From: Collinsella aerofaciens | GTDB lineage: Bacteria > Actinomycetota > Coriobacteriia > Coriobacteriales > Coriobacteriaceae | Reading direction: 5' to 3' | Length of the DNA stretch: 64,000 nt | Assembly: GCF_015552075.1 (NCBI RefSeq) | Contig: NZ_JADNDZ010000097.1 | Location: 1 to 64,000 of the forward strand | In this document: in pieces, positions 1 through 64,000 of the stretch | Layout of the letters: each line of letters opens with the position of its first letter | How positions within the stretch are numbered: position 1 is the first letter of the stretch | The notes under the pieces: generated by a model | Told to the model about the DNA's origin: nothing | Databases searched by the model: none | The model's input: the letters and a program-made list of their open reading frames with translations, nothing else | Position numbers and translations under genes: made by a program

Positions 1-227
1 TTCCCGCCACTCATCTTCGCAGGAGAAAAAACAACGAGAAGCTACTGTATCGGAATAAGCGGTTCAGCGCATTGCTGTCACCATTGTGGAGGTGTTCGTT
101 CTTCTGATTACCGTCTGCGAAGCTTATTGCTACGTTCGCCGAAACCATTCTAGAAATATGGTGAACTAGACATCTTGGTTTGTTATACACAATATTGAGG
201 TTTTTCTGCACTCAAAGGGAGGTAGTC
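1..227. other. AT-rich leader region, no gene supported
   Basis: The first 227 bases are AT-richer than most of the window. I find no open frame with a convincing ribosome site or recognisable product. The region leads into the first Cys-rich peptide gene and probably holds its promoter, but I could not fix a -35/-10 pair with confidence. The locus may continue left of the window. Confidence 0.5.
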
Positions 228-431
228 GTGAAGCATATTCATCCGATTAATCCAGGAAGTGGCGACGAGGCAGGCGTGAAGCCGATGTCTTTTGACTGCC
301 TCTTGGGCATTACTGACATCTGTACTGTTTATGATAAAGCAGATGGCTGTGGTGCATACGATTACTGCGACTATGACATGGATGGCGGCAGCATCTGCGT
401 TGTAGATCACTGTGGCATTGATCAAACGTAG
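228..431 (+). CDS. Cys/Asp-rich mini-protein A (putative peptide precursor)
   Basis: This 67-residue protein starts at a GTG preceded by GGGAGG at good spacing. It begins MKHIHP, has a short Gly/Pro-containing stretch, and ends in a core of about 44 residues with six cysteines, many Asp and Tyr, and no basic residues except one Lys. The next gene is a paralogue with the same first six residues and an alignable Cys pattern. There is no signal peptide and no zinc-finger spacing. Two such tiny paralogues, each with its own strong ribosome site, next to a small membrane peptide and an ABC exporter, suggest a ribosomally made, modified and exported peptide (RiPP) precursor with a conserved leader. 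A metal-binding mini-protein is the alternative. Function is inferred; I recognise no named family. Confidence 0.7.
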   Translation: MKHIHPINPGSGDEAGVKPMSFDCLLGITDICTVYDKADGCGAYDYCDYDMDGGSICVVDHCGIDQT

Positions 432-461
432 TCTCTAATTGGATTAAGGTGAGGAGCTGTT

Positions 462-641
462 ATGAAGCATATCCATCCTGTTGGTTCAAATGAACATCCT
501 CCCGTTGAGCCTTGTTGTCTTGGAGTTGATATATGCAATTTTTACGACATCGCCGAGTGCCCTGTTGCGGATTGGTGCTATGTCGATAAAGAATCAAGCT
601 GTGTTTTGCCAGCAGATTGGTGCGATCCAGTTGACGAGTAG
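462..641 (+). CDS. Cys/Asp-rich mini-protein B (paralogue of A)
   Basis: This 59-residue protein starts at an ATG preceded by GGTGAGGAG. It begins MKHIHP exactly like protein A, then carries seven cysteines. Six of them line up with those of A, in the order C, DIC, a DGC or AEC type, YC/WC, SIC/SSC and DHC/DWC. It is rich in Asp, Glu and Trp and ends in acidic residues. It lies 30 bases after A, so the two are probably co-transcribed. The shared N-terminus with a divergent but Cys-conserved core is the usual look of paired RiPP precursors or two-component peptides. That is an inference, since no maturation enzyme is visible inside the window. Confidence 0.7.
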   Translation: MKHIHPVGSNEHPPVEPCCLGVDICNFYDIAECPVADWCYVDKESSCVLPADWCDPVDE

Positions 642-722
642 TTTTGTGGCTAGGAACTATTTGGTCCAATTCAGAATAAGATGGGAACAAATACCAAAAT
701 CTCGTGTCTGGGAGGAGGAGTT

Positions 723-830
723 ATGCCATTATTGCAAGGTCTCGTTGGATTAGCCTTTATACTTGCGTTATATCTGGCACCTTTTTTAATTCTATTCTTC
801 ATTATCCGACTCTTTCTTCGGAGAAAATAG
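723..830 (+). CDS. 35-residue single-span membrane peptide
   Basis: The ATG follows a very strong GGGAGGAGGAG ribosome site. The 35-residue product is a single long hydrophobic stretch (about residues 5-29) ended by a basic tail, RLFLRRK. It lies 81 bases after mini-protein B on the same strand and just before a terminator-like hairpin, so it closes the same transcript. It could be an immunity or export-helper peptide for the neighbouring mini-proteins, a small toxin, or an envelope-stress peptide. Only the membrane topology is seen; the role is inferred. Confidence 0.55.
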   Translation: MPLLQGLVGLAFILALYLAPFLILFFIIRLFLRRK

Positions 831-894
831 GAGTGTCACGCAAACATTAGCGTAGCTTTCTTCCAATATGAGCCGAGCATTGGCAAGTGGAATA

Positions 895-939
895 AGAAGC
901 CCGACCGTTCGCCACATGAAAGTGATCGGACGGGCTTCT
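895..939 (+). terminator. Terminator-like hairpin after the peptide genes
   Basis: Arms GAAGCCCG-A-CCG and CGG-A-CGGGCTTC pair with one mismatch around a loop of about 20 bases and are followed by TCTATTT. It sits 65 bases after the small membrane peptide and likely ends the transcript of the three small genes. Confidence 0.55.
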
Positions 940-1530
940 CTATTTAACCCGGGCCGCCACCCATAGCGGCTTTCCAAGCGTATTCTCAGTGCAAAGCAAT
1001 CGTCAGTTTAATCCTATGCGCTGATACCGCATTTCATTTGTTCGGCTCGAATTCTACGGCCTGGCAACCCTCGCACTCTCCGGCAAATGGATTGAACGCG
1101 AAGGCAGAGATGATGTGTGCGTGGACATCGAGGCTGCTGTAGGCAACATACTGGGACATGGACCCCCGCTGCGCGTGGTATGCGGCCCGGCATATTCATT
1201 GCCGTCCAACCCCGTGTAGTTGCAGCAAAGGGTGGAACCTCAATGCTCAGCTCATGTTGTCCGTGGGACACGAGAATCGTAAGTACACTTTGGTGCGATT
1301 CTCACGCTGATACTGAGCCACCTGGAATAAGATACGTCGCGACAACACTTCGCTTCACCTCTGTCTCGACAAGATGACGTAGACTAAAGTTTCCTTTAGT
1401 AAGAGAACGAGAACTATATCTGAAAGCGTTGCGATGGCGTGAAGGCACCGAGTCCGAACCGCCTGAATGCTACGTGCATCTGCATCGCCTTTTTGTTATC
1501 TCTGCCAGTTGGGTAGCACTACACTTGTCA
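940..1530. other. Intergenic stretch between convergent genes
   Basis: Short open frames here have no ribosome site and no recognisable product. The only structure I see is a small inverted repeat, ACTAAAG-TTTC-CTTTAGT, at about 1383-1400. No T-rich Rho-independent terminator for the ABC exporter gene was clear. Confidence 0.5.
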
Positions 1531-3183
1531 TCATTTACCCTGGTACATGCTGCCTAAATCCACTACCCCTTCTACCGCGCCGACCATCTCGTCATCGTGA
1601 GAGACAACGATGATCAGCTGGCTTTGCTTGTTGCGCTTAACATAGGCCGCAAGCTCGGCGCGGCTTACAGCGTCTAACCCAGTCGTGGGCTCGTCGAGTA
1701 CCAAAACTGACGACTTGCGTGAAATCGCCGACCATAAGTACACTCGGCGCAGCTCACCGCCCGAAAGCGCGGAGCAACGTTTCCCGAGCAACTCCTTCAC
1801 GCTGTTTTCCAGCGAAAGTAGGCCATCTACACCCCGGTGATAGGAAGAAAAGGGCGTGTCGAAATACTCTAACAGCTCTTTCACCGTTTCGTCCGGCGCG
1901 AAGCACGACTGTGGGCAGCACGATATCTCTCTCGCACGTATGTAATCCAAGTCGCATTCTTCGATTGGCACGCCGTTGTATTTTACTTTGCCTTTCGATG
2001 AGTATAGTCCGAGCATCAAGTAAAGAAGTGACGTCTTGCCTCTTCCGTTTTCCCCAACTATGCAATATGTACCAGGACCGGAAAACTTGAAAGAAAACCC
2101 GCCGAGGACCTCTCGGACAGATCCGTCTGGAAGGGCAACCGAGAATTCCAAATCAGATACCGAAATGTCATTTATTTCATCGAGTTTAGCTAAATCGGTC
2201 CGATTCCACCCCGATCTCTCCTTTTCTCTCGTCGCGATAGCCGTCCTATCCCATGATGCTTTGGCATCTTGATAGGATTTGAACAATGACATCATACTTT
2301 TCAAAGTCTTAAAGAGAACCGCGAAGTATGTACCGATGATAGTGTACTCGCCTATTGACATAGTTCCGTTAATGATTCGTACTCCGGAAACAACAAGTAT
2401 CACCGCTTGAAACAACGCTGCGAAAAGACCATCGAGCGATGTCAGAGAATATGATAGCTTTCCGGAGCGCAAAACTTTGGGAAAATAGCTCTTAAACCCA
2501 GCGTCGAGCGCTTGTTCGCTCTTGCCGTACGAAGATGTCAGTTGAATGTTGAGAATCTGATTAAGCTGCGATGCAATTGCGGCGTAAAAGGCGCTGTCCG
2601 CCTCTTTCTTCTCATACGTGACCCTATACAAAAGTTTCCTCAACCCAGTAATTACACAGAAATACACGATGAGGAGAATGATGGAAAACACCGCGAGAGT
2701 TGAATCAATTGACCATATGATAAGCAATACGATGGGAATGGCTACAACGGACAGCGGCGCACTGATAAAATTCGCCAAAACGAAAGATGAGACCACGCTG
2801 GAGTCGGAAATAATCCGTTGCGTTGTATAGGCTGGATCGATGGTCCGACTCACCAAGTAATCGTCTCTTTCAAAACGCAAGACGGCCTCCCTGAGAAGAT
2901 CAAAGGAAAGTCTCGTGGTTATGCGAATGGAAAGTGTTCCTGCAAAATAAGTAAAGAGGGTGGAGAAAACTCCTATTGACGCAACCAGGAGCGCGAAGAG
3001 TACGGCGTCTCTTTCGCTGCGGTTACCGAGAAGAAAATCTAAGAATTTCCCGTTCACGTATGGCATGGCATAGGAGAGAGCGGTTCCAATCACCGTGATA
3101 GCAATGAAGACGAAAGCCCCTTTTGCTCTGATGAACCTCGAGAGAACGCATCGAATCAAGGAAGGCCCCAATCTACCCGCCAC
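1531..3183 (-). CDS. ABC exporter, fused membrane and ATPase domains
   Basis: This 550-residue half-transporter has an N-terminal six-helix membrane domain (about residues 20-300) and a C-terminal nucleotide-binding domain. The latter has Walker A GENGRGKTS (377-385), signature LSGGE (473-477), Walker B VLVLDEP (493-499) and switch His529. The length fits an MsbA/LagD-type exporter without the N-terminal C39 peptidase that many bacteriocin exporters carry. It has an AT-rich, non-GC3-biased coding style like the nearby peptide genes, unlike the kinase genes to its right. The start is a GTG with no strong ribosome site. It faces the Cys-rich mini-protein genes, and export of a processed peptide from them is the most attractive role. 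General multidrug or lipid export cannot be excluded. Confidence 0.85.
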   Translation of the reverse strand: MAGRLGPSLIRCVLSRFIRAKGAFVFIAITVIGTALSYAMPYVNGKFLDFLLGNRSERDAVLFALLVASIGVFSTLFTYFAGTLSIRITTRLSFDLLREAVLRFERDDYLVSRTIDPAYTTQRIISDSSVVSSFVLANFISAPLSVVAIPIVLLIIWSIDSTLAVFSIILLIVYFCVITGLRKLLYRVTYEKKEADSAFYAAIASQLNQILNIQLTSSYGKSEQALDAGFKSYFPKVLRSGKLSYSLTSLDGLFAALFQAVILVVSGVRIINGTMSIGEYTIIGTYFAVLFKTLKSMMSLFKSYQDAKASWDRTAIATREKERSGWNRTDLAKLDEINDISVSDLEFSVALPDGSVREVLGGFSFKFSGPGTYCIVGENGRGKTSLLYLMLGLYSSKGKVKYNGVPIEECDLDYIRAREISCCPQSCFAPDETVKELLEYFDTPFSSYHRGVDGLLSLENSVKELLGKRCSALSGGELRRVYLWSAISRKSSVLVLDEPTTGLDAVSRAELAAYVKRNKQSQLIIVVSHDDEMVGAVEGVVDLGSMYQGK

Positions 3184-3498
3184 AAAACATCAATCACTGA
3201 TACCTTACACCTCAACACAACAGGAGCGAAGATTTGCCAATGAGACTGCTTTAAGATTGCCTTGGGCCAATACGATCTCAAGCTCTTCCTACAAGAGAGT
3301 CGGAATCGGACATCTCCTCCGACGAACCTGGCAATCGGGCGGTTGAAATATCTTTTTCAACCGCCCGATTGCCACAATAGATTTGAGCATCCGCCCACAA
3401 ACGTCCGCGTTTTATACCCATCAAATCCTTTGCCTTTTGTCGTCTAGACTAGAAAAATCGCTCGAAATAACGCAACCGGCCTGCTCGCTTGAAGAAAC
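3184..3498. other. Intergenic region with one long hairpin
   Basis: No gene is supported. The region holds the upstream sequence of the ABC exporter and the 17-bp-stem hairpin listed separately. Confidence 0.5.
3331..3372. repeat. Perfect 17-bp stem hairpin
   Basis: Arms 3331-3347 (starting GCAATCGGGCGG) and 3356-3372 are perfect reverse complements around an 8-base loop. There is no adjacent T-run on the right and a T-run lies within the loop. It may be a bidirectional terminator or a small palindromic repeat. Confidence 0.6.
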
Positions 3499-4148
3499 CT
3501 AAGCCCGTAACGTAGATGTGCAAACTTCCGAAACGCCTTGCGCGGCATAGTGCGTATAAACTTCGTCAACCGCCTCAGAAATATCTGAGTATCGCGCCGG
3601 GTCAAAAGCATACGATGTCGCAGCTATACCCTGCACCCATTCGGAACGCGGATTAATTGAATAGCCACACAGCATCATCATACATGCATCTAGACCTGAT
3701 TTCCCAAGTATCCGACGTATTGATGAGAGCATCGCGGGTCGCCCCTGCACCATCGTCGTCACCCCTATTAGCAGTATTTACCGTTTTTCTCTAAATGCGT
3801 ATCGCCACCCTTAAGAATACGAAGTGTTTTATCCAGACCCGATTGTCCTCCATCTCAAACGAAGGGATAAGGAATCTCATCCGGAATCGGCAGTAACGGA
3901 GGATTCACAACGACAAGCGAAAAACATGAGTCATCTCTCAGAGGGGAGTAAAGGCTCCCCTCAAGCACCCTAGTTTCGTCATCCAAAGAGTTGATGGCAG
4001 TGTTTTTCTTACAAAGGTCGACAACAAAAGGGTTGATTTCTACAGATGTTACATCCATGCCACAGTTGGTAAGTATCAGGCCCTGTATTCTGGGGCCAGA
4101 ACACAAATCGAGAGCCTTCCGTGCGCTCTGCGGTGTAAGGCGCCAATC
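3499..4148 (-). pseudogene. Decayed class I SAM-dependent methyltransferase
   Basis: Three reading frames on the minus strand together spell one methyltransferase. The first piece (4148 down to about 3855) runs DWRLTPQ...ALDLCSGP (motif I-like), then EINPFVVDLC and VVVNPPLLP, the NPPL-type catalytic motif. It continues past a stop in another frame as DGGQSGLDKTLRIL. A third frame resumes as ILLIGVTTMVQGRPAML and ends near 3499. At least two frameshifts and an upstream in-frame stop break the gene, and no N-terminal domain is intact. The NPP motif suggests an N- or protein-methylating enzyme of the HemK/PrmC type or a natural-product methyltransferase. It may be a dead tailoring enzyme of the neighbouring peptide locus, which is inference. 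Confidence 0.65.
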
Positions 4149-4416
4149 TCAGCAAATCTGTCCCACAATACTGCGCTGAAGAACAAGACGGAACCCCTGA
4201 GCCAAACTCCCCTATACCTTATTAAGGCTAAGACAGGCAAGTTCACGCACCCGGCATATTCCAGAATAACATCCTATTGTTTTAGATGCTCTACAAGCAT
4301 GAACAGCCGCGAATCGGAAAGATCTTCTAGTTTCGCCCCGACTGACCGCCAAGGGCCAAAATGGCCCCTCCATCCCCGGGCGACTGGCTCTGGCGCGCCA
4401 AGGAGTGTCCCCAAGT

Positions 4417-4449
4417 GCCGGCAGAAAAGGAACGTCCCTAACTGCCGGC
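4417..4449 (-). terminator. Hairpin at the end of the FHA/kinase operon
   Basis: GCCGGCA and TGCCGGC arms pair around a loop of about 19 bases and overlap the FHA gene stop codon. There is no clear T-run after it, so termination is only a possibility. Confidence 0.35.
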
Positions 4450-5387
4450 TAGAGGGCACCGAAGAGGATGGCGTAGGTAGTGGATTCGCCGAGCTTGAGC
4501 TCGTCGCCGGGATTGAGTTGGGCGGAACGGCCGGGCTCGACCTGAATGCAGACGCGCGTGGCCCCGTTTACCACCACGGTTCCGTTGGTGGACGACAAGT
4601 CCTCGACGTGCCAGATATTTTGAGCATCGCACCAGATATGGGCATGGCGGGCCGAGACATCGTCGCCGACGTCGGTAATATCGCCCTCACCAGTGGCCAG
4701 CGCGCCGATCTCAACACCCTGCTCACTCGGCTGAATCCAGCGCGGGGCGCTCACGACAAAACTGTTTTGTACGCGCAGCAAGCCCAAGGGGTGCGCCGGG
4801 GCGGGTTCGCGTTCGCCCGCGGTCATCGACATGCCAAGCGAACGCGGCGTGGAGGTGCCTCCGCCACAGGTCGCGTGCGCGTAGTCGATGGCATAGTTCA
4901 CCGAGGACCGCACATCCGCCGAACAACCGACGGCGACAAACAGCACCAGCACGGCCTCGGCGCGCTCGGCGGGCATGAGTTCCGCCGCCTGGGACAGGCG
5001 ATCGAGCGCGTTGCGATAGAGATTCGTGTCCTGGTGGCACTCTTCGAGCGCGCGTACCATCGGTTCACCTGCAGGACCGCACACCATATTGATCACAGCC
5101 GTGGAGTCCATGGGATTGCGCTGGCGCAGGGCCAGTTGCGACATAATACGCGCAGCCGAGGTACCGTATTCGGCAAAGTAGCGCTGCTGAAGCGTGCCGA
5201 CCGGCGCGCGAACGATAAAGCGGGAAACCCAAGAGCGATCGGCGGCTCGGCTCTGCGGGCTGCGGCCGTCGGCGAGCGGACGGGACGAAAGCACCAAGCC
5301 GCACAGCTCGATATGGCTCAGATGCACTGCGCGCTTAAAGATGTCAAACATGGCCCCGCATGGGGTGAGCTCAACTTGAGATGCCAT
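4449..5387 (-). CDS. FHA-domain protein
   Basis: A protein of 312 residues. The C-terminal ~90 residues form a forkhead-associated phosphothreonine-binding domain with the conserved SARHAH and DLSSTNGT motifs. The N-terminal two thirds has no motif I recognise but contains several Cys residues. The gene starts 3 bases after the upstream kinase stop, and its ribosome site AAGGAGG lies inside the last kinase codons, so translation is probably coupled. The likely role is to bind phosphorylated targets, including the adjacent kinase. It is a second FHA system distinct from fhaA/fhaB at 15.4-16.9 kb. Confidence 0.85.
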   Translation of the reverse strand: MASQVELTPCGAMFDIFKRAVHLSHIELCGLVLSSRPLADGRSPQSRAADRSWVSRFIVRAPVGTLQQRYFAEYGTSAARIMSQLALRQRNPMDSTAVINMVCGPAGEPMVRALEECHQDTNLYRNALDRLSQAAELMPAERAEAVLVLFVAVGCSADVRSSVNYAIDYAHATCGGGTSTPRSLGMSMTAGEREPAPAHPLGLLRVQNSFVVSAPRWIQPSEQGVEIGALATGEGDITDVGDDVSARHAHIWCDAQNIWHVEDLSSTNGTVVVNGATRVCIQVEPGRSAQLNPGDELKLGESTTYAILFGAL

Positions 5388-5390
5388 GAC

Positions 5391-7235
5391 CTAGGCCTCC
5401 TTGGTCGTAGAAATAGAATCGGACGATACTTCGACAGGTCCGCCAAAAGTACGGGCAGCTGCGGCTCCACCGGCAAGCGGAGTCGCCATCTGGGCTTTTG
5501 TGCGTCGCGGTGCCGAAACGGGAAGTTCAAAGGCAAAGCCCATCGCAAGCAAAAACCACGTAAGCGTATAGGTTGCAACCAGAGCGGCAACAAGGCCGCC
5601 CATCACGGCACGTTGGGAAAATACGCTACATGCAGCCACAACCAGCACCGGAACCTCGCAGGCAGAAAGCGCAAGCACACCCTGCAGGAAGCCCGAGCGC
5701 CGATCACGCGCAAGTGCCCCCGCGGCAACGCCGGCTATGCCGGGCAGCGCCAACGCCAGTGCGGCAATAATACCCGGTAGCGACCCAGACCACACGAGCG
5801 ATCCCAAAGTCGCCGTCACGCGAGCGCCCGACGCCAGCAGCGCGGCCGAAACCACGACCACAGCCCAAACCACGCCACAGACGACCGTCGCGCCGACCAT
5901 CAGCGCGCGACGAACCGCGCGGCCGGACGCATCCATGGGGCACGGCGTGAGCGGCTCGCCGCGGAGCGAACGACCGACATTTTGCGCATAGTGGTCACAA
6001 AACGCCGAGAGCGCCGCCTCGACCGCCGCCGGCTCGGGACGATCTTTTTGATGGCTGGACAGACAGGCTGTCACCACGTCGAACAGCTGGGCATCGACAA
6101 ACGCCAGCGCATCGCGTAGCTCCTCGGAATCCGGCTCAAGCCCCAGCTGCTGGGCCTGCTCGGCCGCGGCGAGCGCCACATCGGGCTCACGACGAAGCAG
6201 CTGAGTCAAATCGCAACCGGGCGCATGGGCACCAATGGGATAGCCGGGCCGCGTGTCCATCTTGAGACGGTAGGGGCTCGCGATGTCGCGCGTCTTTTTG
6301 CGCGAACCCGAGGCACCCGAAGTGCTCGGCGCGGCTTCGTATGGCGCGACGCCGGCAATGAGCTCGTAAACCGTGCTTGCCGCGGCATAGACGTCAATCG
6401 CCGGCGACATACGCAAAGCGCGCAGGTCGGGAATATCGTCGGTGAGCATCTCGGGCGGAGCGTAGGCCACCGTCGCGCGACGCAGCGTGGCATAGCGCTC
6501 CGTAAACGACGCCTTGCCGCCGGTACCGGCCACGGCCGACGCAGGCTCAAGCGCCAGCGACGAGCCAAAGTCGATCAGGCACAGGTCAAAGGTGCCCTCG
6601 GCAAGCTGCCGGTCAAGCGGTAGACGCGCCGTACGCACCATAATATTAGCGGGCGAGATATCGCGATGGACAAAGCCCTCGCCCACCAGACTCATACGGC
6701 AGAGCAGATCGAACAGGTCGCGACCCAGACGCGCCGCCACAAGCGGCGACAGGCGTCCGGCATCGTCCACGGCAAGTCGCGAACGCAAGCGGGCAAGCGT
6801 CTCGCCCTCGACCCATTCCATGACAATTGCAGGCACACCGTCGACCTCGCCCCAGCCATAGAGGCGGGGAAAGCCCTTAAGGCCCGAAAGGGCACGATGA
6901 CATTCGTATTCCTCGCGAAACGCTGCCTTGAACTTGGCGACCAGCGCCTCGTGAGCGGCATCGTCGTCGAACTCATCGCGCGCCGGCAAGATGAGCTGCT
7001 TGAGCGCCACGGCCTCGCCTTGGGCGTTGACGGCACGCGTCACGCGGCCGATACCGCCACGGCGCATGGTGGCATCGTCGGCAAACAGCATCGTAAAACG
7101 ACGCAGATAGGCAGGCAGTTCGTCCTGACCGAGCGCAATGGCTGGCTCAAACCCGTCGACACGCGCCAGGCGCAGGCCGACCATGGGATCGCGACCGAGT
7201 GATTGTGGTGTGGTGGATACAAGATCGGTCATCAT
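5391..7235 (-). CDS. Membrane Ser/Thr protein kinase
   Basis: A Hanks-type kinase of 614 residues. The N-terminal half is the cytoplasmic catalytic domain. It has a Gly-rich loop (RGGIGRV), the ATP-binding Lys in VALKQL, catalytic loop HRDISPANI and metal-binding DFG in LIDFGSS. The C-terminal ~170 residues have four predicted membrane spans and no PASTA repeats, so any sensing is through the membrane or by partners. It overlaps the upstream gene by 4 bases (ATGA) and is followed directly by an FHA protein, a kinase plus phospho-reader pair. The substrate is unknown. Confidence 0.9.
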   Translation of the reverse strand: MMTDLVSTTPQSLGRDPMVGLRLARVDGFEPAIALGQDELPAYLRRFTMLFADDATMRRGGIGRVTRAVNAQGEAVALKQLILPARDEFDDDAAHEALVAKFKAAFREEYECHRALSGLKGFPRLYGWGEVDGVPAIVMEWVEGETLARLRSRLAVDDAGRLSPLVAARLGRDLFDLLCRMSLVGEGFVHRDISPANIMVRTARLPLDRQLAEGTFDLCLIDFGSSLALEPASAVAGTGGKASFTERYATLRRATVAYAPPEMLTDDIPDLRALRMSPAIDVYAAASTVYELIAGVAPYEAAPSTSGASGSRKKTRDIASPYRLKMDTRPGYPIGAHAPGCDLTQLLRREPDVALAAAEQAQQLGLEPDSEELRDALAFVDAQLFDVVTACLSSHQKDRPEPAAVEAALSAFCDHYAQNVGRSLRGEPLTPCPMDASGRAVRRALMVGATVVCGVVWAVVVVSAALLASGARVTATLGSLVWSGSLPGIIAALALALPGIAGVAAGALARDRRSGFLQGVLALSACEVPVLVVAACSVFSQRAVMGGLVAALVATYTLTWFLLAMGFAFELPVSAPRRTKAQMATPLAGGAAAARTFGGPVEVSSDSISTTKEA

Positions 7236-8137
7236 AGGACAAGCGCCGCCACGTTATTGTTGAAGTTACCGAGCGCGACGTCATCATCGCCGTAATGACC
7301 GACCCATTGACATAGGTTGGTGTAACAGCCCCACAGATTGGCATACTGCTGATACCACTTTGACCGGGGCGAGAATGTCTGACGACCGAACTCGGCTCGA
7401 ATGACAAACATCTCCCCGACCAGGCTGTCGCACGGCCTGGGATCTCCCGTAGAGTTATAGGTCGAGACCACGTCATTGGCACGAGAAACGTAACTGTCGA
7501 GCATGTTGTACTTGGTCACAAGCCAACTGTGAATGCTCTCTTCCTCAGCAGCGGAAACGCCACCGGAGTTTGCATCGTTGTCAGTGTTGCCGCCCGTCGA
7601 GCCGCCGTTTCCAGACCCTCCGGTAGAGGAACCCGACCCAGAGCCGCCGCCCGAACTCGATGAATCCGAGCCAGAGCCAGAAGTATCCGAGCTACCGGGC
7701 TTTCCGGACTGCTGGGCGTCCTGCTCCTTCTGCTGCTCGACCTTATTCACCGTTGCCGCCACGCTATTGTTGGACAACCGATCGATGATCTTGGTGTTGG
7801 TGAGCACGATGGTTTTGCCATTGGCAAGCGTGACTTCGTTGTCCGGGGCCTCGGCGCCGTCCGCATCGTCGGTGCCAAACACAATATGCCCGACCACACT
7901 TGCCCAAGCATATCCAGTCGTGGTGCCCAGATCGCTTTTGACCTCATGCCCCACGCGCGGTTCGCGTGCGGCATGCGCCTGCATCATGGACGGCACGGTC
8001 ATGCCATAGGCAGAAACGCCAGCTATGACCAGCACCAGCGAGCACGATAGCAGTGCGTACGCCCGCGGCGCCAAGCCCAGTCGGCGTCGTATGCGCACCG
8101 CGGCGCCGCGCTTTGTCTGAGTGCCACCGGGCCGCAT
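7232..8137 (-). CDS. Membrane-anchored extracytoplasmic protein with Ser/Gly linker
   Basis: I start it at the ATG at 8137 because a GGAGGAG site lies just upstream; the frame stays open further back. The 301-residue product has a basic N-terminus and one membrane span at about residues 23-43. An Asn/Asp-rich segment follows, then a Ser/Gly linker of about 50 residues and a C-terminal domain of about 100 residues with several Cys and Trp. The topology is N-in with the C-terminal part outside. It heads the operon with the kinase and FHA genes, so it could be an extracellular sensor or a kinase substrate. No family is recognised. Confidence 0.75.
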   Translation of the reverse strand: MRPGGTQTKRGAAVRIRRRLGLAPRAYALLSCSLVLVIAGVSAYGMTVPSMMQAHAAREPRVGHEVKSDLGTTTGYAWASVVGHIVFGTDDADGAEAPDNEVTLANGKTIVLTNTKIIDRLSNNSVAATVNKVEQQKEQDAQQSGKPGSSDTSGSGSDSSSSGGGSGSGSSTGGSGNGGSTGGNTDNDANSGGVSAAEEESIHSWLVTKYNMLDSYVSRANDVVSTYNSTGDPRPCDSLVGEMFVIRAEFGRQTFSPRSKWYQQYANLWGCYTNLCQWVGHYGDDDVALGNFNNNVAALVL

Positions 8138-8382
8138 GCGTTCTCCTCCAACAAAAACACGCCGCTCGGGAGCGGCGCATTCATTCGAATCCATATTTGA
8201 GTGTATCAGCGAACCAAAAAGGTTGCGCAACGAATGGACAAATTAAGGATGCGAGCGGAAGCATCCATGCGATAAGCGGATACGAAGCATCTTTGTTGCA
8301 CAACAAACTCACAGTCGCACGGGGAAATTATGACTACCCCGTGCGTCGCGAGGAAAACATACGGCAGGAGCAGGCTCGCCAC

Positions 8383-8979
8383 CTAAATCGCGCGGCGGGC
8401 CTCGATGGCGCGGCCAAGCGTAAGCTCGTCGGCATACTCCAAGTCGCCGCCCACGGGAAGGCCGCTTGCCAGACGCGACACCTCGACGCCCAACGGCTTG
8501 ATGGTACGGGCCAGATAGCTCGCCGTGGTCTCGCCCTCAATATTGGGGTTGGTGGCGATGATGACCTCGTGGATGTCCTCGTGGCCCAAGCGTGCCAGCA
8601 GCTCTCGAATGTGCAGCTGCTCGGGGCCAATCTTGTCCATGGGACTGATCACGCCGCCCAATACGTGGTAGAGGCCGTGGTAGCTGCCCGTGCGCTCAAT
8701 CGCCTGGACATCGCGCGGCTCGCCCACCACGCAAATGCGAGTGGTATCGCGCATCGGGTCCTGGCAGATGGAGCACTCGTCGGCCGTGGCGTAGTTAAAG
8801 CAGCGGCTGCAAAAGTGGATCTCCTGCTTGACCTCCAGGATGGCCTCGGCCAGGCGGCGCGCCTCCTCGGCATCGGCCTCGAGCAGGTAATAGGCGATAC
8901 GCTGGGCCGACTTGGGACCAATGCCCGGCAGACGGCCCAGCTCATCGAGCAGTTTTTGCAGACTGTGATTCGCACTCAT
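8383..8979 (-). CDS. recR: Recombination mediator RecR
   Basis: A 198-residue protein of the usual RecR length. It has an N-terminal helix-hairpin-helix ([14 protein letters not shown]), a four-Cys zinc finger (CSRCFNY...CSIC at about 57-72) and a TOPRIM domain including VVGEP and the acidic EGETTA segment. It acts with RecF/RecO in loading RecA at gaps. It lies just downstream of ybaB on the same strand, and the ybaB-recR pairing after dnaX is conserved in many bacteria. No strong ribosome site precedes the ATG. Confidence 0.97.
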
Positions 8980-8992
8980 GTATATGCGTGTC

Positions 8993-9313
8993 TTAGAACG
9001 GCATGCCCGGGATGTTGAGGCCGCCGGTGATGGCGCCCATCTGCTTGTTGGCGAGCTCGTTGACGCCGCGGACGGCCTCGTTGACGGCAGCCATGATCAT
9101 GTCCTGCAGCATGTCGACGTCCTCGGGATCGAGCGCATCGGGGTCAATAGTGAGGTTGACGAGCTCCATCTCGCCGTTAACGGTCACCTTGACCATGCCG
9201 CCGCCGGCAGAGGCGTCGACGGTCTGGGACTTGAGGTTCTCCTGCGCGGCGGCAAGCTGCTCCTGCATCTTGCGAGCCTGCTTCATCATCTGCTGCATGT
9301 TCATACCGGCCAT
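8993..9313 (-). CDS. ybaB: YbaB/EbfC nucleoid-associated protein
   Basis: A 106-residue protein with the Met/Gln-rich helical start ([15 protein letters not shown]) and the [14 protein letters not shown] core typical of YbaB/EbfC DNA-binding proteins. The family forms dimers that bind DNA without strict sequence demand. It is followed 13 bases later by recR, the standard arrangement. The ribosome site is AAGGAGC. Confidence 0.95.
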
Positions 9314-9653
9314 GATGGCTCCTTTACGTGCGGCCGCGCGACAAGCTGCAAGGGCAGCCGAGACGCGGCGGGACTTTCAAACTCAAAAATCGTACCACGG
9401 CGCGGGGCAAGCAAGCGGGGCGGACGTGTTCCCTCAGTCGATATACATGTCCTGGAGTGCAAGCCGCGCCCAAAGATTATGCAAAGTTGAATAATTCGCA
9501 TCTGCATGATATTGAAAGCTAAATCTTGTAGAGCCGGAATCCGGCATTTTCTGCATCCAGCTAGATAACAAAATGCCGAACCGCTGCTCGAGGCGGCGCT
9601 CATGATGGCAGGGTATAATTTGATTGTCACAGACAGCAATTTGGAGGTGCCCC
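9314..9653. other. Intergenic region between divergent ybaB and a small gene
   Basis: No gene is seen. Structures present are GCCGGAATCCGGC and a hairpin with arms CGGCATTTT (9542-9550) and AAAATGCCG (9570-9578). I looked for an SRP RNA, which often lies near dnaX, and did not find its conserved tip. Confidence 0.45.
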
Positions 9654-10127
9654 ATGAATGCCCCCGACGTGCTCCAAAACATCCGCTCAAAATACCCCGT
9701 TGCATATGTGGTTCTCTATCTCTTTGTCGGCTGGGCATTGCTGGTTGTCATCACCCATGCCATAGCCTTTGGAGCAGAACTGCTGATAGCCAGCTCGGAC
9801 CAGCCCGTCGTCAAATGGGAGACGACCGATGAGTGCACCGACGGAACTCGAACCATTTACTACAACAGCCCGTCCCTCTACCAAGAGTTCAAGGTCAAGA
9901 TAAAGGACTCCAAGATTGTCGATGCCGAACTAGGCGCTTTCTTGACAATCGGAGCAACCGTCAACGCCGAGCAAGTCGAGCACACAGACAGCCATGCGAC
10001 GTATCGTATCGACCTCAGCATCCTAGGCCGACCGTCACGTACCTGTCTGCTCGAATGCGAGATACGCGGCACCGCGTTGCACATGTCCGAAATACAGATG
10101 CGCCCGGGCAAAGAGATCTCTTCTTGA
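9654..10127 (+). CDS. Small membrane-anchored hypothetical protein
   Basis: The ATG at 9654 follows TTGGAGGT at ideal spacing. The 157-residue product has a cytoplasmic N-terminus, one membrane span at about residues 16-42, and an external beta-rich domain of about 110 residues with two Cys near its end (RTCLLECEIRG) that could pair. It resembles small bacterial proteins that put an immunoglobulin-like fold outside the membrane, but I recognise no family. It converges with dnaX. Confidence 0.7.
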   Translation: MNAPDVLQNIRSKYPVAYVVLYLFVGWALLVVITHAIAFGAELLIASSDQPVVKWETTDECTDGTRTIYYNSPSLYQEFKVKIKDSKIVDAELGAFLTIGATVNAEQVEHTDSHATYRIDLSILGRPSRTCLLECEIRGTALHMSEIQMRPGKEISS

Positions 10128-10148
10128 GCAGTATACCCGCCTGCGCAG

Positions 10149-12605
10149 CTACTCCACCGGCTTGAAGATGGTGGCCTGGCCAAAGACGCTGCGGATGAGG
10201 GCCTTGGCCTCGTCCTCGGTCTGCGGGATGCTCGGGGCTGCGCCCTGATGGCCGAAGGGGCTGCCCGCACCGGGGTTGGACTCCCAGGGAGCTGCAGGAG
10301 CGCCCTCCTCTTTGGGGGCAGTTGCAGCGGACTTGGGCGCGGACGCCGCACCCGGCACGTCGAACGGAGGCAGATCGTCCCCGCTCGCATCGACAGCGAA
10401 GCCGCCGACCATAGCGTCGTCGTAGGGCACCTGCTCGGATTCCCACGGCGCGGACTGCGCGACAGGCTGAGCCTTGGGGGCAGCCGAGCGCTCGGGCGCA
10501 CGAGGTGCGGGCTCGGTCGGGAGCTTACCCGTGGCAGGAGCGCCGGCGGGGTTGTCGGAGCGTAGCCAGGGGGCTTTGCCCAGGTCAGACGACTTGGGCG
10601 CGGGCGAGACGGGCTTGGGCGCGGGTGTCGGAGCAGCCGGTTTGGGCGCCGCGGGCTTAGGCGCCGACGGGGTCGATGCCGCTACCGGTGCCGTTTGCTG
10701 CTGCGACGCGCTGGCGCTCGAGGATGCAGGGGGCACCGAGGACACGGGTTGCGGGTCCGCAGATACCGCAGCCCGTGCAGATGGAGAATGCTCCTCATGT
10801 TGAGGAGCCGGCGTGCCACCCCCATCCAGGACATAGTCGACGGTGCGACGACCGAAAACCGCGCAGACCGTCGGCAGGACCACCGACTGCGTATCGGCGC
10901 GACCGAGCATCTTAATGGCAAAAGTCGAACCCGCGGGGAACGAGACCGTGAGCTTGGAGCCGTCGTCGGCCGTGGCGCGGGCGTTGAGCAAAAGCCCTGC
11001 GTAGGAAGCCTGACGCGCCTTGACGCGCTCGACAACCTCGGCCCATTTGCGCTGCAGCTCTCCGGCATCCTCGACCGCGGGCGTCTCGGCAGCACCGGCG
11101 GCGGCAACCTGGGCGGCATTGTTGGACTGGGGCTTAGGTGCCGGAGCGGTGGCAGGCGCGGGGGCCGCAACGGGCTGAGGCGCAGGCGCTGCAGGCTTGG
11201 AGGCTGACACGGACGCAGAACGGGGCGCAGGCTGGGCAGTCGGAACAGCAGCTCCGCGGTCCCAAGGCATGCCACCCTGGCGCGCGGACGTAGCAGCAGG
11301 GGCAGCGGATGCCGCCGGAGCGGCAGCACGGGCGCCCGAAATGAGCGTCGGCTGTTGGGCAGCAGCGGGTACGGATGCTGCAGGCGCGGCGGCCTGAGCA
11401 GCAGCCACGCTCGCCGGCACGGCGCCGTTGGCAACCATGGCCTCCAGACGTGCCACGCGCTCGGCCAATGCCTCAATCGTTAAATCAGCCTCGGGACGCG
11501 CCAGACGCGTGCAGGCAATCTCGAGCACCAGGCGCACGTCGCTCGCGCCCCTCATCTCCAGTGCGGCATCGTCGAGCACCGTCAGCACGCGGGCCAGGCG
11601 GTCGGCAGGATGCTCGCCAAAGGCAGCAGCCTCGGCAGCAAGCGCCTCGGCCTGCTCCGAGCCGCCCTCAAACAGCTCGGCACGGGCACCGGCAACGCAG
11701 GCAACGTACACGTCACGCACATGCGCCACCAGGTCGCGCGTCAGCTCAAGCAGGTCATTGCCCTCCTCGACCTGCACACGAATCAGTCCATAGAGCTCGG
11801 CAACATCGCGATCGGCAATGGCGCGGGAAAACTCGCCCAGGATCTGGTCCGAAACCTCGCCCAAAAGCGAGCGGGCGTCGTCCGCATGCACAGAACCGTT
11901 GCCAAAGACGCTCAGCTGCTCCAGCGTGGACAGCGCGTCGCGCATGCCGCCCTTGGCATGGCGCGCCACGATAGCCAGCGCCTCGTCGTCGTAATCGAAG
12001 CCCTCCTGCTCGCACACGTATGCCAAGCGATACTCGATATCCTCGTTGCCGATGCGATGGAAATCGAAACGCTGGCAGCGCGAGAGGATGGTCTCCAGAA
12101 TCTTTTGCGGGTCGGTGGTGCACAGCACAAAGATCACGTGTGCCGGCGGCTCCTCAAGCGTCTTGAGCAGCGCGTTGAACGCCGCCGTCGTGAGCATGTG
12201 GACCTCGTCGATGATATAGATCTTGTACTTGCCGCGCACCGGGGCAAAGTTGACGGAGTTGATGATCTCCTCGCGCACGTTGTCCACGCCGGTACGGCTT
12301 GCGGCATCGAGCTCGTAGACATCCGGGTGGTTGCCCTCGGCGATGAGCTCGCACTCCTCGCAAGTACCGTCGGGCAAGCAGCCGCTTGCACCCTCGGCGC
12401 GCGCCGCCTCGGCATTGCGACACAGCAGCGCCTTGGCCAGAATGCGCGCCATGGTGGTCTTGCCCGTGCCGCGCGGTCCGCAGAATAGGTACGCGTGGGA
12501 CAGGCGCCCCTCGGTGATGGCGTGCTCGAGCGTCGAGACGATATGCTGCTGGCCCACCACGGAGTCGAAGGTGAGCGGGCGATACTTTCGGTACAACGAT
12601 TCCAT
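10149..12605 (-). CDS. dnaX: DNA polymerase III subunit gamma/tau
   Basis: An 818-residue protein. The start is the ATG at 12605 (MESLYRKYRPLTF, the family hallmark), although the frame is open far upstream. The AAA+ clamp-loader domain has Walker A GPRGTGKTT, a four-Cys zinc module (C...C...CEEC at about 72-96), Walker B IIDEVHML and the SRC arginine finger. The C-terminal half is a long Ala/Pro-rich linker with an alpha-beta core near residue 560-640, as in tau. It loads the sliding clamp and links polymerase cores. I see no clear frameshift signal for a gamma form. The upstream region is shared with the divergent gene at 12721. Confidence 0.96.
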   Translation of the reverse strand: MESLYRKYRPLTFDSVVGQQHIVSTLEHAITEGRLSHAYLFCGPRGTGKTTMARILAKALLCRNAEAARAEGASGCLPDGTCEECELIAEGNHPDVYELDAASRTGVDNVREEIINSVNFAPVRGKYKIYIIDEVHMLTTAAFNALLKTLEEPPAHVIFVLCTTDPQKILETILSRCQRFDFHRIGNEDIEYRLAYVCEQEGFDYDDEALAIVARHAKGGMRDALSTLEQLSVFGNGSVHADDARSLLGEVSDQILGEFSRAIADRDVAELYGLIRVQVEEGNDLLELTRDLVAHVRDVYVACVAGARAELFEGGSEQAEALAAEAAAFGEHPADRLARVLTVLDDAALEMRGASDVRLVLEIACTRLARPEADLTIEALAERVARLEAMVANGAVPASVAAAQAAAPAASVPAAAQQPTLISGARAAAPAASAAPAATSARQGGMPWDRGAAVPTAQPAPRSASVSASKPAAPAPQPVAAPAPATAPAPKPQSNNAAQVAAAGAAETPAVEDAGELQRKWAEVVERVKARQASYAGLLLNARATADDGSKLTVSFPAGSTFAIKMLGRADTQSVVLPTVCAVFGRRTVDYVLDGGGTPAPQHEEHSPSARAAVSADPQPVSSVPPASSSASASQQQTAPVAASTPSAPKPAAPKPAAPTPAPKPVSPAPKSSDLGKAPWLRSDNPAGAPATGKLPTEPAPRAPERSAAPKAQPVAQSAPWESEQVPYDDAMVGGFAVDASGDDLPPFDVPGAASAPKSAATAPKEEGAPAAPWESNPGAGSPFGHQGAAPSIPQTEDEAKALIRSVFGQATIFKPVE

Positions 12606-12720
12606 GGGTGCTCCCCCGGGTATACTGAGTCTTGTTGCCGCGACGGCCATGCGGTCGCACGGCATACTGCATTCATAATAACCCGTACGGCGAGCCCGCC
12701 GCGATAGGAGTCCAAAGAGC

Positions 12721-13437
12721 ATGGCAGACGCAGAGAGCAACCTCGTTCCCTCCGAAGCAGCCGACCAGGTCGAGGTCGCGCTCGAGGAGCAGGCCGCAGC
12801 CGACGACGGCATCCTGTACCTCAACGAGTACCAGTACGAAAACGACCTGGTCACCGACTTTGCGCGCCTGGTCGCCTCGCCCAGGCGCCGTGGCTCGCTG
12901 TATGTCGCCGCCGCGATTGCCGCGCTCATCGGCATCGGCATGCTGGTGGCCGGCGGCAACTGGATCAAGTTTGGCGTCGTGCTGATCGTATTCGGCGCCT
13001 TTTTGGCCTGGTGGAGCAAAAACCTGCACCACACCCTCGCCCGCGACTTTATCGACGCCGTCGAGGCCGACGAGTCCATGGGTGGCCGCTATCGCCGCGT
13101 CGCCGCCAACGAAGACGGCCTGATGGTTTGGGGCAAGAGCGGCAAGTCGCAGTTCTTCCCGTTTGACAAGCTCGACCACGTGCTCGACGGCGAGCGCATC
13201 TTTGTGGCCATGTTCGCCGACCAGGGCGTGACGATCCCCAAGGACACCTTCGTCCGTGGCGATGCCGAACAGTTCGGCCCCTTCCTTAAGGCGCGCATCA
13301 ACAAAAAACTCCGCATCGAGACCAAGAAGAAGAAAATGAAGGCCGAGAAGGCCGCCGCCGAGGCCAAGCAGAGCGACAAGCCCCAGGAGGCCAAGGGCAG
13401 GCAGCGCAAGCAGAAGAAGAACAAGAAGAAGCGCTAG
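12721..13437 (+). CDS. YcxB-like membrane protein
   Basis: A 238-residue protein. An acidic N-terminus of about 40 residues is followed by two membrane spans (about 60-105), then a soluble beta-rich domain of about 100 residues and a very basic Lys-rich tail. The arrangement of two spans followed by a PH-like domain (FPFDKLDHVLDGERIFVAMF) resembles the YcxB-like family, whose function is unknown. The Lys tail could bind nucleic acid or acidic lipid. It is divergent from dnaX. Confidence 0.65.
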   Translation: MADAESNLVPSEAADQVEVALEEQAAADDGILYLNEYQYENDLVTDFARLVASPRRRGSLYVAAAIAALIGIGMLVAGGNWIKFGVVLIVFGAFLAWWSKNLHHTLARDFIDAVEADESMGGRYRRVAANEDGLMVWGKSGKSQFFPFDKLDHVLDGERIFVAMFADQGVTIPKDTFVRGDAEQFGPFLKARINKKLRIETKKKKMKAEKAAAEAKQSDKPQEAKGRQRKQKKNKKKR

Positions 13438-13585
13438 GCCGGACGCAGGGTCCAGATCCCAGACGGAGCTTAAATTGAATGTCGCCCGCCCGAGCGTGCT
13501 ACACTAGCAGCATCTATGCCACCGCGAACGGCTCGGCCCCGCGCCCGCCGCTCGCAAACGAACTTTAAACGCACGAGGGTTGGCC

Positions 13586-15439
13586 ATGCCGCTTTTCTCG
13601 CAACATACCGCCCGGTTCTCGCCGGACGTTCCTTTGGAGGGCACCAGCTCTCGCGAGCTGCTCAAGCGGTACCAGCCGCTCGAGACACTTGCGACCGGCG
13701 GTTTTGGCTCCATCGAGATCTGCCGCGACACGCACCTGCGCCGCCGCGTCGCCATTAAACGCATCCCCCTTATCAACGGTGCCGGCATGCCCGCCAGCGA
13801 CATCATGGATGTCCTGCGCGAGGCGCACACTGCCGCCATGCTTCAACATCCCAACATCGTGCAGGTCATCGACTTTACGCACGACACAGCCTATGCCTAC
13901 CTGGTCATGGAATATGTCGATGGCATGTCGCTGGCCGAGTTTTTGCATCGCGTAGACGGCCACTCCCTTACCTTTGACGAGGCCGCGGCCATTGCCGATG
14001 CCTTGGGCCAGGCGCTCACCTTCGCCCATAGTAATGGCGTACTCCACCTGGACATTAAGCCCGCCAACGTGCTCATCGACCACTCGGGCAATGTAAAGCT
14101 CACCGACTTTGGCATGGCGCGACTGTCGTCTGCCGGTGGCTTTGGCGGCTCACGCGGCGGCACCATCGGCTACATGCCGCCCGAGCAGCTCGATATCGAG
14201 ACCGGCACGGTCGACGAGCGCGCCGATGTCTTTGCCCTCGCCTGTGTGATCTACGAGGGCCTGTGCGGCAGCGCTCCCTTTATGGCGGCCACGCCCGCCG
14301 ACTCGCTCGGCCGCATCGTCGGCGGCGCCACCTATCCCAGCGAGCTGATACCACACTTTCCCCCGGGAGCCGAGGCCGCGCTCATGAGCGCGCTCTCCCC
14401 CATGCCGCAGGACCGCCCCAACAGCATCGAGGCATTTTGCGACCAGCTCCTTGCCGGTCTGGGCAGCGTGCGCGAGGGCCGTCGCAGCCTAGAGCAAATG
14501 GTTGGCGAACTTTCGGATGACGAGCAGGAGCTCGACGGTATCGAGCCGTCGCACTACGAGGACGACGCCATCGAGGTCGACCCCGCACTCGGCTGGGCGG
14601 GCACGCGCTGGAGCCATGCGCGCGACTACACCATGCACGCTATCTCGGCGCTAACGTGTGGCACCTTTAGCTTTTTGCTGATGCAAACGGCCGGAGTCGC
14701 GGCGCTTCCCGGCCTGGTCATTGCGGCTATCGCGATCGGAGCGGCGGCTGGCCTGGCCCCCCAGATTGGCTCGGCCATCTCGGCTGTGGGCTTTTTGGTG
14801 CTCATGGCCAACGCCACCATGCAGGCACAGGGCATCCTGTCGATGTTGCCCGTCGCGGTGATCTTTGCCGCCGCCATGTCCGGTTGGTGGATCGCCTGGG
14901 GTCGCACCGAGGCTGCCGCGAGCGCCGCGCTCACCTGTGCACTCGCGCTTGGCTGTCTGACCGGCAATACCTTCCTGGCAGCTGGGGTCACCGCCGGCGT
15001 CGCGTCATTTTGGCTCGGCCCGGCAAGCGCCGCAGCGGCAACGGGCATGGGCGCGCTTTTTGCCCGTCTGGCCACGGTCGCGCTTTCAGCCGGAGGCGTA
15101 CTGGGGCTCGGTAACGTTGCCGCAGCGCTGGGAGACCCACTCCTTTGGGCTGCCTTTGTGCTGGTCGCGGCAACTGCCGCAGCGTCATCTGCGCTGCTCA
15201 ATGCCCATGCCAAGCGTGCCGATCAGGGCTCAAACCTTGCCGCAATCGCCGCCATCGCTGTCACCGGCATCGGCTGCGCAGCGGCGTCCTGTCTTGCACA
15301 CCATATGGAAATTGCCGGCCTTGCAGCCGCGGTCGTCGCCAAGGCGGCGGTTGCGGGAACCCTATCCTCTATAATCGTTGGGATATGCCTATATTTGCTC
15401 GGATACCAAAGAACCTATACGGAGAGTGATCTTTCGTGA
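13586..15439 (+). CDS. Membrane Ser/Thr kinase with polytopic C-terminus
   Basis: A 617-residue protein. I take the ATG at 13586, 8 bases after AGGG, over a TTG six bases earlier. The kinase domain (about 25-300) has ATGGFGS, VAIKRI, catalytic loop HLDIKPANV and DFG in TDFGMAR. The residue before the catalytic Asp is Leu rather than Arg, making it a non-RD kinase. The C-terminal half has about eight predicted membrane spans. It heads the phospho-signalling operon and overlaps fhaA by 4 bases (GTGA), so it is probably translationally coupled and occupies the place of pknA. Confidence 0.88.
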   Translation: MPLFSQHTARFSPDVPLEGTSSRELLKRYQPLETLATGGFGSIEICRDTHLRRRVAIKRIPLINGAGMPASDIMDVLREAHTAAMLQHPNIVQVIDFTHDTAYAYLVMEYVDGMSLAEFLHRVDGHSLTFDEAAAIADALGQALTFAHSNGVLHLDIKPANVLIDHSGNVKLTDFGMARLSSAGGFGGSRGGTIGYMPPEQLDIETGTVDERADVFALACVIYEGLCGSAPFMAATPADSLGRIVGGATYPSELIPHFPPGAEAALMSALSPMPQDRPNSIEAFCDQLLAGLGSVREGRRSLEQMVGELSDDEQELDGIEPSHYEDDAIEVDPALGWAGTRWSHARDYTMHAISALTCGTFSFLLMQTAGVAALPGLVIAAIAIGAAAGLAPQIGSAISAVGFLVLMANATMQAQGILSMLPVAVIFAAAMSGWWIAWGRTEAAASAALTCALALGCLTGNTFLAAGVTAGVASFWLGPASAAAATGMGALFARLATVALSAGGVLGLGNVAAALGDPLLWAAFVLVAATAAASSALLNAHAKRADQGSNLAAIAAIAVTGIGCAAASCLAHHMEIAGLAAAVVAKAAVAGTLSSIIVGICLYLLGYQRTYTESDLS

Positions 15440-16449
15440 ACTTCCTGAACATCTTCGAGGACCACGTGGCCGGCATCTTCGGTGCCACCCGTGCCCCGTT
15501 CTCCTTTAAGAAGCTTGCCAAGCAGGCCGCTCGCGACATGGAGGATCAGACTCTGGTGATCAACGGCGTCAACACGGCGCCGGCACTCTATACCATCCTT
15601 ATCGCCGCCGACGACGATCCCATGCTCGCCCCGTTCTACCCCGAGCTTTCGCGCGAGGTCCGCGAGTTTGTGAAGGCGCAGGCCGAAAAGCGCCGCTATG
15701 TCTTTGTCGGCGAGCCCCTCGTGCGCTTTATGATCGATCCGCAGCTGCGCGCCGGCAAGTTCTCGGTCTTTGCCGAGAACGTCGATGCCCCCACGCTCGG
15801 CCGCCTGTACGAAGAAGAGCGCGCCTATCAAAACGGCCTGGGCCAGAACAACTCCGCGGCAAGCCGTGCCGCCAGCGCCCCGCGCGCCGGCCAGCAGCAG
15901 TTTGCTGCCCCGCAGCAGCAGCGCCCCGCCGCCATGCCCCAGCAGCAGCCGACGCCTCGCGCCGCCGCTCCCGACCCGCTTGCCGTGGCAGACCCCTTCG
16001 CGCCTAGCGTCCCCGACCCCGCCGCCGCACCCATCCCGGTGCCTCAGACCGTCTCGCGCGACGCGCTTGCCGGCATGGGCGGAGCCGCCGCGACCGGTGC
16101 CGCCGTGGGCCTAGGCGCCGCAGCCGGCATCGCCTCCAACATGGCGAGCACTCGCGCCCCGCAGCGCCCGCTCGCCCAGCTCGTCGACGTCGTGAGCGGC
16201 GAGAGCCATAGCATCACCTCCGCACAGGTGACCATCGGTCGCGAGCGCTCAGTTTCCGACATTGCCCTGCGCGACCCCAACGTGTCGCGCCGCCACGCCC
16301 AGCTCACCTTTACGGGCTCGGATTGGTCGATCGAGGACCTCAATTCCACCAACGGCACGCTCGTCAACAACCGCCGCATTACGCGCTGCCCGCTGCGCAA
16401 CGGCGATCTGCTGACGTTTGGCCTGAGTACCTTTGAATTTAGGGGATAG
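15436..16449 (+). CDS. fhaA: FHA-domain protein FhaA
   Basis: A 337-residue protein with a GTG start overlapping the upstream kinase. The N-terminal ~120 residues (MNFLNIFEDHVAGIFG...) match the DUF3662-type domain of mycobacterial FhaA, followed by a Pro/Ala/Gln-rich linker and a C-terminal FHA domain with SRRHAQ and DLNSTNGT. It binds phosphothreonine partners. In mycobacteria FhaA acts with the MurJ flippase and PknB in peptidoglycan control. Order and content match the actinobacterial cluster. Confidence 0.9.
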   Translation: MNFLNIFEDHVAGIFGATRAPFSFKKLAKQAARDMEDQTLVINGVNTAPALYTILIAADDDPMLAPFYPELSREVREFVKAQAEKRRYVFVGEPLVRFMIDPQLRAGKFSVFAENVDAPTLGRLYEEERAYQNGLGQNNSAASRAASAPRAGQQQFAAPQQQRPAAMPQQQPTPRAAAPDPLAVADPFAPSVPDPAAAPIPVPQTVSRDALAGMGGAAATGAAVGLGAAAGIASNMASTRAPQRPLAQLVDVVSGESHSITSAQVTIGRERSVSDIALRDPNVSRRHAQLTFTGSDWSIEDLNSTNGTLVNNRRITRCPLRNGDLLTFGLSTFEFRG

Positions 16450-16455
16450 TCGCTT

Positions 16456-16872
16456 ATGAACATCGATATCGTCCTTTTTGCAGGCCGCATCGTCCTGGTC
16501 GCCCTGCTCTATATCTTCCTGTTCGCCGTCATGAAGACCGGCGTGGGACTGGTGCGCGGGCAGCGCCGCGACTCGGCTATCTGGACGATTGATGTGGACA
16601 AGGGTCCGCGCGGTATCCGCGGCATCCACGTAGACATGCTCGGCCCCGTCATCGTCGGTCGCTCGCCATCTTCGGACATCTGCATCAACGAACCGTTCGT
16701 CTCGGCCTCGCATGCGCGCTTTTCGCTGCAGGGCCCGGCACTCATCATCGAGGACCTCAACTCGCTTAACGGCACGCTCGTCAACGGCCGCCAGCTCGTG
16801 GAGCCCGCGACGCTGCGCGAGGGCGACGAAGTCCAGATTGGCGACGTGGTCATGAAGGTGAACCGTCGATGA
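16456..16872 (+). CDS. fhaB: Membrane-anchored FHA protein FhaB
   Basis: A 138-residue protein with one N-terminal membrane span (about residues 5-28) and a C-terminal FHA domain containing GRSPSSDI, SASHARF and DLNSLNGT. Length and layout fit FhaB/FipA. It starts 6 bases after fhaA and overlaps the phosphatase start by 4 bases. It probably recruits phosphorylated division or wall proteins to the membrane. Confidence 0.9.
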   Translation: MNIDIVLFAGRIVLVALLYIFLFAVMKTGVGLVRGQRRDSAIWTIDVDKGPRGIRGIHVDMLGPVIVGRSPSSDICINEPFVSASHARFSLQGPALIIEDLNSLNGTLVNGRQLVEPATLREGDEVQIGDVVMKVNRR

Positions 16873-18782
16873 TCGACGAGGAGAACAAGTCCGCAACTAT
16901 GACCGAGGCGCCGGCTGCCGCCGCAGCTGCGCCGGCCCACGCCGCTCCGGCGGACTCCACACCCGTGGAGCCCGAGGACACCGTGTTCTCCCTGCCTCTT
17001 TCGCATGTAACGCATGATATTTCGGATCTCGCCGATAACGAGGACGAAGAGGATGCCGCAGCGGCGCCCATCGGCGCACATGCTGCGGAACAGCCCACAG
17101 CGCCCGAAGCAGCCCCGGCGCCGGCCCACTTTGCAGAGCCCGTCGCCGCGGCAATCAACGAGAGCGCTGCGGTGTTTGCGGCACCCGAGCCCGCCGCGCC
17201 GGCGTTTCCCATAGCCCCGGCATCCGAGGTTGCGCCCGCGTCTACGCCGGCGTCCGAGGCGGGGACATCCCCCGAGGACGGCCCTGCACCCGCAAGCGAG
17301 TCCGATGCCGTGGCCGAGCCCGCCGCCCAGTCGCAAAGCACGCCCGCGCCGTCGCACTTTTCGACGCCCGAGCCTATAGACGTCAGCCCGCAAGACGACG
17401 AGTCGACCGCCCGCATGTCCGAGGAGCCCGACTCCCCGGACACCGGTGATTCCGAATCAAACGCCGAGACCGACACCGTCTCTCCCGGTGACACCGCCGA
17501 GATCGACGTTGCTGCCGTTGAGGCCAAGCTCAAAGACCCCGGCTCGACCATGAGCTTTGAGCCCCTGACCGAGGAGCGCGTCGAGACCGACTCGACCTAT
17601 GATGCCGGTACCACCACGCAACTCATGTGGGGCGCCCGCTCCGACGTTGGCTGCGTGCGCCCGCACAATGAGGATTCCTACCTGGTGCAGTCGCCGCTCT
17701 TTTGCGTATGCGACGGCATGGGCGGTCACGCCGCCGGCGAGGTAGCCTCTTCCATCGCCGTCGAGACTATTGCCAAGACGGCCCCGCAGTCCGCCGACGC
17801 AGCGCGCCTGGCCGCAGCCGTCGAGGCAGCCAACGCCGCCGTAATCGAGGCGGCCCTGAACGGCCTGGGCAAGCCCGGCATGGGCTGCACAGCCACCTGC
17901 GCCTATATCGAAAACGACACGCTCGCCATCGCCCACGTGGGCGACTCGCGCGCCTACCTGCTCCACGAGGGCACGCTCATCCGCGTGACCCGCGACCACT
18001 CCTATGTGGAAGAACTCGTGGACGCCGGCGAGATTACGGCAGACGAGGCTCGCGTCCACCCCAACCGTTCGGTCATCACCCGTGCGCTGGGCTCGGACCC
18101 CGCCATGTATGCCGACCACTTCACTCTGCATATCGAGGAAGGCGACCGCCTGATCCTGTGCTCCGACGGCCTTTCGAGCATGATTCCCGATAGCGATATC
18201 GAGAACATCGCCACGCAGTCCTCAACCGCGCAAATCTGCGTCGACAACCTAGTGGACGCGGCGCTTGCCGCCGGCGGCCACGACAACGTGACCGTAGTAG
18301 TCGTTGACCTGGTTGACGATGGCGTTATGCGCGAGGCGCAACGCGTGCGTCGCCGCAACATTACTATCGCCGCCATCCTGGCCCTCGTCTTTGTGCTGGC
18401 AGCTGGCATCTGGGCCTACACGGGTGTCACCGGCTCATACTACCTGGGTACCTACCAGGGCAATGTCGCCGTCTGGCGCGGCCTGCCCGGCAAGCCGCTC
18501 GGACTCAAGCTCCACTGGCTCGAGAGCGAAACCAGCATTAAGCTGTCCGACCTGCCCGAAGACACGCAAAACCGCCTCAAGGCGGGCATTCCGCAAACAA
18601 GTGTCGACGATGCGCAGGACACGATATCCAAGTACCGCCACCAGATCGACGAGGAGCAGACCCGCCAGGTGATCGACGCGCAAACGATTCGCGACAACAC
18701 CAATCAGGGATCGACCTCCGAATCAGATTCCGAGAAAACCGCCGAACAGTCCGCCGAGGCCGAAGCCTCCGATAAGAACTAG
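16869..18782 (+). CDS. pstP: PP2C Ser/Thr phosphatase (PstP)
   Basis: A 637-residue protein. Residues ~1-240 form a long Ala/Pro/Glu-rich disordered region not seen in mycobacterial PstP. The PPM catalytic domain follows, with SDVGCVRPHNED, CDGMGGHAAGE, GDSRAYL, LCSDGLS and HDNVTVVVV, the full set of metal-binding Asp motifs. One membrane span lies near residue ~500, with a short external tail. It reverses phosphorylation by the operon kinases. The extended acidic N-terminus is unusual and may tether FHA partners or be phosphorylated itself. Confidence 0.93.
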   Translation: MIDEENKSATMTEAPAAAAAAPAHAAPADSTPVEPEDTVFSLPLSHVTHDISDLADNEDEEDAAAAPIGAHAAEQPTAPEAAPAPAHFAEPVAAAINESAAVFAAPEPAAPAFPIAPASEVAPASTPASEAGTSPEDGPAPASESDAVAEPAAQSQSTPAPSHFSTPEPIDVSPQDDESTARMSEEPDSPDTGDSESNAETDTVSPGDTAEIDVAAVEAKLKDPGSTMSFEPLTEERVETDSTYDAGTTTQLMWGARSDVGCVRPHNEDSYLVQSPLFCVCDGMGGHAAGEVASSIAVETIAKTAPQSADAARLAAAVEAANAAVIEAALNGLGKPGMGCTATCAYIENDTLAIAHVGDSRAYLLHEGTLIRVTRDHSYVEELVDAGEITADEARVHPNRSVITRALGSDPAMYADHFTLHIEEGDRLILCSDGLSSMIPDSDIENIATQSSTAQICVDNLVDAALAAGGHDNVTVVVVDLVDDGVMREAQRVRRRNITIAAILALVFVLAAGIWAYTGVTGSYYLGTYQGNVAVWRGLPGKPLGLKLHWLESETSIKLSDLPEDTQNRLKAGIPQTSVDDAQDTISKYRHQIDEEQTRQVIDAQTIRDNTNQGSTSESDSEKTAEQSAEAEASDKN

Positions 18783-18798
18783 AAAGGGAGTGCCGCTT

Positions 18799-21669
18799 AT
18801 GAGTCGCCGCAACACCGAGCTGCTCTTGCTCATCGCCTCGGCGTTCCCCGTCATCCTGCTATATGCGATGTACGTGCTCACCGCGGGCGCCGCCATCTCC
18901 TTTGAGACGCTCGCCGTGCCGATCGGCCTCTTTGCCGCCTTTGCCGCGGCCCACATTGCCGTGCGCATCTTGGCGCCCGGTGCCGACCCCGCCATCCTGC
19001 CCATTGTCTTTGTGCTTTCGGGCATCGGCATCACGTTCGTGACGCGTCTCGCCCCCGCTCTCGCCATCTCACAGCTCATCATCCTGTTTGTCTCGGTGGC
19101 CCTGATGGTGGGAACGCTCGCACTGGTCAAAAACCTCGACGTGGTCATGCGCTACAAGTACACCTTTGGCATTATCGGCATCATCCTGCTGATGCTGCCC
19201 ATCTTTATCGGCACCACGATCTCGGGCTCCAAACTGTGGATTCGCATCGCGGGCTTTACCATCCAGCCTGGCGAGTTCGCCAAGGTCTTTATCGTGCTGT
19301 TCCTGGCCGGGTACCTGGCCGAGAACCGCGAGCTGCTCTCCATCTCCAACCGCAAGATCCTGGGCTTTAAGATCCCTCGCCTGCGACTGCTGCTGCCGCT
19401 GTTTGCCGTGTGGGGTGTGTGCCTGCTCGTCGTCGTCTTCGAACGCGATCTGGGTTCGGCCGTGCTGTTCTACACCATCTTCTTGCTGATGCTCTACGTT
19501 GCCACGGGGCGCTTTTCGTATGTCGTTATCGGCCTTGCGCTCTTAGCCGTCGGAGCCGTGGGCGCCTACAAGTTCCTGTCTCACGTTCAGGTGCGCTTCC
19601 AAGTTTGGGTCGATCCGTTTAAGGACGCCCAGGGGCAGGGCTACCAGATCGTCCAGTCGCTCTTCTCGCTTGCCGATGGCGGCCTGGTCGGTGTTGGCAT
19701 CGGCAACGGCATGGCCAACAACATCCCTGTCGTCGAGTCCGACTTTATCTTCTCGGCTATCGGCGAAGAGATGGGCCTTTTGGGCGGCGGCGCCGTGCTC
19801 ATCCTTTTTATGCTCTTTGCCGTTCGCGGCCTGACCACGGCTGCCCGCGCTAAATCCGACCTCGCTGCCTTTAGCGCCACGGGCCTTACGGCCGCCATCA
19901 GCTTCCAGGCCTTCTTGATCGTTGGCGGCGTAACCCGCCTGATCCCGCTGACCGGCGTCACCCTGCCCTTTATGAGCCAGGGCGGCTCCTCTCTGCTGGC
20001 GAGCTTTATCATCGTCGCGCTCCTGCTGCGCGCCGGTGACGAGGCGACCGGACGCGAGGCCGAGCTTACCGGCACCGGCACCATGGCCGCCATCACCGAT
20101 GATCAGGTCGCATCTGCCGCCGCCCCGACGGGCACGCGCTTTGCCACCTCGTCTTCCTACGGCAGCGGCAGCCATTCCGTCGGCTCGCGCATGCGCCGTC
20201 GCCTGCTCGACACACCTGAATCCGGTGTGCTCGGCCGCGTGGCGCTCGCCAACCGTCTAACCCGCGCGGTGCTCGCCTTTACGGCGCTGTTCGCCATCCT
20301 TATCGGCAACCTCACCTATGTCCAGGTCATCAAGGCCAAGGACTATCAGGACATGCCGACCAACAACCACACCATCGCCCGCTCCAAGTACATCCAGCGC
20401 GGTTCCATCATCACGTCCGACGGCGTGACGCTGGCCGAGTCGCTGCAGCAGGAGGACGGCACCTACGTACGCTCCTACCCCAACGGCAACCTGGCAGCGC
20501 ACGTGGTTGGCTACGTGAGCCAGCAGTATGGCACCACCGCCATCGAGAGCGTCATGAACGACACGCTCACCGGTTCTAAGGACTACTCCAGCTGGAACAA
20601 CGCCATCGCGTCGCTCGCGGGCCAGACCCAGCCGGGCAACACCGCCAAGCTCACCATCGACTCGCGCATCCAGACGGCTGCCGAGCAGGCGCTCAAGGGC
20701 TTTAAGGGCGCTGTAGTGGTCATCGACCCGCGTACCGGCGCGGTGCTCGCATGTGCCAGCTCGCCCACCTACGACAACACCAACATCGATGCCCTGCTGC
20801 AGACGGGCGGCGGCGAGGACGGCTCCATGTACAATCGCGCCATGGACGCGCTGTACACGCCGGGCTCAACGTTTAAGGTCGTTACGCTTTCCGCGGCACT
20901 CGAGACCGGTACCGCCAGCCTTACCAGCACCTACCAGGCGCCCGGCTCCATGGACATCGGCAACGCACCGGTCACCAACTCTGCCAACGAGAGCTACGGC
21001 ACCATCAGCCTGCAGCAGGCCTTTGCCGTGTCCTCCAACGTCGTCTTTGGCCAGGTGGCAAACGAAGTTGGCGCAAACACGCTCGTGCAGTTTGCCAACG
21101 CCTTTGGCTACGGCCAAAAGCTCGGCCAGGACCTGACCTCCGCGGCCTCCATCATGGCCGACCCGTCGCTCATGACCGAGTGGGAGACCGCCTGGGCCGG
21201 CGCCGGCCAGCCTGTCGGCATGGACCACACGCCCGGCCCGCAGACCACCGTCATGCAAAACGCCGTGATTGCCGCCGCCATCGCTAACAGCGGCGTGGTC
21301 ATGGACCCGTACTTTGTAGCCCAGGTACTCGCCCCGGACGGAACCGTGGTCAAGACCACGCAGTCCCGCTCGCTTGGTCAGGCCGTCAGCTCCGCCACGG
21401 CCGACCAGGTCAAGCAGGCTATGCTCGCGGTTGTCCAGTCCGGTACCGGTACCGATGCCCAGATTCCGGGCGTCAAGGTCGCCGGCAAAACCGGTTCGGC
21501 CGAGACCGGCGGCACCAACGTCAACTCGATGTTCGTTGGCTTTGCACCTTACGATTCACCCACGGTCGCCATCTCGGTGGCCTTGGAGGATTTCGACAAG
21601 CATGACGTCGAGGCCGCCAAGATCGCCGGCATCGTCCTGACCGCGGCGCTTGCCGCACAGGGAGCGTGA
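18799..21669 (+). CDS. RodA-type glycosyltransferase fused to class B penicillin-binding protein
   Basis: A 956-residue single polypeptide, starting at the ATG 8 bases after AAAGGGAG. Residues ~5-415 are a SEDS (RodA/FtsW) polymerase with about ten spans and the motif VDPFKDAQGQGYQ around its catalytic Asp. After a Ser/Gly/Ala linker (about 415-465) comes another span (~485-508) and a class B transpeptidase. Its active site STFK is near 690, SSN near 745 and KTGS near 870. In mycobacteria rodA and pbpA are separate adjacent genes; here they form one frame with no stop between. One protein would thus both polymerise glycan and cross-link. All catalytic motifs are intact. Confidence 0.95.
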   Translation: MSRRNTELLLLIASAFPVILLYAMYVLTAGAAISFETLAVPIGLFAAFAAAHIAVRILAPGADPAILPIVFVLSGIGITFVTRLAPALAISQLIILFVSVALMVGTLALVKNLDVVMRYKYTFGIIGIILLMLPIFIGTTISGSKLWIRIAGFTIQPGEFAKVFIVLFLAGYLAENRELLSISNRKILGFKIPRLRLLLPLFAVWGVCLLVVVFERDLGSAVLFYTIFLLMLYVATGRFSYVVIGLALLAVGAVGAYKFLSHVQVRFQVWVDPFKDAQGQGYQIVQSLFSLADGGLVGVGIGNGMANNIPVVESDFIFSAIGEEMGLLGGGAVLILFMLFAVRGLTTAARAKSDLAAFSATGLTAAISFQAFLIVGGVTRLIPLTGVTLPFMSQGGSSLLASFIIVALLLRAGDEATGREAELTGTGTMAAITDDQVASAAAPTGTRFATSSSYGSGSHSVGSRMRRRLLDTPESGVLGRVALANRLTRAVLAFTALFAILIGNLTYVQVIKAKDYQDMPTNNHTIARSKYIQRGSIITSDGVTLAESLQQEDGTYVRSYPNGNLAAHVVGYVSQQYGTTAIESVMNDTLTGSKDYSSWNNAIASLAGQTQPGNTAKLTIDSRIQTAAEQALKGFKGAVVVIDPRTGAVLACASSPTYDNTNIDALLQTGGGEDGSMYNRAMDALYTPGSTFKVVTLSAALETGTASLTSTYQAPGSMDIGNAPVTNSANESYGTISLQQAFAVSSNVVFGQVANEVGANTLVQFANAFGYGQKLGQDLTSAASIMADPSLMTEWETAWAGAGQPVGMDHTPGPQTTVMQNAVIAAAIANSGVVMDPYFVAQVLAPDGTVVKTTQSRSLGQAVSSATADQVKQAMLAVVQSGTGTDAQIPGVKVAGKTGSAETGGTNVNSMFVGFAPYDSPTVAISVALEDFDKHDVEAAKIAGIVLTAALAAQGA

Positions 21670-21801
21670 TGCCCATGATCGAATCGGACACCCGAGGCGC
21701 GCCGCGGCCGAAGAGTTAGCGGCAACGCGCCACACGGCCCCAGCGGCCACATCGTAGGTACTACACACATCGTTGAGCGAATAGTTATGTTAGGAGCAGG
21801 A

Positions 21802-23763
21802 ATGGAACAGAGGGTCCTCGGGGGAAGATACCTCCTCAAGGATAAGGTGGGAACAGGCGGCATGGCGACCGTCTACCGTGCACAGGACCAGGTTCTCGAC
21901 CGCACGGTAGCCGTCAAGATCATGCTGCCGCAGTATGCTGGCGACGCGACCTTCGCCGCACGCTTTAAGCAGGAGGCCCAGGCAGCAGCCGGTCTCTCCT
22001 CCCCCTATATCGTGGGCGTCTACGATTGGGGCAAGGACGGCGACACCTATTACATCGTCATGGAGTACCTGCGCGGCACCGACCTTAAGAGCGGCATCAA
22101 GAGCCACGGCGCCCTCGACCCCAAGAAGGTCGCCCAGATCGGCTCGCAGATCAGCTCCGCGCTTTCGGTCGCCCACAAGCACGAGATCATCCACCGCGAC
22201 ATTAAGCCGCAGAACATCATGGTGCTGCCCGACGGCAACATCAAGGTGATGGACTTTGGCATTGCGCGCGCCAAGAACAGCCACCTCACGCAAGACAACA
22301 ACGTGCTGGGAACCGCCCACTACGTCAGCCCCGAGCAGACCCGTGGTCAGGACCTCGGCCCCACCTCGGATATCTACTCGCTGGGCGTCGTAATGTATGA
22401 ATGCGCCACCGGCCGCGTTCCCTTTGACGGTGACGACGCTATCTCGGTCGCACTCAAGCAGGTCAACGAGTTGCCTATTCCGCCGAGCCAGATCAACTCC
22501 GGTGTCGACGCCGACCTTGAGCGCATCATCCTCAAGTGCATGGAGAAGGACCCCGCAAACCGCTTCCAGACCGCCGACGAGCTGCGTCAGGTGCTCAACA
22601 GCTACCTGTCGGGCCGTGCCGTCAACGTCTCGGAGCCCACGCGCATCATCGGTGCCCCCGGTGAGTTGGGCGCCACCAAGACTCGTGAGCTTTCCGATCA
22701 GACGCGCGCCATGGTGCGTCCTGTCTCGGGCGTGAGCGGCCAGAATACCGCCCGTAGCTCGGTTTCGGGCTCCACCGGCTCCTACGAGGTCGAAGAGCCC
22801 AAATCCAACAAGAACAAGATCATCGCCGCCGTGGTGGCAGCGGTTGCCGTCATCGGCATCGTGGTGGCCTTTGCCACAGGACTCTTTGGCGGCGAGCAGG
22901 TCGCCGTGCCCGACGTACTGGGCAAGGACCAGCAGACTGCCGTCGAGCTGATCAAGGAAGCCGGCCTCGAGGTCGGCACCATCGACCAAAGCTACAACGA
23001 CGATGTCGACGAGGGCAAGGTCGCCGAGCAGACGCCCAACGGCAACACCAAGAAGACCAAGGGCACCAAGGTGAACCTGGTAATCTCCAAGGGCCCCAAG
23101 CCCTCCGAAAAGGTTGAGGTTCCCAAACTTGTCGGCCTGACCAAGGACCAAGCAGAAGCCGCACTGGCAAGCGTTGGCCTGAAGGGCAACGCCTCCGAGG
23201 AGGCCAACGAGGCTGATGAGGGCCAGGTCTTTGAGCAGGGCACCGAAGCCGGTAAGGAAGTCGCGAAGGGCACGACCATCTCGTACAAGGTCTCGAGCGG
23301 CCCGGATACCACGTCCGTCCCCGACCTGACCGACATGACCGAGGCCCAGGCGCGCAACGCCCTCGATATGGCAGGCTTTGGCGTCGACGTGAGCTACCAG
23401 GAGAACGACTCGGTTACCGAGGGCACCGTGATCAGCTGGAACCCCAGCGGCAAGCAGAAGCCCGGCGCCACGATTACCGTCGTCATTGCCAAGAAGTCCG
23501 GCAAGGCCTCCGTCCCGGGCAACCTGTACGGCAAGAGCATCTCCGCCGCCGTTACCGCGCTCAACAACGCCGGTTTCTATAACATTGGCTTCTGTGACCA
23601 GAACGGCAATCCCGTAAGCGGTAACGAGGATGCCACCGTTACGGGCGTCTCCCCCACTGGCAAGCAGTCCACCGACAGCACGATTACGCTGACGGTCGCA
23701 CTTTCTGGTTCGGGATCGGGCTCGGGCACGAGCACGGGCGACGATTCCGGTACGACCAACTAG
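21802..23763 (+). CDS. pknB: PASTA-domain Ser/Thr kinase PknB
   Basis: A 653-residue protein. I start at the ATG at 21802, just after AGGAGCAGGA; another ATG lies 15 bases earlier. The kinase domain (about 8-270) has GTGGMATVY, VAVKIM, HRDIKPQN, MDFGIAR and a typical activation loop. One membrane span (~332-352) is followed by four PASTA repeats (about 355-630) and a Ser/Gly tail. PASTA domains bind muropeptides or lipid II and gate kinase activity during growth and division. It is the last gene of the operon and is followed by a strong terminator. A 132-base gap before it may hold an extra promoter. Confidence 0.96.
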   Translation: MEQRVLGGRYLLKDKVGTGGMATVYRAQDQVLDRTVAVKIMLPQYAGDATFAARFKQEAQAAAGLSSPYIVGVYDWGKDGDTYYIVMEYLRGTDLKSGIKSHGALDPKKVAQIGSQISSALSVAHKHEIIHRDIKPQNIMVLPDGNIKVMDFGIARAKNSHLTQDNNVLGTAHYVSPEQTRGQDLGPTSDIYSLGVVMYECATGRVPFDGDDAISVALKQVNELPIPPSQINSGVDADLERIILKCMEKDPANRFQTADELRQVLNSYLSGRAVNVSEPTRIIGAPGELGATKTRELSDQTRAMVRPVSGVSGQNTARSSVSGSTGSYEVEEPKSNKNKIIAAVVAAVAVIGIVVAFATGLFGGEQVAVPDVLGKDQQTAVELIKEAGLEVGTIDQSYNDDVDEGKVAEQTPNGNTKKTKGTKVNLVISKGPKPSEKVEVPKLVGLTKDQAEAALASVGLKGNASEEANEADEGQVFEQGTEAGKEVAKGTTISYKVSSGPDTTSVPDLTDMTEAQARNALDMAGFGVDVSYQENDSVTEGTVISWNPSGKQKPGATITVVIAKKSGKASVPGNLYGKSISAAVTALNNAGFYNIGFCDQNGNPVSGNEDATVTGVSPTGKQSTDSTITLTVALSGSGSGSGTSTGDDSGTTN

Positions 23764-23815
23764 TCGCCACCCCACCGCTCATCGCGGCTTTCGCCGCAAA
23801 CATATTCGCTCACAG

Positions 23816-23853
23816 GCGCCCGCTTGCTCCCCCAGCAAGCGGGCGCTTTCTTT
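23816..23853 (+). terminator. Rho-independent terminator of the pknB operon
   Basis: Arms GCGCCCGCTTGCT (23816-23828) and AGCAAGCGGGCGC (23834-23846) pair perfectly around five C residues and are followed by TTTCTTT. It ends the kinase/FHA/RodA-PBP transcript 53 bases after pknB. Confidence 0.92.
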
Positions 23854-23933
23854 ATCTAAGCAGCGAATACTACGGCATGCCTTAAACCAAAAGAGTCCGG
23901 CACCGTAACGGTACCGGGCTCGATATTCCTCTA

Positions 23934-24007
23934 GTGCCCCCGGGCGGATTCGAAAACTCCCCCCGCGGGGAAATGAGTGACGCGGGTGTCGACGGTTCGA
24001 ATCCGCC
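23934..24007. repeat. tRNA-Arg-derived scar (two T-arm copies, opposite orientations)
   Basis: Bases 23934-23954 repeat exactly the 3' end of the intact tRNA gene (24065-24085) in direct orientation. Bases 23982-24007 are a 26-base copy of its T-arm region in inverted orientation, followed by GGCAGCTCCCA in place of the normal acceptor. No full cloverleaf can be drawn. Such fragments are typical of phage or integrative-element recombination at tRNA 3' ends, so this is probably an attachment-site scar. That is an inference. Confidence 0.6.
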
Positions 24008-24022
24008 GGCAGCTCCCACAAA

Positions 24023-24052
24023 CCAGAAACGGCGCCGCTCTCGCGACGCCGT
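24023..24052 (-). terminator. Terminator of tRNA-Arg
   Basis: On the minus strand ACGGCG and CGCCGT arms pair around a 12-base loop and run into TTTCTGG, 11 bases after the tRNA 3' end. Confidence 0.65.
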
Positions 24053-24062
24053 CATAATCTTC

Positions 24063-24138
24063 TGGTGCCCCCGGGCGGATTCGAACCGTCGACACCCGCT
24101 TTAGGAGAGCGGTGCTCTATCCCCTGAGCTACGGAGGC
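24063..24138 (-). tRNA. tRNA-Arg (anticodon CCT)
   Basis: A 76-base cloverleaf. Acceptor GCCTCCG pairs with CGGGGGC (one G-T pair). It has a D-arm GCTC/GAGC, anticodon stem CCGCT/AGCGG with loop CTCCTAA (anticodon CCT), a 5-base variable loop and T-arm loop TTCGAAT. The CCA end is encoded. One A-C mismatch sits in the T stem. It reads AGG codons, which should be rare at this GC content. Confidence 0.96.
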
Positions 24139-24198
24139 ATGTTGTACTAGTGTAGCAGATTTACTGCATCGCAATACGTCGCATGACTAGACTTCGAA

Positions 24199-24263
24199 GT
24201 TGCGGTGGAATAGTTCCTGTCTGAAGCATCTAAAGCCGTATTTAGGAACTATTTCACCGCAAC
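24199..24263. repeat. Dispersed 65-bp palindromic repeat, copy 1
   Basis: 20-base arms (24199-24218, starting GTTGCGGTGG; 24244-24263, ending CACCGCAAC) pair with one mismatch around a 25-base loop. The same arms with a different 25-base loop occur at 49461-49525. Both copies are intergenic and followed by TTAT. It lies between tRNA-Arg and the end of manO. Confidence 0.85.
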
Positions 24264-24273
24264 TTATGAGGAG

Positions 24274-24672
24274 CTAGTTACCTTTGTGGAAGAGGTTTTT
24301 GATAACGGAGGGGATGCTCTTGGCGCCCTTGGCCGTCACATCGATAAAGTCGGGCGAACGCACAAGCTTATCCTCGTCGACGTACTTGCGGACCGCGCGC
24401 AACGTCTCTTTGTCGTCGCGCGTCGAAAACGTAAAGTGACCGTTGTCCTTGGTGAAGATGGCAAAACGCGTGATCTTCTTGGTGCCGCGTAAAACCTCGG
24501 CGGCAATATAGTCGACCTCGTCCCACGGGATTTGAATATAATCCTCGGGATTGCGCTCGTTGTAATACTCGAACGCCTTATTGCCCACCATCACGTTACC
24601 GTGGCTGGTAAGCCCCATCAGGCAGGTTGCCGGCGTTGCCAGATCGACCGTGCTGTTCTGAGATTGCGCCAT
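24274..24672 (-). CDS. manO: ManO-type protein of the mannose PTS operon (DUF956)
   Basis: A 132-residue protein, start chosen at the ATG after GGAGGGCGAGG. It matches the DUF956/ManO family, which is almost always encoded at the end of mannose-class PTS operons and is thought to modulate them. The core includes LMGLTSHGNVMVGNKAFEYYN and IQIPWDEVDYI. There is no membrane span. It follows the IID gene after 120 bases that contain a terminator-like hairpin, so its level may be reduced relative to the transporter. Confidence 0.85.
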   Translation of the reverse strand: MAQSQNSTVDLATPATCLMGLTSHGNVMVGNKAFEYYNERNPEDYIQIPWDEVDYIAAEVLRGTKKITRFAIFTKDNGHFTFSTRDDKETLRAVRKYVDEDKLVRSPDFIDVTAKGAKSIPSVIKNLFHKGN

Positions 24673-24700
24673 GCGCACCTCGCCCTCCAAATAAAACAAT

Positions 24701-24736
24701 CGGACCGCATCCAGTGTACCCACCGGGTGCGGTCCG
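24701..24736 (-). terminator. Attenuator-like hairpin between PTS IID and manO
   Basis: On the minus strand CGGACCGCACCC and GGATGCGGTCCG pair (one mismatch) around a 12-base loop and are followed by ATTGTTTTATTT. It would terminate or partly terminate transcription after the transporter genes. Confidence 0.65.
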
Positions 24737-24792
24737 TTTCAATGGCTCAAAAGCCCTTGCCTAGCAATTCTCGGTCTTAAGCCGAAACGTGC

Positions 24793-25713
24793 TTACATGA
24801 AGCCGCAGACGCGACCGATGATGCCGATGGCGAAGAGAGCCAGGATGATGACGATCGGGCTGACCTTCTTCTTGAGGAGCTTGCAGACCAGCAGGGTCAG
24901 GCACACGGCGGCAAGGCCGGGGATGAGCTGATCGAGGTTGGCCTGAAGCGTGGTGACCTTCACCTGATCAAGGGCGTTAGCACCGATGGAGTTATACATC
25001 GTCAGTGCTTCCTTGACACCCTCAGAACCAGAGGGCAGGTTAGCCCAGTCGATAAAGGCGCCAGCAGACTGCGTGACCTTGGAGACGACCGGGGTGAAGG
25101 AGATGGACACCCAGCGCTCGACCAGGGCGCCGATGATGAACATACCCAGGATGGAAGCACCCTCGGTGACCTTGCCCATCAGACCGCCGGAGAGGTCCTT
25201 GGCGATGGAGGAGCCGACCTTGTAGCCAAACTCCTGCGTGTACCACAGGAAGGCGTAACGGATGATGTTCCACGCGAAGAAGAACAGCAGCGGACCGGCG
25301 ATGCTGCCGGACAGGGCCAGGGAAGCGCCCAGAGCGCCCAGAATCGGGCGAAGGGTGAACCAGAAGGCGGGGTCGCCGACGCCGGCGAGCGGGCCCATCA
25401 TACCGACCTTGACGCCCTGAATGGCGACGTCGTCGATCGGAGCACCGTTGGCGCGCTCCTCCTCGAGAGCGAGGGTGACGCCAATGACGGGGGCGGAAAC
25501 ATAGGGATGGGTGTTATAGAACTCCAGGTGGCGCTTAAGAGCGGCAATCTGGTCATCCTTGTTGGTGTAGAGCTTCTTGATCGCAGGGATCATTGCGAAG
25601 CACCAGCCGCCGTTCTGCATACGCTCGTAGTTCCACGAGCCCTGAAGGAACTGATGACGGAAGCAAACCTTCTTGCGGTCAGCCTTGGTGAGCTGAATCT
25701 TGTTCTCTGCCAT
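24793..25713 (-). CDS. manZ: PTS mannose-family IID component
   Basis: A 306-residue protein, started at the ATG 8 bases after AGGAGGGGAG. It has the IID hallmark N-terminus (FLQGSWNYERMQNGGW) and VGMMGPLAGVGDP, plus C-terminal hydrophobic spans ending at GRVCGFM. IID and IIC together form the membrane channel of mannose/fructose/sorbose-class PTS permeases. It lies 16 bases after the IIC gene. The exact sugar cannot be read from sequence. Confidence 0.93.
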   Translation of the reverse strand: MAENKIQLTKADRKKVCFRHQFLQGSWNYERMQNGGWCFAMIPAIKKLYTNKDDQIAALKRHLEFYNTHPYVSAPVIGVTLALEEERANGAPIDDVAIQGVKVGMMGPLAGVGDPAFWFTLRPILGALGASLALSGSIAGPLLFFFAWNIIRYAFLWYTQEFGYKVGSSIAKDLSGGLMGKVTEGASILGMFIIGALVERWVSISFTPVVSKVTQSAGAFIDWANLPSGSEGVKEALTMYNSIGANALDQVKVTTLQANLDQLIPGLAAVCLTLLVCKLLKKKVSPIVIILALFAIGIIGRVCGFM

Positions 25714-25729
25714 ATGTATCACTCCCCTC

Positions 25730-26548
25730 CTACTCGTAATCGTTCAGAATGTCGCCGAGCGGGTCACCGGAGCCGCCGCCCATGCCGCCACCCTGCTTGG
25801 CCAGATCCTTAAGGCCAAGGTAGATGAGGGCAAGGGAGATGCCGATGAGGCCAAGGGCGATCAGCGTGAGCTGAGGGATGGCAGCAAGGACAAAGCCGAG
25901 GATGAAGAACGGCCAGGTCTCCTTGGTGGCCATCATGTTGATGACCATGGCGTAACCGACGGAAGCGACCATGCCGCCGCCGACAGCCATGCCGCCGGAC
26001 AGCCAGTCGGGCATAGCGTTAAGCGCGTTGGTAACAGCCTCAGCCGGGATGATGCACAGAAGTACTGCCGGGATGGCGATACGAAGGCCCTGCATGAGGA
26101 TGGCAGCGTACTGCCAGCGCTCGATGCCGGAGAAGTCGCCCTTCTCGGCGCAACCGTCCATGGCGTGAGCGATAGCGGTGGCCAGGGTACGGCAGATCAT
26201 GGTCAGGAACAGACCAGCGACCGACAGCGGGACGGCGACGGCGATGGCGGCGGTAACGGCCTTGGCCGAATCAGTGGCGCCACCGTTGAGGGCGAGCACC
26301 ATGATGATCGAAGAAGCGACCGAGGCCAGAGCGGCGTCAGGCGCAACGGCGGCGCCGACGTTAGCCCAGCCAAGGGCCATCATCTGGAGCGAACCGCCCA
26401 GGAGGATGCCCTCCTGAAGGTGACCGGTTACGAGACCGATAAGCGTGCATGCCACGAGCGGTTGATGGAACTGGAACTCATCCAGAATGCCTTCCATACC
26501 GGCAAGCAACGCGACAATCGCAACAAGCAGAATAGTGATTGCAGACAT
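25730..26548 (-). CDS. manY: PTS mannose-family IIC component
   Basis: A 272-residue protein with about seven to eight spans. It contains the IIC signature (LLGGSLQMMALGWANVGAAVAPD) and ends in a Gly-rich cytoplasmic tail. The ribosome site is GGAGGG before ATG. It is co-transcribed between IIAB and IID. It transports hexose during phosphorylation by IIAB. Confidence 0.94.
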   Translation of the reverse strand: MSAITILLVAIVALLAGMEGILDEFQFHQPLVACTLIGLVTGHLQEGILLGGSLQMMALGWANVGAAVAPDAALASVASSIIMVLALNGGATDSAKAVTAAIAVAVPLSVAGLFLTMICRTLATAIAHAMDGCAEKGDFSGIERWQYAAILMQGLRIAIPAVLLCIIPAEAVTNALNAMPDWLSGGMAVGGGMVASVGYAMVINMMATKETWPFFILGFVLAAIPQLTLIALGLIGISLALIYLGLKDLAKQGGGMGGGSGDPLGDILNDYE

Positions 26549-26566
26549 GTATCGGACCCTCCTTTA

Positions 26567-27556
26567 CTATGCTTGAGCGGCCAGTTCGGCCTTAGCTTTC
26601 TTCAACATGGCGTCGAGATCCTCGGAGGAATCCGAAGGAACCTTGCGGACCTCGAACTTGACGCCCTTGGCCTTGAGGGCCTCGAGAGTCTTAACGTCAT
26701 CATCGCCCATAGCGACGGCGTTGGTGACGACGACCTTGCCCTTGGAGTGAGCCATGGAACCGATGTTGACTTCCTTGATGTCGACACCGGCCTCGATGGC
26801 CTTGAGCAGATCCTGCGGATTCTCAAAGAGCAGCATGGCCTTGGTGTCACCAAAGCGCGTGTCCTTGACGACCTCGGCCATCTTCTTGATGGGCACGACG
26901 TTGGCATGGACTCCCGGAGGGGCAGCCTGCTCGATCATGGTCTTGCGGAGCTCGTCGTGAGCAACGCCGTCGGAAACCACGATGATGCGGTTGGGGTTGA
27001 TCTGCTTGGTCCACGTGGTGGCCACCTGACCATGAAGCAGACGGGTGTCGATACGGACGTGGGCGATCTTGATGTGCCCATCGCCGATGACCGTTCCCGG
27101 AGGGATGGCGCCTGCAGGAGCAGCGGCGGCCGCAGCCGGCTTCTTCTCCTCGGGCTCCAGAGACTCGGGCTTGACACGCACGCCAGCCTTAGCCTCAGTC
27201 ACGAGATGTTTTGCGATCGCATGTGCAGTGTTCTTTGCGTCAAAGCGCTGCGAATATGCCTCGATGAGCATAGGCAGGTTGACACCGGTGACGATAGCCC
27301 AGGAATCGTGGCCCTCGATGAGCCCGCTGATCTGGTTGAACGGCGTGCCGCCCCACAGATCAACGAGGAAGAGCACCTGCTCCTGGTCTTCGAAGGAAGC
27401 GATTGCTTCCTCGACCTTGGCACGGAAATCGTCGGGGCCCATGCTCGGCTCGAGCGAGACCACGGCAACAGACGGCTGATCGCCAAAGACCATCGAGCCC
27501 GTCTGCTTGATTCCAGCTGCCAAGTCCCCGTGGCTAGCAAGAACAATACTTACCAT
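26567..27556 (-). CDS. manX: PTS mannose-family IIAB component
   Basis: A 329-residue fusion. The IIA domain (about 1-125) has the phospho-acceptor His in LASHGDLA and the DLWGGTPFN motif. A Lys/Ala/Pro linker (about 140-160) leads to the IIB domain with active-site His in RIDTRLLHGQV. Phosphate passes from HPr to IIA to IIB to sugar. I use the ATG at 27556, 7 bases after AAGGAGG; a GTG sits 3 bases earlier. It is the first gene of the operon. Confidence 0.95.
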   Translation of the reverse strand: MVSIVLASHGDLAAGIKQTGSMVFGDQPSVAVVSLEPSMGPDDFRAKVEEAIASFEDQEQVLFLVDLWGGTPFNQISGLIEGHDSWAIVTGVNLPMLIEAYSQRFDAKNTAHAIAKHLVTEAKAGVRVKPESLEPEEKKPAAAAAAPAGAIPPGTVIGDGHIKIAHVRIDTRLLHGQVATTWTKQINPNRIIVVSDGVAHDELRKTMIEQAAPPGVHANVVPIKKMAEVVKDTRFGDTKAMLLFENPQDLLKAIEAGVDIKEVNIGSMAHSKGKVVVTNAVAMGDDDVKTLEALKAKGVKFEVRKVPSDSSEDLDAMLKKAKAELAAQA

Positions 27557-27893
27557 CACATAACCTCCTTTTTGTCTACGTATTTCCTACACGACATGAA
27601 AGGAGTATACCTGTTTGGATTGTGGAATTATAGCTAAATTCGCAAAAGGTTGCATTATTTGTTTAAACGTTTAAGTTTGTTACAAGTTGATTACGTTGCT
27701 GGCTTATAGCTCATTGCCTGCTAAAACGTGATTTGCTGATTGTTTTCAAAGACATATAAAGGTGCACCGTTCGTTAAGACCGCTTTTAGGTGAATCCCAA
27801 TGCGTCTGCGTGCCACCATTTTGTTTAAACAGACATGACTTGACTAACCGAAGCAAATATGTTTAGAACTCTAGCCCATGTAGACATTAGATG
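27557..27893. promoter_or_regulatory. Upstream region of the PTS operon with a 12-bp palindrome
   Basis: This AT-rich intergenic stretch separates the PTS operon from hypA. It has TTAAACGTTTAA (27663-27674), a perfect palindrome with a central CG like LacI/GalR-type operators, about 110 bases upstream of the IIAB start. A second GTTTAAAC lies at 27823-27830. No sigma-54 site was seen. Use as the operator is inferred. Confidence 0.45.
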
Positions 27894-28322
27894 TTAGGCG
27901 ATGTGGAGAGGGTTGGCGGCGTCGACGGCATCGGGGGCGTCGGAGAGGCCGTCAGGAGCAGCGTCTGCCGGGTCCTCGTCGGGGGTCTCGATCTGTTTGA
28001 TCATGACCTCCTGGCCCTGCAGCAGGTATGTTTCACCGCTGCCGCAATGGGGGCAAGTCTTGCCGTGCTCGACCGTCGCGTAGTCGCGGCCGCACGCCTC
28101 GCAATGCGTCACGGCCTCGACAGGCTCCACGATAAGCTCCGCGCCCTGCGTGATAGGCTTTTTATCCGCCGCCCAGCGCCAAGCGTCGAGTAGTAGATCG
28201 GGGACGACGCCCGAGACCTCGCCCAGCAGCAGCGTGACGCTCGAAACGCGACGCACGCCATGAGCGCGCGCCACATTCTCAACATCGCGAATGATGTGAT
28301 AGACGATTCCGAGCTCGTGCAC
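27894..28322 (-). CDS. hypA: Hydrogenase nickel insertion protein HypA
   Basis: A 142-residue protein with a GTG start preceded by GGAAGGAATTAAAA. MHELGIV contains the N-terminal Met-His used for nickel. The zinc site is two CxxC pairs (CEAC and CPHC, about 74-94). The family length is ~115, and the extra ~25 residues are an Asp/Ala-rich tail ending PLHIA. It delivers Ni with HypB to NiFe hydrogenase. It is separated from the hypF-C-D-E cluster by more than 31 kb. Confidence 0.93.
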   Translation of the reverse strand: MHELGIVYHIIRDVENVARAHGVRRVSSVTLLLGEVSGVVPDLLLDAWRWAADKKPITQGAELIVEPVEAVTHCEACGRDYATVEHGKTCPHCGSGETYLLQGQEVMIKQIETPDEDPADAAPDGLSDAPDAVDAANPLHIA

Positions 28323-28334
28323 TTTTAATTCCTT

Positions 28335-28356
28335 CCGCCGTTCTACCGAACGGCGG
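28335..28356 (-). repeat. Hairpin in the hypA leader
   Basis: CCGCCGTTC and GAACGGCGG pair around a 4-base loop immediately before the hypA ribosome site. It could end transcription from the upstream oxidoreductase gene or influence hypA translation. No T-run follows. Confidence 0.45.
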
Positions 28357-28516
28357 TCGGCTTGACGCTGCGCGAGCCCCAGACGGGCGATCTGCCTTTC
28401 AATCGTCGGGCATGGGCAAAAGCCCTATGCCCTCCTCTTTCAAGGCACCTCGCCACGCCTGGGACCCGCTCGCTGTCCAACCGCCCTCTGCGCCGTTCAC
28501 TTACTTGTTAGGTCTC

Positions 28517-31294
28517 TTACTTCTTCCCAAATTTGATCTTAATTGCACGCTTCAATGCGTACTTGCCCAGGCTTGGGAGCTTTTGCTCGTATTTGACCAT
28601 CGTGGAGCACTCGGGGCGATCGCGATCAAGATGGATGGCGTCAAACGCGCACTTGGTGGTGCACAGGCCGCAGCCGATGCACTTGTTAGGGTCGACGATC
28701 GAGGCGCCGCAGCCCAGGCAGCGGGCGGTCTCGGCGCGCACCTGCTCCTCGGTAAAGGTCTCAACATACTCGCTAAACGGCGCAGCCTTCTCGCGTTCGC
28801 GGTCCACATGCGCAACCTCGCGGCTCGCGTTGTCGTAGCTCTCGAGCACAACGTCGTTGCGGTCGAGCGCGGTGTAGCGGCGCTGGTTGCGGCCGATGGT
28901 GAGCGTGGAGCCCGGCTGCACGAAGCGATGGATGGACACGGCGGCCTCGTGACCGGCGGCGATGGCATCGATGGCAAAGCTCGGACCGGTATAGACGTCG
29001 CCGCCCACAAAGATGTCTGGCTCGGCGGTCTGATAGGTCTGGGGATCGGCAAGGGCACCCTGGCCGCGGCCAAGCTCCACCTTGGAGCCAGCCAGCAGGT
29101 CGCCCCACACAATGGACTGGCCAATCGACATGACTACGCGGTCGGCATCGACACGACGCAGGTCGTTCTCGTCGTACTCGGGCGCAAAACGGCCCTCGTC
29201 GTCAAAGACACGCGTGCAGCGCTTGAAGGTGATACCGCACACACGACCGGCCTCGTCCAGGTGAATCTCCTTGGGGCCCCAGCCGCAGCTGATGTGAGCG
29301 CCGTCCTCAACGGCCTCGCGACGCTCCTCCTCGCTGGCGGGCATCTGGGCCTCGCTCTCCAAGCAGAACATCTCAACGTACTCGGAACCCAGACGGCAGG
29401 CGTTGCGCGCGACATCGATAGCCACGTTGCCACCGCCCACCACGATGGTGCGGCCGGGCAGCGCGTCAATCTTGCCACTGTTGACCTCGCGCAAAAAGTC
29501 GACGGCCACGGTCACGTCCTCGGCATCCTCACCCGGAATACCGGCAAGGCGGCCACCCTGGCAGCCGATGGCCACATAAAAGGCCTTAAAGCCCTGCGCG
29601 CGCAGCTCGTCGAGCGTCACATCGCGACCGACCTCCACGCCATAGCGGAACTCGGCGCCCATCAGGCGAATGATCTCGACCTCTGCCTCGATAACGTCCT
29701 TCTCCAGCTTAAAGCTGGGAATGCCGTAGGTGAGCATGCCGCCCGGGCGCTCGTTCTTCTCGAACACGACGGGCTTGTAGCCCTTCTCGGCCAGATAGAA
29801 GGCGCAGGACAGACCGGCCGGGCCGGCACCGATGATGGCGATCTTCTGATCGAAGCCGCCGGCACGCGTCGGCGTCACCACGGGCGGGACATAGCGGGTC
29901 GCGGCATCAAGATCGCGCTGGGCGATAAACTTCTTGACCTCGTCGATAGCCACGGCGGCGTCCACACGGCCGCGGGTGCAGGCATCCTCGCAGCGGCGGT
30001 TGCACACGCGGCCGCAGATAGCGGGCAGCGGGTTCTCGCGCTTGATGAGCGCCAGCGCCTCGTCATAGCGCCCCTGTGCCGCAAGCTTCAGATAGCCCTG
30101 AACGGCAACGTGCGCGGGGCAAGCCGTCTTGCAGGGCGCGGTGCCGGACTCGTGCGTCTCGATGCGGTTATCGTTGCGGTAGTTGGGCGACCACTTGGTG
30201 TGGTCCCACTTGGTGGCATCGGGCAGCTCCTGGCGCGGATACTCGGGCACCTGTCCGCCGGCCTTTTTGCTGCAGAGCTTCTGGCCGAGCTTGGCGGCAC
30301 CGGCGGGGCACACCTCAACGCAGCGACCGCAGGCCACGCACTTGTCCTTCTCGACCTTGGCGACATAGGCCGAGCGCGACAGGTTGGGCGTGTTGAACAG
30401 CTGCGAGGTGCGCAGGGCGTAGCACACGTTGACGTTGCAGTTGCAGATGGCGAAGATCTTGTTCTCGCCGTCGATATTGGTGATCTGGTGCACAAAGCCG
30501 TTGTCCTCGGCCTGGCGCAGGATGTCGTAGACCTCGTCGCGGGTCACGTAATGGCCACGATCGGTCTCGACCACGTAGTCGGCCATATCGCCCACGGCGA
30601 TGCACCAATCGGCCGGGTCGTCGGCGCAGCCCTCACCCATCACGCGACGGCTCGCGCGGCAGCTGCAGGTGCTGGCGGCATACTTACCCTCGTATTTGTC
30701 GAGCCAGTGCTCTATATGCTCAATAGGCACCGACGTGCTCGCGGCATCGATAGCCTTCTCGACCGGAATGACATGCATGCCGATGCCGGCACCACCGGGC
30801 GGCACCATCGGCGTGGCCTTGGACAGCGGTCCCTTGGACGCCTGCTCAAAGAACTTGGCATAGACCGGGTGCTCCTCGAGCTGGCTCACGCGCATGTTGA
30901 GGAACTCGGCGGAACCCGGCACCAGCATGGGCAGCACCCACTGCTTGGCGTGCTCGGGGTTTTCCCAGTTGTACTCGAGCAGACCCGTGTAGCTCATGTC
31001 GTCGAGCATCTTCTCGATATCGGCTTCGGGCATGCCGGTGAGCTTGACCATCTCGGGCAGCGTATAGGGACGGCGCATCTTCATCTTGCAGAGCACTTCG
31101 GCCTGCTCGTCGGTTGCGGCCTCGGCAAACGACCAGTACTCGTAGCCCAGCAGCTCATCGCGATGCAGCAGACGGTTGGTGCAGTGCTCGCACAGCTTGA
31201 CGATGGCCTCGCGCGGATGCTCCGGCAGCGGCGGCACGAACTCCGAACCGATATCGGGCTCGGTGTAGCTAATTCCCGGTCCGTTGAGAATCAT
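28517..31294 (-). CDS. Multi-domain Fe-S/FAD NAD(P)H oxidoreductase
   Basis: A 925-residue protein starting at the ATG at 31294 after AGAAGGGA. The N-terminal ~300 residues are a redox module with clustered Cys (TCSCRASR..., CNCNVNVC). A ferredoxin site CVACGRCVEVCP (about 305-318) follows. Next comes a glutamate-synthase-like Fe-S domain (CKTACPAH...CGRVCNRRCEDAC), an FAD-binding Rossmann fold (IIGAGPAGLSCA), an NAD(P) site (VVGGGNVAIDVA) and two C-terminal 4Fe-4S clusters (CIGCGLCTTKC). It probably moves electrons between NAD(P)H, ferredoxin and an unknown acceptor. It is transcribed divergently from a TetR regulator across two palindromes, so it is likely under that regulator. The substrate is unknown. 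Confidence 0.88.
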   Translation of the reverse strand: MILNGPGISYTEPDIGSEFVPPLPEHPREAIVKLCEHCTNRLLHRDELLGYEYWSFAEAATDEQAEVLCKMKMRRPYTLPEMVKLTGMPEADIEKMLDDMSYTGLLEYNWENPEHAKQWVLPMLVPGSAEFLNMRVSQLEEHPVYAKFFEQASKGPLSKATPMVPPGGAGIGMHVIPVEKAIDAASTSVPIEHIEHWLDKYEGKYAASTCSCRASRRVMGEGCADDPADWCIAVGDMADYVVETDRGHYVTRDEVYDILRQAEDNGFVHQITNIDGENKIFAICNCNVNVCYALRTSQLFNTPNLSRSAYVAKVEKDKCVACGRCVEVCPAGAAKLGQKLCSKKAGGQVPEYPRQELPDATKWDHTKWSPNYRNDNRIETHESGTAPCKTACPAHVAVQGYLKLAAQGRYDEALALIKRENPLPAICGRVCNRRCEDACTRGRVDAAVAIDEVKKFIAQRDLDAATRYVPPVVTPTRAGGFDQKIAIIGAGPAGLSCAFYLAEKGYKPVVFEKNERPGGMLTYGIPSFKLEKDVIEAEVEIIRLMGAEFRYGVEVGRDVTLDELRAQGFKAFYVAIGCQGGRLAGIPGEDAEDVTVAVDFLREVNSGKIDALPGRTIVVGGGNVAIDVARNACRLGSEYVEMFCLESEAQMPASEEERREAVEDGAHISCGWGPKEIHLDEAGRVCGITFKRCTRVFDDEGRFAPEYDENDLRRVDADRVVMSIGQSIVWGDLLAGSKVELGRGQGALADPQTYQTAEPDIFVGGDVYTGPSFAIDAIAAGHEAAVSIHRFVQPGSTLTIGRNQRRYTALDRNDVVLESYDNASREVAHVDREREKAAPFSEYVETFTEEQVRAETARCLGCGASIVDPNKCIGCGLCTTKCAFDAIHLDRDRPECSTMVKYEQKLPSLGKYALKRAIKIKFGKK

Positions 31295-31387
31295 GGTTGT
31301 CCCTTCTCTTGCCACAGCCCGGCGAGACCGCGGCGCCCCTCTTTTTTGCAGGCCGGGCATGCCCCCATGCCGTTCACCCGCCATTAG

Positions 31388-31425
31388 TTGACATTGTGTC
31401 AAAAATAGTATTGACGAACCGTCAA
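31388..31425. promoter_or_regulatory. Two palindromic operators for the divergent TetR pair
   Basis: TTGACA-TTG-TGTCAA (31388-31402) and TTGACG-AAC-CGTCAA (31411-31425) are 15-base inverted repeats with centres 23 bases apart, about two helical turns. They lie between the divergent oxidoreductase and TetR genes. An outer pair, CCGTTCAC and GTGAACGG, flanks them. The arrangement is typical of autoregulating TetR proteins; binding is inferred. Confidence 0.7.
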
Positions 31426-31483
31426 CAATATTCAAGACTGTTAGGTGAACGGTCAGGCAAAAGAGGATGAAAGGCGGCAAAAC

Positions 31484-32146
31484 ATGGGCGACAACACAGC
31501 AGATACCTCTGTGGTCGATGCCGTCCCCGCATCCGATAGCGCGGCAAAGCGTCTGACGGGCGACGAGCGCCGTCGCGAGATCCTCGCCGCCGTGCGCACT
31601 GTGAGTTCTGAGCTGGGCGTGTCGCATCTTTCGGTATCGGCCGTGACCAAGCGAGCCGGCTGCACGCGCTCGCTGTTCTACCACTACTTTGCCGATATGG
31701 ACGCCGCCGTCACCGCCGTCATGGACGAGGCGATCGACGGCTTTATCTCCGAGCTCGAGCAATGGAACGCCGAGCGCACCGTCGGCGATATCGAAGGCGC
31801 GCTCGACACCGTCGCCCCGCTCTTTAAGCGCCTGGTCGCCAGCGGTCACGAGCTGCCGAGCACTTTGACCAGCAGCAGCGGCGCTCTCTACGGCGGCTTT
31901 CTGCACAACGTGGTCCAGCGCGTGGCGCAATACATCTGCGACACCACCGTGGTGGACTTTGTCGCCCATCACGACCTGCGCATCGACCATGTCTACGAAA
32001 CGTTCTACACCCTCATCATGGGTCTTTTGATGTATATCCGCACGCACCCCGATGTGCCCGACGAGACAGTCAAGGAGATCATCGCCTCGACGCTCCACAT
32101 CGAGGGCTACACCGCCAAGTATCCCGAGCGCAGGCCCGGGAACTGA
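31484..32146 (+). CDS. TetR-family transcriptional regulator
   Basis: A 220-residue protein. I use the ATG at 31484 after AAAGGCGG. The helix-turn-helix (about 38-83) reads RREILAAVRTV...LSVSAVTKRAGCTRSLFYHYFADM, a clear TetR N-terminal domain. The C-terminal ligand-binding half has no assigned class. It is followed after 63 bases by a membrane protein on the same strand and is divergent from the Fe-S oxidoreductase. It likely controls both sides through the two palindromes. Confidence 0.9.
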   Translation: MGDNTADTSVVDAVPASDSAAKRLTGDERRREILAAVRTVSSELGVSHLSVSAVTKRAGCTRSLFYHYFADMDAAVTAVMDEAIDGFISELEQWNAERTVGDIEGALDTVAPLFKRLVASGHELPSTLTSSSGALYGGFLHNVVQRVAQYICDTTVVDFVAHHDLRIDHVYETFYTLIMGLLMYIRTHPDVPDETVKEIIASTLHIEGYTAKYPERRPGN

Positions 32147-32209
32147 CGACATTTGGCCAAACTGCCCGCGATCGGAAGAGGGGCCGCGGGCGTGTGAAAG
32201 GAGAGCAGC

Positions 32210-33217
32210 ATGCTGTTCGATGTTTGGGGTAGCGATACCCTTATCCACTGGGCCGGCTGGGCCATGGTCTTTATCGGCCTGATCGTGCTCAACGAGGTCG
32301 GCCGCCGCACCAAGCTGGGCGCGGCCATCATCTTTGGCGTGGCTCCGCTTGCCATGACCATCTACTGCATCGCCATCGCCGTCGGCGTTTCGCAGGGCGC
32401 CGAGTGGGCACTCACCAACCCCACCCACGTGTACCAGAACAGCTGGTTCCACTACGCCAAGGTGTACGCGGCGCTGGCCGGTTGCTGGGGCTTCATCGCC
32501 ATTAAGTATCAGTGGGGCAAGATTGGCAAGGCGCACTGGTTCCGCGCATGGCCGTTTGTGATCGTCGCCATCAACATCATGATCGCCGTAGTGTCCGACT
32601 TCGAGAGCGCCTATCACTTCTTTGTCCTGGGCCAGTCCACTTGGGTCACCTCCGAGGGCGCCACGCAGCTGGCCGGCTGGAACAACGTGTTCAACGGCAT
32701 CGCCGGTATCATCAACATCTTCTGCATGACCGGTTGGTGGAGCGTCTATGCCTCCGAGGACAAGACCGACATGCTGTGGCCCGATATGACCTGGGTCTAC
32801 ATCATCGCCTACGACATCTGGAACTTCTGCTACACCTACAACTGCCTGCCCACTCACTCCTGGTTCTGCGGCTTTGCGCTGCTGCTGGCGCCCACTGTGG
32901 CCGCCTTTATCTGGAACAAGGGCGGCTGGATCCAGAACCGCGCCTTCACGCTGGCCATTTGGTGCATGTTTGCCCAGGTGTTCCCGTACTTCCAGGAAGA
33001 GTCCATCTTTGTGACCCACTCCACGCTCGACCCCACCGCGGCCACCGCGGTCTCGATCGCCGCGCTGATCGCCAACGTCGCCGCGATCATCTACATCGTC
33101 TACCGCGCCAAGAAGCTCGGCCGCAATCCCTACAAGCAGGATGTCTTTGAGGGCACCAGCGATTGGGAGAAGGCTACCGCCCGCCGTGCCAAGGTGGATT
33201 ACGCTCACGCCGAGTAA
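32210..33217 (+). CDS. Multi-pass membrane protein (DUF5692-like)
   Basis: A 335-residue integral membrane protein with about nine predicted spans, many Trp and Tyr, and a short basic C-terminal tail. The ribosome site AAAGGAGAG precedes ATG. It resembles proteins labelled DUF5692 in Coriobacteria, which is from memory and not verified. It shares the regulator with the Fe-S oxidoreductase, so the two may form one pathway, for example electron transfer to a membrane acceptor or uptake of the substrate. No haem or Fe-S ligand pattern stands out. Confidence 0.7.
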   Translation: MLFDVWGSDTLIHWAGWAMVFIGLIVLNEVGRRTKLGAAIIFGVAPLAMTIYCIAIAVGVSQGAEWALTNPTHVYQNSWFHYAKVYAALAGCWGFIAIKYQWGKIGKAHWFRAWPFVIVAINIMIAVVSDFESAYHFFVLGQSTWVTSEGATQLAGWNNVFNGIAGIINIFCMTGWWSVYASEDKTDMLWPDMTWVYIIAYDIWNFCYTYNCLPTHSWFCGFALLLAPTVAAFIWNKGGWIQNRAFTLAIWCMFAQVFPYFQEESIFVTHSTLDPTAATAVSIAALIANVAAIIYIVYRAKKLGRNPYKQDVFEGTSDWEKATARRAKVDYAHAE

Positions 33218-33289
33218 CATGCCCGGCGCGCATGCCGCTTGAATGTGAAGTCGCCCGGCCGATTCCGCGCAATGCAACGTATTGCATGC

Positions 33290-33328
33290 CCCCGGAAAGC
33301 GATTCGCCCGCTTTCCGGGGCTTTTTGT
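33290..33328 (+). terminator. Rho-independent terminator
   Basis: CCCCGGAAAGC (33290-33300) and GCTTTCCGGGG (33310-33320) pair perfectly around 9 bases and are followed by CTTTTTG. It ends the tetR-membrane protein transcript. Confidence 0.93.
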
Positions 33329-33474
33329 TGTTGCGCGCATTCACGCGCATATTCCATTCGCGCACACATTCAAAACCTCTCGCACAGATAAAATCAGATT
33401 TCCAACCGCCTGACAGCCCTATGTGACCCCAATTTTGGGTACATTGTTGTCCCGATATTGAGCTTGGGGGATAT

Positions 33475-34977
33475 ATGAATGATGAGACGATGGGCCAAGA
33501 GGATGCGGCCCAAGATGCAGAAGCATGCGCCGAGGCCCTGGAGAGCCTAGACCAGATCGCGCTGGCCGAGATTGCGTTTGACGATTCGAGCGTTGATGTG
33601 CAGGATGAGCCGGAAATCGAGGCGCAGCCCGATGATCAGGATGCAAAAGACGATGGCGCCGCGCCCACCGAAGACGAGGCGAGGCACGAGGAATCCGAAT
33701 GCGAGGCCGACGACCAGCCCAAATCCGACACGAGCGAGGAAACCATCTTGCTCGACAGCTTGCCGGCCGAAGATTCGCTGACCCGCGAGCTCCCTGGCTT
33801 AGGCTCCGCGCCTGCCGTGGACGAGACCATCGCCATGGGCGATATTCCCCTGCCGTCCGTTCCCTCGGCACGCGAGGCCGAGGTTCGTCATCGCAAGATG
33901 TCGCCCAAGCGCCGCAATCTGATGGTCGCTGGCGTTGTGGCCGTCGCGCTCGTCGCCGGCGGCGCAGGCTATGCTGCCTGGAACGGATATCAGCAAGAGC
34001 AGGCTGCCGCTGTCGCCGCCAGTGCACACACGATGATGTCGGTGCAGATTGGCGTGCATGCCACGGGCCTCGACTGCTCAACTGGCTCCAAGATTCCCGT
34101 ACAGGTGAGCGGGCAGGATTCCGACGGTTCTTCTGTGAGCGAAACGCTCTATGTTGACGAGCACGGCCGTGGCATCAAACTGCTACCCGGCGATTACACG
34201 CTCTCCATTGCCGCCTCCCCCATCGCGTCCGACGGCACCGTCTATACCGTGCCGACCACCAAGGCGCAGGTCACGATCAAGAGCGACGGACAGGATCTGA
34301 GTGCCCAGGCCACCTTTAAGCTCAAGGTGCCTTCGGCCGACACGGTGACTGACGACCAGATCGATGCCGCCGCCAAGTATGCCGAGGAGGGAGGCACGAG
34401 CTCCGCCGCGGCTGCCAAAGTGCTCCAGCAGGCGGCAACCGCACGGCGCGACGCCGCCGTCAATGCCGTGAGCGCGCAAAAGGCACAGGCAGCCCGCGAT
34501 GCTGACGCTCGCCACAAGGCAACCGACCTCTACCAGCTCGATATCCCCGTCGAGTGGTACGGCAAGGTCGAGACTTGGCAAAATGGCAGCACGCTATGCA
34601 TCTATCTTGCCGGCGACAGCGATACGCCGATTGTGACGCTCGTCGCGGTGCGCGAGGGCGAGAGCTTTACGCCCGATGAGGGCGATACGGTTTTTGGTGC
34701 GGCCAATCTAGGCAACGGTTATACCGTCTACGCCAGCGGCCCCGTCTATCCGTACGTGGTGCCCCAGACCATCAACGGACGGACGCAGAATCCCGTGTCA
34801 ACCTACCCCATGGACACGGCCATTGAGCTTGTCGAGCTCACGACCGGTAACCGCTACACCTATAGCCAGATCAAGAACGTACTGGTCGGCAAAGACGGCA
34901 AGGCAGACGCCGCGACCAAACTTGAGACCGACTACCTCGCGCAAATCCTGCTGCCGAGTATCAAAGCCCAGGACTAG
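33475..34977 (+). CDS. Membrane-anchored protein with acidic cytoplasmic domain
   Basis: A 500-residue protein. Residues ~1-140 are strongly acidic and disordered, rich in Asp, Glu and Gln. A basic patch (RHRKMSPKRR) precedes one membrane span (~150-170). The outer part has a beta-rich domain, an Ala/Lys helical segment (~300-345) and a C-terminal domain of about 150 residues. The gene stands alone after a terminator. The ETILLD and DETIAM elements look like phosphothreonine sites that FHA domains read, so it could be a client of the kinase/FHA systems. That is inference. No family is recognised. Confidence 0.75.
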   Translation: MNDETMGQEDAAQDAEACAEALESLDQIALAEIAFDDSSVDVQDEPEIEAQPDDQDAKDDGAAPTEDEARHEESECEADDQPKSDTSEETILLDSLPAEDSLTRELPGLGSAPAVDETIAMGDIPLPSVPSAREAEVRHRKMSPKRRNLMVAGVVAVALVAGGAGYAAWNGYQQEQAAAVAASAHTMMSVQIGVHATGLDCSTGSKIPVQVSGQDSDGSSVSETLYVDEHGRGIKLLPGDYTLSIAASPIASDGTVYTVPTTKAQVTIKSDGQDLSAQATFKLKVPSADTVTDDQIDAAAKYAEEGGTSSAAAAKVLQQAATARRDAAVNAVSAQKAQAARDADARHKATDLYQLDIPVEWYGKVETWQNGSTLCIYLAGDSDTPIVTLVAVREGESFTPDEGDTVFGAANLGNGYTVYASGPVYPYVVPQTINGRTQNPVSTYPMDTAIELVELTTGNRYTYSQIKNVLVGKDGKADAATKLETDYLAQILLPSIKAQD

Positions 34978-35050
34978 CCTGGCGCAGCAAGGTGCTCCCC
35001 AACCGTGATGAAGGAGCCAGGAAGTCCTGACCCCACAGGTCCATAGATGA

Positions 35051-36403
35051 TTAGGCAAGGAGCCACTTCCATGCGGGCGTAACGTGTACCACACCGTGCT
35101 CGCATGGAATATCGGTCTGTTCATCCATGGTAACGATTGCCGACTCGCCAAGATCAAACTGGGCCATCGCGGCATCGAGCGCGGCAATTTCGCGCTCGCG
35201 CGTTTTCTCGCTTGTCATATCCACACTTACCTGAATCAGGCCGTAAGCCTGCATGAGCAGTGCATCCCCAGTCACAAAGTCCACCTCATGGCTTTTATTC
35301 TTATCTTTAATCAGCAGGCGGCAAACCGAACCGGGCCGCACGGCGGGGGTCCTTCTTCTGAGCGCATTGAACACCGCGGTCTCGAGCCTCTGACCATGAT
35401 CCAATGCCGATGCGGGGGAGAACGCTCCGAACATCGCAGGATCGACGGCGTAGACCTTAGACGCAGACCGCGTATTATTTGCAAGCGAACGCGTGAACTC
35501 CGGCACCGAAAACAGCAGGTAGGCGTCCTCGTAATACTCAAGTAAGTCGCTGAGCGTATTTCGACTGACGGATATCTGTCTGCTCTTGAACTCGTTGTAC
35601 ACTTTGTTCACTGACAGCTCTCGTCCCGAAGATGCCATGCACCGCGCCAGAAACAGCGAGGCCAAACGGGGGTTCTTGACGTCGTAACGTTCAACGACGT
35701 CCATGGCGACCGTTCGCGACGCATATTCCTGTAGCAGCTGAATCGCGTCTGCGGGCGTCTGCTCAAGTGTCGCGATGAATCCCCCTCGCTCGAGATATCC
35801 GACCAGATGGTGTCGGAGCAACGCTGCATCGCTCGAGGAGAAGGGTGCGTTCGACTCAGGAACGCTCCCCGTCTTATATCGGACGTATTCCGAAAAACTC
35901 AACGGAAAAAGCTCTCGCACAAGAGAACGGCCCCTGAACTCGCTCTTAAGTTCTGAGGACAGCATCTTAGAAGAAGATCCCGTCACGTAAACGGTCGCTT
36001 TCTCCGTATCGACTACACGCCGCAGAAACGCACCCCATTCGGGAATTTCCTGGATCTCGTCAAAGAAAATGTAAGCGCCCTCGGTTCGAGCAACAGGATA
36101 CAGTGCATAGAACGTGTCGAGCACGTCCGCCAGCAGCGATGGCTCATACGGGCGCAAGCGCTCATCCTCAAAATTGAAGTAAAGCATCCGGTCAAGCTCG
36201 ACGCCCCGGCTCTGAAGCCGCCGCATCTCCTGATACAGGCGATACGTCTTTCCACAACGGCGGGCCCCCACAATCACATTTACGATGTTGTCGCGCTTTG
36301 GCTCCTGTGGGTTTCCTAGATCAAGGTCTCGCTCAAAGACCTGCGGAACCCCCTGCTGTTCAAAGTCCTTTATTTTCTGGGCGATCAAGTCGTTGAATGC
36401 CAT
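35051..36403 (-). CDS. AAA-type ATPase with DUF4143 C-terminus
   Basis: A 450-residue protein. The N-terminal domain has Walker A GARRCGKT (about 45-52) and Walker B AYIFFDEIQEIP, with the sensor motif VYVTGSSSKML. A winged-helix and nuclease-like DUF4143 region follows, with KDKNKSHEVDFV near residue 370. This matches the large family of stand-alone AAA_14/DUF4143 ATPases that are patchily distributed and of unknown role, often suspected in defence or mobile-DNA biology. It is monocistronic with a promoter-overlapping palindrome. The coding style is less GC-biased than neighbouring housekeeping genes, hinting at transfer. Confidence 0.88.
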   Translation of the reverse strand: MAFNDLIAQKIKDFEQQGVPQVFERDLDLGNPQEPKRDNIVNVIVGARRCGKTYRLYQEMRRLQSRGVELDRMLYFNFEDERLRPYEPSLLADVLDTFYALYPVARTEGAYIFFDEIQEIPEWGAFLRRVVDTEKATVYVTGSSSKMLSSELKSEFRGRSLVRELFPLSFSEYVRYKTGSVPESNAPFSSSDAALLRHHLVGYLERGGFIATLEQTPADAIQLLQEYASRTVAMDVVERYDVKNPRLASLFLARCMASSGRELSVNKVYNEFKSRQISVSRNTLSDLLEYYEDAYLLFSVPEFTRSLANNTRSASKVYAVDPAMFGAFSPASALDHGQRLETAVFNALRRRTPAVRPGSVCRLLIKDKNKSHEVDFVTGDALLMQAYGLIQVSVDMTSEKTREREIAALDAAMAQFDLGESAIVTMDEQTDIPCEHGVVHVTPAWKWLLA

Positions 36404-36425
36404 GATTCTCCAATCTTGCTCTCTG

Positions 36426-36457
36426 GCTAATCAAGATTATACTGTTTCTTGATTAGC
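36426..36457 (-). promoter_or_regulatory. Palindrome overlapping the ATPase promoter
   Basis: GCTAATCAAGA (36426-36436) and TCTTGATTAGC (36447-36457) are perfect inverted repeats around 10 bases. The loop region read on the minus strand gives TATAAT, a consensus -10. A further CTTGATTAATGATTAAG follows upstream. This looks like a repressor site on the ATPase promoter. Confidence 0.65.
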
Positions 36458-36601
36458 TGGAAAACAAGATTTCGTTTGACTTGATTAATGATTAAGCAAG
36501 TTTTCTGCTACCGCCCCGAAGGATGTCGAACGGCTGAGGGGCCAAACACAAACGCCTCTAGCCAACAGAAACGCGCGGTTCAGTCAGCTAGAGGACGTTT
36601 C

Positions 36602-36796
36602 CTAGTTCCACGGGTCGGCTTCGAACATCGGCTCGTGCTCGGGGCGGCGATCGCTGTAGGGATCGTAGCCGTCGTCGTCCTCGTTCTCGGCACGAATGAA
36701 AGGGTCGCGCGGCTTGGGTGCCGGCTTAGGCGCAGGCTTGGGTGCGGCGGGCGCCGCCTCGGTCGCCGGTGCGTTCGTCTTGTTCTCGTCTTTCAT
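36602..36796 (-). CDS. Small Pro/Ala/Lys-rich acidic-tailed protein
   Basis: A 64-residue protein; the ATG at 36796 is 8 bases after AAGGAG. Residues ~15-32 are a PKPAPK-type linker, and the C-terminal half is rich in Asp, Glu, Tyr and Pro and ends ADPWN. There is no membrane span or Cys. It lies directly after the clpB terminator on the same strand. The function is unknown. Confidence 0.6.
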   Translation of the reverse strand: MKDENKTNAPATEAAPAAPKPAPKPAPKPRDPFIRAENEDDDGYDPYSDRRPEHEPMFEADPWN

Positions 36797-36845
36797 CTGC
36801 ATAGCTCCTTGCATCGCATCCGCTCAACATCATCGATTGTCGCAC

Positions 36846-36881
36846 GAAAAAGGGCGGCGGACCCAATTGGATCCGCCGCCC
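36846..36881 (-). terminator. Terminator of clpB
   Basis: On the minus strand GGGCGGCGGAT and GTCCGCCGCCC pair with a small AT loop and are followed by TTTTTT. It lies about 50 bases after the clpB stop. Confidence 0.93.
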
Positions 36882-36928
36882 TTGGCGTTTAGAGATGGCT
36901 GGCAGATTTTAAGGCATGTCCCAAAAAT

Positions 36929-39556
36929 CTACTCGGCGTCGGGAACCTCGTAGGTGGCCGCCGGCGTGCTGTCGCACACGACGGTAAAGCCGCCGTCCTT
37001 GTCGACGTCGACCGTCACCTGATCGCCCTCGCGCACCGTGCCGTCGATGATGGCGGCGGCGATGGCATCCACGACCTCGCGCTGGACCAGACGCTTGAGC
37101 GGACGGGCGCCAAAGACCGGGTCCAGGCCGCCCACGGCGAGCATCTGCTTGGCCGCCGGGGTGATGGCAAGCGTCATGCGCTCCTTGGCCAGACGTGCGC
37201 GGACGTCGGCGAGCTGGATGTCGACGATCTTCTCGATCTGCGCCATGCCGAGCGGATGGAACACCACGATATCGTCGATACGGTTGAGGAACTCGGGACG
37301 GAAGGTCTGGGCCATGGCCGCGTCGACCTGATGGCGCATCTCCTCCTCGTCCTTGCCGGACAGGTCGGCGATGGCCTTGGAGCCCACGTTGGACGTCATG
37401 ATGATGATCGTGTTCTTGAAGGACACCTGGCGACCCTGGCCATCGGTCAGACGGCCGTCGTCAAGCACCTGCAGCAGCACGTTGAAGACATCCGGGTGAG
37501 CCTTCTCCATCTCGTCGAGCAAGATCACGGAGTACGGACGACGGCGCACGGCCTCGGTGAGCTGGCCGCCCTCGTCGTAACCCACGTATCCCGGGGGCGC
37601 ACCGATCAGACGCTGGACGCTGAACTTCTCCATGTACTCGGACATGTCGATACGCACGAGCGCGCGCTCATCGTCGAACAGGCACTCGGCCAGTGCCTTG
37701 GCGAGCTCGGTCTTGCCCACGCCGGTGGGGCCCAGGAAGAAGAAGCTGCCGATGGGCTTGTCCGGGTCGGAGAGGCCCGCACGGCTGCGGCGCACGGCCG
37801 CGGCAACGGCGGAGACGGCCTCGTCCTGGCCGATGACGCGCTTGTGCAGCTCGCCCTCCAAGCCCTTGAGCTTGTCGAGCTCGCCCTGCATCATCTTGGA
37901 GACGGGCACGCCGGTCCAGGCGCTTACGACCTCGGCAATCTCATCGGAGGTCACCTGCTCGTTCAGGCCTTCGCCGTCCTGCTCCTTCTGCGCCTCGAGC
38001 GCGGCCTCGGACTCCTGAATCTGCTGCTGCAGACCCGGGATCACAGCGTAGCGCAGCTCGGACGCACGGCCCAGATCGCCATTGCGCGTCGCGCGCTCCT
38101 CCTCGCTCTTGGCCTCGTCGAGCTGGCCCTTGAGCTCCTGCACGTGGTCGATGGCGTTCTTTTGGTTGAGCCAACCGGCCTTTTGCACGTTGAGCTTTTC
38201 CTGGACCTCGGCAATCTCCTGACGCAGGGCCTCCAGACGCTCCTTGGAGGCGTCATCGGTCTCCTTCATGAGTGCCTGCTCCTCGATCTGCAGCTGGGTG
38301 AGCTGACGCGTGGTGGCGTCAATCTCGACCGGCATGCTGTCGAGCTCCATGCGCAGGCGGCTTGCCGCCTCATCGACCAGGTCGATGGCCTTGTCGGGCA
38401 GGAAACGGTCGGCGATGTAGCGATCGGAGAGGTCGGCAGCCGCCACGAGCGCGCCATCGGTGATATGCACGCCGTGGAAGATCTCGTACTTCTCCTTGAG
38501 GCCACGCAGGATCGAGATGGTGTCCTCGACGGTAGGCTCGCTGACCATCACGGTCTGGAAACGACGGGCGAGCGCCGCGTCCTTCTCGATGTACTTGCGG
38601 TATTCGTCGAGCGTGGTCGCGCCGATCGCATGCAGGTCGCCACGGGCAAGCGCCGGCTTGAGGATGTTGCCGGCGTCCATAGAGCCCTCGGTGGCACCCG
38701 CGCCCACGATGGTGTGGAGCTCATCGATGAACAGGATGACCTTGCCCTCGGACTTTTGCACTTCCTTGAGCACGGCCTTCAAGCGGTCCTCGAACTCGCC
38801 GCGGTACTTGGCACCGGCGACCAGCGCGCTCATGTCGAGCTCGATGAGGTCGCGGTCGCGCAGGGTGCTCGGCACGTCGCCGGCCACGATACGCTGGGCG
38901 ATGCCCTCGACGATGGCCGTCTTGCCGACGCCCGGCTCGCCGATGAGCACAGGGTTGTTCTTGGTGCGACGGGACAGGACCTGGATGGTACGACGGATCT
39001 CGTCGGTACGGCCGATGACAGGGTCGAGCTTGCCGGCGCGGGCAAGGTCGCAGATGTTGCGTCCGTACTGCTCCAGCGCCTCAAACTGGGTCTTGTCCTC
39101 GGCAGACGTCACGCGGTCATCGCCACGCAACTCCTCGTAGACCTGCTCGATGCGCTCCTTGGTCACGCCGGCGTCGCGCAGCACGCGGCCCGCCTCGCCC
39201 TTGTCCTCGGCAAGCGCCATCAGCAAATGCTCGGTCACCACAAAGCTGTCGCCCATCTTGGTGGCCTTCTTCTCGGCCTTCTCGATGACGCGGACGAGCT
39301 CATTGGAAAGGCCCATCTGCTGACCCTCGCCCGAAACCTTGGGCGCGTGGTCGATGGCGTCTTGCGTGGAACGCGCAAGCTGTGCCGGGTCGGCACCGAT
39401 GCGCTCGATGATCACGGAGATATTGCGCTCGCCGGCACCGAGCAGGGCAGACAGCAGGTGAATCGGCTCCACCGCGCCGGCCTGCGCGTCAGCGGCCGTG
39501 CTCATGGCGGTCTGCAGCGCCTCGCGCGACGTCATTGCTAGCTTATCGATTCTCAT
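36929..39556 (-). CDS. clpB: ATP-dependent disaggregase ClpB
   Basis: An 875-residue protein of normal ClpB length. The order is an N-terminal double Clp repeat (1-150), AAA1 with Walker A GEPGVGKT and [11 protein letters not shown], a coiled middle domain (about 410-530) with heptads, and AAA2 with [16 protein letters not shown] and [14 protein letters not shown]. The C-terminal subdomain has [11 protein letters not shown]. It rescues aggregated proteins with DnaK/DnaJ/GrpE. The upstream region shares a 27-bp element with dnaK, which points to HspR control. It is monocistronic with its own terminator. Confidence 0.98.
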
Positions 39557-39645
39557 GGAATCACCTCTCTTGGGGCGGCCGCCCTACGGGGCGGCTTCAC
39601 GTTGTTCGAGAAGTATTGTTGCCAGCTTTGTACGATCTTATACAC

Positions 39646-39672
39646 AAATCTAAGTCTCTATATATAAGATTT
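39646..39672 (-). promoter_or_regulatory. Putative HspR operator upstream of clpB
   Basis: A 27-base element AAATCTAAG...TATAAGATTT, with outer arms AAATCT and AGATTT, lies 90 bases before clpB. An almost identical element at 48610-48636 precedes dnaK. Sharing between the two chaperone operons, one of which encodes HspR, makes it the likely HspR (HAIR-type) site. It differs from the Streptomyces HAIR sequence. Confidence 0.65.
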
Positions 39673-40381
39673 TCTGAGTGCTCTCATGACATGGAAAATC
39701 ACCACAAAGGGGACAGGCGCGCTCACCCGCTGCGGCCTCATCCCCTTACTATCTCAATCTGTAACATCTAGCGACTGTTTATGGCTCCAGATGTTACAAA
39801 TCAAGATGAAATGACCAGCGGCGCCCGTTCGTCTCAATCTGTAACACCTACTCGGCAAATTAGGGTCTAACTGTTACAGATCGAGACAAACCAAGAACCA
39901 CCACAAAGGTGCCCGTCCCCTTTGTGGTGGTCCAGAGAAGAATCAGCCCCGATTAAAAGAGGCGACATCAAGCCCAGTCTACGTTTGGCGATCCCAAGAT
40001 CCAACGAGAACACAGCGACAAAATCGAGAGCCACCGATAGCCCGTTCGCGCAGATATAGATGGAGATTCAAGACAAGGGTGCCGGCTTAAACGGCTTGGT
40101 TATCGTACGCCACAATACTCTCGTCATCGTCCCTGTCGTTTTTATAGTGCTTATAGTGAAAATAGCGGGTTTAGTGAGAATAGTATTGCGCAAAACTCGT
40201 GAACTCAATTTTGACCCCTCGCCCAGAATGAGGGGAGGCAAATATTCCTATTAGAGATCAAATCGAAGCCCAATAGGGCCTTTTAGCCCTCTCATTCCGG
40301 GCGGTCGCTTTCTTTTGAATATTGTCGTAAGCTTGTATCATTTATCTTAATGATTGCATATTGCATGAGAGGTGCCCCACC
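39673..40381. other. Long intergenic region before a small anchored protein
   Basis: No gene with a convincing ribosome site is seen. The stretch holds repeat block A (39751-40060) and an inverted repeat with arms near 40217-40236 and 40290-40308 (GCCCAGAATGAGGGG type). Confidence 0.5.
39751..40060. repeat. Palindromic repeat block A (two 57-bp units, 80-bp period)
   Basis: Units at 39751-39807 and 39831-39887 each have arms TCTCAATCTGTAACA and TGTTACAGATCGAGA (with changes) around ~19 bases. Their starts are exactly 80 bases apart. They are followed by CCACCACAAAGG...CTTTGTGGTGG, another inverted repeat, and by a tail that also occurs in block B. The block is a diverged duplicate of 41081-41460, on the other side of the gene at 40382. 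Confidence 0.85.
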
Positions 40382-41029
40382 GTGAAACGCTCCACCTATA
40401 TCGGCCTGCTCGTCTTAGCGTTTGCAATTACCGCAGTCGGCGTGGGCATTATCTATCTCGCATTTCTCCCTGCCTCGGCAACGCAGGCGGCGGTTGAAAC
40501 CGTAAGCTACCCCATCGAAATCCTCACCGATATCGTCAAACCCGATTCAATCACCGTCGATTTCGACGGTACGCCCGCAGCGCTTGGGGTCAGTAACTAT
40601 CCCCGAATCGAACTTGGAGCCACGCGCTATACCCAAGATGAGCAGCTTATCGGCAAGGCAACCAGTTTACTCAAAGGCAAGACGTTTAAGCGATGGTACG
40701 GCGCCGCAATATATCGAGCCAAGAAAGGCCAAATGAATGGCGGGTATTATTCGACCCTTGAACTCGATGCGGCAAACGGGAGCAGACTGTGCAACGTTTC
40801 ATACGACCCCGGCTACGTGGACAACGAAGGGCCGGGAGTCTATATCTCGGATGGCAACGTGATCTACGTCATGGAAGGCGACCAGACGGCAGTCGTCGAT
40901 TTTATGGATCGGTGTACCGAGGATGCCTACGAACAAACTTGCGAGCCCGATCCACAGACAGCGCGCGACAGTGGCTCAGCACGCACTTGGCTATTTGACG
41001 ATGAAATAACCTGGGCCCCATCGAAATAA
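40382..41029 (+). CDS. Small membrane-anchored extracytoplasmic protein
   Basis: A 215-residue protein with a GTG start after AGAGGTG. The N-terminus (MKRSTYIGLL...) is one membrane span or uncleaved signal (~5-30), followed by an external domain of ~185 residues. It has Tyr/Gly-rich segments and four Cys that could form disulfides. I recognise no family. The gene is isolated and bracketed by two copies of the same repeat block, which suggests it moved or was duplicated with that DNA. Confidence 0.65.
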   Translation: MKRSTYIGLLVLAFAITAVGVGIIYLAFLPASATQAAVETVSYPIEILTDIVKPDSITVDFDGTPAALGVSNYPRIELGATRYTQDEQLIGKATSLLKGKTFKRWYGAAIYRAKKGQMNGGYYSTLELDAANGSRLCNVSYDPGYVDNEGPGVYISDGNVIYVMEGDQTAVVDFMDRCTEDAYEQTCEPDPQTARDSGSARTWLFDDEITWAPSK

Positions 41030-41080
41030 GGACCCGCCAGGCAGGCACCTTTGTGGTGGTTTCGGTTCCGATGTTCCACT

Positions 41081-41460
41081 GTCTCGATCTGTAACATCTA
41101 GCGGCCCTTTTCAATCCTAGATGTTACAGATTGAGATGAAATGATCGGCTGCGGACGTTTGTCTCAATCTGTAACAACTAATCGGCAAATTGGGGTCCAG
41201 ATGTTACAGATCGAGATTAACCGCGAAGCCTCATCCGATAATCTCAATCTGTAACACCAGGCCCACATCTAACAGCCAAGGCGTTACAGATCGAGACAAA
41301 AGAAACCACCACAAAGGTGCCTGTCCCCAATGTGGTAGTTTTCGAAAAAAGAAGCCGCCCCGATAACAGGGGCGGCATCAAGCAAGTCTATTTATTAGCG
41401 TCCCTCAAGACCCAACGAGAACGCAGAAATGTAGCCCGGAGCCACCCTTTGCCGAACGCG
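41081..41460. repeat. Palindromic repeat block B (three 57-bp units, 80-bp period)
   Basis: Units begin at 41081, 41161 and 41241 and are each 57 bases, so the 80-base period holds across all three. Units 1 and 2, and the 23-base spacer between them, resemble the two units of block A. The third unit has no partner there. The tail has CCACCACAAAGGTGCC, then GCCGCCCC-GATAACAG-GGGCGGC (terminator-like), then sequence matching block A. Confidence 0.85.
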
Positions 41461-41521
41461 ACCCTCGCGAAGCGCGTGAGCGGGCGGGAAAGGGTAAGCC
41501 CCGGGCGGACAATTAAGTGCG

Positions 41522-43822
41522 TTACTCGGCAGCGGCTTTGAACTTGTTGTAGTTGATCAGGCAGCCGGCCTTGACGATGGCACGCTCCTCTGCCGTCATA
41601 TCGGCAATGTAGAGCTCAATCTGCTCGACCGCACCATCGGCGCGAACCACGTAAGCGGCGATGTCCTTCAGGTCGCCGTCGAGCGCGGCGCGGATACCCG
41701 GCACAAAGACGTAGTCGCCCACCTCAAAGCTGGGCTCGGCCTCCATCTGGAAGGGCACCATGCCCCAGTTCATCACGTTGGAGCGATAGCGCTTGGTGGC
41801 GTACTCGTGGACGATGTTGGCCAGGCCGCCAATTACGCGCTGGCAGCTCGCGGCCTGCTCGCGGGCAGAACCGTCACCGGGCTTCTTGGCATAGAGCATG
41901 GAGCCGTACTCAGTCGCCTTGGCATCGGCCGCGACACCCGCGCCGGTCAGCGCCTCAAACACGCTGGCAAGCTCGGCATCGAGTGCCACCAGGTCGCCCG
42001 CTGCCTCGCCGGCAATGCGGCGCTTTTCCACCGCGTCGACCTCCTTGGAGCGGCCCACGTAGGCAGGGTCGCGACGGCTGAGCGTAAACTCGGCCAGACC
42101 CAGCGGGTTGGAGCGGAAGGAGCTCGTCTCGCCCGAGGGAATGAGCTCGTCGGTCGTAGTGACCGGGTCCATGATCTTGGAGCACACCTTGAGCAGGATG
42201 TCGTCGCCGAGAGGCTCCATCGCGGGCCACGGCTTGATGTTGGGGCCCTCGACCAGCTCGTCGGCCGGCTCAGCCTTGCCAAAGCCCCAGTACACGCGCT
42301 TCTTGTACGGCGCGTCGTCAAAGGTGTACTCGCAGGCCTCGTCCCAAGTCTCCTCGGGCAGGTCGGTCGCCGGCGTCAGGACGCCGCCGTTGGCAGCCGT
42401 CGCCGCAATGGAGCGGGCGTCCATCAGGGCCACGGCGCTCAGCTGACCGTTGCCCGGCTTGGAACCCTCGCGATTGGGGAAGTTGCGCGTGGTGTGGCGG
42501 ATCGAAAGGCCGTTGTTGGCAGGCGTGTCGCCGGCGCCGAAGCACGGGCCGCAGAATGCCGTGCGCACAATCGCGCCGGCCTCCATAAGGTCGTAGATGT
42601 AGCCGCGGCGTGTAAGCTCGAGTGCCACGGGCTGGCTCGTGGGATAGACCGACAGCGAAAACTCGCCGCAGCCAGTGTTAGCGCCCTTGAGCACGCGAGC
42701 AGCCTGGACCACGGAGTCGTAGTTGCCGCCCGAGCAGCCGGCGATAACGCCCTGCTGCACGTGCAGCTTGCCGTCGACGATCTTGTCGAGCAGGCTAAAG
42801 TGCGTCTTGCCCTCGCCGATCTTGGCGGCCTCGAGCTCCACCTCATGCAGGATGTCCTCGAGGTTCTCGTTGAGCTCGTCGATCTCAAAGCCGTTAGAAG
42901 GATGGAACGGCAACGCGATCATGGGCTTGATACTCGACAGATCGACTTCGACGCAGCCGTCGTAGTAGGCAACATCGGCGGGCTTGAGCTCGCGGTAGTC
43001 CTCGCCGCGACCGTGCATGGTCAAAAACGCGTGCGTGTCCTCGTCGGTAGCCCAAATGGAGGAGAGGCAGGTGGTCTCGGTGGTCATGACATCGACGCCG
43101 TTGCGGTAGTCGGTCGTCATGCTCGCGATGCCGGGGCCTACGAACTCCATGACCCTGTTCTTAACGTAACCCTTGGCAAAGACGGCGCGGATGATGGCGA
43201 GCGCCACATCGTGTGGGCCAACGCCGGGGCGCGGGGCGCCCGTGAGGTAGATGGCAACGACGCCGGGATAGGCAACGTCGTAGGTGTCGCGCAGCAGCTG
43301 CTTTGCCAGCTCGCCACCGCCCTCGCCCACGGCCATGGTGCCCAGAGCGCCGTAGCGGGTGTGCGAGTCGGAGCCCAGGATCATCTTGCCACAGCCGGCG
43401 AAGTTCTCACGCATAAAGGAGTGGATGACGGCGATGTGCGGCGGGACGAAGATGCCGCCGTACTTCTTGGCCGCGGAAAGGCCAAAGACGTGGTCGTCCT
43501 CATTGATGGTGCCTCCCACGGCGCACAGCGAGTTATGGCAGTTGGTGAGCACGTAGGGCAGCGGGAACTGCTCCATGCCCGAGGCGCGCGCCGTCTGGAT
43601 GATGCCAACGAAGGTGATGTCGTGGCTCGCCATGGCGTCAAAGCGAATCTTGAGTGCCTCGGGGTCACCCGACGTGTTATGTGCCTGGAGGATCGAATAC
43701 GCGATGGTGCCGCGCTTGGCATCCTCGGGCGTCTGCGTAATACCGCGCTCGGCAGCCTCGGCCGCAGGCACAACCTCGCTGCCGCCGCGCAGGTAGATGC
43801 CGTCCTCGTACAGCTTGACCAT
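41522..43822 (-). CDS. Aconitase-family hydratase
   Basis: A 766-residue protein started at the ATG at 43822; an open frame upstream lacks a ribosome site. It has the aconitase Fe-S Cys pattern, a lone Cys in [10 protein letters not shown] and the pair in FCGPCFGAG, with [12 protein letters not shown] and [12 protein letters not shown] active-site segments. A swivel domain with RSNVMNWG follows. Length and order are closer to the putative hydratase YbhJ group than to AcnA. It probably interconverts a citrate/isocitrate-like acid; the exact substrate is uncertain. It is monocistronic. Confidence 0.85.
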
Positions 43823-43922
43823 ACTGTCTCCCACTCTGCCCAAAAGATTTGGGCGCATAGCATACATTCGTTCAATATCGTGCCATAGAACGGTTGCGAG
43901 TGGGTTATGAATCTGCACGTTC

Positions 43923-43940
43923 ACTTTATCTCGGTAAAGT
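43923..43940 (-). promoter_or_regulatory. Inverted repeat upstream of the hydratase
   Basis: ACTTTA-TCTCGG-TAAAGT lies about 100 bases upstream of the hydratase start and could be an operator. No more can be said. Confidence 0.35.
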
Positions 43941-44199
43941 AAAGAACGAACCCGGTGTGAGCCGACAGACTTGGCGCAAGAGCATCCCTTTCGACTAGTC
44001 ATTTTAGAACGTCCCCAATGACTACCCATAACAACGTCGATGTTTTGGCGCGGACAGCGAAAGCCCGCCAGAGCGAGCAAGGTGCCTTGAAACAAGGCGG
44101 CATTGATCTTCTGATCATGCCGCCGAAGTTGAAAGGCAGATTGCCGCTCTGGCGGGCTTGCAGCGTCAACTGGTTACGCGGTTTGGAAAAACCGCGTAA
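43941..44199. other. Intergenic region with structured elements
   Basis: Between the hydratase promoter and hspR, no gene is supported. It carries the structured ~100-base element and the hairpin at the hspR stop listed separately. Confidence 0.5.
44061..44160. repeat. ~100-base branched palindromic element
   Basis: Outer arms AAGCCCGCCAGAGCG (44061-44075) and CGCTCTGGCGGGCTT (44146-44160) are perfect reverse complements. Inside, GCAA..TGCC pairs with GGCA..TTGC, CTTG-AAA-CAAG makes a small hairpin, and GGCGGCAT(T)GATC with GATCATGCCGCC makes a 12-bp stem with a TTCT loop. The fold is a branched cloverleaf-like structure. It may be a small RNA, a terminator or a non-autonomous mobile repeat. 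Confidence 0.65.
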
Positions 44200-44200
44200 C
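44173..44200 (-). terminator. Hairpin overlapping the hspR stop
   Basis: GTTACGCGGTTT and AAACCGCGTAAC pair around 4 bases and overlap the hspR stop codon. No strong T-run follows, so it may act with the downstream branched element. Confidence 0.5.
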
Positions 44201-44616
44201 TACAAATCCCCGCCGGCACCCAGCAGCTTGCGCATGACCTGTTCGGGGTTAACCGAGCCGTCGCGCGGGGCCAGGGCGGTGATCTTCTTCTGCATCTTGT
44301 ACTCGTGCAGCTCGTCCTCGAGCTGGCGCACGCGGGCGCGGAGCTTTTCGTTCTCGCGCTCGCGCTCCTCAGCACGCTCCTTCATATCGAGGATGCGCAC
44401 CACGCCGGCAAGGTTGATGCCCTCGTCGGTCAGCTGGTTGATGAGCTCCAGGCGCTCGATATCGGCACGCGAATACAGACGCGTGTTGCCGCCCGAGCGC
44501 TGGGGATTCACCAAGCCTTTGGACTCGTAGACGCGCAGAGTCTGCGGGTGCATGCCGGTCAGCTCGGCCGCCACGCTGATCATGTACAGCGGTTTGTTCC
44601 TATTGTCCTCGGCCAT
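44200..44616 (-). CDS. hspR: Heat-shock repressor HspR
   Basis: A 138-residue MerR-type protein. The N-terminal winged helix reads YMISVAAELTGMHPQTLRVYESKGLVNP...NTRLYSRADIERL, the HspR signature. A coiled-coil (about 75-110) is rich in Arg/Glu, and the tail has few Cys. In actinobacteria HspR uses DnaK as co-repressor and sits last in its operon, as here. Its targets should be this operon and clpB. Confidence 0.95.
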   Translation of the reverse strand: MAEDNRNKPLYMISVAAELTGMHPQTLRVYESKGLVNPQRSGGNTRLYSRADIERLELINQLTDEGINLAGVVRILDMKERAEERERENEKLRARVRQLEDELHEYKMQKKITALAPRDGSVNPEQVMRKLLGAGGDL

Positions 44617-44688
44617 GCTACCTGACCCCTTTCCGTCTCGTTATCGTCCATCATAAGCCCGCGGGCGCGGGCGTGCGCCACGACCGCC

Positions 44689-45654
44689 CTAGTACGTCGC
44701 CTTGTAACGGTTGACCTTCTCGCGATAGTCGCGCGCGTCGGCCTCGCGCAGCTTGGTCATGGCATCGCGCTCGTCATCAGACAGGTTCGTGGGAACCTGC
44801 ACCTTGATCTCGACAAGCAGTGCACCGGTGCGCCCGCGATGCTTAACGTCGGGCGCACCCATCTCCTTAAAGCGGAACTTCTTGCCCGTCTGGGTGCCAG
44901 CGGGCACCTTCAGACGAACCGTCGCGCCGCCGGGCGTCGGCACGTCCACCGTGCAGCCGAGCGCCGCCTCATAGACCGAGACCGGTACCTCCATGGTCAC
45001 GTCGGCACCTTTACGCTTAAACAGCGGATGCCCCTCCACGTGCGTGGTCACGACCAGGTCGCCGCGCTCGCCGCCGGCAACGCCATACTCGCCGCGACGT
45101 TTGTAGCGCAGCTTGCCGCCGTCGACCGCGCCCGCGGGGACCGAGACCGTAATGGTCTGCTGCTCGCCCGTCGAGGGAATGCGGTAGGTGACCTTGTGCG
45201 TCACGCCGCGAAACGCGTCCTCGGCCGAAACATCGACGGTCAACGACAGGTCGCCGCCCTTGCGAGCACGGCTGTGGCCCGCGCCGGCACCGGCAGCGCC
45301 CGCAGCCCCGGCAAAGCCCGAGCCCCAATCGCTGCCCCAGGCGCCGTTGCCGCTAAAGATGCTGTCGAAGATATCGCCCCAGCCGCTGGCGCCTGCGCCG
45401 GCACCGTAGCCGCCGCCATACGCGCCGCCCGCGCCCGGCATGCCGCCAAACATGAGCATCTGGTCGTACTCTTTGCGCTTCTTCTCGTCCGAAAGCGTCT
45501 CGTAGGCCTCGCTGATCTCCTTGAACTTGGCCTCGTCGCCGCCGGCATCGGGGTGATATTTTTGCGCGAGCTTGCGAAACGCGCTCTTGATCTCTTTGTC
45601 GGAGGCGCTCTTGGATACGCCCAGGATGTCATAGAAGGTTTTGCCTGCAGCCAT
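44689..45654 (-). CDS. dnaJ: DnaJ-class co-chaperone without zinc domain
   Basis: A 321-residue protein, ATG at 45654 after AGGAGAGGAG. It has a J domain (about 5-70) with HPD, a Gly/Ala/Phe linker (about 80-140) and two C-terminal substrate-binding domains. The four CxxCxGxG zinc repeats of full DnaJ are absent, so it is a CbpA/type II J-protein. It stimulates DnaK ATPase. It follows grpE after a 109-base gap with a terminator-like hairpin, and hspR follows 72 bases later. Confidence 0.93.
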
Positions 45655-45726
45655 CGTAGCTCCTCTCCTGTTACGTCCGCCGCCCATGCAGACGACGGCT
45701 CATGCTTTCATATGGCACTAGGCCAG

Positions 45727-45757
45727 AAAGGGCCCCGGGTGTTGCCCCGGGGCCCTT
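45727..45757 (-). terminator. Intra-operon hairpin between grpE and dnaJ
   Basis: On the minus strand GGGCCCCGGGG and CCCGGGGCCC pair perfectly around 4-5 bases and are followed by TTTCTGG. It could act as a partial terminator that sets dnaJ/hspR levels below dnaK/grpE, or stabilise the upstream RNA end. Confidence 0.7.
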
Positions 45758-45762
45758 CTCAA

Positions 45763-46605
45763 TTACTCCTCGGTGCTCTCGGCCGTATCGGCCGTAGCAT
45801 CCTCGGGCGCCGCTTCGGGCTCCGGTGCGGGGCGCTTCTCGCCACCGTAGGTCACCGTCACCATCGCGGAGCGCAGGATGCGATCCGCCATGCGGTAGCC
45901 CTTCTGGTACACATCGTTGACGGTCTCGTCATACTGCGATGCGTCCTCGACGCGACCCACGGCCTGATGCTCGAGCGGATCGAACGCCTCGCCCTTGGGA
46001 TCGATGGGCTCAACGCCCTCGTGCGCAAACACATCAAGCAGCTTGGCATGAACCGCATCGACGCCGTCGACGAACTGCTTAAAGTCGTCGGAAAGCTCTT
46101 GGCTGCGGGCATGGTCGATCGCGCGCTCGATATCGTCGATCACCGGCAACAGCGCGGTGACAAGCTTCTCGGTCGCGCGCTCGCGCTCGGCGATACGCTC
46201 GTTTGCGGTGCGGCGACGAAAGTTCTCCCAGTCGGCCTGCAGACGGGCGGTGCGCTCGGTGGCGTCCTTTGCCTTGTCCTCGGCGGCCTTCTGAGCCTCT
46301 GCCGCAGCATCAAGCTCGTTGCGCACGTCGGTAAGCTCCTTCTGAGCCTGCTCGAACTTAAGCTTAAAGTCGTTGTCGGCGGCTTCCTCACCGGCGCGGA
46401 TAGCGGCTTCCACCATCTCGTCCTCGGTCATCGTCGCCTCCTTGTTGGAATCCTCTACCTGGTTCTCGGCAGCCTCGGCGGCCTCGGCCTCGTTGGCCTC
46501 GGTATCGTCGACGGCCTCTACGGGAATCTTCACGTCCTTCTCCTCAGAGTCAACGGGGGCGGCGCCAGCGGCAGCCGCCTCCGTGCGAGCTTTACGGGCG
46601 GACAT
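45763..46605 (-). CDS. grpE: Nucleotide exchange factor GrpE
   Basis: A 280-residue protein. An acidic, Ala/Glu-rich N-terminus (about 1-80) is followed by a long coiled coil (~80-150) and the GrpE head with RLQADWENFRRR and VYQKGYRMADRILRSAMVTV. A second acidic tail ends the protein, making it longer than the usual ~200. It opens DnaK to release ADP. It starts 2 bases after dnaK, so translation is coupled. Confidence 0.96.
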   Translation of the reverse strand: MSARKARTEAAAAGAAPVDSEEKDVKIPVEAVDDTEANEAEAAEAAENQVEDSNKEATMTEDEMVEAAIRAGEEAADNDFKLKFEQAQKELTDVRNELDAAAEAQKAAEDKAKDATERTARLQADWENFRRRTANERIAERERATEKLVTALLPVIDDIERAIDHARSQELSDDFKQFVDGVDAVHAKLLDVFAHEGVEPIDPKGEAFDPLEHQAVGRVEDASQYDETVNDVYQKGYRMADRILRSAMVTVTYGGEKRPAPEPEAAPEDATADTAESTEE

Positions 46606-46607
46606 GA

Positions 46608-48500
46608 TTACTTGTCCTCGTCGTCCACAACCTCGTAGTCGGCGTCGACGACGTCATCGTCGGCAGGCTGGGCACCGGCGGCACCGTCGGTCTGCTGCTG
46701 AGCGTCGGCGTAGACAACCTGAGCCAGCTCGTAGGCCACAGACTGCAGGGACTCGCCGGCGGCCTTGATGGCCTCGACGTCAGAGCCCTCGAGCGCCTTC
46801 TTGGCGTCGGCGATAGCGGCCTCGGCCTTGGACTTCACGTCGGCGGAAACCTTGTCGCCCAGCTCGTTGAGGGTCTGCTCGGTGGAGTAGCACAGGCTGT
46901 CGGTCTGGTTGCGGACCTCGACCTCTTCCTTCTGCTTCTTGTCCTCCTCGGCATGAGCCTCGGCGTCCTTGACCATACGATCGACTTCGTCGTCGGACAG
47001 AGCAGTGGAGCCGGAGATGGTGATCTGCTGCTCCTTGCCGGTGCCCTTGTCCTTAGCGGAGACCTTGACGATACCGTTGGCGTCGATGTCGAAGGTGACC
47101 TCGATCTGCGGCACGCCGCGGCGGGCAGCCGGGATACCGGTCAGCTGGAACTTACCGAGCGACTTGTTGTCGCGGGCAAGCTCGCGCTCGCCCTGGAGCA
47201 CGTTGATCTCGACGCTGGTCTGGTTGTCGGCAGCGGTGGAGTAGACCTCGGTCTTGGAGGTCGGGATCGTGGTGTTGCGGTCGATCATCTTGGTCATGAT
47301 GCCGCCCATGGTCTCGACGCCCAGCGACAGCGGGGTAACGTCGAGCAGCAGGATGCCCTCGACGTCGCCGGTGAGCACGCCGCCCTGGACGGCAGCGCCG
47401 TCGGCAACGACCTCGTCGGGGTTCACGGACATGTTGGGCTGCTTGCCGGTCATGGTCTTGACGAGCTCCTGGACGGCGGGCATACGGGTGGAGCCGCCGA
47501 CGAGGATGACCTCGGTCAGATCGGAGAGCTTAAGCTTGGCGTCGCGCAGGGCGTTGGTGACAGGCTGCTTGCAGCGCTCGAGCAGGTCGCGGGTGATCTT
47601 CTCGAACTCGGCGCGGGTCAGCGTGTAGTTGAGGTGCAGCGGGCCGGACTGGTTCATGGTAATGAACGGCAGGTTGATGGTGGTCTGCTGGGCGGCAGAG
47701 AGCTCCTTCTTGGCGTTCTCGGCGGCCTCCTTCAGACGCTGCAGGGCCATGGGGTCCTGACGCAGATCGACACCGTTCTCCTGCTGGAACTTATCGGCCA
47801 TCCAGTCGATGACGCGCTGATCCCAGTCGTCGCCGCCCAGGTGGTTATCGCCCGAGGTGGACAGAACCTCAAACACGCCGTCGGCGAGGTCGAGGATGGA
47901 GACGTCGAAGGTGCCGCCGCCCAGGTCAAAGACCAGGATGCGCTGGTCGGTGCCCTGCTTGTCCAGGCCATAGGCAAGAGCAGCAGCGGTCGGCTCGTTG
48001 ACGATACGCTTGACGTTGAGGCCGGCGATCTTACCGGCGTCCTTGGTGGCCTGACGCTGGGCGTCGTTGAAGTAAGCCGGGACGGTGATGACGGCGTCGG
48101 TGACGGTCTCGCCCAGATACTTCTCGGCGTCGGCCTTCATCTTAGCGAGCGTCATGGCGCTCACCTGCTCGGCGGTGTAATCCTTGCCCTCGATGTCGAC
48201 GACGGCACGGCCACCCTGGCCCTCCTTGACCTCATACGGCACGGTCTTGATCTCGGAGGTGCACTCGGAGTACTTGCGGCCCATGAAGCGCTTGATGGAG
48301 AACACGGTGTTCTTGGGGTTGGTGACAGCCTGGTTCTTAGCGGCCTTACCCACGACGCGGTCGCCGTCGGCACGGAAGCCCACGACAGACGGCGTGGTGC
48401 GGTCGCCCTCGGCGTTCACGATAATGGTCGGAGAACCGCCCTCGAGAACGGCCATTGCGGAGTTAGTAGTACCAAGGTCGATACCAAGAATCTTGCCCAT
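46608..48500 (-). CDS. dnaK: Chaperone DnaK (Hsp70)
   Basis: A 630-residue protein of normal length. The ATPase domain starts [22 protein letters not shown] and includes [13 protein letters not shown] and the [10 protein letters not shown] motif. The linker is DVTPLSLG, followed by substrate-binding and lid domains and a C-terminal Asp-rich tail. It is first in the dnaK-grpE-dnaJ-hspR operon. The upstream 27-bp element is shared with clpB. Confidence 0.98.
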
Positions 48501-48609
48501 TAGAAATTCCCTCTCTCTTGTGCGTTTGCACCGACTCGGCGGTCTGCCGAGCGGTGTTTCGGCTTGTCTTTCAGGATGTAGTGTATCCCCTTATGGGCCG
48601 GAATATACA

Positions 48610-48636
48610 AAATCTAAGTCAATTCATATAAGATTT
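48610..48636 (-). promoter_or_regulatory. Putative HspR operator upstream of dnaK
   Basis: A 27-base element AAATCTAAG...ATATAAGATTT, nearly the same as the one upstream of clpB (39646-39672), with arms AAATCT and AGATTT. It lies about 110 bases upstream of the dnaK start, as expected for an autoregulated dnaK-hspR operon. Confidence 0.7.
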
Positions 48637-48772
48637 CTTATTGTCAAGAGTTTAGGTTCGCAAATACGCAGGTAGACGCACTGTTTGAGTTCTCGGCAAA
48701 TCTATCGAGATCTATGTAGAGATGGCTGAGGTTTGGGTCCGAAGGTGCCTGGGGCTGCCTTGCGGAAAGCTC

Positions 48773-48951
48773 ATCCCGGTTTGAGCGTGGATTCCGGGTC
48801 GCAGTTTCCGTCTGAAGGCTCAACCGGAAACCGTATCCCGTTTTGAGAGCTGATACCGGCTCGCATTTTCCGCTAGCGGGCCTAACCGGAAACTGCAACC
48901 CGTTTTTCGACAAAATAATGGGATGCGGTTTCCGCAAGCACGCTCAATCGC
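48773..48951. repeat. Three degenerate tandem 62-bp repeats
   Basis: Copy 1 (48773-48834) and copy 2 (48835-48896) have the same length and align through ATCCCG..TTTGAG, the central TCGCA..TTTCCG and CTAACCGGAAAC/CTCAACCGGAAAC. Copy 3 (48897-48951) is more diverged and shorter. The unit contains GGTTTCCG-like motifs on alternate strands. The origin is unknown. Confidence 0.7.
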
Positions 48952-49157
48952 CCTATATTTCAAGTCACCTTTAGCTAACATTTACGCAGCTCAACGGCCC
49001 CACCTGCGCGTTTTTTAGTAAACCTTGGCATACTCGGCGAACGGTATGAAGATGCCGGCCAGAGGGTATTGCAAACGGTCGCTCCCGTGGTATGTTTTTG
49101 CCCGAATCAAACCGGCGCGCATCGCCTGTAGCGTCGGTCAACAGAGAGGAAACTACC

Positions 49158-49343
49158 ATGGCTCATCCCGTAATTGATGCCGACGAGTGCATCGCTTGTG
49201 GCGTTTGCGTCGACTCCTGCCCCGCTGGCGTTCTGGAGCTCCAGGACGTCGCTACCGTCGCTGACGAGGACTCCTGCGTCGCCTGTGGCGCTTGCCAGGA
49301 CGCTTGCCCCGCTGGCGCGATCACCGAGATCGTCGAGGAGTAA
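49158..49343 (+). CDS. Two-cluster 4Fe-4S ferredoxin
   Basis: A 61-residue protein with two CxxCxxCxxxCP motifs (CIACGVCVDSCP and CVACGACQDACP) in the short clostridial-type ferredoxin layout. It carries electrons at low potential, which suits hydrogenase or anaerobic oxidoreductases. The ribosome site AGAGAGGA lies 8 bases upstream. It is monocistronic and followed by a strong terminator. Confidence 0.96.
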   Translation: MAHPVIDADECIACGVCVDSCPAGVLELQDVATVADEDSCVACGACQDACPAGAITEIVEE

Positions 49344-49383
49344 CAACTCCCCCACTGCACACTCAAAAGTACACCGTGCACAA

Positions 49384-49422
49384 AAAAGGAGGCCTCCGCA
49401 TCGCCGCGGAGGCCTCCTTTTG
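49384..49422 (+). terminator. Terminator of the ferredoxin gene
   Basis: AAAAGGAGGCCTCCGC and GCGGAGGCCTCCTTTT form a nearly perfect long stem around a few bases with T-runs on both sides, so it could act in both directions. Confidence 0.93.
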
Positions 49423-49460
49423 CATATGTGGGCAGCTAATTTGGAGCGGGACCCTTGGCA

Positions 49461-49525
49461 GTTGCGGTGGAATAGTTCCTGTTTTATGTCTTGGATGCCG
49501 ATTTTAGGAACTATTTCACCGCAAC
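49461..49525. repeat. Dispersed 65-bp palindromic repeat, copy 2
   Basis: Arms 49461-49480 and 49506-49525 are the same as in copy 1 (24199-24263) with the same one-base mismatch. The loop is again 25 bases but of different sequence. It lies between the ferredoxin terminator and the end of niaR. Confidence 0.85.
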
Positions 49526-49543
49526 TTATAGATGCGGCGTCGA

Positions 49544-50089
49544 CTAGGACAAATCGTCTTCGTAGGGCATCAGATCTGCCAAGTAGCCCTTTTCCTTGAG
49601 CATGGCCTCGATCTCGTCGAGGGTTTGTTCGTCTTCTGCCGCGATGCGGTGGAAGTGATAGCCGCTCGTAACCGTCAGCAGCGGAAAGCTCTTGCCGCTG
49701 GCGATGTCGTGCAGGTAGCGCTCGATATCGCGGCGGTTGCGAATGTCCAGGTCGGCCGTGATCTTGCCGTACACGCGGTGGTTGACGATCACGTTGAGTA
49801 CGGCACCGCCGGCATCAACGATGCTCGTGAGCTCATCGCCCGCCTGCTCCACGCTGTGGCGCACCTTGACCAAGCGCGTGGGCACAGCCGGGCTGCTCTC
49901 GGCTTCCTGCAGCACGTAGCCGCGGTTGGTGGCGACGATATCGTGCCCGTCGGCGCGCAGCAGGGCGATGTCCTGCACCACGACCTGACGGCTCACGCCC
50001 ACCTCGCGGGCAAGCGCGCTACCCGAAACGGGATCTTTGGCCCCCTCGAGCACGGCCATGATGGCACGGCGACGCTCGCGGGCGTTCAT
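49544..50089 (-). CDS. niaR: NAD biosynthesis repressor NiaR
   Basis: A 181-residue protein. A winged helix-turn-helix (about 5-60; SGSALAREVGVSRQVVVQDI) is followed by a 3H domain named for three conserved His, present in KVRHSVE, VNHRVYG and YHFHRI. NiaR binds niacin and represses NAD-synthesis genes. It is the last gene of nadA-nadB-nadC-niaR and overlaps nadC by one base. The palindrome before nadA is its likely target. Confidence 0.95.
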   Translation of the reverse strand: MNARERRRAIMAVLEGAKDPVSGSALAREVGVSRQVVVQDIALLRADGHDIVATNRGYVLQEAESSPAVPTRLVKVRHSVEQAGDELTSIVDAGGAVLNVIVNHRVYGKITADLDIRNRRDIERYLHDIASGKSFPLLTVTSGYHFHRIAAEDEQTLDEIEAMLKEKGYLADLMPYEDDLS

Positions 50090-50949
50090 TATTTACCGTC
50101 CAGCAGACGCAGGTGCTTAAGCGAGAGGTCGAGGATCGGCGCGGAGTGCGTCAGGGCGCCCGAACTAATAAAGTCGACGCCCAGGTCGGCCAGAGCGCGA
50201 ATGTTGCCGGCGTCCACATTACCCGAGCACTCGGTCTTGGCGCGGCCAGCGATAAGCTCGATGGCGGCCGCCATATCGTCGTGCGTCATGTTGTCGAGCA
50301 TGATGATGTCGGCACCGGCCTCAACGGCCTCGCGCACCATATCCAGATTCTCGCACTCAATCTCGACCGTCGTGGTAAACGACGCATGGGCGCGCGCCAT
50401 CTCGATTGCGCGTGCCACGCCACCGGCGGCGTCGATGTGGTTGTCCTTGAGCATGACGGCCGTCGACAGGTTGTAGCGGTGGTTGCTGCCGCCGCCGATC
50501 TCGACTGCCGCCTTCTCGAAGACGCGCATGCCCGGCGTGGTCTTGCGCGTGTCGACGAGCACGGTCTTGGTGCCCTCGAGCGCCGCGGCCATCTGGTGCG
50601 TATAGGTGGCGATGCCGCTCATGCGCTGCAGGTAGTTGAGTGCCACGCGCTCGCCCGAAAGCAGCACGCGCGCGTCGCCGCGCACCTGGCCCACATGGTC
50701 GCCGGCGTGCACCTCGTCGCCATCCGCGACATCAAACAGCACGGAGCTTTGCAGATCCAGCAGCTCAAAGGTGCGGGCGAACACGTCCAGACCGGCGATG
50801 ATGCCGTCGGCCTTGGCGATAAGCTCCACCGTGGCGGGGCGCGCCGTGGGGCACACGCTCGCCGTGCTCACGTCCTCAAACGTAATGTCCTCGCGCAGAG
50901 CCTGCAGGATCAGATCATCGACGACGAGTTTCATGGTAATGGGATTCAT
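50089..50949 (-). CDS. nadC: Quinolinate phosphoribosyltransferase NadC
   Basis: A 286-residue protein with QAPRTase hallmarks: LSGERVALNYLQRMSGIAT, the RKTTPGMR PRPP/quinolinate-binding motif, and GGGSNHRYNLSTAVMLKDNH. It makes nicotinate mononucleotide from quinolinate and PRPP. It starts 3 bases after nadB stops. Confidence 0.97.
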   Translation of the reverse strand: MNPITMKLVVDDLILQALREDITFEDVSTASVCPTARPATVELIAKADGIIAGLDVFARTFELLDLQSSVLFDVADGDEVHAGDHVGQVRGDARVLLSGERVALNYLQRMSGIATYTHQMAAALEGTKTVLVDTRKTTPGMRVFEKAAVEIGGGSNHRYNLSTAVMLKDNHIDAAGGVARAIEMARAHASFTTTVEIECENLDMVREAVEAGADIIMLDNMTHDDMAAAIELIAGRAKTECSGNVDAGNIRALADLGVDFISSGALTHSAPILDLSLKHLRLLDGK

Positions 50950-50952
50950 GGT

Positions 50953-52329
50953 CTACTCCTCCACGGCCTGCGTGCCGGCGGCACAGGCCAAATCATCGAT
51001 TGCAAGGGTATCGGAACTCAGGGCGCGATGGCGTCCATCAAGCGCGGGCTCGCCCGCCTGCTCCACGGCCAGCGACTCGCCGGTGCGCATACGCCAAGCA
51101 GCGCGGCGACCCCAGACTAGGGACTCGAGCAGGCTGTTGGAAGCTAGGCGATTCTTGCCGTGCACGCCGTTGCAGGCCGTCTCACCGGCTGCGTAGAGCT
51201 CGGGCATCGAGGTGCGGCCGTCCTTGTCGACCCACACGCCGCCCATAAAGTAGTGCTGCGTAGGCGTAACGGGGATGGGCTCGTCCAAGATGTCGCGGCC
51301 GTCCTCCAAGCAGCGTGCGCGAATGTTGGCAAAGTGCCCGGTCACTACATCGCGCTCAACGGGGGCAAAGCTCAGCCACTCGTGCTCGGTACCGTCCTGC
51401 TTCATCTGCTCGCGAATAGCGGCAGCGACCACATCGCGCGGCTGAAGCTCGTCGGTAAAGCGCTCACCGGCGGCATTGAGCAGAATCGCGCCCTCGCCGC
51501 GGCAGCTCTCGCTGATCAGGAACGTGCGGCCTGGCTGCGGCGAGAACAGACCCGTGGGGTGAATCTGCACGTAGTCCAGGTGCTCCATCTTAATGCCATG
51601 CTCCTGAGCAATGTAGCAGGCATCGCCCGTGAGCTGCGGGTAGTTGGTCGAATGGTCGTATACGCCGCCGATACCGCCCGTCGCCCACAGCGTGTGGCGG
51701 GCATGGATCTTAAACGGCTCGCCGGCATGCACGCCCTCGGCGGTATTTGCCAGCTCGTCGGCGGGACGAACCGAGTTGTCCTCGTCCACGGGAACGGCGA
51801 CGACGCCGGTGCACACTGTGGCGCCGTCACGCTCGCCCGTCAGGATGTCGGTCATGGCCACGTGCTCCAAAATCTGCACGTTATCAAGCTTGCGAACGGC
51901 CTGGAGCAGCTTGGTCGTGATCTCCTTGCCCGTAATGTCGGCATGGAAGGCAATGCGGGGGCGGCTGTGCGCACCCTCGCGGGTAAAGTCGAGGCTGCCG
52001 TCGGCCTTGCGCTCAAAGTCCACGCCCATCGCCAGCAGGTCGTTGATGACCGAGCGGCTCGAGCGAATCATGATGTCGACGCTCTCGCGGCGGTTCTCGT
52101 AGTGGCCGGCGTGCATGGTGTCCTCAAAGAAGGCATCGTAGTCCGAGCCCTCGGGCAGCACGCAAATGCCGCCCTGCGCGAGCATCGAATCGCACTCATC
52201 GACAGCGCCCTTGGAGAGCATGATCACGCGCATGCTCGTCGGCAGGTTGAGAGCCGCATACAGGCCCGCTACGCCGCAGCCGGCAATAACGACGTCGCAC
52301 TCCATATCGGGGTATTGCTTGGTTTCCAC
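50953..52329 (-). CDS. nadB: L-aspartate oxidase NadB
   Basis: I start at the GTG at 52329, 7 bases after AGGGAGAGG; an ATG further up has no ribosome site. The 458-residue protein has an N-terminal FAD Rossmann site VVIAGCGVAGLYAA, then SMLAQGGI. The active-site motif YVQIHPTGLF and the HYFMGGVWVD substrate loop follow, and a C-terminal KNRLASNSLLE ends the FAD domain. It makes iminoaspartate for NadA. Length is shorter than the E. coli 540 because the C-terminal helical domain is reduced. Confidence 0.93.
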   Translation of the reverse strand: METKQYPDMECDVVIAGCGVAGLYAALNLPTSMRVIMLSKGAVDECDSMLAQGGICVLPEGSDYDAFFEDTMHAGHYENRRESVDIMIRSSRSVINDLLAMGVDFERKADGSLDFTREGAHSRPRIAFHADITGKEITTKLLQAVRKLDNVQILEHVAMTDILTGERDGATVCTGVVAVPVDEDNSVRPADELANTAEGVHAGEPFKIHARHTLWATGGIGGVYDHSTNYPQLTGDACYIAQEHGIKMEHLDYVQIHPTGLFSPQPGRTFLISESCRGEGAILLNAAGERFTDELQPRDVVAAAIREQMKQDGTEHEWLSFAPVERDVVTGHFANIRARCLEDGRDILDEPIPVTPTQHYFMGGVWVDKDGRTSMPELYAAGETACNGVHGKNRLASNSLLESLVWGRRAAWRMRTGESLAVEQAGEPALDGRHRALSSDTLAIDDLACAAGTQAVEE

Positions 52330-52384
52330 AGGAATCCTCTCCCTTGAATGTGACATAAGGGACCGTCCCTCATGCCGCATTGTT

Positions 52385-53410
52385 CTAGCGCGCTGCGTAC
52401 TCGAGCATGCGGTCGAGCGTGAGCTTGGCCTGATCGGCGGCCTCGTCCGACACGCCAATCTGCACCTCGCCCTCGCCCGTCTCCAGGCAGCGCACGAGCT
52501 TTTCGAGCGTGATGAAATCCATGTTGACGCAGGTGGGCTGCACCGCGGGGAAGTAGAACTTCTTGTCGGTGCCCTGGCAGCGGCGCTCGAGCTCGTAGAG
52601 CACGCCACGGACCGTCACAATAATGAACTCGCTCGCGTCGGACTCCTCGGCGTACTTGATGATGCCGGCGGTGGAGCCGATGTAGTCGGCCTCGGCAAGG
52701 ACGTCGGCCTTGCACTCAGGATGCGCCAGCACGAGCGCGTCGGGGTGGGCCTCCGTCGCGTCGACGATCTGCTCGACGGTGATGATGTGATGGCGCGGGC
52801 AGTAACCGTTGTTGAGGATGACGTGCTTTTGCGGCACCTGCTCGGCTACGAAGCGGCCCAGGTTTTGGTCGGGAATGAACAGGACGTGCTGCTGCGGCAG
52901 CTCGGACACGATCTTGACGGCGTTGGAGCTGGTAACGCACACGTCACTCCAGCTCTTGATCTCGACCGTCGAGTTGACGTAGCACACCACGGCCAGGTCG
53001 TCGCCATACTCGGCGCGCGCCGCGTCGACCGTCTCGCGCTTGACCATATGGGCCATGGGGCAATCCGCGCCCGGCTCGGGCAGCAGCACGGTCTTGGTGG
53101 GGTTGAGCAGCTTGGCGCTCTCGCCCATAAACTCCACGCCGCACAGCACGATGGTCTGCTGCGGCAGGCTCTTGGCGAGCTTTGCCAGGTAGAAGCTGTC
53201 GCCGACGTAATCGGCCACAGCCTGGACCTCGGGCGCCACGTAATAGTGTGCCAGGATCACCGCGTCGCGTTGGGTTTTAAGTTGCTGAATGGCCTCGACG
53301 AGCTCTGCGGGCACCAATGCCGCGCGCTCCGTTGCCGTCGTTGCCGATGCCAGGCCGGCCGCAATGTCGCGTGCAAGCTCCGATGCATCCATGTTCGCGC
53401 TCTGTGCCAT
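52385..53410 (-). CDS. nadA: Quinolinate synthase NadA
   Basis: A 341-residue protein. It has AHYYVAPEVQAVADYVGDS, the three Cys for the 4Fe-4S cluster (in VLCGVEFMGE, PTCVNMDF and one between) and the YPAVQPT-like FPAVQPT. It condenses iminoaspartate with dihydroxyacetone phosphate. The ATG at 53410 follows AGAGAGGGG. It is first in the nad operon, downstream of the 44-bp operator. Confidence 0.96.
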   Translation of the reverse strand: MAQSANMDASELARDIAAGLASATTATERAALVPAELVEAIQQLKTQRDAVILAHYYVAPEVQAVADYVGDSFYLAKLAKSLPQQTIVLCGVEFMGESAKLLNPTKTVLLPEPGADCPMAHMVKRETVDAARAEYGDDLAVVCYVNSTVEIKSWSDVCVTSSNAVKIVSELPQQHVLFIPDQNLGRFVAEQVPQKHVILNNGYCPRHHIITVEQIVDATEAHPDALVLAHPECKADVLAEADYIGSTAGIIKYAEESDASEFIIVTVRGVLYELERRCQGTDKKFYFPAVQPTCVNMDFITLEKLVRCLETGEGEVQIGVSDEAADQAKLTLDRMLEYAAR

Positions 53411-53451
53411 CAAGGCCCCTCTCTTTTGGCGAATCTTGGGGCTTTAGTATG

Positions 53452-53495
53452 ACACCTAGGTTTACAGCTGACAAGACAGCTGTAAACCTAGGTGT
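53452..53495 (-). promoter_or_regulatory. 44-bp NiaR-type operator
   Basis: Perfect 19-base arms ACACCTAGGTTTACAGCTG (53452-53470) and its reverse complement (53477-53495) surround six bases. It lies 42 bases upstream of nadA, whose operon encodes NiaR. Each arm holds an ACACCTAGGTTTACA motif, so two NiaR dimers might bind. Confidence 0.8.
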
Positions 53496-53703
53496 AAAGT
53501 TGGAATAAAGATTCAATCATGTGGCAGGTCCATTTTCGAACTGACAAGCTGAGGATAGCCGAGCTCTCGATAGCGCAGGAGGCATCTTTCGCCACCGCAA
53601 TACCGCTCGGCGCGAGTTGCGCGACGTGGGGCGCAAATGGGACACGCCTCCGCGAGCGGTCCGCACCCAATGTGGCAAAATCGAACTACTAAGGGGGCTC
53701 AGA

Positions 53704-54426
53704 ATGCTCAAAATCATTGCCTGCGACGACGACGTCGCTTTTCTAGATAGACTGCACCGGATAATCGACCGTTGGTCGAGCGAGACGGGCACGGCGGTCG
53801 ATGTTGCGCTCGTCACGCGCGGCGAGGACCTGCTGGCCCGCCATGCCGCATCGCGCGCCGACATCATTCTGCTCGACATGATCATGCCGCTCGTCAACGG
53901 CATGGACACCGCGCGCGAATTGCGCCAGGCCGATACCGCCGTGTGCCTGGCGTTCCTCACCTCGTCGCCCGAGTTCGCACTGGAGTCCTACGAGGTCCGT
54001 GCCTTCGACTATCTGCTCAAGCCCGTGGCATACGAACGCCTGGCGCAGCTGCTCGACGAGCTTTCGAGCATGCGCCCGGCGGCAACCGACGAGCTCGTGA
54101 TCAAAACTTCCTTTGGCTACCACGCCCTGCGCCTGTCCGACATCGAATATGCCGAGGCGCGCAACAAGCACGTGGTCTTCCACCTGCGCGACGGACGCGA
54201 TATCGAGGCACTCGAGTCGTTCCGCAGCGTCGAGGACCGCTTGGAGCAAAACGCAGTCTTCTTTAAATGCCACCGCAGCTACCAGGTCAACCTGCGCAAT
54301 ATCGATCACTTTGACCGCACGGAGATCTTCATGAGATCGGGCGCCTGTATCCCGTTGGCACGCAGTTGCAAGCAGGGGTTCCAAGATGCCTACTTTGCGG
54401 CGCGCTTTGAGGGCGGGAGGCACTGA
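53704..54426 (+). CDS. LytTR-family response regulator
   Basis: A 240-residue protein, ATG after AAGGGGG. The receiver domain (about 1-120) has the acidic CDDD pocket, phospho-Asp in IILLDMIMP, and the Lys in LLKPV. The LytTR DNA-binding domain (about 130-235) has IEYAEARNKHVVFH and the FFKCHRSYQVNL motif. It resembles AgrA/LytR regulators that control peptide-sensing or cell-wall genes. It overlaps the kinase gene by one base. Confidence 0.93.
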   Translation: MLKIIACDDDVAFLDRLHRIIDRWSSETGTAVDVALVTRGEDLLARHAASRADIILLDMIMPLVNGMDTARELRQADTAVCLAFLTSSPEFALESYEVRAFDYLLKPVAYERLAQLLDELSSMRPAATDELVIKTSFGYHALRLSDIEYAEARNKHVVFHLRDGRDIEALESFRSVEDRLEQNAVFFKCHRSYQVNLRNIDHFDRTEIFMRSGACIPLARSCKQGFQDAYFAARFEGGRH

Positions 54427-55703
54427 TGCTCCCCACGGCCGAAATGCTGCTTTGGGCAATCCACCACGCAACGACCCTGCTCTTTGGCGTTTTCGCCTCG
54501 GCAGCGCTGTGCGGGGTCGAGATCAACCGCCGTCATGCGCTTGAGCTGATCGCGGTTGACGTGCTCACCGGTACCGCCTTTGCGCTCGCCAATGTCTTTG
54601 GCGGCGAACTTTTCGCTCGACAGGTGTATCCGCTCGTCGTGCATCTGCCGCTCGTCATCTATCTGTGCGCGCGCTATCGGCTGAGCCCTTTGCTCGTTAT
54701 GCTCGGCGTCACCAGCGCATACCTGAGCTGCCAATTTAGCAACTGGATGGGCATCGCCGCGCTCGCCGCCTGCGGCTCGCAAATCGCGTACTACGCGACA
54801 CGCATTATCACCACGGTCGCCGTCTTTACGCTCCTGCTGCACTGGGCCGGCGACATCGGTCCGCGCTTGGCAGTCAAAAGCCCTACCGAGCTCGAGATTC
54901 TGCTCATCCTGCCGCTCGTCTATTACATCTTTGACTACGCCACCAACGTCTACACCACGTTGTTCCACTCGGGCTCGGTTGTGACCGTTGAGTTTTTGGC
55001 GTTTGCGCTTTGCGCTTTCTACCTTATGTTTCTTGCTGTGTATCTGCGCGAATACGAGGCTAAAGAGGCCGCCGAGCGCGAGCGTTGGATGCTCGAGACC
55101 CGCGATAGCGCAGCTATCAAAGAGCTCGAAGCCTGGCGTCAATCTGGACGCGAGCTTTCGGTTCTGCGCCATGACATGCGGCACTTCCTGCGCGGCCTTG
55201 CGGTTTTAATCGAAGAGGGTCACGTCGACGAGGCGCTCGGGCGCATCAACGAACTCTGTGAGACAAACGACCGCACCGCCGTGCGCCGCTACTGTGCCAA
55301 CGAAACGGTCAACATCGTGCTTTCGTCATTTAGCTCCGATATCAACCGAAACGGTATCACCGCCGACCTGCGCGCCGCCGTGCCAGAGAACGTCCATGTG
55401 GCCGATGTCGACCTGTTTAGCGTGCTCTCGAATGCCCTGGACAACGCCATCGTCGCCGCGAGCGCCGCTCCCCAGGGCAAACGATTCGTCGATCTGGACC
55501 TGCGCTACGAAGACGGGCAGCTGCTGCTTTTGGTCTCTAACACGTTTGACCGCCCGCCGCGTATGGTTGACGGCATGCCCGTGGCCCAGCACGCCGGCCA
55601 CGGCTTTGGCACCAAGAGCATTAAGCTCGCCGTCGAGCGCATGAACGGCAACTGCCAGTTCCGCATTCACGGCGACCGATTTGAGCTGCGTGCCGTGATG
55701 TAG
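54426..55703 (+). CDS. Membrane sensor histidine kinase (AgrC/GHKL type)
   Basis: A 425-residue protein. The N-terminal ~215 residues hold about six spans. The dimerisation segment RHDMRHFLRGL contains the phospho-His, and a GHKL ATPase with LSNALDNAIV and GHGFGTKSIK follows. It is the partner of the adjacent LytTR regulator. No pheromone precursor lies beside it, so the signal is unknown. Confidence 0.92.
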   Translation: MLPTAEMLLWAIHHATTLLFGVFASAALCGVEINRRHALELIAVDVLTGTAFALANVFGGELFARQVYPLVVHLPLVIYLCARYRLSPLLVMLGVTSAYLSCQFSNWMGIAALAACGSQIAYYATRIITTVAVFTLLLHWAGDIGPRLAVKSPTELEILLILPLVYYIFDYATNVYTTLFHSGSVVTVEFLAFALCAFYLMFLAVYLREYEAKEAAERERWMLETRDSAAIKELEAWRQSGRELSVLRHDMRHFLRGLAVLIEEGHVDEALGRINELCETNDRTAVRRYCANETVNIVLSSFSSDINRNGITADLRAAVPENVHVADVDLFSVLSNALDNAIVAASAAPQGKRFVDLDLRYEDGQLLLLVSNTFDRPPRMVDGMPVAQHAGHGFGTKSIKLAVERMNGNCQFRIHGDRFELRAVM

Positions 55704-55763
55704 GGACGCGACAAGCTGCCGGCATGCTCGGCCCGCCGGGGCCACCTTGCCAGCGCCGGTCCG

Positions 55764-56333
55764 CTACAGCGGCGCGGCGGCCGGAGTCAGCTGTTTAATG
55801 TAGGCCCACATGCGCTGCTTGGCGGCCTTGTCGGTGAGCGCCGCCTCAAAGCCGTCGAGCGCGAGCACGCGGCGCCCTTGCACATGGGCGACCAGGCCGG
55901 GCTTGAGCATGGCGGTGTCGAAGTCGTCGATCGCCACGAGCATATCGGCATAGGTCTCGCGCATGGTATCGGCCGCACGATCATCCAGCAACAGCACCGC
56001 CTCGGGGTCCAGCGCCTCGAGCGCCTCGCGGAACAGCTCGCACGGCAGGGCATGGCCCACCGCCACCGTTCCGTCGCCCGCACCGGCGACGCTTGCCAGC
56101 ACGCAAAAATCCTCGGGCGCATAACCGATGGCCCCGAGCGCCTTACGCAGCGCCGCGCCATCCGCGCCTGCGGCAAGCTCGCCGCCCGAGCGCTCGGCCT
56201 CATCCAAATCGCCTTTTACCAGCACAATCGGCGAGCACGCGTTGCCTGCGATGCGCACGCCACGACCCGCAAGCGATGCGAGCTCCTGCTCGGCCGCCTG
56301 GGCGATGGCTTCTTTTTTCTGGCTTTGTGACAT
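55764..56333 (-). CDS. Hypothetical soluble protein
   Basis: A 189-residue protein; I start at the ATG after GGAGAG (open frame continues to 56414 into the insertion element). It begins MSQSQKKEAIAQAAEQELA and is Ala/Gly/Asp-rich, with motifs YAPEDFCVLASV and AVLLLDDRAADTMRETY. There is no membrane span and no motif I can place. It is next to the IS right end but is not cut by it. The function is unknown. Confidence 0.7.
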   Translation of the reverse strand: MSQSQKKEAIAQAAEQELASLAGRGVRIAGNACSPIVLVKGDLDEAERSGGELAAGADGAALRKALGAIGYAPEDFCVLASVAGAGDGTVAVGHALPCELFREALEALDPEAVLLLDDRAADTMRETYADMLVAIDDFDTAMLKPGLVAHVQGRRVLALDGFEAALTDKAAKQRMWAYIKQLTPAAAPL

Positions 56334-56380
56334 AGGTATGCGCTCTCCAATCGTTTGCGTGCCCACCATTATTTGACACT

Positions 56381-56401
56381 CCCCATGGCTAAAGCCAGGG
56401 G
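56381..56401 (-). ncRNA. Right-end hairpin, possible omega-RNA 3' region
   Basis: CCCCTGGC-TTTA-GCCATGGGG (minus strand) forms a hairpin just inside the right end. In IS200/IS605 elements this end doubles as the TnpB guide RNA (omegaRNA) scaffold, with the guide taken from flanking DNA. Only the hairpin is seen here; RNA is inferred. Confidence 0.5.
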
Positions 56402-56424
56402 ATTCTTGCTTCACCGAGAATTGC

Positions 56425-57615
56425 CTAGACTGCGCATGCAGCCGTAGGTCTTACGCCCTCTCCACAAGCGTTTGCGGCGTCTGCCGCGGTTCCCGCATGC
56501 CCTGCGGTACCTTCCAGGATTCTCCTTCCCTCGCGGGCGATGTTGACGGCGGCGTTCAGGTCGCGGTCGTGACGCATGCCGCACGCGGGGCAGTCCCATA
56601 CCCGTTCGGCCAGCGTCAGTCCCCTGTAGACGTAACCGCATGCGGAACACGTCTTGCTGGACGGATAGAACCTGCCCACCCTTACGAAGCCGCGCCCCGA
56701 CCATGCGCATTTGTACTCGAGCTGGCGCGCCAGCTCCGACATGGCGGCATCGCCCACGGCCTTGGCGAGGCGGCGGTTCCTCTGCATGCCCCTGACGTTC
56801 AGGTCCTCGACCGCGATGTTTTGGCTTTCTCCCACCGCATGCGTCGTGAACTTGTGCAGGGCGTCCTTCCGCCGGTTGGCAACCTTCTCGTGCGCCCGCG
56901 CGACCCTGACACGCTGCCTGGCGCGATTTGCGGAGCCCTTCCGCTTGCGCGAGAGCCGCCGCTGCTCCCGCGCCAGCCTCCTCTCGCTCCTTTGCAGGTT
57001 TTTGGGGTTGGGCAGGCGCTCCCCCGTGGAGCAGGTGGCTATGTCGTGTATTCCCGCATCGACTCCCAGGAACCCGACGGTCGGGGCCGGCGCGTCCGTG
57101 GCGGGGACGTCCGCGCAGCATATCGCCACGTAGTACTTGCCGCTCGGCACCTGCTTGACCGTCGCGGACAGGACGCGCCCCTCCACGGGACGGCTCACCC
57201 GCGCCCTGACGGTCCCCAGCTTTGGCAGCCTCACGTGCCTGGCGTCGATTATCCCGACGCCGTTCGTGCGGTAGCTCTTCCTCCCCGCGCGTTTGGACTT
57301 GAACTTCGGAAAGCCCACCTTGCCTGGTGCGCGGAAGAAGTTCTTAAATGCCTTGTCCAGGTCGCGCAGGGACTGCTGCAGTGCCATGGAGTCCACCTCG
57401 GAGAGCCACGGCGCGTCCGCCCTCTTCCAGGCGGGGATCTGGGTGATGTAGGAGTTGATGTGCCTCGATTTGCCCGTCCACGCGTACTCGTCCCGCCTCA
57501 TCGCCAGCACCCTGTTGTAGACCCAGCGGCAGCAGCCGAAGGTCTTCTGCAGGAGGGCCTCCTGCTCGGCGCTCGGGTATATGCGGTACTCGAAGGTCTT
57601 GTCCATGGCCCTCAC
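56425..57615 (-). CDS. tnpB: RNA-guided nuclease TnpB
   Basis: A 396-residue protein, GTG start overlapping tnpA (an in-frame ATG is 9 bases on). The RuvC residues are visible: D186 in GVDAGI, E270 in AVEDLN and D352 in HDRDLNAA. The four-Cys zinc ribbon CSAC...CPAC is at 323-345. All catalytic residues are present, so it is likely active. It supports transposon retention by cutting donor sites with a guide RNA. Confidence 0.93.
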   Translation of the reverse strand: MRAMDKTFEYRIYPSAEQEALLQKTFGCCRWVYNRVLAMRRDEYAWTGKSRHINSYITQIPAWKRADAPWLSEVDSMALQQSLRDLDKAFKNFFRAPGKVGFPKFKSKRAGRKSYRTNGVGIIDARHVRLPKLGTVRARVSRPVEGRVLSATVKQVPSGKYYVAICCADVPATDAPAPTVGFLGVDAGIHDIATCSTGERLPNPKNLQRSERRLAREQRRLSRKRKGSANRARQRVRVARAHEKVANRRKDALHKFTTHAVGESQNIAVEDLNVRGMQRNRRLAKAVGDAAMSELARQLEYKCAWSGRGFVRVGRFYPSSKTCSACGYVYRGLTLAERVWDCPACGMRHDRDLNAAVNIAREGRRILEGTAGHAGTAADAANACGEGVRPTAACAV

Positions 57616-58007
57616 GCGTTCCTCTGGTCCTCGATATACTGCCTGACGGCCTCGGGCGTCGCCCCGCCGACGGTCGAGACGAAGTAGCTGTTCGTCCAGA
57701 GCGTCGGCAGCTTGCGCTTCAGCTGCGGGAACTCGGCGCGCAGGTCGTGGCTGGTCCTGCCCTTGATGCGCTTCACGGCCCGGTGGATGCCGAACTGGGG
57801 GTCGACTGAGACGAGCATGTGCACGCGGTCGGGCATGACCTTGATTTCCCTTATCTCGAAATCGAGTTCCTCCGCGACCTCGTGCGCGATCTCCTCGAAG
57901 CGGGAGCCGATGCCGTCCACGAGCACCTTCCTGCGGTATTTCGGGCAGAAGACCACATGGTAGTCGCAGTCCCAGACTATGTTGTCGTTGCTCCTGTATC
58001 TATCCAT
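57612..58007 (-). CDS. tnpA: IS200/IS605 transposase TnpA (possibly inactive)
   Basis: A 131-residue Y1 transposase starting at the ATG at 58007. It has NIVWDCDYHVVFCPKYRR, a PDRVHMLVSVDPQFGIH segment and the catalytic Tyr in VRQYIEDQ. The family HUH motif is usually H-V-H at this place (PDHVHLL). Here the first residue is Arg (codon CGC), one transition from His (CAC), which should weaken metal binding. Other members with this Arg could exist. Confidence 0.9.
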   Translation of the reverse strand: MDRYRSNDNIVWDCDYHVVFCPKYRRKVLVDGIGSRFEEIAHEVAEELDFEIREIKVMPDRVHMLVSVDPQFGIHRAVKRIKGRTSHDLRAEFPQLKRKLPTLWTNSYFVSTVGGATPEAVRQYIEDQRNA

Positions 58008-58208
58008 GAAAACAGTATACCACTTGCAGCCGTATATGTATATCGGCTGACGCCGATGCGCCTTATATCCCCATATCTGAAGAAAGGGGTTTTGCGGCGC
58101 TTTTGATAAAAGAGCCGCCCGCGAGTGGTTGCTTTGCGGGCCGCTGGGTATAAGCACGGTCGTACTGAGTTTTACGCAGCCGAGCCGCGTCGCATTATGG
58201 AGGTCACC

Positions 58209-58529
58209 ATGGCTGACATTAAGCAGATTACCCCCGAGAACTTCGATTCCATCGTTAACGACAGCCTGCCCGTGCTGGTTGATTTTTGGGCTCCGTGGTG
58301 TGGGCCGTGTCGTTCACTCTCGCCCATCGTGGACGAGGTCGCCGACGAGCTGGCCGGCAAGCTGGCCGTGGCCAAGTGCAACGTCGATGACAACCAGGAC
58401 CTGGCCATGAAGTTTGGCGTCATGAGCATCCCCACGCTGATCGTCTTTAAGAACGGCGAAGAGGTTGACCGCTCGGTCGGCGCACTGCCCAAGGCGAGGC
58501 TTCAGGCGCTGCTGGAGAAGCATCTGTAA
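58209..58529 (+). CDS. trxA: Thioredoxin
   Basis: A 106-residue protein with the WCGPC active site at about residues 29-33, the cis-Pro in SIPTLIVF and the usual length. The ATG at 58209 follows ATGGAGGTC. It reduces disulfides in the cytoplasm. It stands alone, 120-200 bases after the insertion element's left end. Confidence 0.96.
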   Translation: MADIKQITPENFDSIVNDSLPVLVDFWAPWCGPCRSLSPIVDEVADELAGKLAVAKCNVDDNQDLAMKFGVMSIPTLIVFKNGEEVDRSVGALPKARLQALLEKHL

Positions 58530-58640
58530 TACGCTTGTTACGTATCTGCCGTCCATGAGCGGTTTTGCACCGCTCGCCGGAGCGCCGGGTGCAGGGTGCG
58601 CGACCATGGATAGTATGGTAGACACAAACAGCCCCCAGTG

Positions 58641-58677
58641 AACGGGTGCGGGTCAGACGGACTCGCACCCGTTTTCT
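58641..58677 (+). terminator. Terminator downstream of thioredoxin
   Basis: AACGGGTGCG and CGCACCCGTT (with extra GGT/ACT pairing) form a hairpin around 7 bases and run into TTTCTTAT. Confidence 0.85.
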
Positions 58678-58749
58678 TATGCGGCGGCGCCCGGGGCGGG
58701 CGTAGTAGAATCTGAACCACTGGATTGCCCCGTACAAAAGGAGATTCCC

Positions 58750-58998
58750 ATGCATGACGTTGGAATGAACATGAGCCAGCTTGCCATGAGCGTCAAGCAG
58801 GTCGACGACACCATTGAGCTCGCTCACGAGTGGAGCCATCAGCTGCTGCATGCGACCGAGAACTTTGACATGGAGCGCATTGGCGCCAAGCTCGAGGCCG
58901 CCATGTCTGCGCTGCACGAGGCGCACGACGCGCTCGAGGGCTACGAGGAGGCCATCGAGGCAGATCACAACTCCGTCGGCTCCGTAAAGCTGGTGTAG
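58750..58998 (+). CDS. Small helical protein next to nikR
   Basis: An 82-residue protein, ATG after AAAAGGAGA. It is mostly helical and rich in His, Met, Glu and Ala (MHDVGMNM..., HEWSHQLLHATE, HEAHDALEGYEEA). No membrane span or family is recognised. The His and Met content and the 1-base gap before nikR suggest a nickel-related accessory or chaperone, which is inference. Confidence 0.7.
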   Translation: MHDVGMNMSQLAMSVKQVDDTIELAHEWSHQLLHATENFDMERIGAKLEAAMSALHEAHDALEGYEEAIEADHNSVGSVKLV

Positions 58999-58999
58999 C

Positions 59000-59512
59000 G
59001 TGGTCGAGCACGAGCACGCCTGCGATCACGAGCACGAGCATCCGCACGGGTCGACCGGCGACGCGGGCTGCCGCTGCAGCGGCTCCAGCTCCGAGCTGGT
59101 CCGCTTTTCGGTCACCGCGCCCGACGACCTGCTGCGCCGCTTTGACGAGCAGATCGCGCGCCGCGGTGACGTTGCCAACCGTTCCGAGGCCGTACGCGAT
59201 CTGATTCGCGCCTCAATCGCCAAGGAGCAGATGCGCACGCCCGACGAGCAGGTCATCGGTTCGCTCACCATGATCTATGACCACCATACCGGCGATCTGA
59301 CGCGCCGTCTGGACGAGGTGCAGCACGACTACACCGACGAGATTGTCTCGACCATGCACGTGCATCTGGACCACCACAACTGTCTGGAGATTCTGGCGCT
59401 CAAGGGTCGCGGCAAACGCGTCTACGAGCTGGCGGACCGGTTGCTGGGACTGCGCGGCGTTAAGCACGGCGAGCTCACCTGCGCCGCCACCAAGCAAAGC
59501 CTGGGGCTCTAA
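59000..59512 (+). CDS. nikR: Nickel-responsive repressor NikR, His-rich N-terminus
   Basis: A 170-residue protein with GTG start. Residues ~3-31 are a His/Glu/Cys-rich extension (HEHACDHEHEHPHG...), absent from E. coli NikR. The ribbon-helix-helix domain (VRFSVTAPDDLLRRFDEQIARRGDVANRSEAVRDLIR) and the C-terminal ACT-like metal domain with STMHVHLDHHNC follow. The His-x-His...Cys Ni ligands are present. It should repress nickel uptake or hyp genes. The tail may store or sense metal. Confidence 0.93.
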   Translation: MVEHEHACDHEHEHPHGSTGDAGCRCSGSSSELVRFSVTAPDDLLRRFDEQIARRGDVANRSEAVRDLIRASIAKEQMRTPDEQVIGSLTMIYDHHTGDLTRRLDEVQHDYTDEIVSTMHVHLDHHNCLEILALKGRGKRVYELADRLLGLRGVKHGELTCAATKQSLGL

Positions 59513-59541
59513 CAGCACACACTTCAATGAAGGGGAGCCAC

Positions 59542-62220
59542 ATGCGGCATGTGCATATTCATGTGACGGGCATCGTGCAGGGCGTTGGCATGCGGCCATT
59601 TGTGTATCGCGAGGCTATGGCGCATGGCATTTGCGGCTGGGTGCTCAACGCGGGCGATGGCGTGCACATCGAGGCGCATGCTTCGGTCGAGGCACTCGAC
59701 GGCTTTGTCACCGCGCTTTCTGAGCACGCGCCTGCCGCGGCCCGCGTTGAGCATGTCGCTGTCGCAGACCTGGAGCCCGACGTTTGGGATGCCGACGATG
59801 AGCAGGCCTTTCGCATCGTAGCGTCGCAGGATCAGACCATGCACACGACGCTCATCTCCCCCGATATCGCCACCTGTGACGACTGCCTGCGCGAACTGTT
59901 CGACCCCGCCGACCGACGCTATCACTACCCCTTTATCAACTGCACCAACTGTGGGCCGCGCTTTACCATCATCCGGTCGCTGCCCTATGACCGAGCGGCC
60001 ACGTCGATGGATTGCTTTCCCATGTGCCCCGAGTGCGCCGCAGAGTATGGTGACCCGCTTGACCGGCGCTTTCATGCGCAGCCCGATGCCTGCTTTGACT
60101 GCGGGCCGCATATTACCTGGCGCGAGGCGGCAGGCGGCATGGTGCTCGAGAGCTCAGAGGCGACGCCGGCTGTCGGCGACACGCGCGAGTCTAGCGACGC
60201 TATTATCGAGCGCTGTGTCGAGCTGCTCGAGGCCGGCGGCATTGTTGCCATCAAGGGCCTGGGCGGATTCCATCTGGCTTGCGACGCCGCCAACGAGCAA
60301 GCAGTAGTCGAGCTGCGCCGTCACAAGCGCCGCAGCAACAAGCCGCTTGCCGTTATGGTGCGCGACCTTACCGATGCCGAGCGCCTGTGCCGTGTCAACG
60401 ACGCCGAGCGCGACTTGCTGGCCGGCAGCATCCGCCCCATCGTGCTGCTGCGCCGGCGTGGTGTTGGCATGGGAGATTCCTTCGATGCTCTCGCACTTGC
60501 GCCGTCCGTTGCGCACGATCTGCCCGAGCTCGGCGTCATGCTCCCCTATACCCCGCTTCAGCATCTGCTGCTTGCCGCGGCAGAAACGCATGGCATGCAC
60601 GCGCTGGTTATGACCAGCGGAAACTTGAGCGAAGAGCCCATCGAGACCGATGACGATCTTGCCTGGGAGCATCTCGTTGCCGCCGGCATCGCCGACGCGC
60701 TGCTCGGCAATGACCGCGCGATCCTCTCGCGCTACGACGACTCCGTGGTACGTGTGGTCGACGGGGTCGTTATGCCCGTGCGCCGCGCTCGCGGGTACGC
60801 CCCGCAGCCGTTGCCGCTGCCGGCACTCGCCAGCGCCGCGCCCTGTGTGCTCGCCTGCGGCCCGCAGCAAAAGGCCACGATCGCACTCACGCGCGAAGAC
60901 GCGAATGGAACGTCGGCCTGTTTTGTGTCGCAGCATATCGGCGATGTCGAAAACGGTGCGACTTTCGATGCGTGGAATGCGGCACGCACGCGACTGGAAG
61001 ACCTTTTTGACCTAGCGCCCGCCGCGCTGGCCTGCGACTTGCACCCCAGCTACCTATCGAGTCAGTGGGCACGCGAACAGGCGCGCGAGCGCAATCTGCC
61101 GCTTATCGAAGTCCAGCACCATCATGCGCATATCGCGAGCGTGATGGCTGAGGCTATCGCCACAGGACAGCTTGCACCCAATGCGCGCGTACTTGGCATC
61201 GCCTTCGATGGAACGGGCGCTGGCACCGACGGAACCATTTGGGGCGGTGAGTTTCTTGTCGCCGGCCTCGCCGATTTTGAGCGCACCGCGCACCTGCGTA
61301 CCTGGGCACTCCCCGGTGGCGCCGCATCTGTGCGCGACGCCCGACGCAACGCCTTTGCCCTGCTGAGCGAACTCGGTCTGCTCGAGCACCCGGGTGCCGC
61401 GGGGATCCTGAGCAGCCTCGATGAGCAGACGCGCAGTATCACGACCACGATGATCAAGCGAAACATCAACAGCCCGCGAACGAGCAGTATGGGCCGTCTG
61501 TTTGACGCCGCGGCGGCAATCCTGGGCATCTGCGGCACTGCAACCTACGAGGGCGAACCCGCCATCGAGCTCGAGGCCGCCGCTTGGCGCGCTCTTGACG
61601 GCGAAAACAGCCATTTCACCGGCAATCAGGCGGGTGTATCCGCATCCGCTTCAACATCGCTGGACAGTTTGTTCAGATACGTATTAACTACTGACCCCCT
61701 ATCCGGCATTTTTGCCTCAGATTTGGCCAAAAAAGGCTCTCCAGACACCCTATTTGCGGCAAATATGGACGCTGGATACCCCAAATCGACCCATTTGAGG
61801 TGTTCGCGGACGGCTTTTGCCACCCAGAGCCCATCACAAAAATACGTATCTGAACTAACTGTCCAGGCGGCCTCGGATAGCTCCCTCGTTCTGGACCAAA
61901 AACCACTTTTTGAGGCGCTTTTGAGTGGAATCGAGGCCGGCACATCGTCCGACAGGCTCGCACTCGAATTCCATATCGCCATCGCGCGCTCCTCGACACG
62001 CGCCGCAAGCAAGATCTGCACCCGCGAGGGCATCGACACCGTCGCGCTCTCGGGCGGCGTATTCATGAACCGACTTTTGCTCCAGCTCCTCACCCGCGAG
62101 CTCAAAAACGCCGGTCTTGCCGTCTTGGTTCCCCACACCGCGCCCGTTAACGACGGTTGCATTGCCTACGGCCAGGCGGCCGTCGCCCGCGCTCGCCTCG
62201 CACAGGTCGCACAGCAGTAG
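59542..62220 (+). CDS. hypF: Carbamoyltransferase HypF with in-frame repeat insertion
   Basis: An 892-residue protein, ATG after AAGGGGAG. The order is an acylphosphatase domain (1-90; GIVQGVGMRPFVY), a zinc-finger region with Cys pairs (CDDC, CTNC, CPEC, CFDC; about 108-190), a YrdC domain (about 200-390; KGLGGFHLACDA) and a Kae1-like domain with HHHAHIAS and DGTGAGTDGTIWGGEF. Residues 707-775 are encoded by a 207-bp palindromic element that interrupts the Kae1-like domain, with no stop. The ending ALSGGVFMNRLL and DGCIAYGQA is normal. It makes the cyanide ligand of NiFe hydrogenase from carbamoyl phosphate. Activity with the insert is uncertain. Confidence 0.92.
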   Translation: MRHVHIHVTGIVQGVGMRPFVYREAMAHGICGWVLNAGDGVHIEAHASVEALDGFVTALSEHAPAAARVEHVAVADLEPDVWDADDEQAFRIVASQDQTMHTTLISPDIATCDDCLRELFDPADRRYHYPFINCTNCGPRFTIIRSLPYDRAATSMDCFPMCPECAAEYGDPLDRRFHAQPDACFDCGPHITWREAAGGMVLESSEATPAVGDTRESSDAIIERCVELLEAGGIVAIKGLGGFHLACDAANEQAVVELRRHKRRSNKPLAVMVRDLTDAERLCRVNDAERDLLAGSIRPIVLLRRRGVGMGDSFDALALAPSVAHDLPELGVMLPYTPLQHLLLAAAETHGMHALVMTSGNLSEEPIETDDDLAWEHLVAAGIADALLGNDRAILSRYDDSVVRVVDGVVMPVRRARGYAPQPLPLPALASAAPCVLACGPQQKATIALTREDANGTSACFVSQHIGDVENGATFDAWNAARTRLEDLFDLAPAALACDLHPSYLSSQWAREQARERNLPLIEVQHHHAHIASVMAEAIATGQLAPNARVLGIAFDGTGAGTDGTIWGGEFLVAGLADFERTAHLRTWALPGGAASVRDARRNAFALLSELGLLEHPGAAGILSSLDEQTRSITTTMIKRNINSPRTSSMGRLFDAAAAILGICGTATYEGEPAIELEAAAWRALDGENSHFTGNQAGVSASASTSLDSLFRYVLTTDPLSGIFASDLAKKGSPDTLFAANMDAGYPKSTHLRCSRTAFATQSPSQKYVSELTVQAASDSSLVLDQKPLFEALLSGIEAGTSSDRLALEFHIAIARSSTRAASKICTREGIDTVALSGGVFMNRLLLQLLTRELKNAGLAVLVPHTAPVNDGCIAYGQAAVARARLAQVAQQ
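61660..61866. repeat. 207-bp palindromic mobile-type repeat inside hypF
   Basis: Terminal inverted repeats of 26 bases (61660-61685, starting CTGGACAGTT; 61841-61866, ending AACTGTCCAG) differ at one base. Inside is AT-rich non-coding-like DNA. The length is exactly 69 codons and the element starts on a codon boundary, so hypF stays open. No clear target duplication is seen by eye. It fits a MITE-like non-autonomous element. Confidence 0.88.
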
Positions 62221-62351
62221 GTTGCTTGACCAGCCCATGCGCCGCCGTCTCACAGGTGTAACGCGTTTGCCCGCAACCCCCGCGAGCGCTACCATCAATT
62301 GATGGATTATTAAGCGCCCATCCAGCGCAAAACGTATAAAAGGGGAACAAA

Positions 62352-62612
62352 ATGTGCCTTGCCGTTCCCGGTAAAGTGGCCAAACGCGACGACGACCTCA
62401 AAGCCACCGTCGACATGATGGGCATCGAGCGTCCCGTGTCGCTGCGACTCGTGCCGACGGCGCAGGTGGGCGACTATGTTCTCGTGCATGCCGGCTTTGG
62501 CATCCAAATCGTCGACGAGCAGGAAGCGCAAGAGACGCTCGAACTCGTCAACGCCATGACCGAACTGGTCGAAGAAGACCAGCTCGCCACCAACCCGGCC
62601 GAGGCATACTAG
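62352..62612 (+). CDS. hypC: Hydrogenase maturation factor HypC
   Basis: An 86-residue protein beginning MCLAVPGKV, whose N-terminal Cys2 and the downstream GDYVLVHAGFGIQIVDEQEA are the HypC hallmarks. It carries the Fe(CN)2CO unit with HypD and hands it to the large subunit. The ribosome site AAGGGG is 9 bases upstream. Its stop overlaps the hypD GTG by one base. Confidence 0.97.
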   Translation: MCLAVPGKVAKRDDDLKATVDMMGIERPVSLRLVPTAQVGDYVLVHAGFGIQIVDEQEAQETLELVNAMTELVEEDQLATNPAEAY

Positions 62613-63724
62613 TGGCGGTCGAGCAGCCGGCGCGCTCCGGTATCGACTTTTCGGCATTCCGCAATCCCAAGCTTGCCCGCGAACTCATCGAGCGCATTTA
62701 TGGGCTTGTCGGCGACCGCCGCATCAACCTTATGGAAGTCTGCGGCACGCATACGGTGAGCATCGGTCGCTACGGCTTTCGCTCCATCATGCCGGCCGGG
62801 CTCAAGCTGCTGAGCGGTCCGGGGTGCCCCGTCTGCGTCACCGCCAACCGCGACATCGATCACGCGATTGCGCTCGCCAACATAGATGGCGCCATCATCA
62901 CCACCTTCGGCGACATGATGCGCGTGCCCGGGTCGTCTACCTCGCTTGCCGCGCAAAAAGCGGCGGGGCACGACATCCGCATCGTCTACTCGCCCCTCGA
63001 CGCCCTCGATATTGCCGAGCAAAACCCCGATCGCCCGGTCATCTTTATGGGCGTGGGCTTTGAGACCACGACGCCCACCATCGCCGCCGCCATCTTGGAG
63101 GCAGACGCGCGCGGGCTTTTGAACTTCTCGGTTTATTGCGCCCACAAGACCACGCCGCCGGCGCTGCGCGCGATTGCCAACGACCCCGAGACGACCATCG
63201 ACGGCTTTATCCTGCCGGGCCATGTCGCCACCATCGCAGGCCTGGCGCCCTTTGGTTTTTTGGTCGACGAATTCAGCACCCCGGGCGTGGTTACCGGATT
63301 TGAGCCGGTCGATATTCTGCAGGGCATCTGCATGCTGGTGCAGATGGTTGTTGAGGGGCAGCCCGCGATCGACAACGCCTACCGTCGCGGCGTCAACGTG
63401 GACGGCAACCCCGTGGCGCGCCAGCTGGTCGAGCAGGTGTTTGAGCCGTGCGATACCACGTGGCGCGGGCTGGGACCGATTGCCGCCTCGGGCCTTTCCA
63501 TCCGCCCCGAGTTCTCGCGCTTTGACGCCGGCACTCGCTATGACGTGCCGATCGAACCGACGGTTGAGCCGCGCGGATGCCGTTGCGGCGACGTGCTGCG
63601 CGGGGCCATAGCGCCAGGCGACTGTCCGTTGTTCGGCCACGCCTGCACGCCCGAGCATCCTGTTGGCCCGTGCATGGTGAGCTCTGAAGGCAGCTGCGCT
63701 GCGTACTTTAGATACCAAATCTAG
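62612..63724 (+). CDS. hypD: Hydrogenase maturation factor HypD
   Basis: A 370-residue protein, GTG start. It has EVCGTHT, GPGCPVCVT and the FEPVDILQG segment, and C-terminal Cys (CRCGDVLRG, CPLFGHAC) that bind a 4Fe-4S cluster. It assembles the iron-cyanide-carbonyl centre with HypC and HypE. It is translationally coupled to hypC. Confidence 0.97.
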   Translation: MAVEQPARSGIDFSAFRNPKLARELIERIYGLVGDRRINLMEVCGTHTVSIGRYGFRSIMPAGLKLLSGPGCPVCVTANRDIDHAIALANIDGAIITTFGDMMRVPGSSTSLAAQKAAGHDIRIVYSPLDALDIAEQNPDRPVIFMGVGFETTTPTIAAAILEADARGLLNFSVYCAHKTTPPALRAIANDPETTIDGFILPGHVATIAGLAPFGFLVDEFSTPGVVTGFEPVDILQGICMLVQMVVEGQPAIDNAYRRGVNVDGNPVARQLVEQVFEPCDTTWRGLGPIAASGLSIRPEFSRFDAGTRYDVPIEPTVEPRGCRCGDVLRGAIAPGDCPLFGHACTPEHPVGPCMVSSEGSCAAYFRYQI

Positions 63725-63771
63725 CCCGAACGCCCCCACGCACCAGACGCACCACGATTGGAGTTTTCGAT

Positions 63772-64000
63772 ATGTCCCATAGCGTCACCGATAGCACTGT
63801 CCTGCTGGGCCACGGCTCCGGCGGCCAGATGATGAAGCGCATTATCGACGAGGTCTTTCTGGATGCCTTTGGGTCGCCCGAGCTGCTCGAAGGCAACGAT
63901 GCCGGTGTCGCCGCCCTGCCCGCGAGCGGGCGCATCGCCATGTCGACCGACAGCTTTGTGGTGACGCCGCAGTTCTTCCCCGGCGGAAATATCGGCAGGC
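63772..64000 (+). CDS. hypE: Hydrogenase maturation protein HypE (N-terminal part)
   Basis: The window ends 76 codons into the gene. The start MSHSVTDSTVLLGHGSGGQMMKR and STDSFVVTPQFFPGGNIG are typical of HypE (AIRS/PurM-like family), which dehydrates the thiocarboxamide to thiocyanate. The gene lies 47 bases after hypD on the same strand. Confidence 0.95.
   Translation, partial: MSHSVTDSTVLLGHGSGGQMMKRIIDEVFLDAFGSPELLEGNDAGVAALPASGRIAMSTDSFVVTPQFFPGGNIGR

Follow-up and report, generated by a model that had tools for sequence, protein, structure and literature searches.

Palindromic elements of 105-146 bp are known from Rickettsia, where they lie in frame within conserved genes and are tolerated there (PMC10969869, PMC2229807). 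In the REPIN/RAYT arrangement an inverted conserved pair with a variable spacer is found dispersed and near one gene, with end types each near their own homologue of that gene (PMC3116915). The lengths of Paramecium IESs have a period of about 10 bp, interpreted as a sign that the DNA loops within a transpososome-like complex (PMC3464196); studies of helical twist at transposon ends and at repressor sites are also cited in that article. The insert described below, which lies in hypF of Collinsella aerofaciens, is a member of a palindromic element family that is dispersed in Collinsella and recalls each of these systems in some respect. As in Rickettsia, a small palindrome has been inserted in frame and has left a conserved gene unbroken. 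Unlike the Rickettsia elements, to which no sequence link is known, the Collinsella family belongs to another phylum, has hypF as the only genic site found for it and holds no conserved peptide, its interiors being unrelated and mostly without an open frame and its TIR consensus carrying a stop in the hypF frame. Like REPINs, the elements occur as inverted conserved doublets with a variable spacer, and several end types each lie beside their own gene homologue. The associated gene, however, is DUF559-like and has no match to the Y1 tyrosine transposase that defines REPIN/RAYT systems, and the elements measure ~170-215 bp, with simple 24-34-bp arms and a helical comb of spacings. In Paramecium IESs, too, a helical length comb has been taken to indicate a looped transpososome, although these are eukaryotic sequences that a domesticated piggyBac transposase removes during development. 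As a protein insertion the hypF event is ordinary; the family behind the insert is not.

The window, that is, the whole 64,000-nucleotide stretch of DNA that was analysed, contains the following features.

59527..62220, plus strand: hypF, hydrogenase maturation carbamoyltransferase, 897 aa, from the ORF call; intact save for the insert.
61661..61865, plus strand: palindromic element, 205 bp, family copy 'C', in frame in hypF, from comparison with other copies.
61661..61684, plus strand: left TIR, TGGACAGTTTGTTCAGATACGTAT, from alignment of 74 unique family elements.
61670, plus strand: T in place of the family-consensus A, giving the codon TTG and not a TAG stop; in hypF copies only.
61685..61841, plus strand: interior spacer, without conserved sequence or amino-acid constraint, from copy comparison.
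61842..61865, plus strand: right TIR, ATACGTATCTGAACTAACTGTCCA, from arm pairing and copy comparison.

The first-pass annotation had placed an in-frame palindrome at 61660-61866 in hypF, and this is borne out: the arms at 61660-61685 and 61841-61866 are complementary at 25 of 26 positions and separated by 155 bp, 61660 is the first base of hypF codon 712, and the 207 bp make up 69 codons free of stops. The size of 207 bp holds for the segment on the codon boundary, whereas the element proper, with TIRs of 24 bp, is 205 bp long, ending in TGGACAG...CTGTCCA, the outer C/G pair being flank as judged by other copies. A chance palindrome is ruled out, none this strong having appeared in shuffles or at control loci. 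Within the 64-kb window the end motif has no second copy (0.00 expected from shuffles). Pfam matches in HypF are Acylphosphatase, zf-HYPF, Sua5_yciO_yrdC, HypF_C and HypF_C_2, the last of which is split by the insert. Modelling the insert as a loop, a check that had been proposed, produced a low-confidence loop between better-modelled parts, with pLDDT mostly 23-48 in the insert and mostly 84-95 in the adjoining parts of the predicted HypF structure.

Comparison across strains shows that the segment is not universal to hypF orthologues, being absent from 26 of the 30 hypF loci examined in detail and present in four (G000, which is the window's own genome, G013, G022 and G036). All four inserts occupy the identical place, in the Kae1-like domain, where they lie in a linker that varies between proteins. 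In the hypF frame the family consensus, CAGTTAGTTC, reads AGT TAG TTC, that is, a stop. Exactly four of the 74 unique elements show an A/T asymmetry at TIR position 9, and these are the four hypF copies, in which a T stands opposite the consensus A partner in the coding-direction arm (window position 61670) and yields TTG; the other 70 elements lack it. This single A-to-T change in the hypF copies keeps the reading frame open. Differences between the G022 and G000 inserts are distributed 16/19/16 over codon positions 1/2/3, unlike those in the hypF core, where 45 of 65 fall at the third position, and this even drift indicates that the frame is held open and the peptide unconstrained. Mutual divergence of the four inserts, about 11-27% overall, is roughly neutral and rules out a recent insertion into hypF, one of the possibilities that the first-pass annotation had raised. 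Another, a new function, finds neither amino-acid-level constraint nor anything beyond the low-confidence loop in the model, and the even codon-position divergence together with the low model confidence rules out that the insert is a conserved protein domain. The suggestion of a neutral linker agrees with equal drift at the three codon positions and with the variable linker site. The insert is apparently a tolerated and harmless neutral flexible loop and represents no new domain and no recent lesion. The first-pass annotation did not note the A-to-T change, the helical spacing, the linked DUF559-like gene or the Rickettsia precedent.

The ends of the hypF copies behave differently from their interiors. 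Between G036 and G000 the inserts differ at 30 positions, every one of which lies in the interior, the 27-base arms being identical (chance about 1e-4 by position alone), and arms left unchanged despite interior drift point to a DNA-level constraint on the ends. In a tree of the hypF halves the carriers do not group stably as one clade, and hypF seems to undergo recombination; for this reason one old insertion with losses is indistinguishable from spread by recombination, and the carriers may have arisen by either, the tree fitting both.

The genome of the window (G000) consists of 126 contigs, and element copies were counted by pattern searches. The end motif is found at several other positions in this genome, two of which hold complete copies of 203-204 bp. 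It lies upstream of ligA, to either side of a gene between prs and pth that encodes 375 aa, and at contig ends. More copies are present in named Collinsella genomes, most of them C. aerofaciens. In G037, G042 and G043, copies at non-orthologous sites number roughly 12-16 per genome. The earlier view of the insert as a mobile-type element with other copies thus proved well founded, the same TIR being dispersed in its own and in related genomes, and the family, short, TIR-bounded, lacking a transposase and present in many dispersed copies, shares these attributes with MITEs. The 24-bp ends are conserved genus-wide, while the interiors vary by locus and are recognisable between orthologous loci; most elements are closed in all reading frames, and the interiors share no peptide. 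Three end types occur in this family, termed P1 (ACGTAT, TTTGTAT and ATATGAAGGT), and both arms of an element match in type. At orthologous loci the TIRs are 3-6% diverged and the interiors 7-35% on average, with a maximum of 51% and no more than 3 gap columns, which implies that something preserves the ends after insertion. Literature searches on palindromic repeats in Collinsella and on DUF559 with inverted repeats found the system undescribed in the titles and abstracts returned.

The ligA site bears on possible mobility. Upstream of this gene, 11 genomes have copy A and 12 others lack it, and the empty alleles carry a short different sequence, GATCGCGCGATC, at the position of the element. 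The ligA junctions, the sole empty site compared, show no clean target-site duplication. An inversion of the interior was not seen at this site.

The spacing of the ends follows the turn of the DNA helix. P1 elements have lengths of 173, 183, 193-194, 202-205 and 213-215 bp, and over a scanned range of 5-20 bp the best period is 10.4-10.5 bp (R 0.90; 74 unique elements, 22 interior clusters). A second end family, P2 (GGCAAATATGAGTACTGTTAC), which is unrelated to P1 and occurs only in aerofaciens-group genomes, has spacings of 169-170 (29 cases), 179-181 (28) and 161 (1), with R 0.95. Related ends in three genomes of another genus and in one of a third are spaced by 139, 149-150, 159-160 and 170, on the same comb and in the same register, and none of the 91 P1-type spacings taken together lies more than 2.5 bp off the ~10.4-bp comb. 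Taking one value per cluster or locus (n=39) gives R 0.94, where 4000 random sets reached at most 0.54, the safest claim, given the shared ancestry of orthologous copies, being that distinct length classes lie whole turns apart. From such a comb running from TIR to TIR it follows that one protein probably bridges both TIRs on the same helix face. Length conservation at orthologous loci was also considered as proof of selection and is weakened by the flanking gene distances being stable as well.

A candidate for this protein is encoded by the 375-aa DUF559-like gene between prs and pth, which is flanked by elements E and D. The elements flank the gene in pairs, and no single TIR pair encloses it; in a diverged species the order is prs, element, homologue, element, with an end type of its own. 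All 13 genomes with a close orthologue of the 375-aa gene have elements, though gene and satellite distributions are phylogenetically confounded, and elements without a close gene orthologue occur in G001, G002, G005, G006, G008, G020 and G043. Of 39 full-length homologues, 34 have a palindrome nearby, often with its own TIR, compared with none of 38 control loci, and full-length homologues beside palindromes with other ends are found in Collinsella as well as in other genera; of the more distant DUF559-like loci, only 6 of 21 lie beside a palindrome. A P2-linked paralogue is present in nearly all genomes with P2 sites, G022 having neither the sites nor the paralogue and G002 having P2 sites without it. 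The G043 assembly, which is 99% complete, has at least 20 third-type end motifs and no close homologue of the linked gene.

The protein itself has a confident predicted structure (pLDDT 87.8). Across 24 homologues, E228, D279 and E290 are invariant, the last in a motif E290-Y-(N/K), against the D...E-x-K of PD-(D/E)XK nucleases; its third residue is N in most members and K in L225. The Pfam DUF559 cut-off of 20.6 bits is missed, two members scoring 12.5-14.5 bits, and the best DUF559 E among all 24 members is 0.0019. Weak, non-significant similarity in the catalytic region links the protein to PD-(D/E)XK nucleases and to the catalytic domain of the Vsr-like homing endonuclease I-Bth0305I (sequence E 0.21; fold probability 0.80, E 0.48), from which it differs in an extra N-terminal domain and, in most members, in E-Y-N replacing E-x-K. 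A fold search with the 375-aa protein returned nothing significant, and NCBIfam and PADLOC searches returned no match. Between proteins associated with TTTG-type and ACG-type ends there are 13 fixed differences, all in residues 31-175 and outside the nuclease-like half, a confinement which suggests that the N-terminal part may be what recognises the ends.

The explanation considered probable, if well short of certain, is that the hypF insert is a satellite of a palindromic family working with the DUF559-like protein, by bridging of two ends and spread in trans. The protein, with its predicted PD-(D/E)XK motif, would most likely bind the two inverted 24-bp ends; the bound ends would be bridged on one helix face, such that only whole-turn spacings work, and the sequence between them would be free to drift. 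Copies would have been dispersed in trans, mostly to intergenic positions but on one occasion to the Kae1-like domain of HypF and its variable linker, where a single base change maintains an open frame and the 69 residues ride along as a flexible, neutral loop. What has been observed is the family with its copies, their presence and absence, the helical comb, the conserved TIRs, the association of gene and palindromes, the base that avoids the stop and the neutral codon pattern; cognate-protein binding, bridging and mobilisation in trans are inferred. Against this explanation stand the lack of a clean target-site duplication at the ligA site, the elements in genomes that have no close gene orthologue, the weak DUF559 match and the fold search without significant result, the confounded distributions, and TIRs that have stayed conserved where the loci are old and fixed, as simple transposition would not demand; mobilisation in trans with later maintenance is nonetheless favoured over a fixed looping site. 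The arrangement can be read as REPIN/RAYT-like in layout with an unrelated nuclease-like protein, and palindromic family and nuclease-like gene look like a new two-part selfish or regulatory DNA system. A more tentative proposal, about which doubt slightly prevails, is that they represent an undescribed Coriobacteriia class of mobile or satellite DNA, in which a DUF559-like nuclease gene and its co-evolving palindromes would form a looped, whole-turn paired-end complex that mobilises or maintains them. If true, uncharacterised Coriobacteriia DUF559-like proteins gain a concrete DNA partner, a second, unrelated protein family joins the REPIN/RAYT type of arrangement, and the lengths amount to a natural helical-twist experiment within bacterial chromosomes. 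In hypF, selection seems to act on an insert solely for an open frame, and cleanly so, and the pairing of TIR variants with gene variants makes end recognition directly testable.

Fixed paired binding sites of the DUF559-like or another DNA-binding protein, forming regulatory or chromosome-architecture loops and copied only rarely and anciently, are an unlikely alternative that nevertheless deserves weight. TIRs and spacing kept at orthologous loci despite the interior divergence given above are what such sites predict, copies do lie upstream of ligA, pth and the DUF559-like gene itself, and lac-type repression loops, according to references in PMC3464196, likewise need helical phase. The stable flanking gene distances, however, make the orthologous length conservation weak evidence, and the many non-orthologous copies per genome, the presence and absence differences at ligA and a copy that lies within a coding sequence and lacks any promoter-like match over the surrounding 500 bp all count against fixed sites. 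It is improbable that the elements are ordinary MITEs of some DDE transposase, with the DUF559-like gene often adjacent but playing no part. The size, the TIRs and the dispersal of the elements agree with this, as do the length and twist constraints reported for IS50 ends (Goryshin et al. 1994, as cited in PMC3464196), but palindromes with differing TIRs track one gene family across several genera, interiors differ between loci and are not deletion remnants of a single parent, site A lacks a clean target-site duplication, and no transposon bordered by family TIRs was encountered. A structured RNA element, a long hairpin with the RNA as its functional part, is highly implausible even though either strand folds much more stably than shuffled sequence (z about -8.3), as the folding comes mostly from the TIRs, a 10.4-bp length comb has no reason in an RNA loop, and a search with the elements matched no Rfam family.

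Several other repeats accompany the family. At G000 contig ends, copies are interrupted by an insertion sequence (IS) of 1.5 kb that contains a transposase-like ORF of 445 aa and has target duplications of 8 bp (TAATGGAT, and as read from contig ends GTCTGGAC and TTCGCCGG). Five of its insertions fall within palindromes, which belong to two TIR families, and another lies beside one in G007, the loci concerned being L309, L310 and L314 (G008, G001) and the G000 contig ends C5, C41, C55 and C84; the palindromes look like an insertion hotspot for it. In P2 elements, for example those at L295, L303 and L320, the flanks outside the common ends are partly complementary and locus-specific (ACCCYGTGGNCAAAAAA ... 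TTTTTTGNCCAC), as if the outer arms co-varied or the target had been palindromic. A third palindromic end family, GGTTTATTTTGGCAGGTTTTATC, for which no linked gene was identified, has 28 matches in G000, one complete pair among them, and paired copies beside pth with a spacing of 140-141 (for example, G000 C41:2479-2642). About 30 bp to the left of element A, at L168:4243-4276, lies a ~34-bp repeat with many genus-wide matches, often in inverted pairs ~54 bp apart, which constitutes another palindromic repeat family. Within the window, two adjacent minus-strand ORFs at 56425-58157 are TnpB/TnpA-like, of IS200/IS605 type as judged by reading only, and a perfect 18-bp inverted repeat, TCTCGATCTGTAACATCT, spans 135 bp at 41082-41216.
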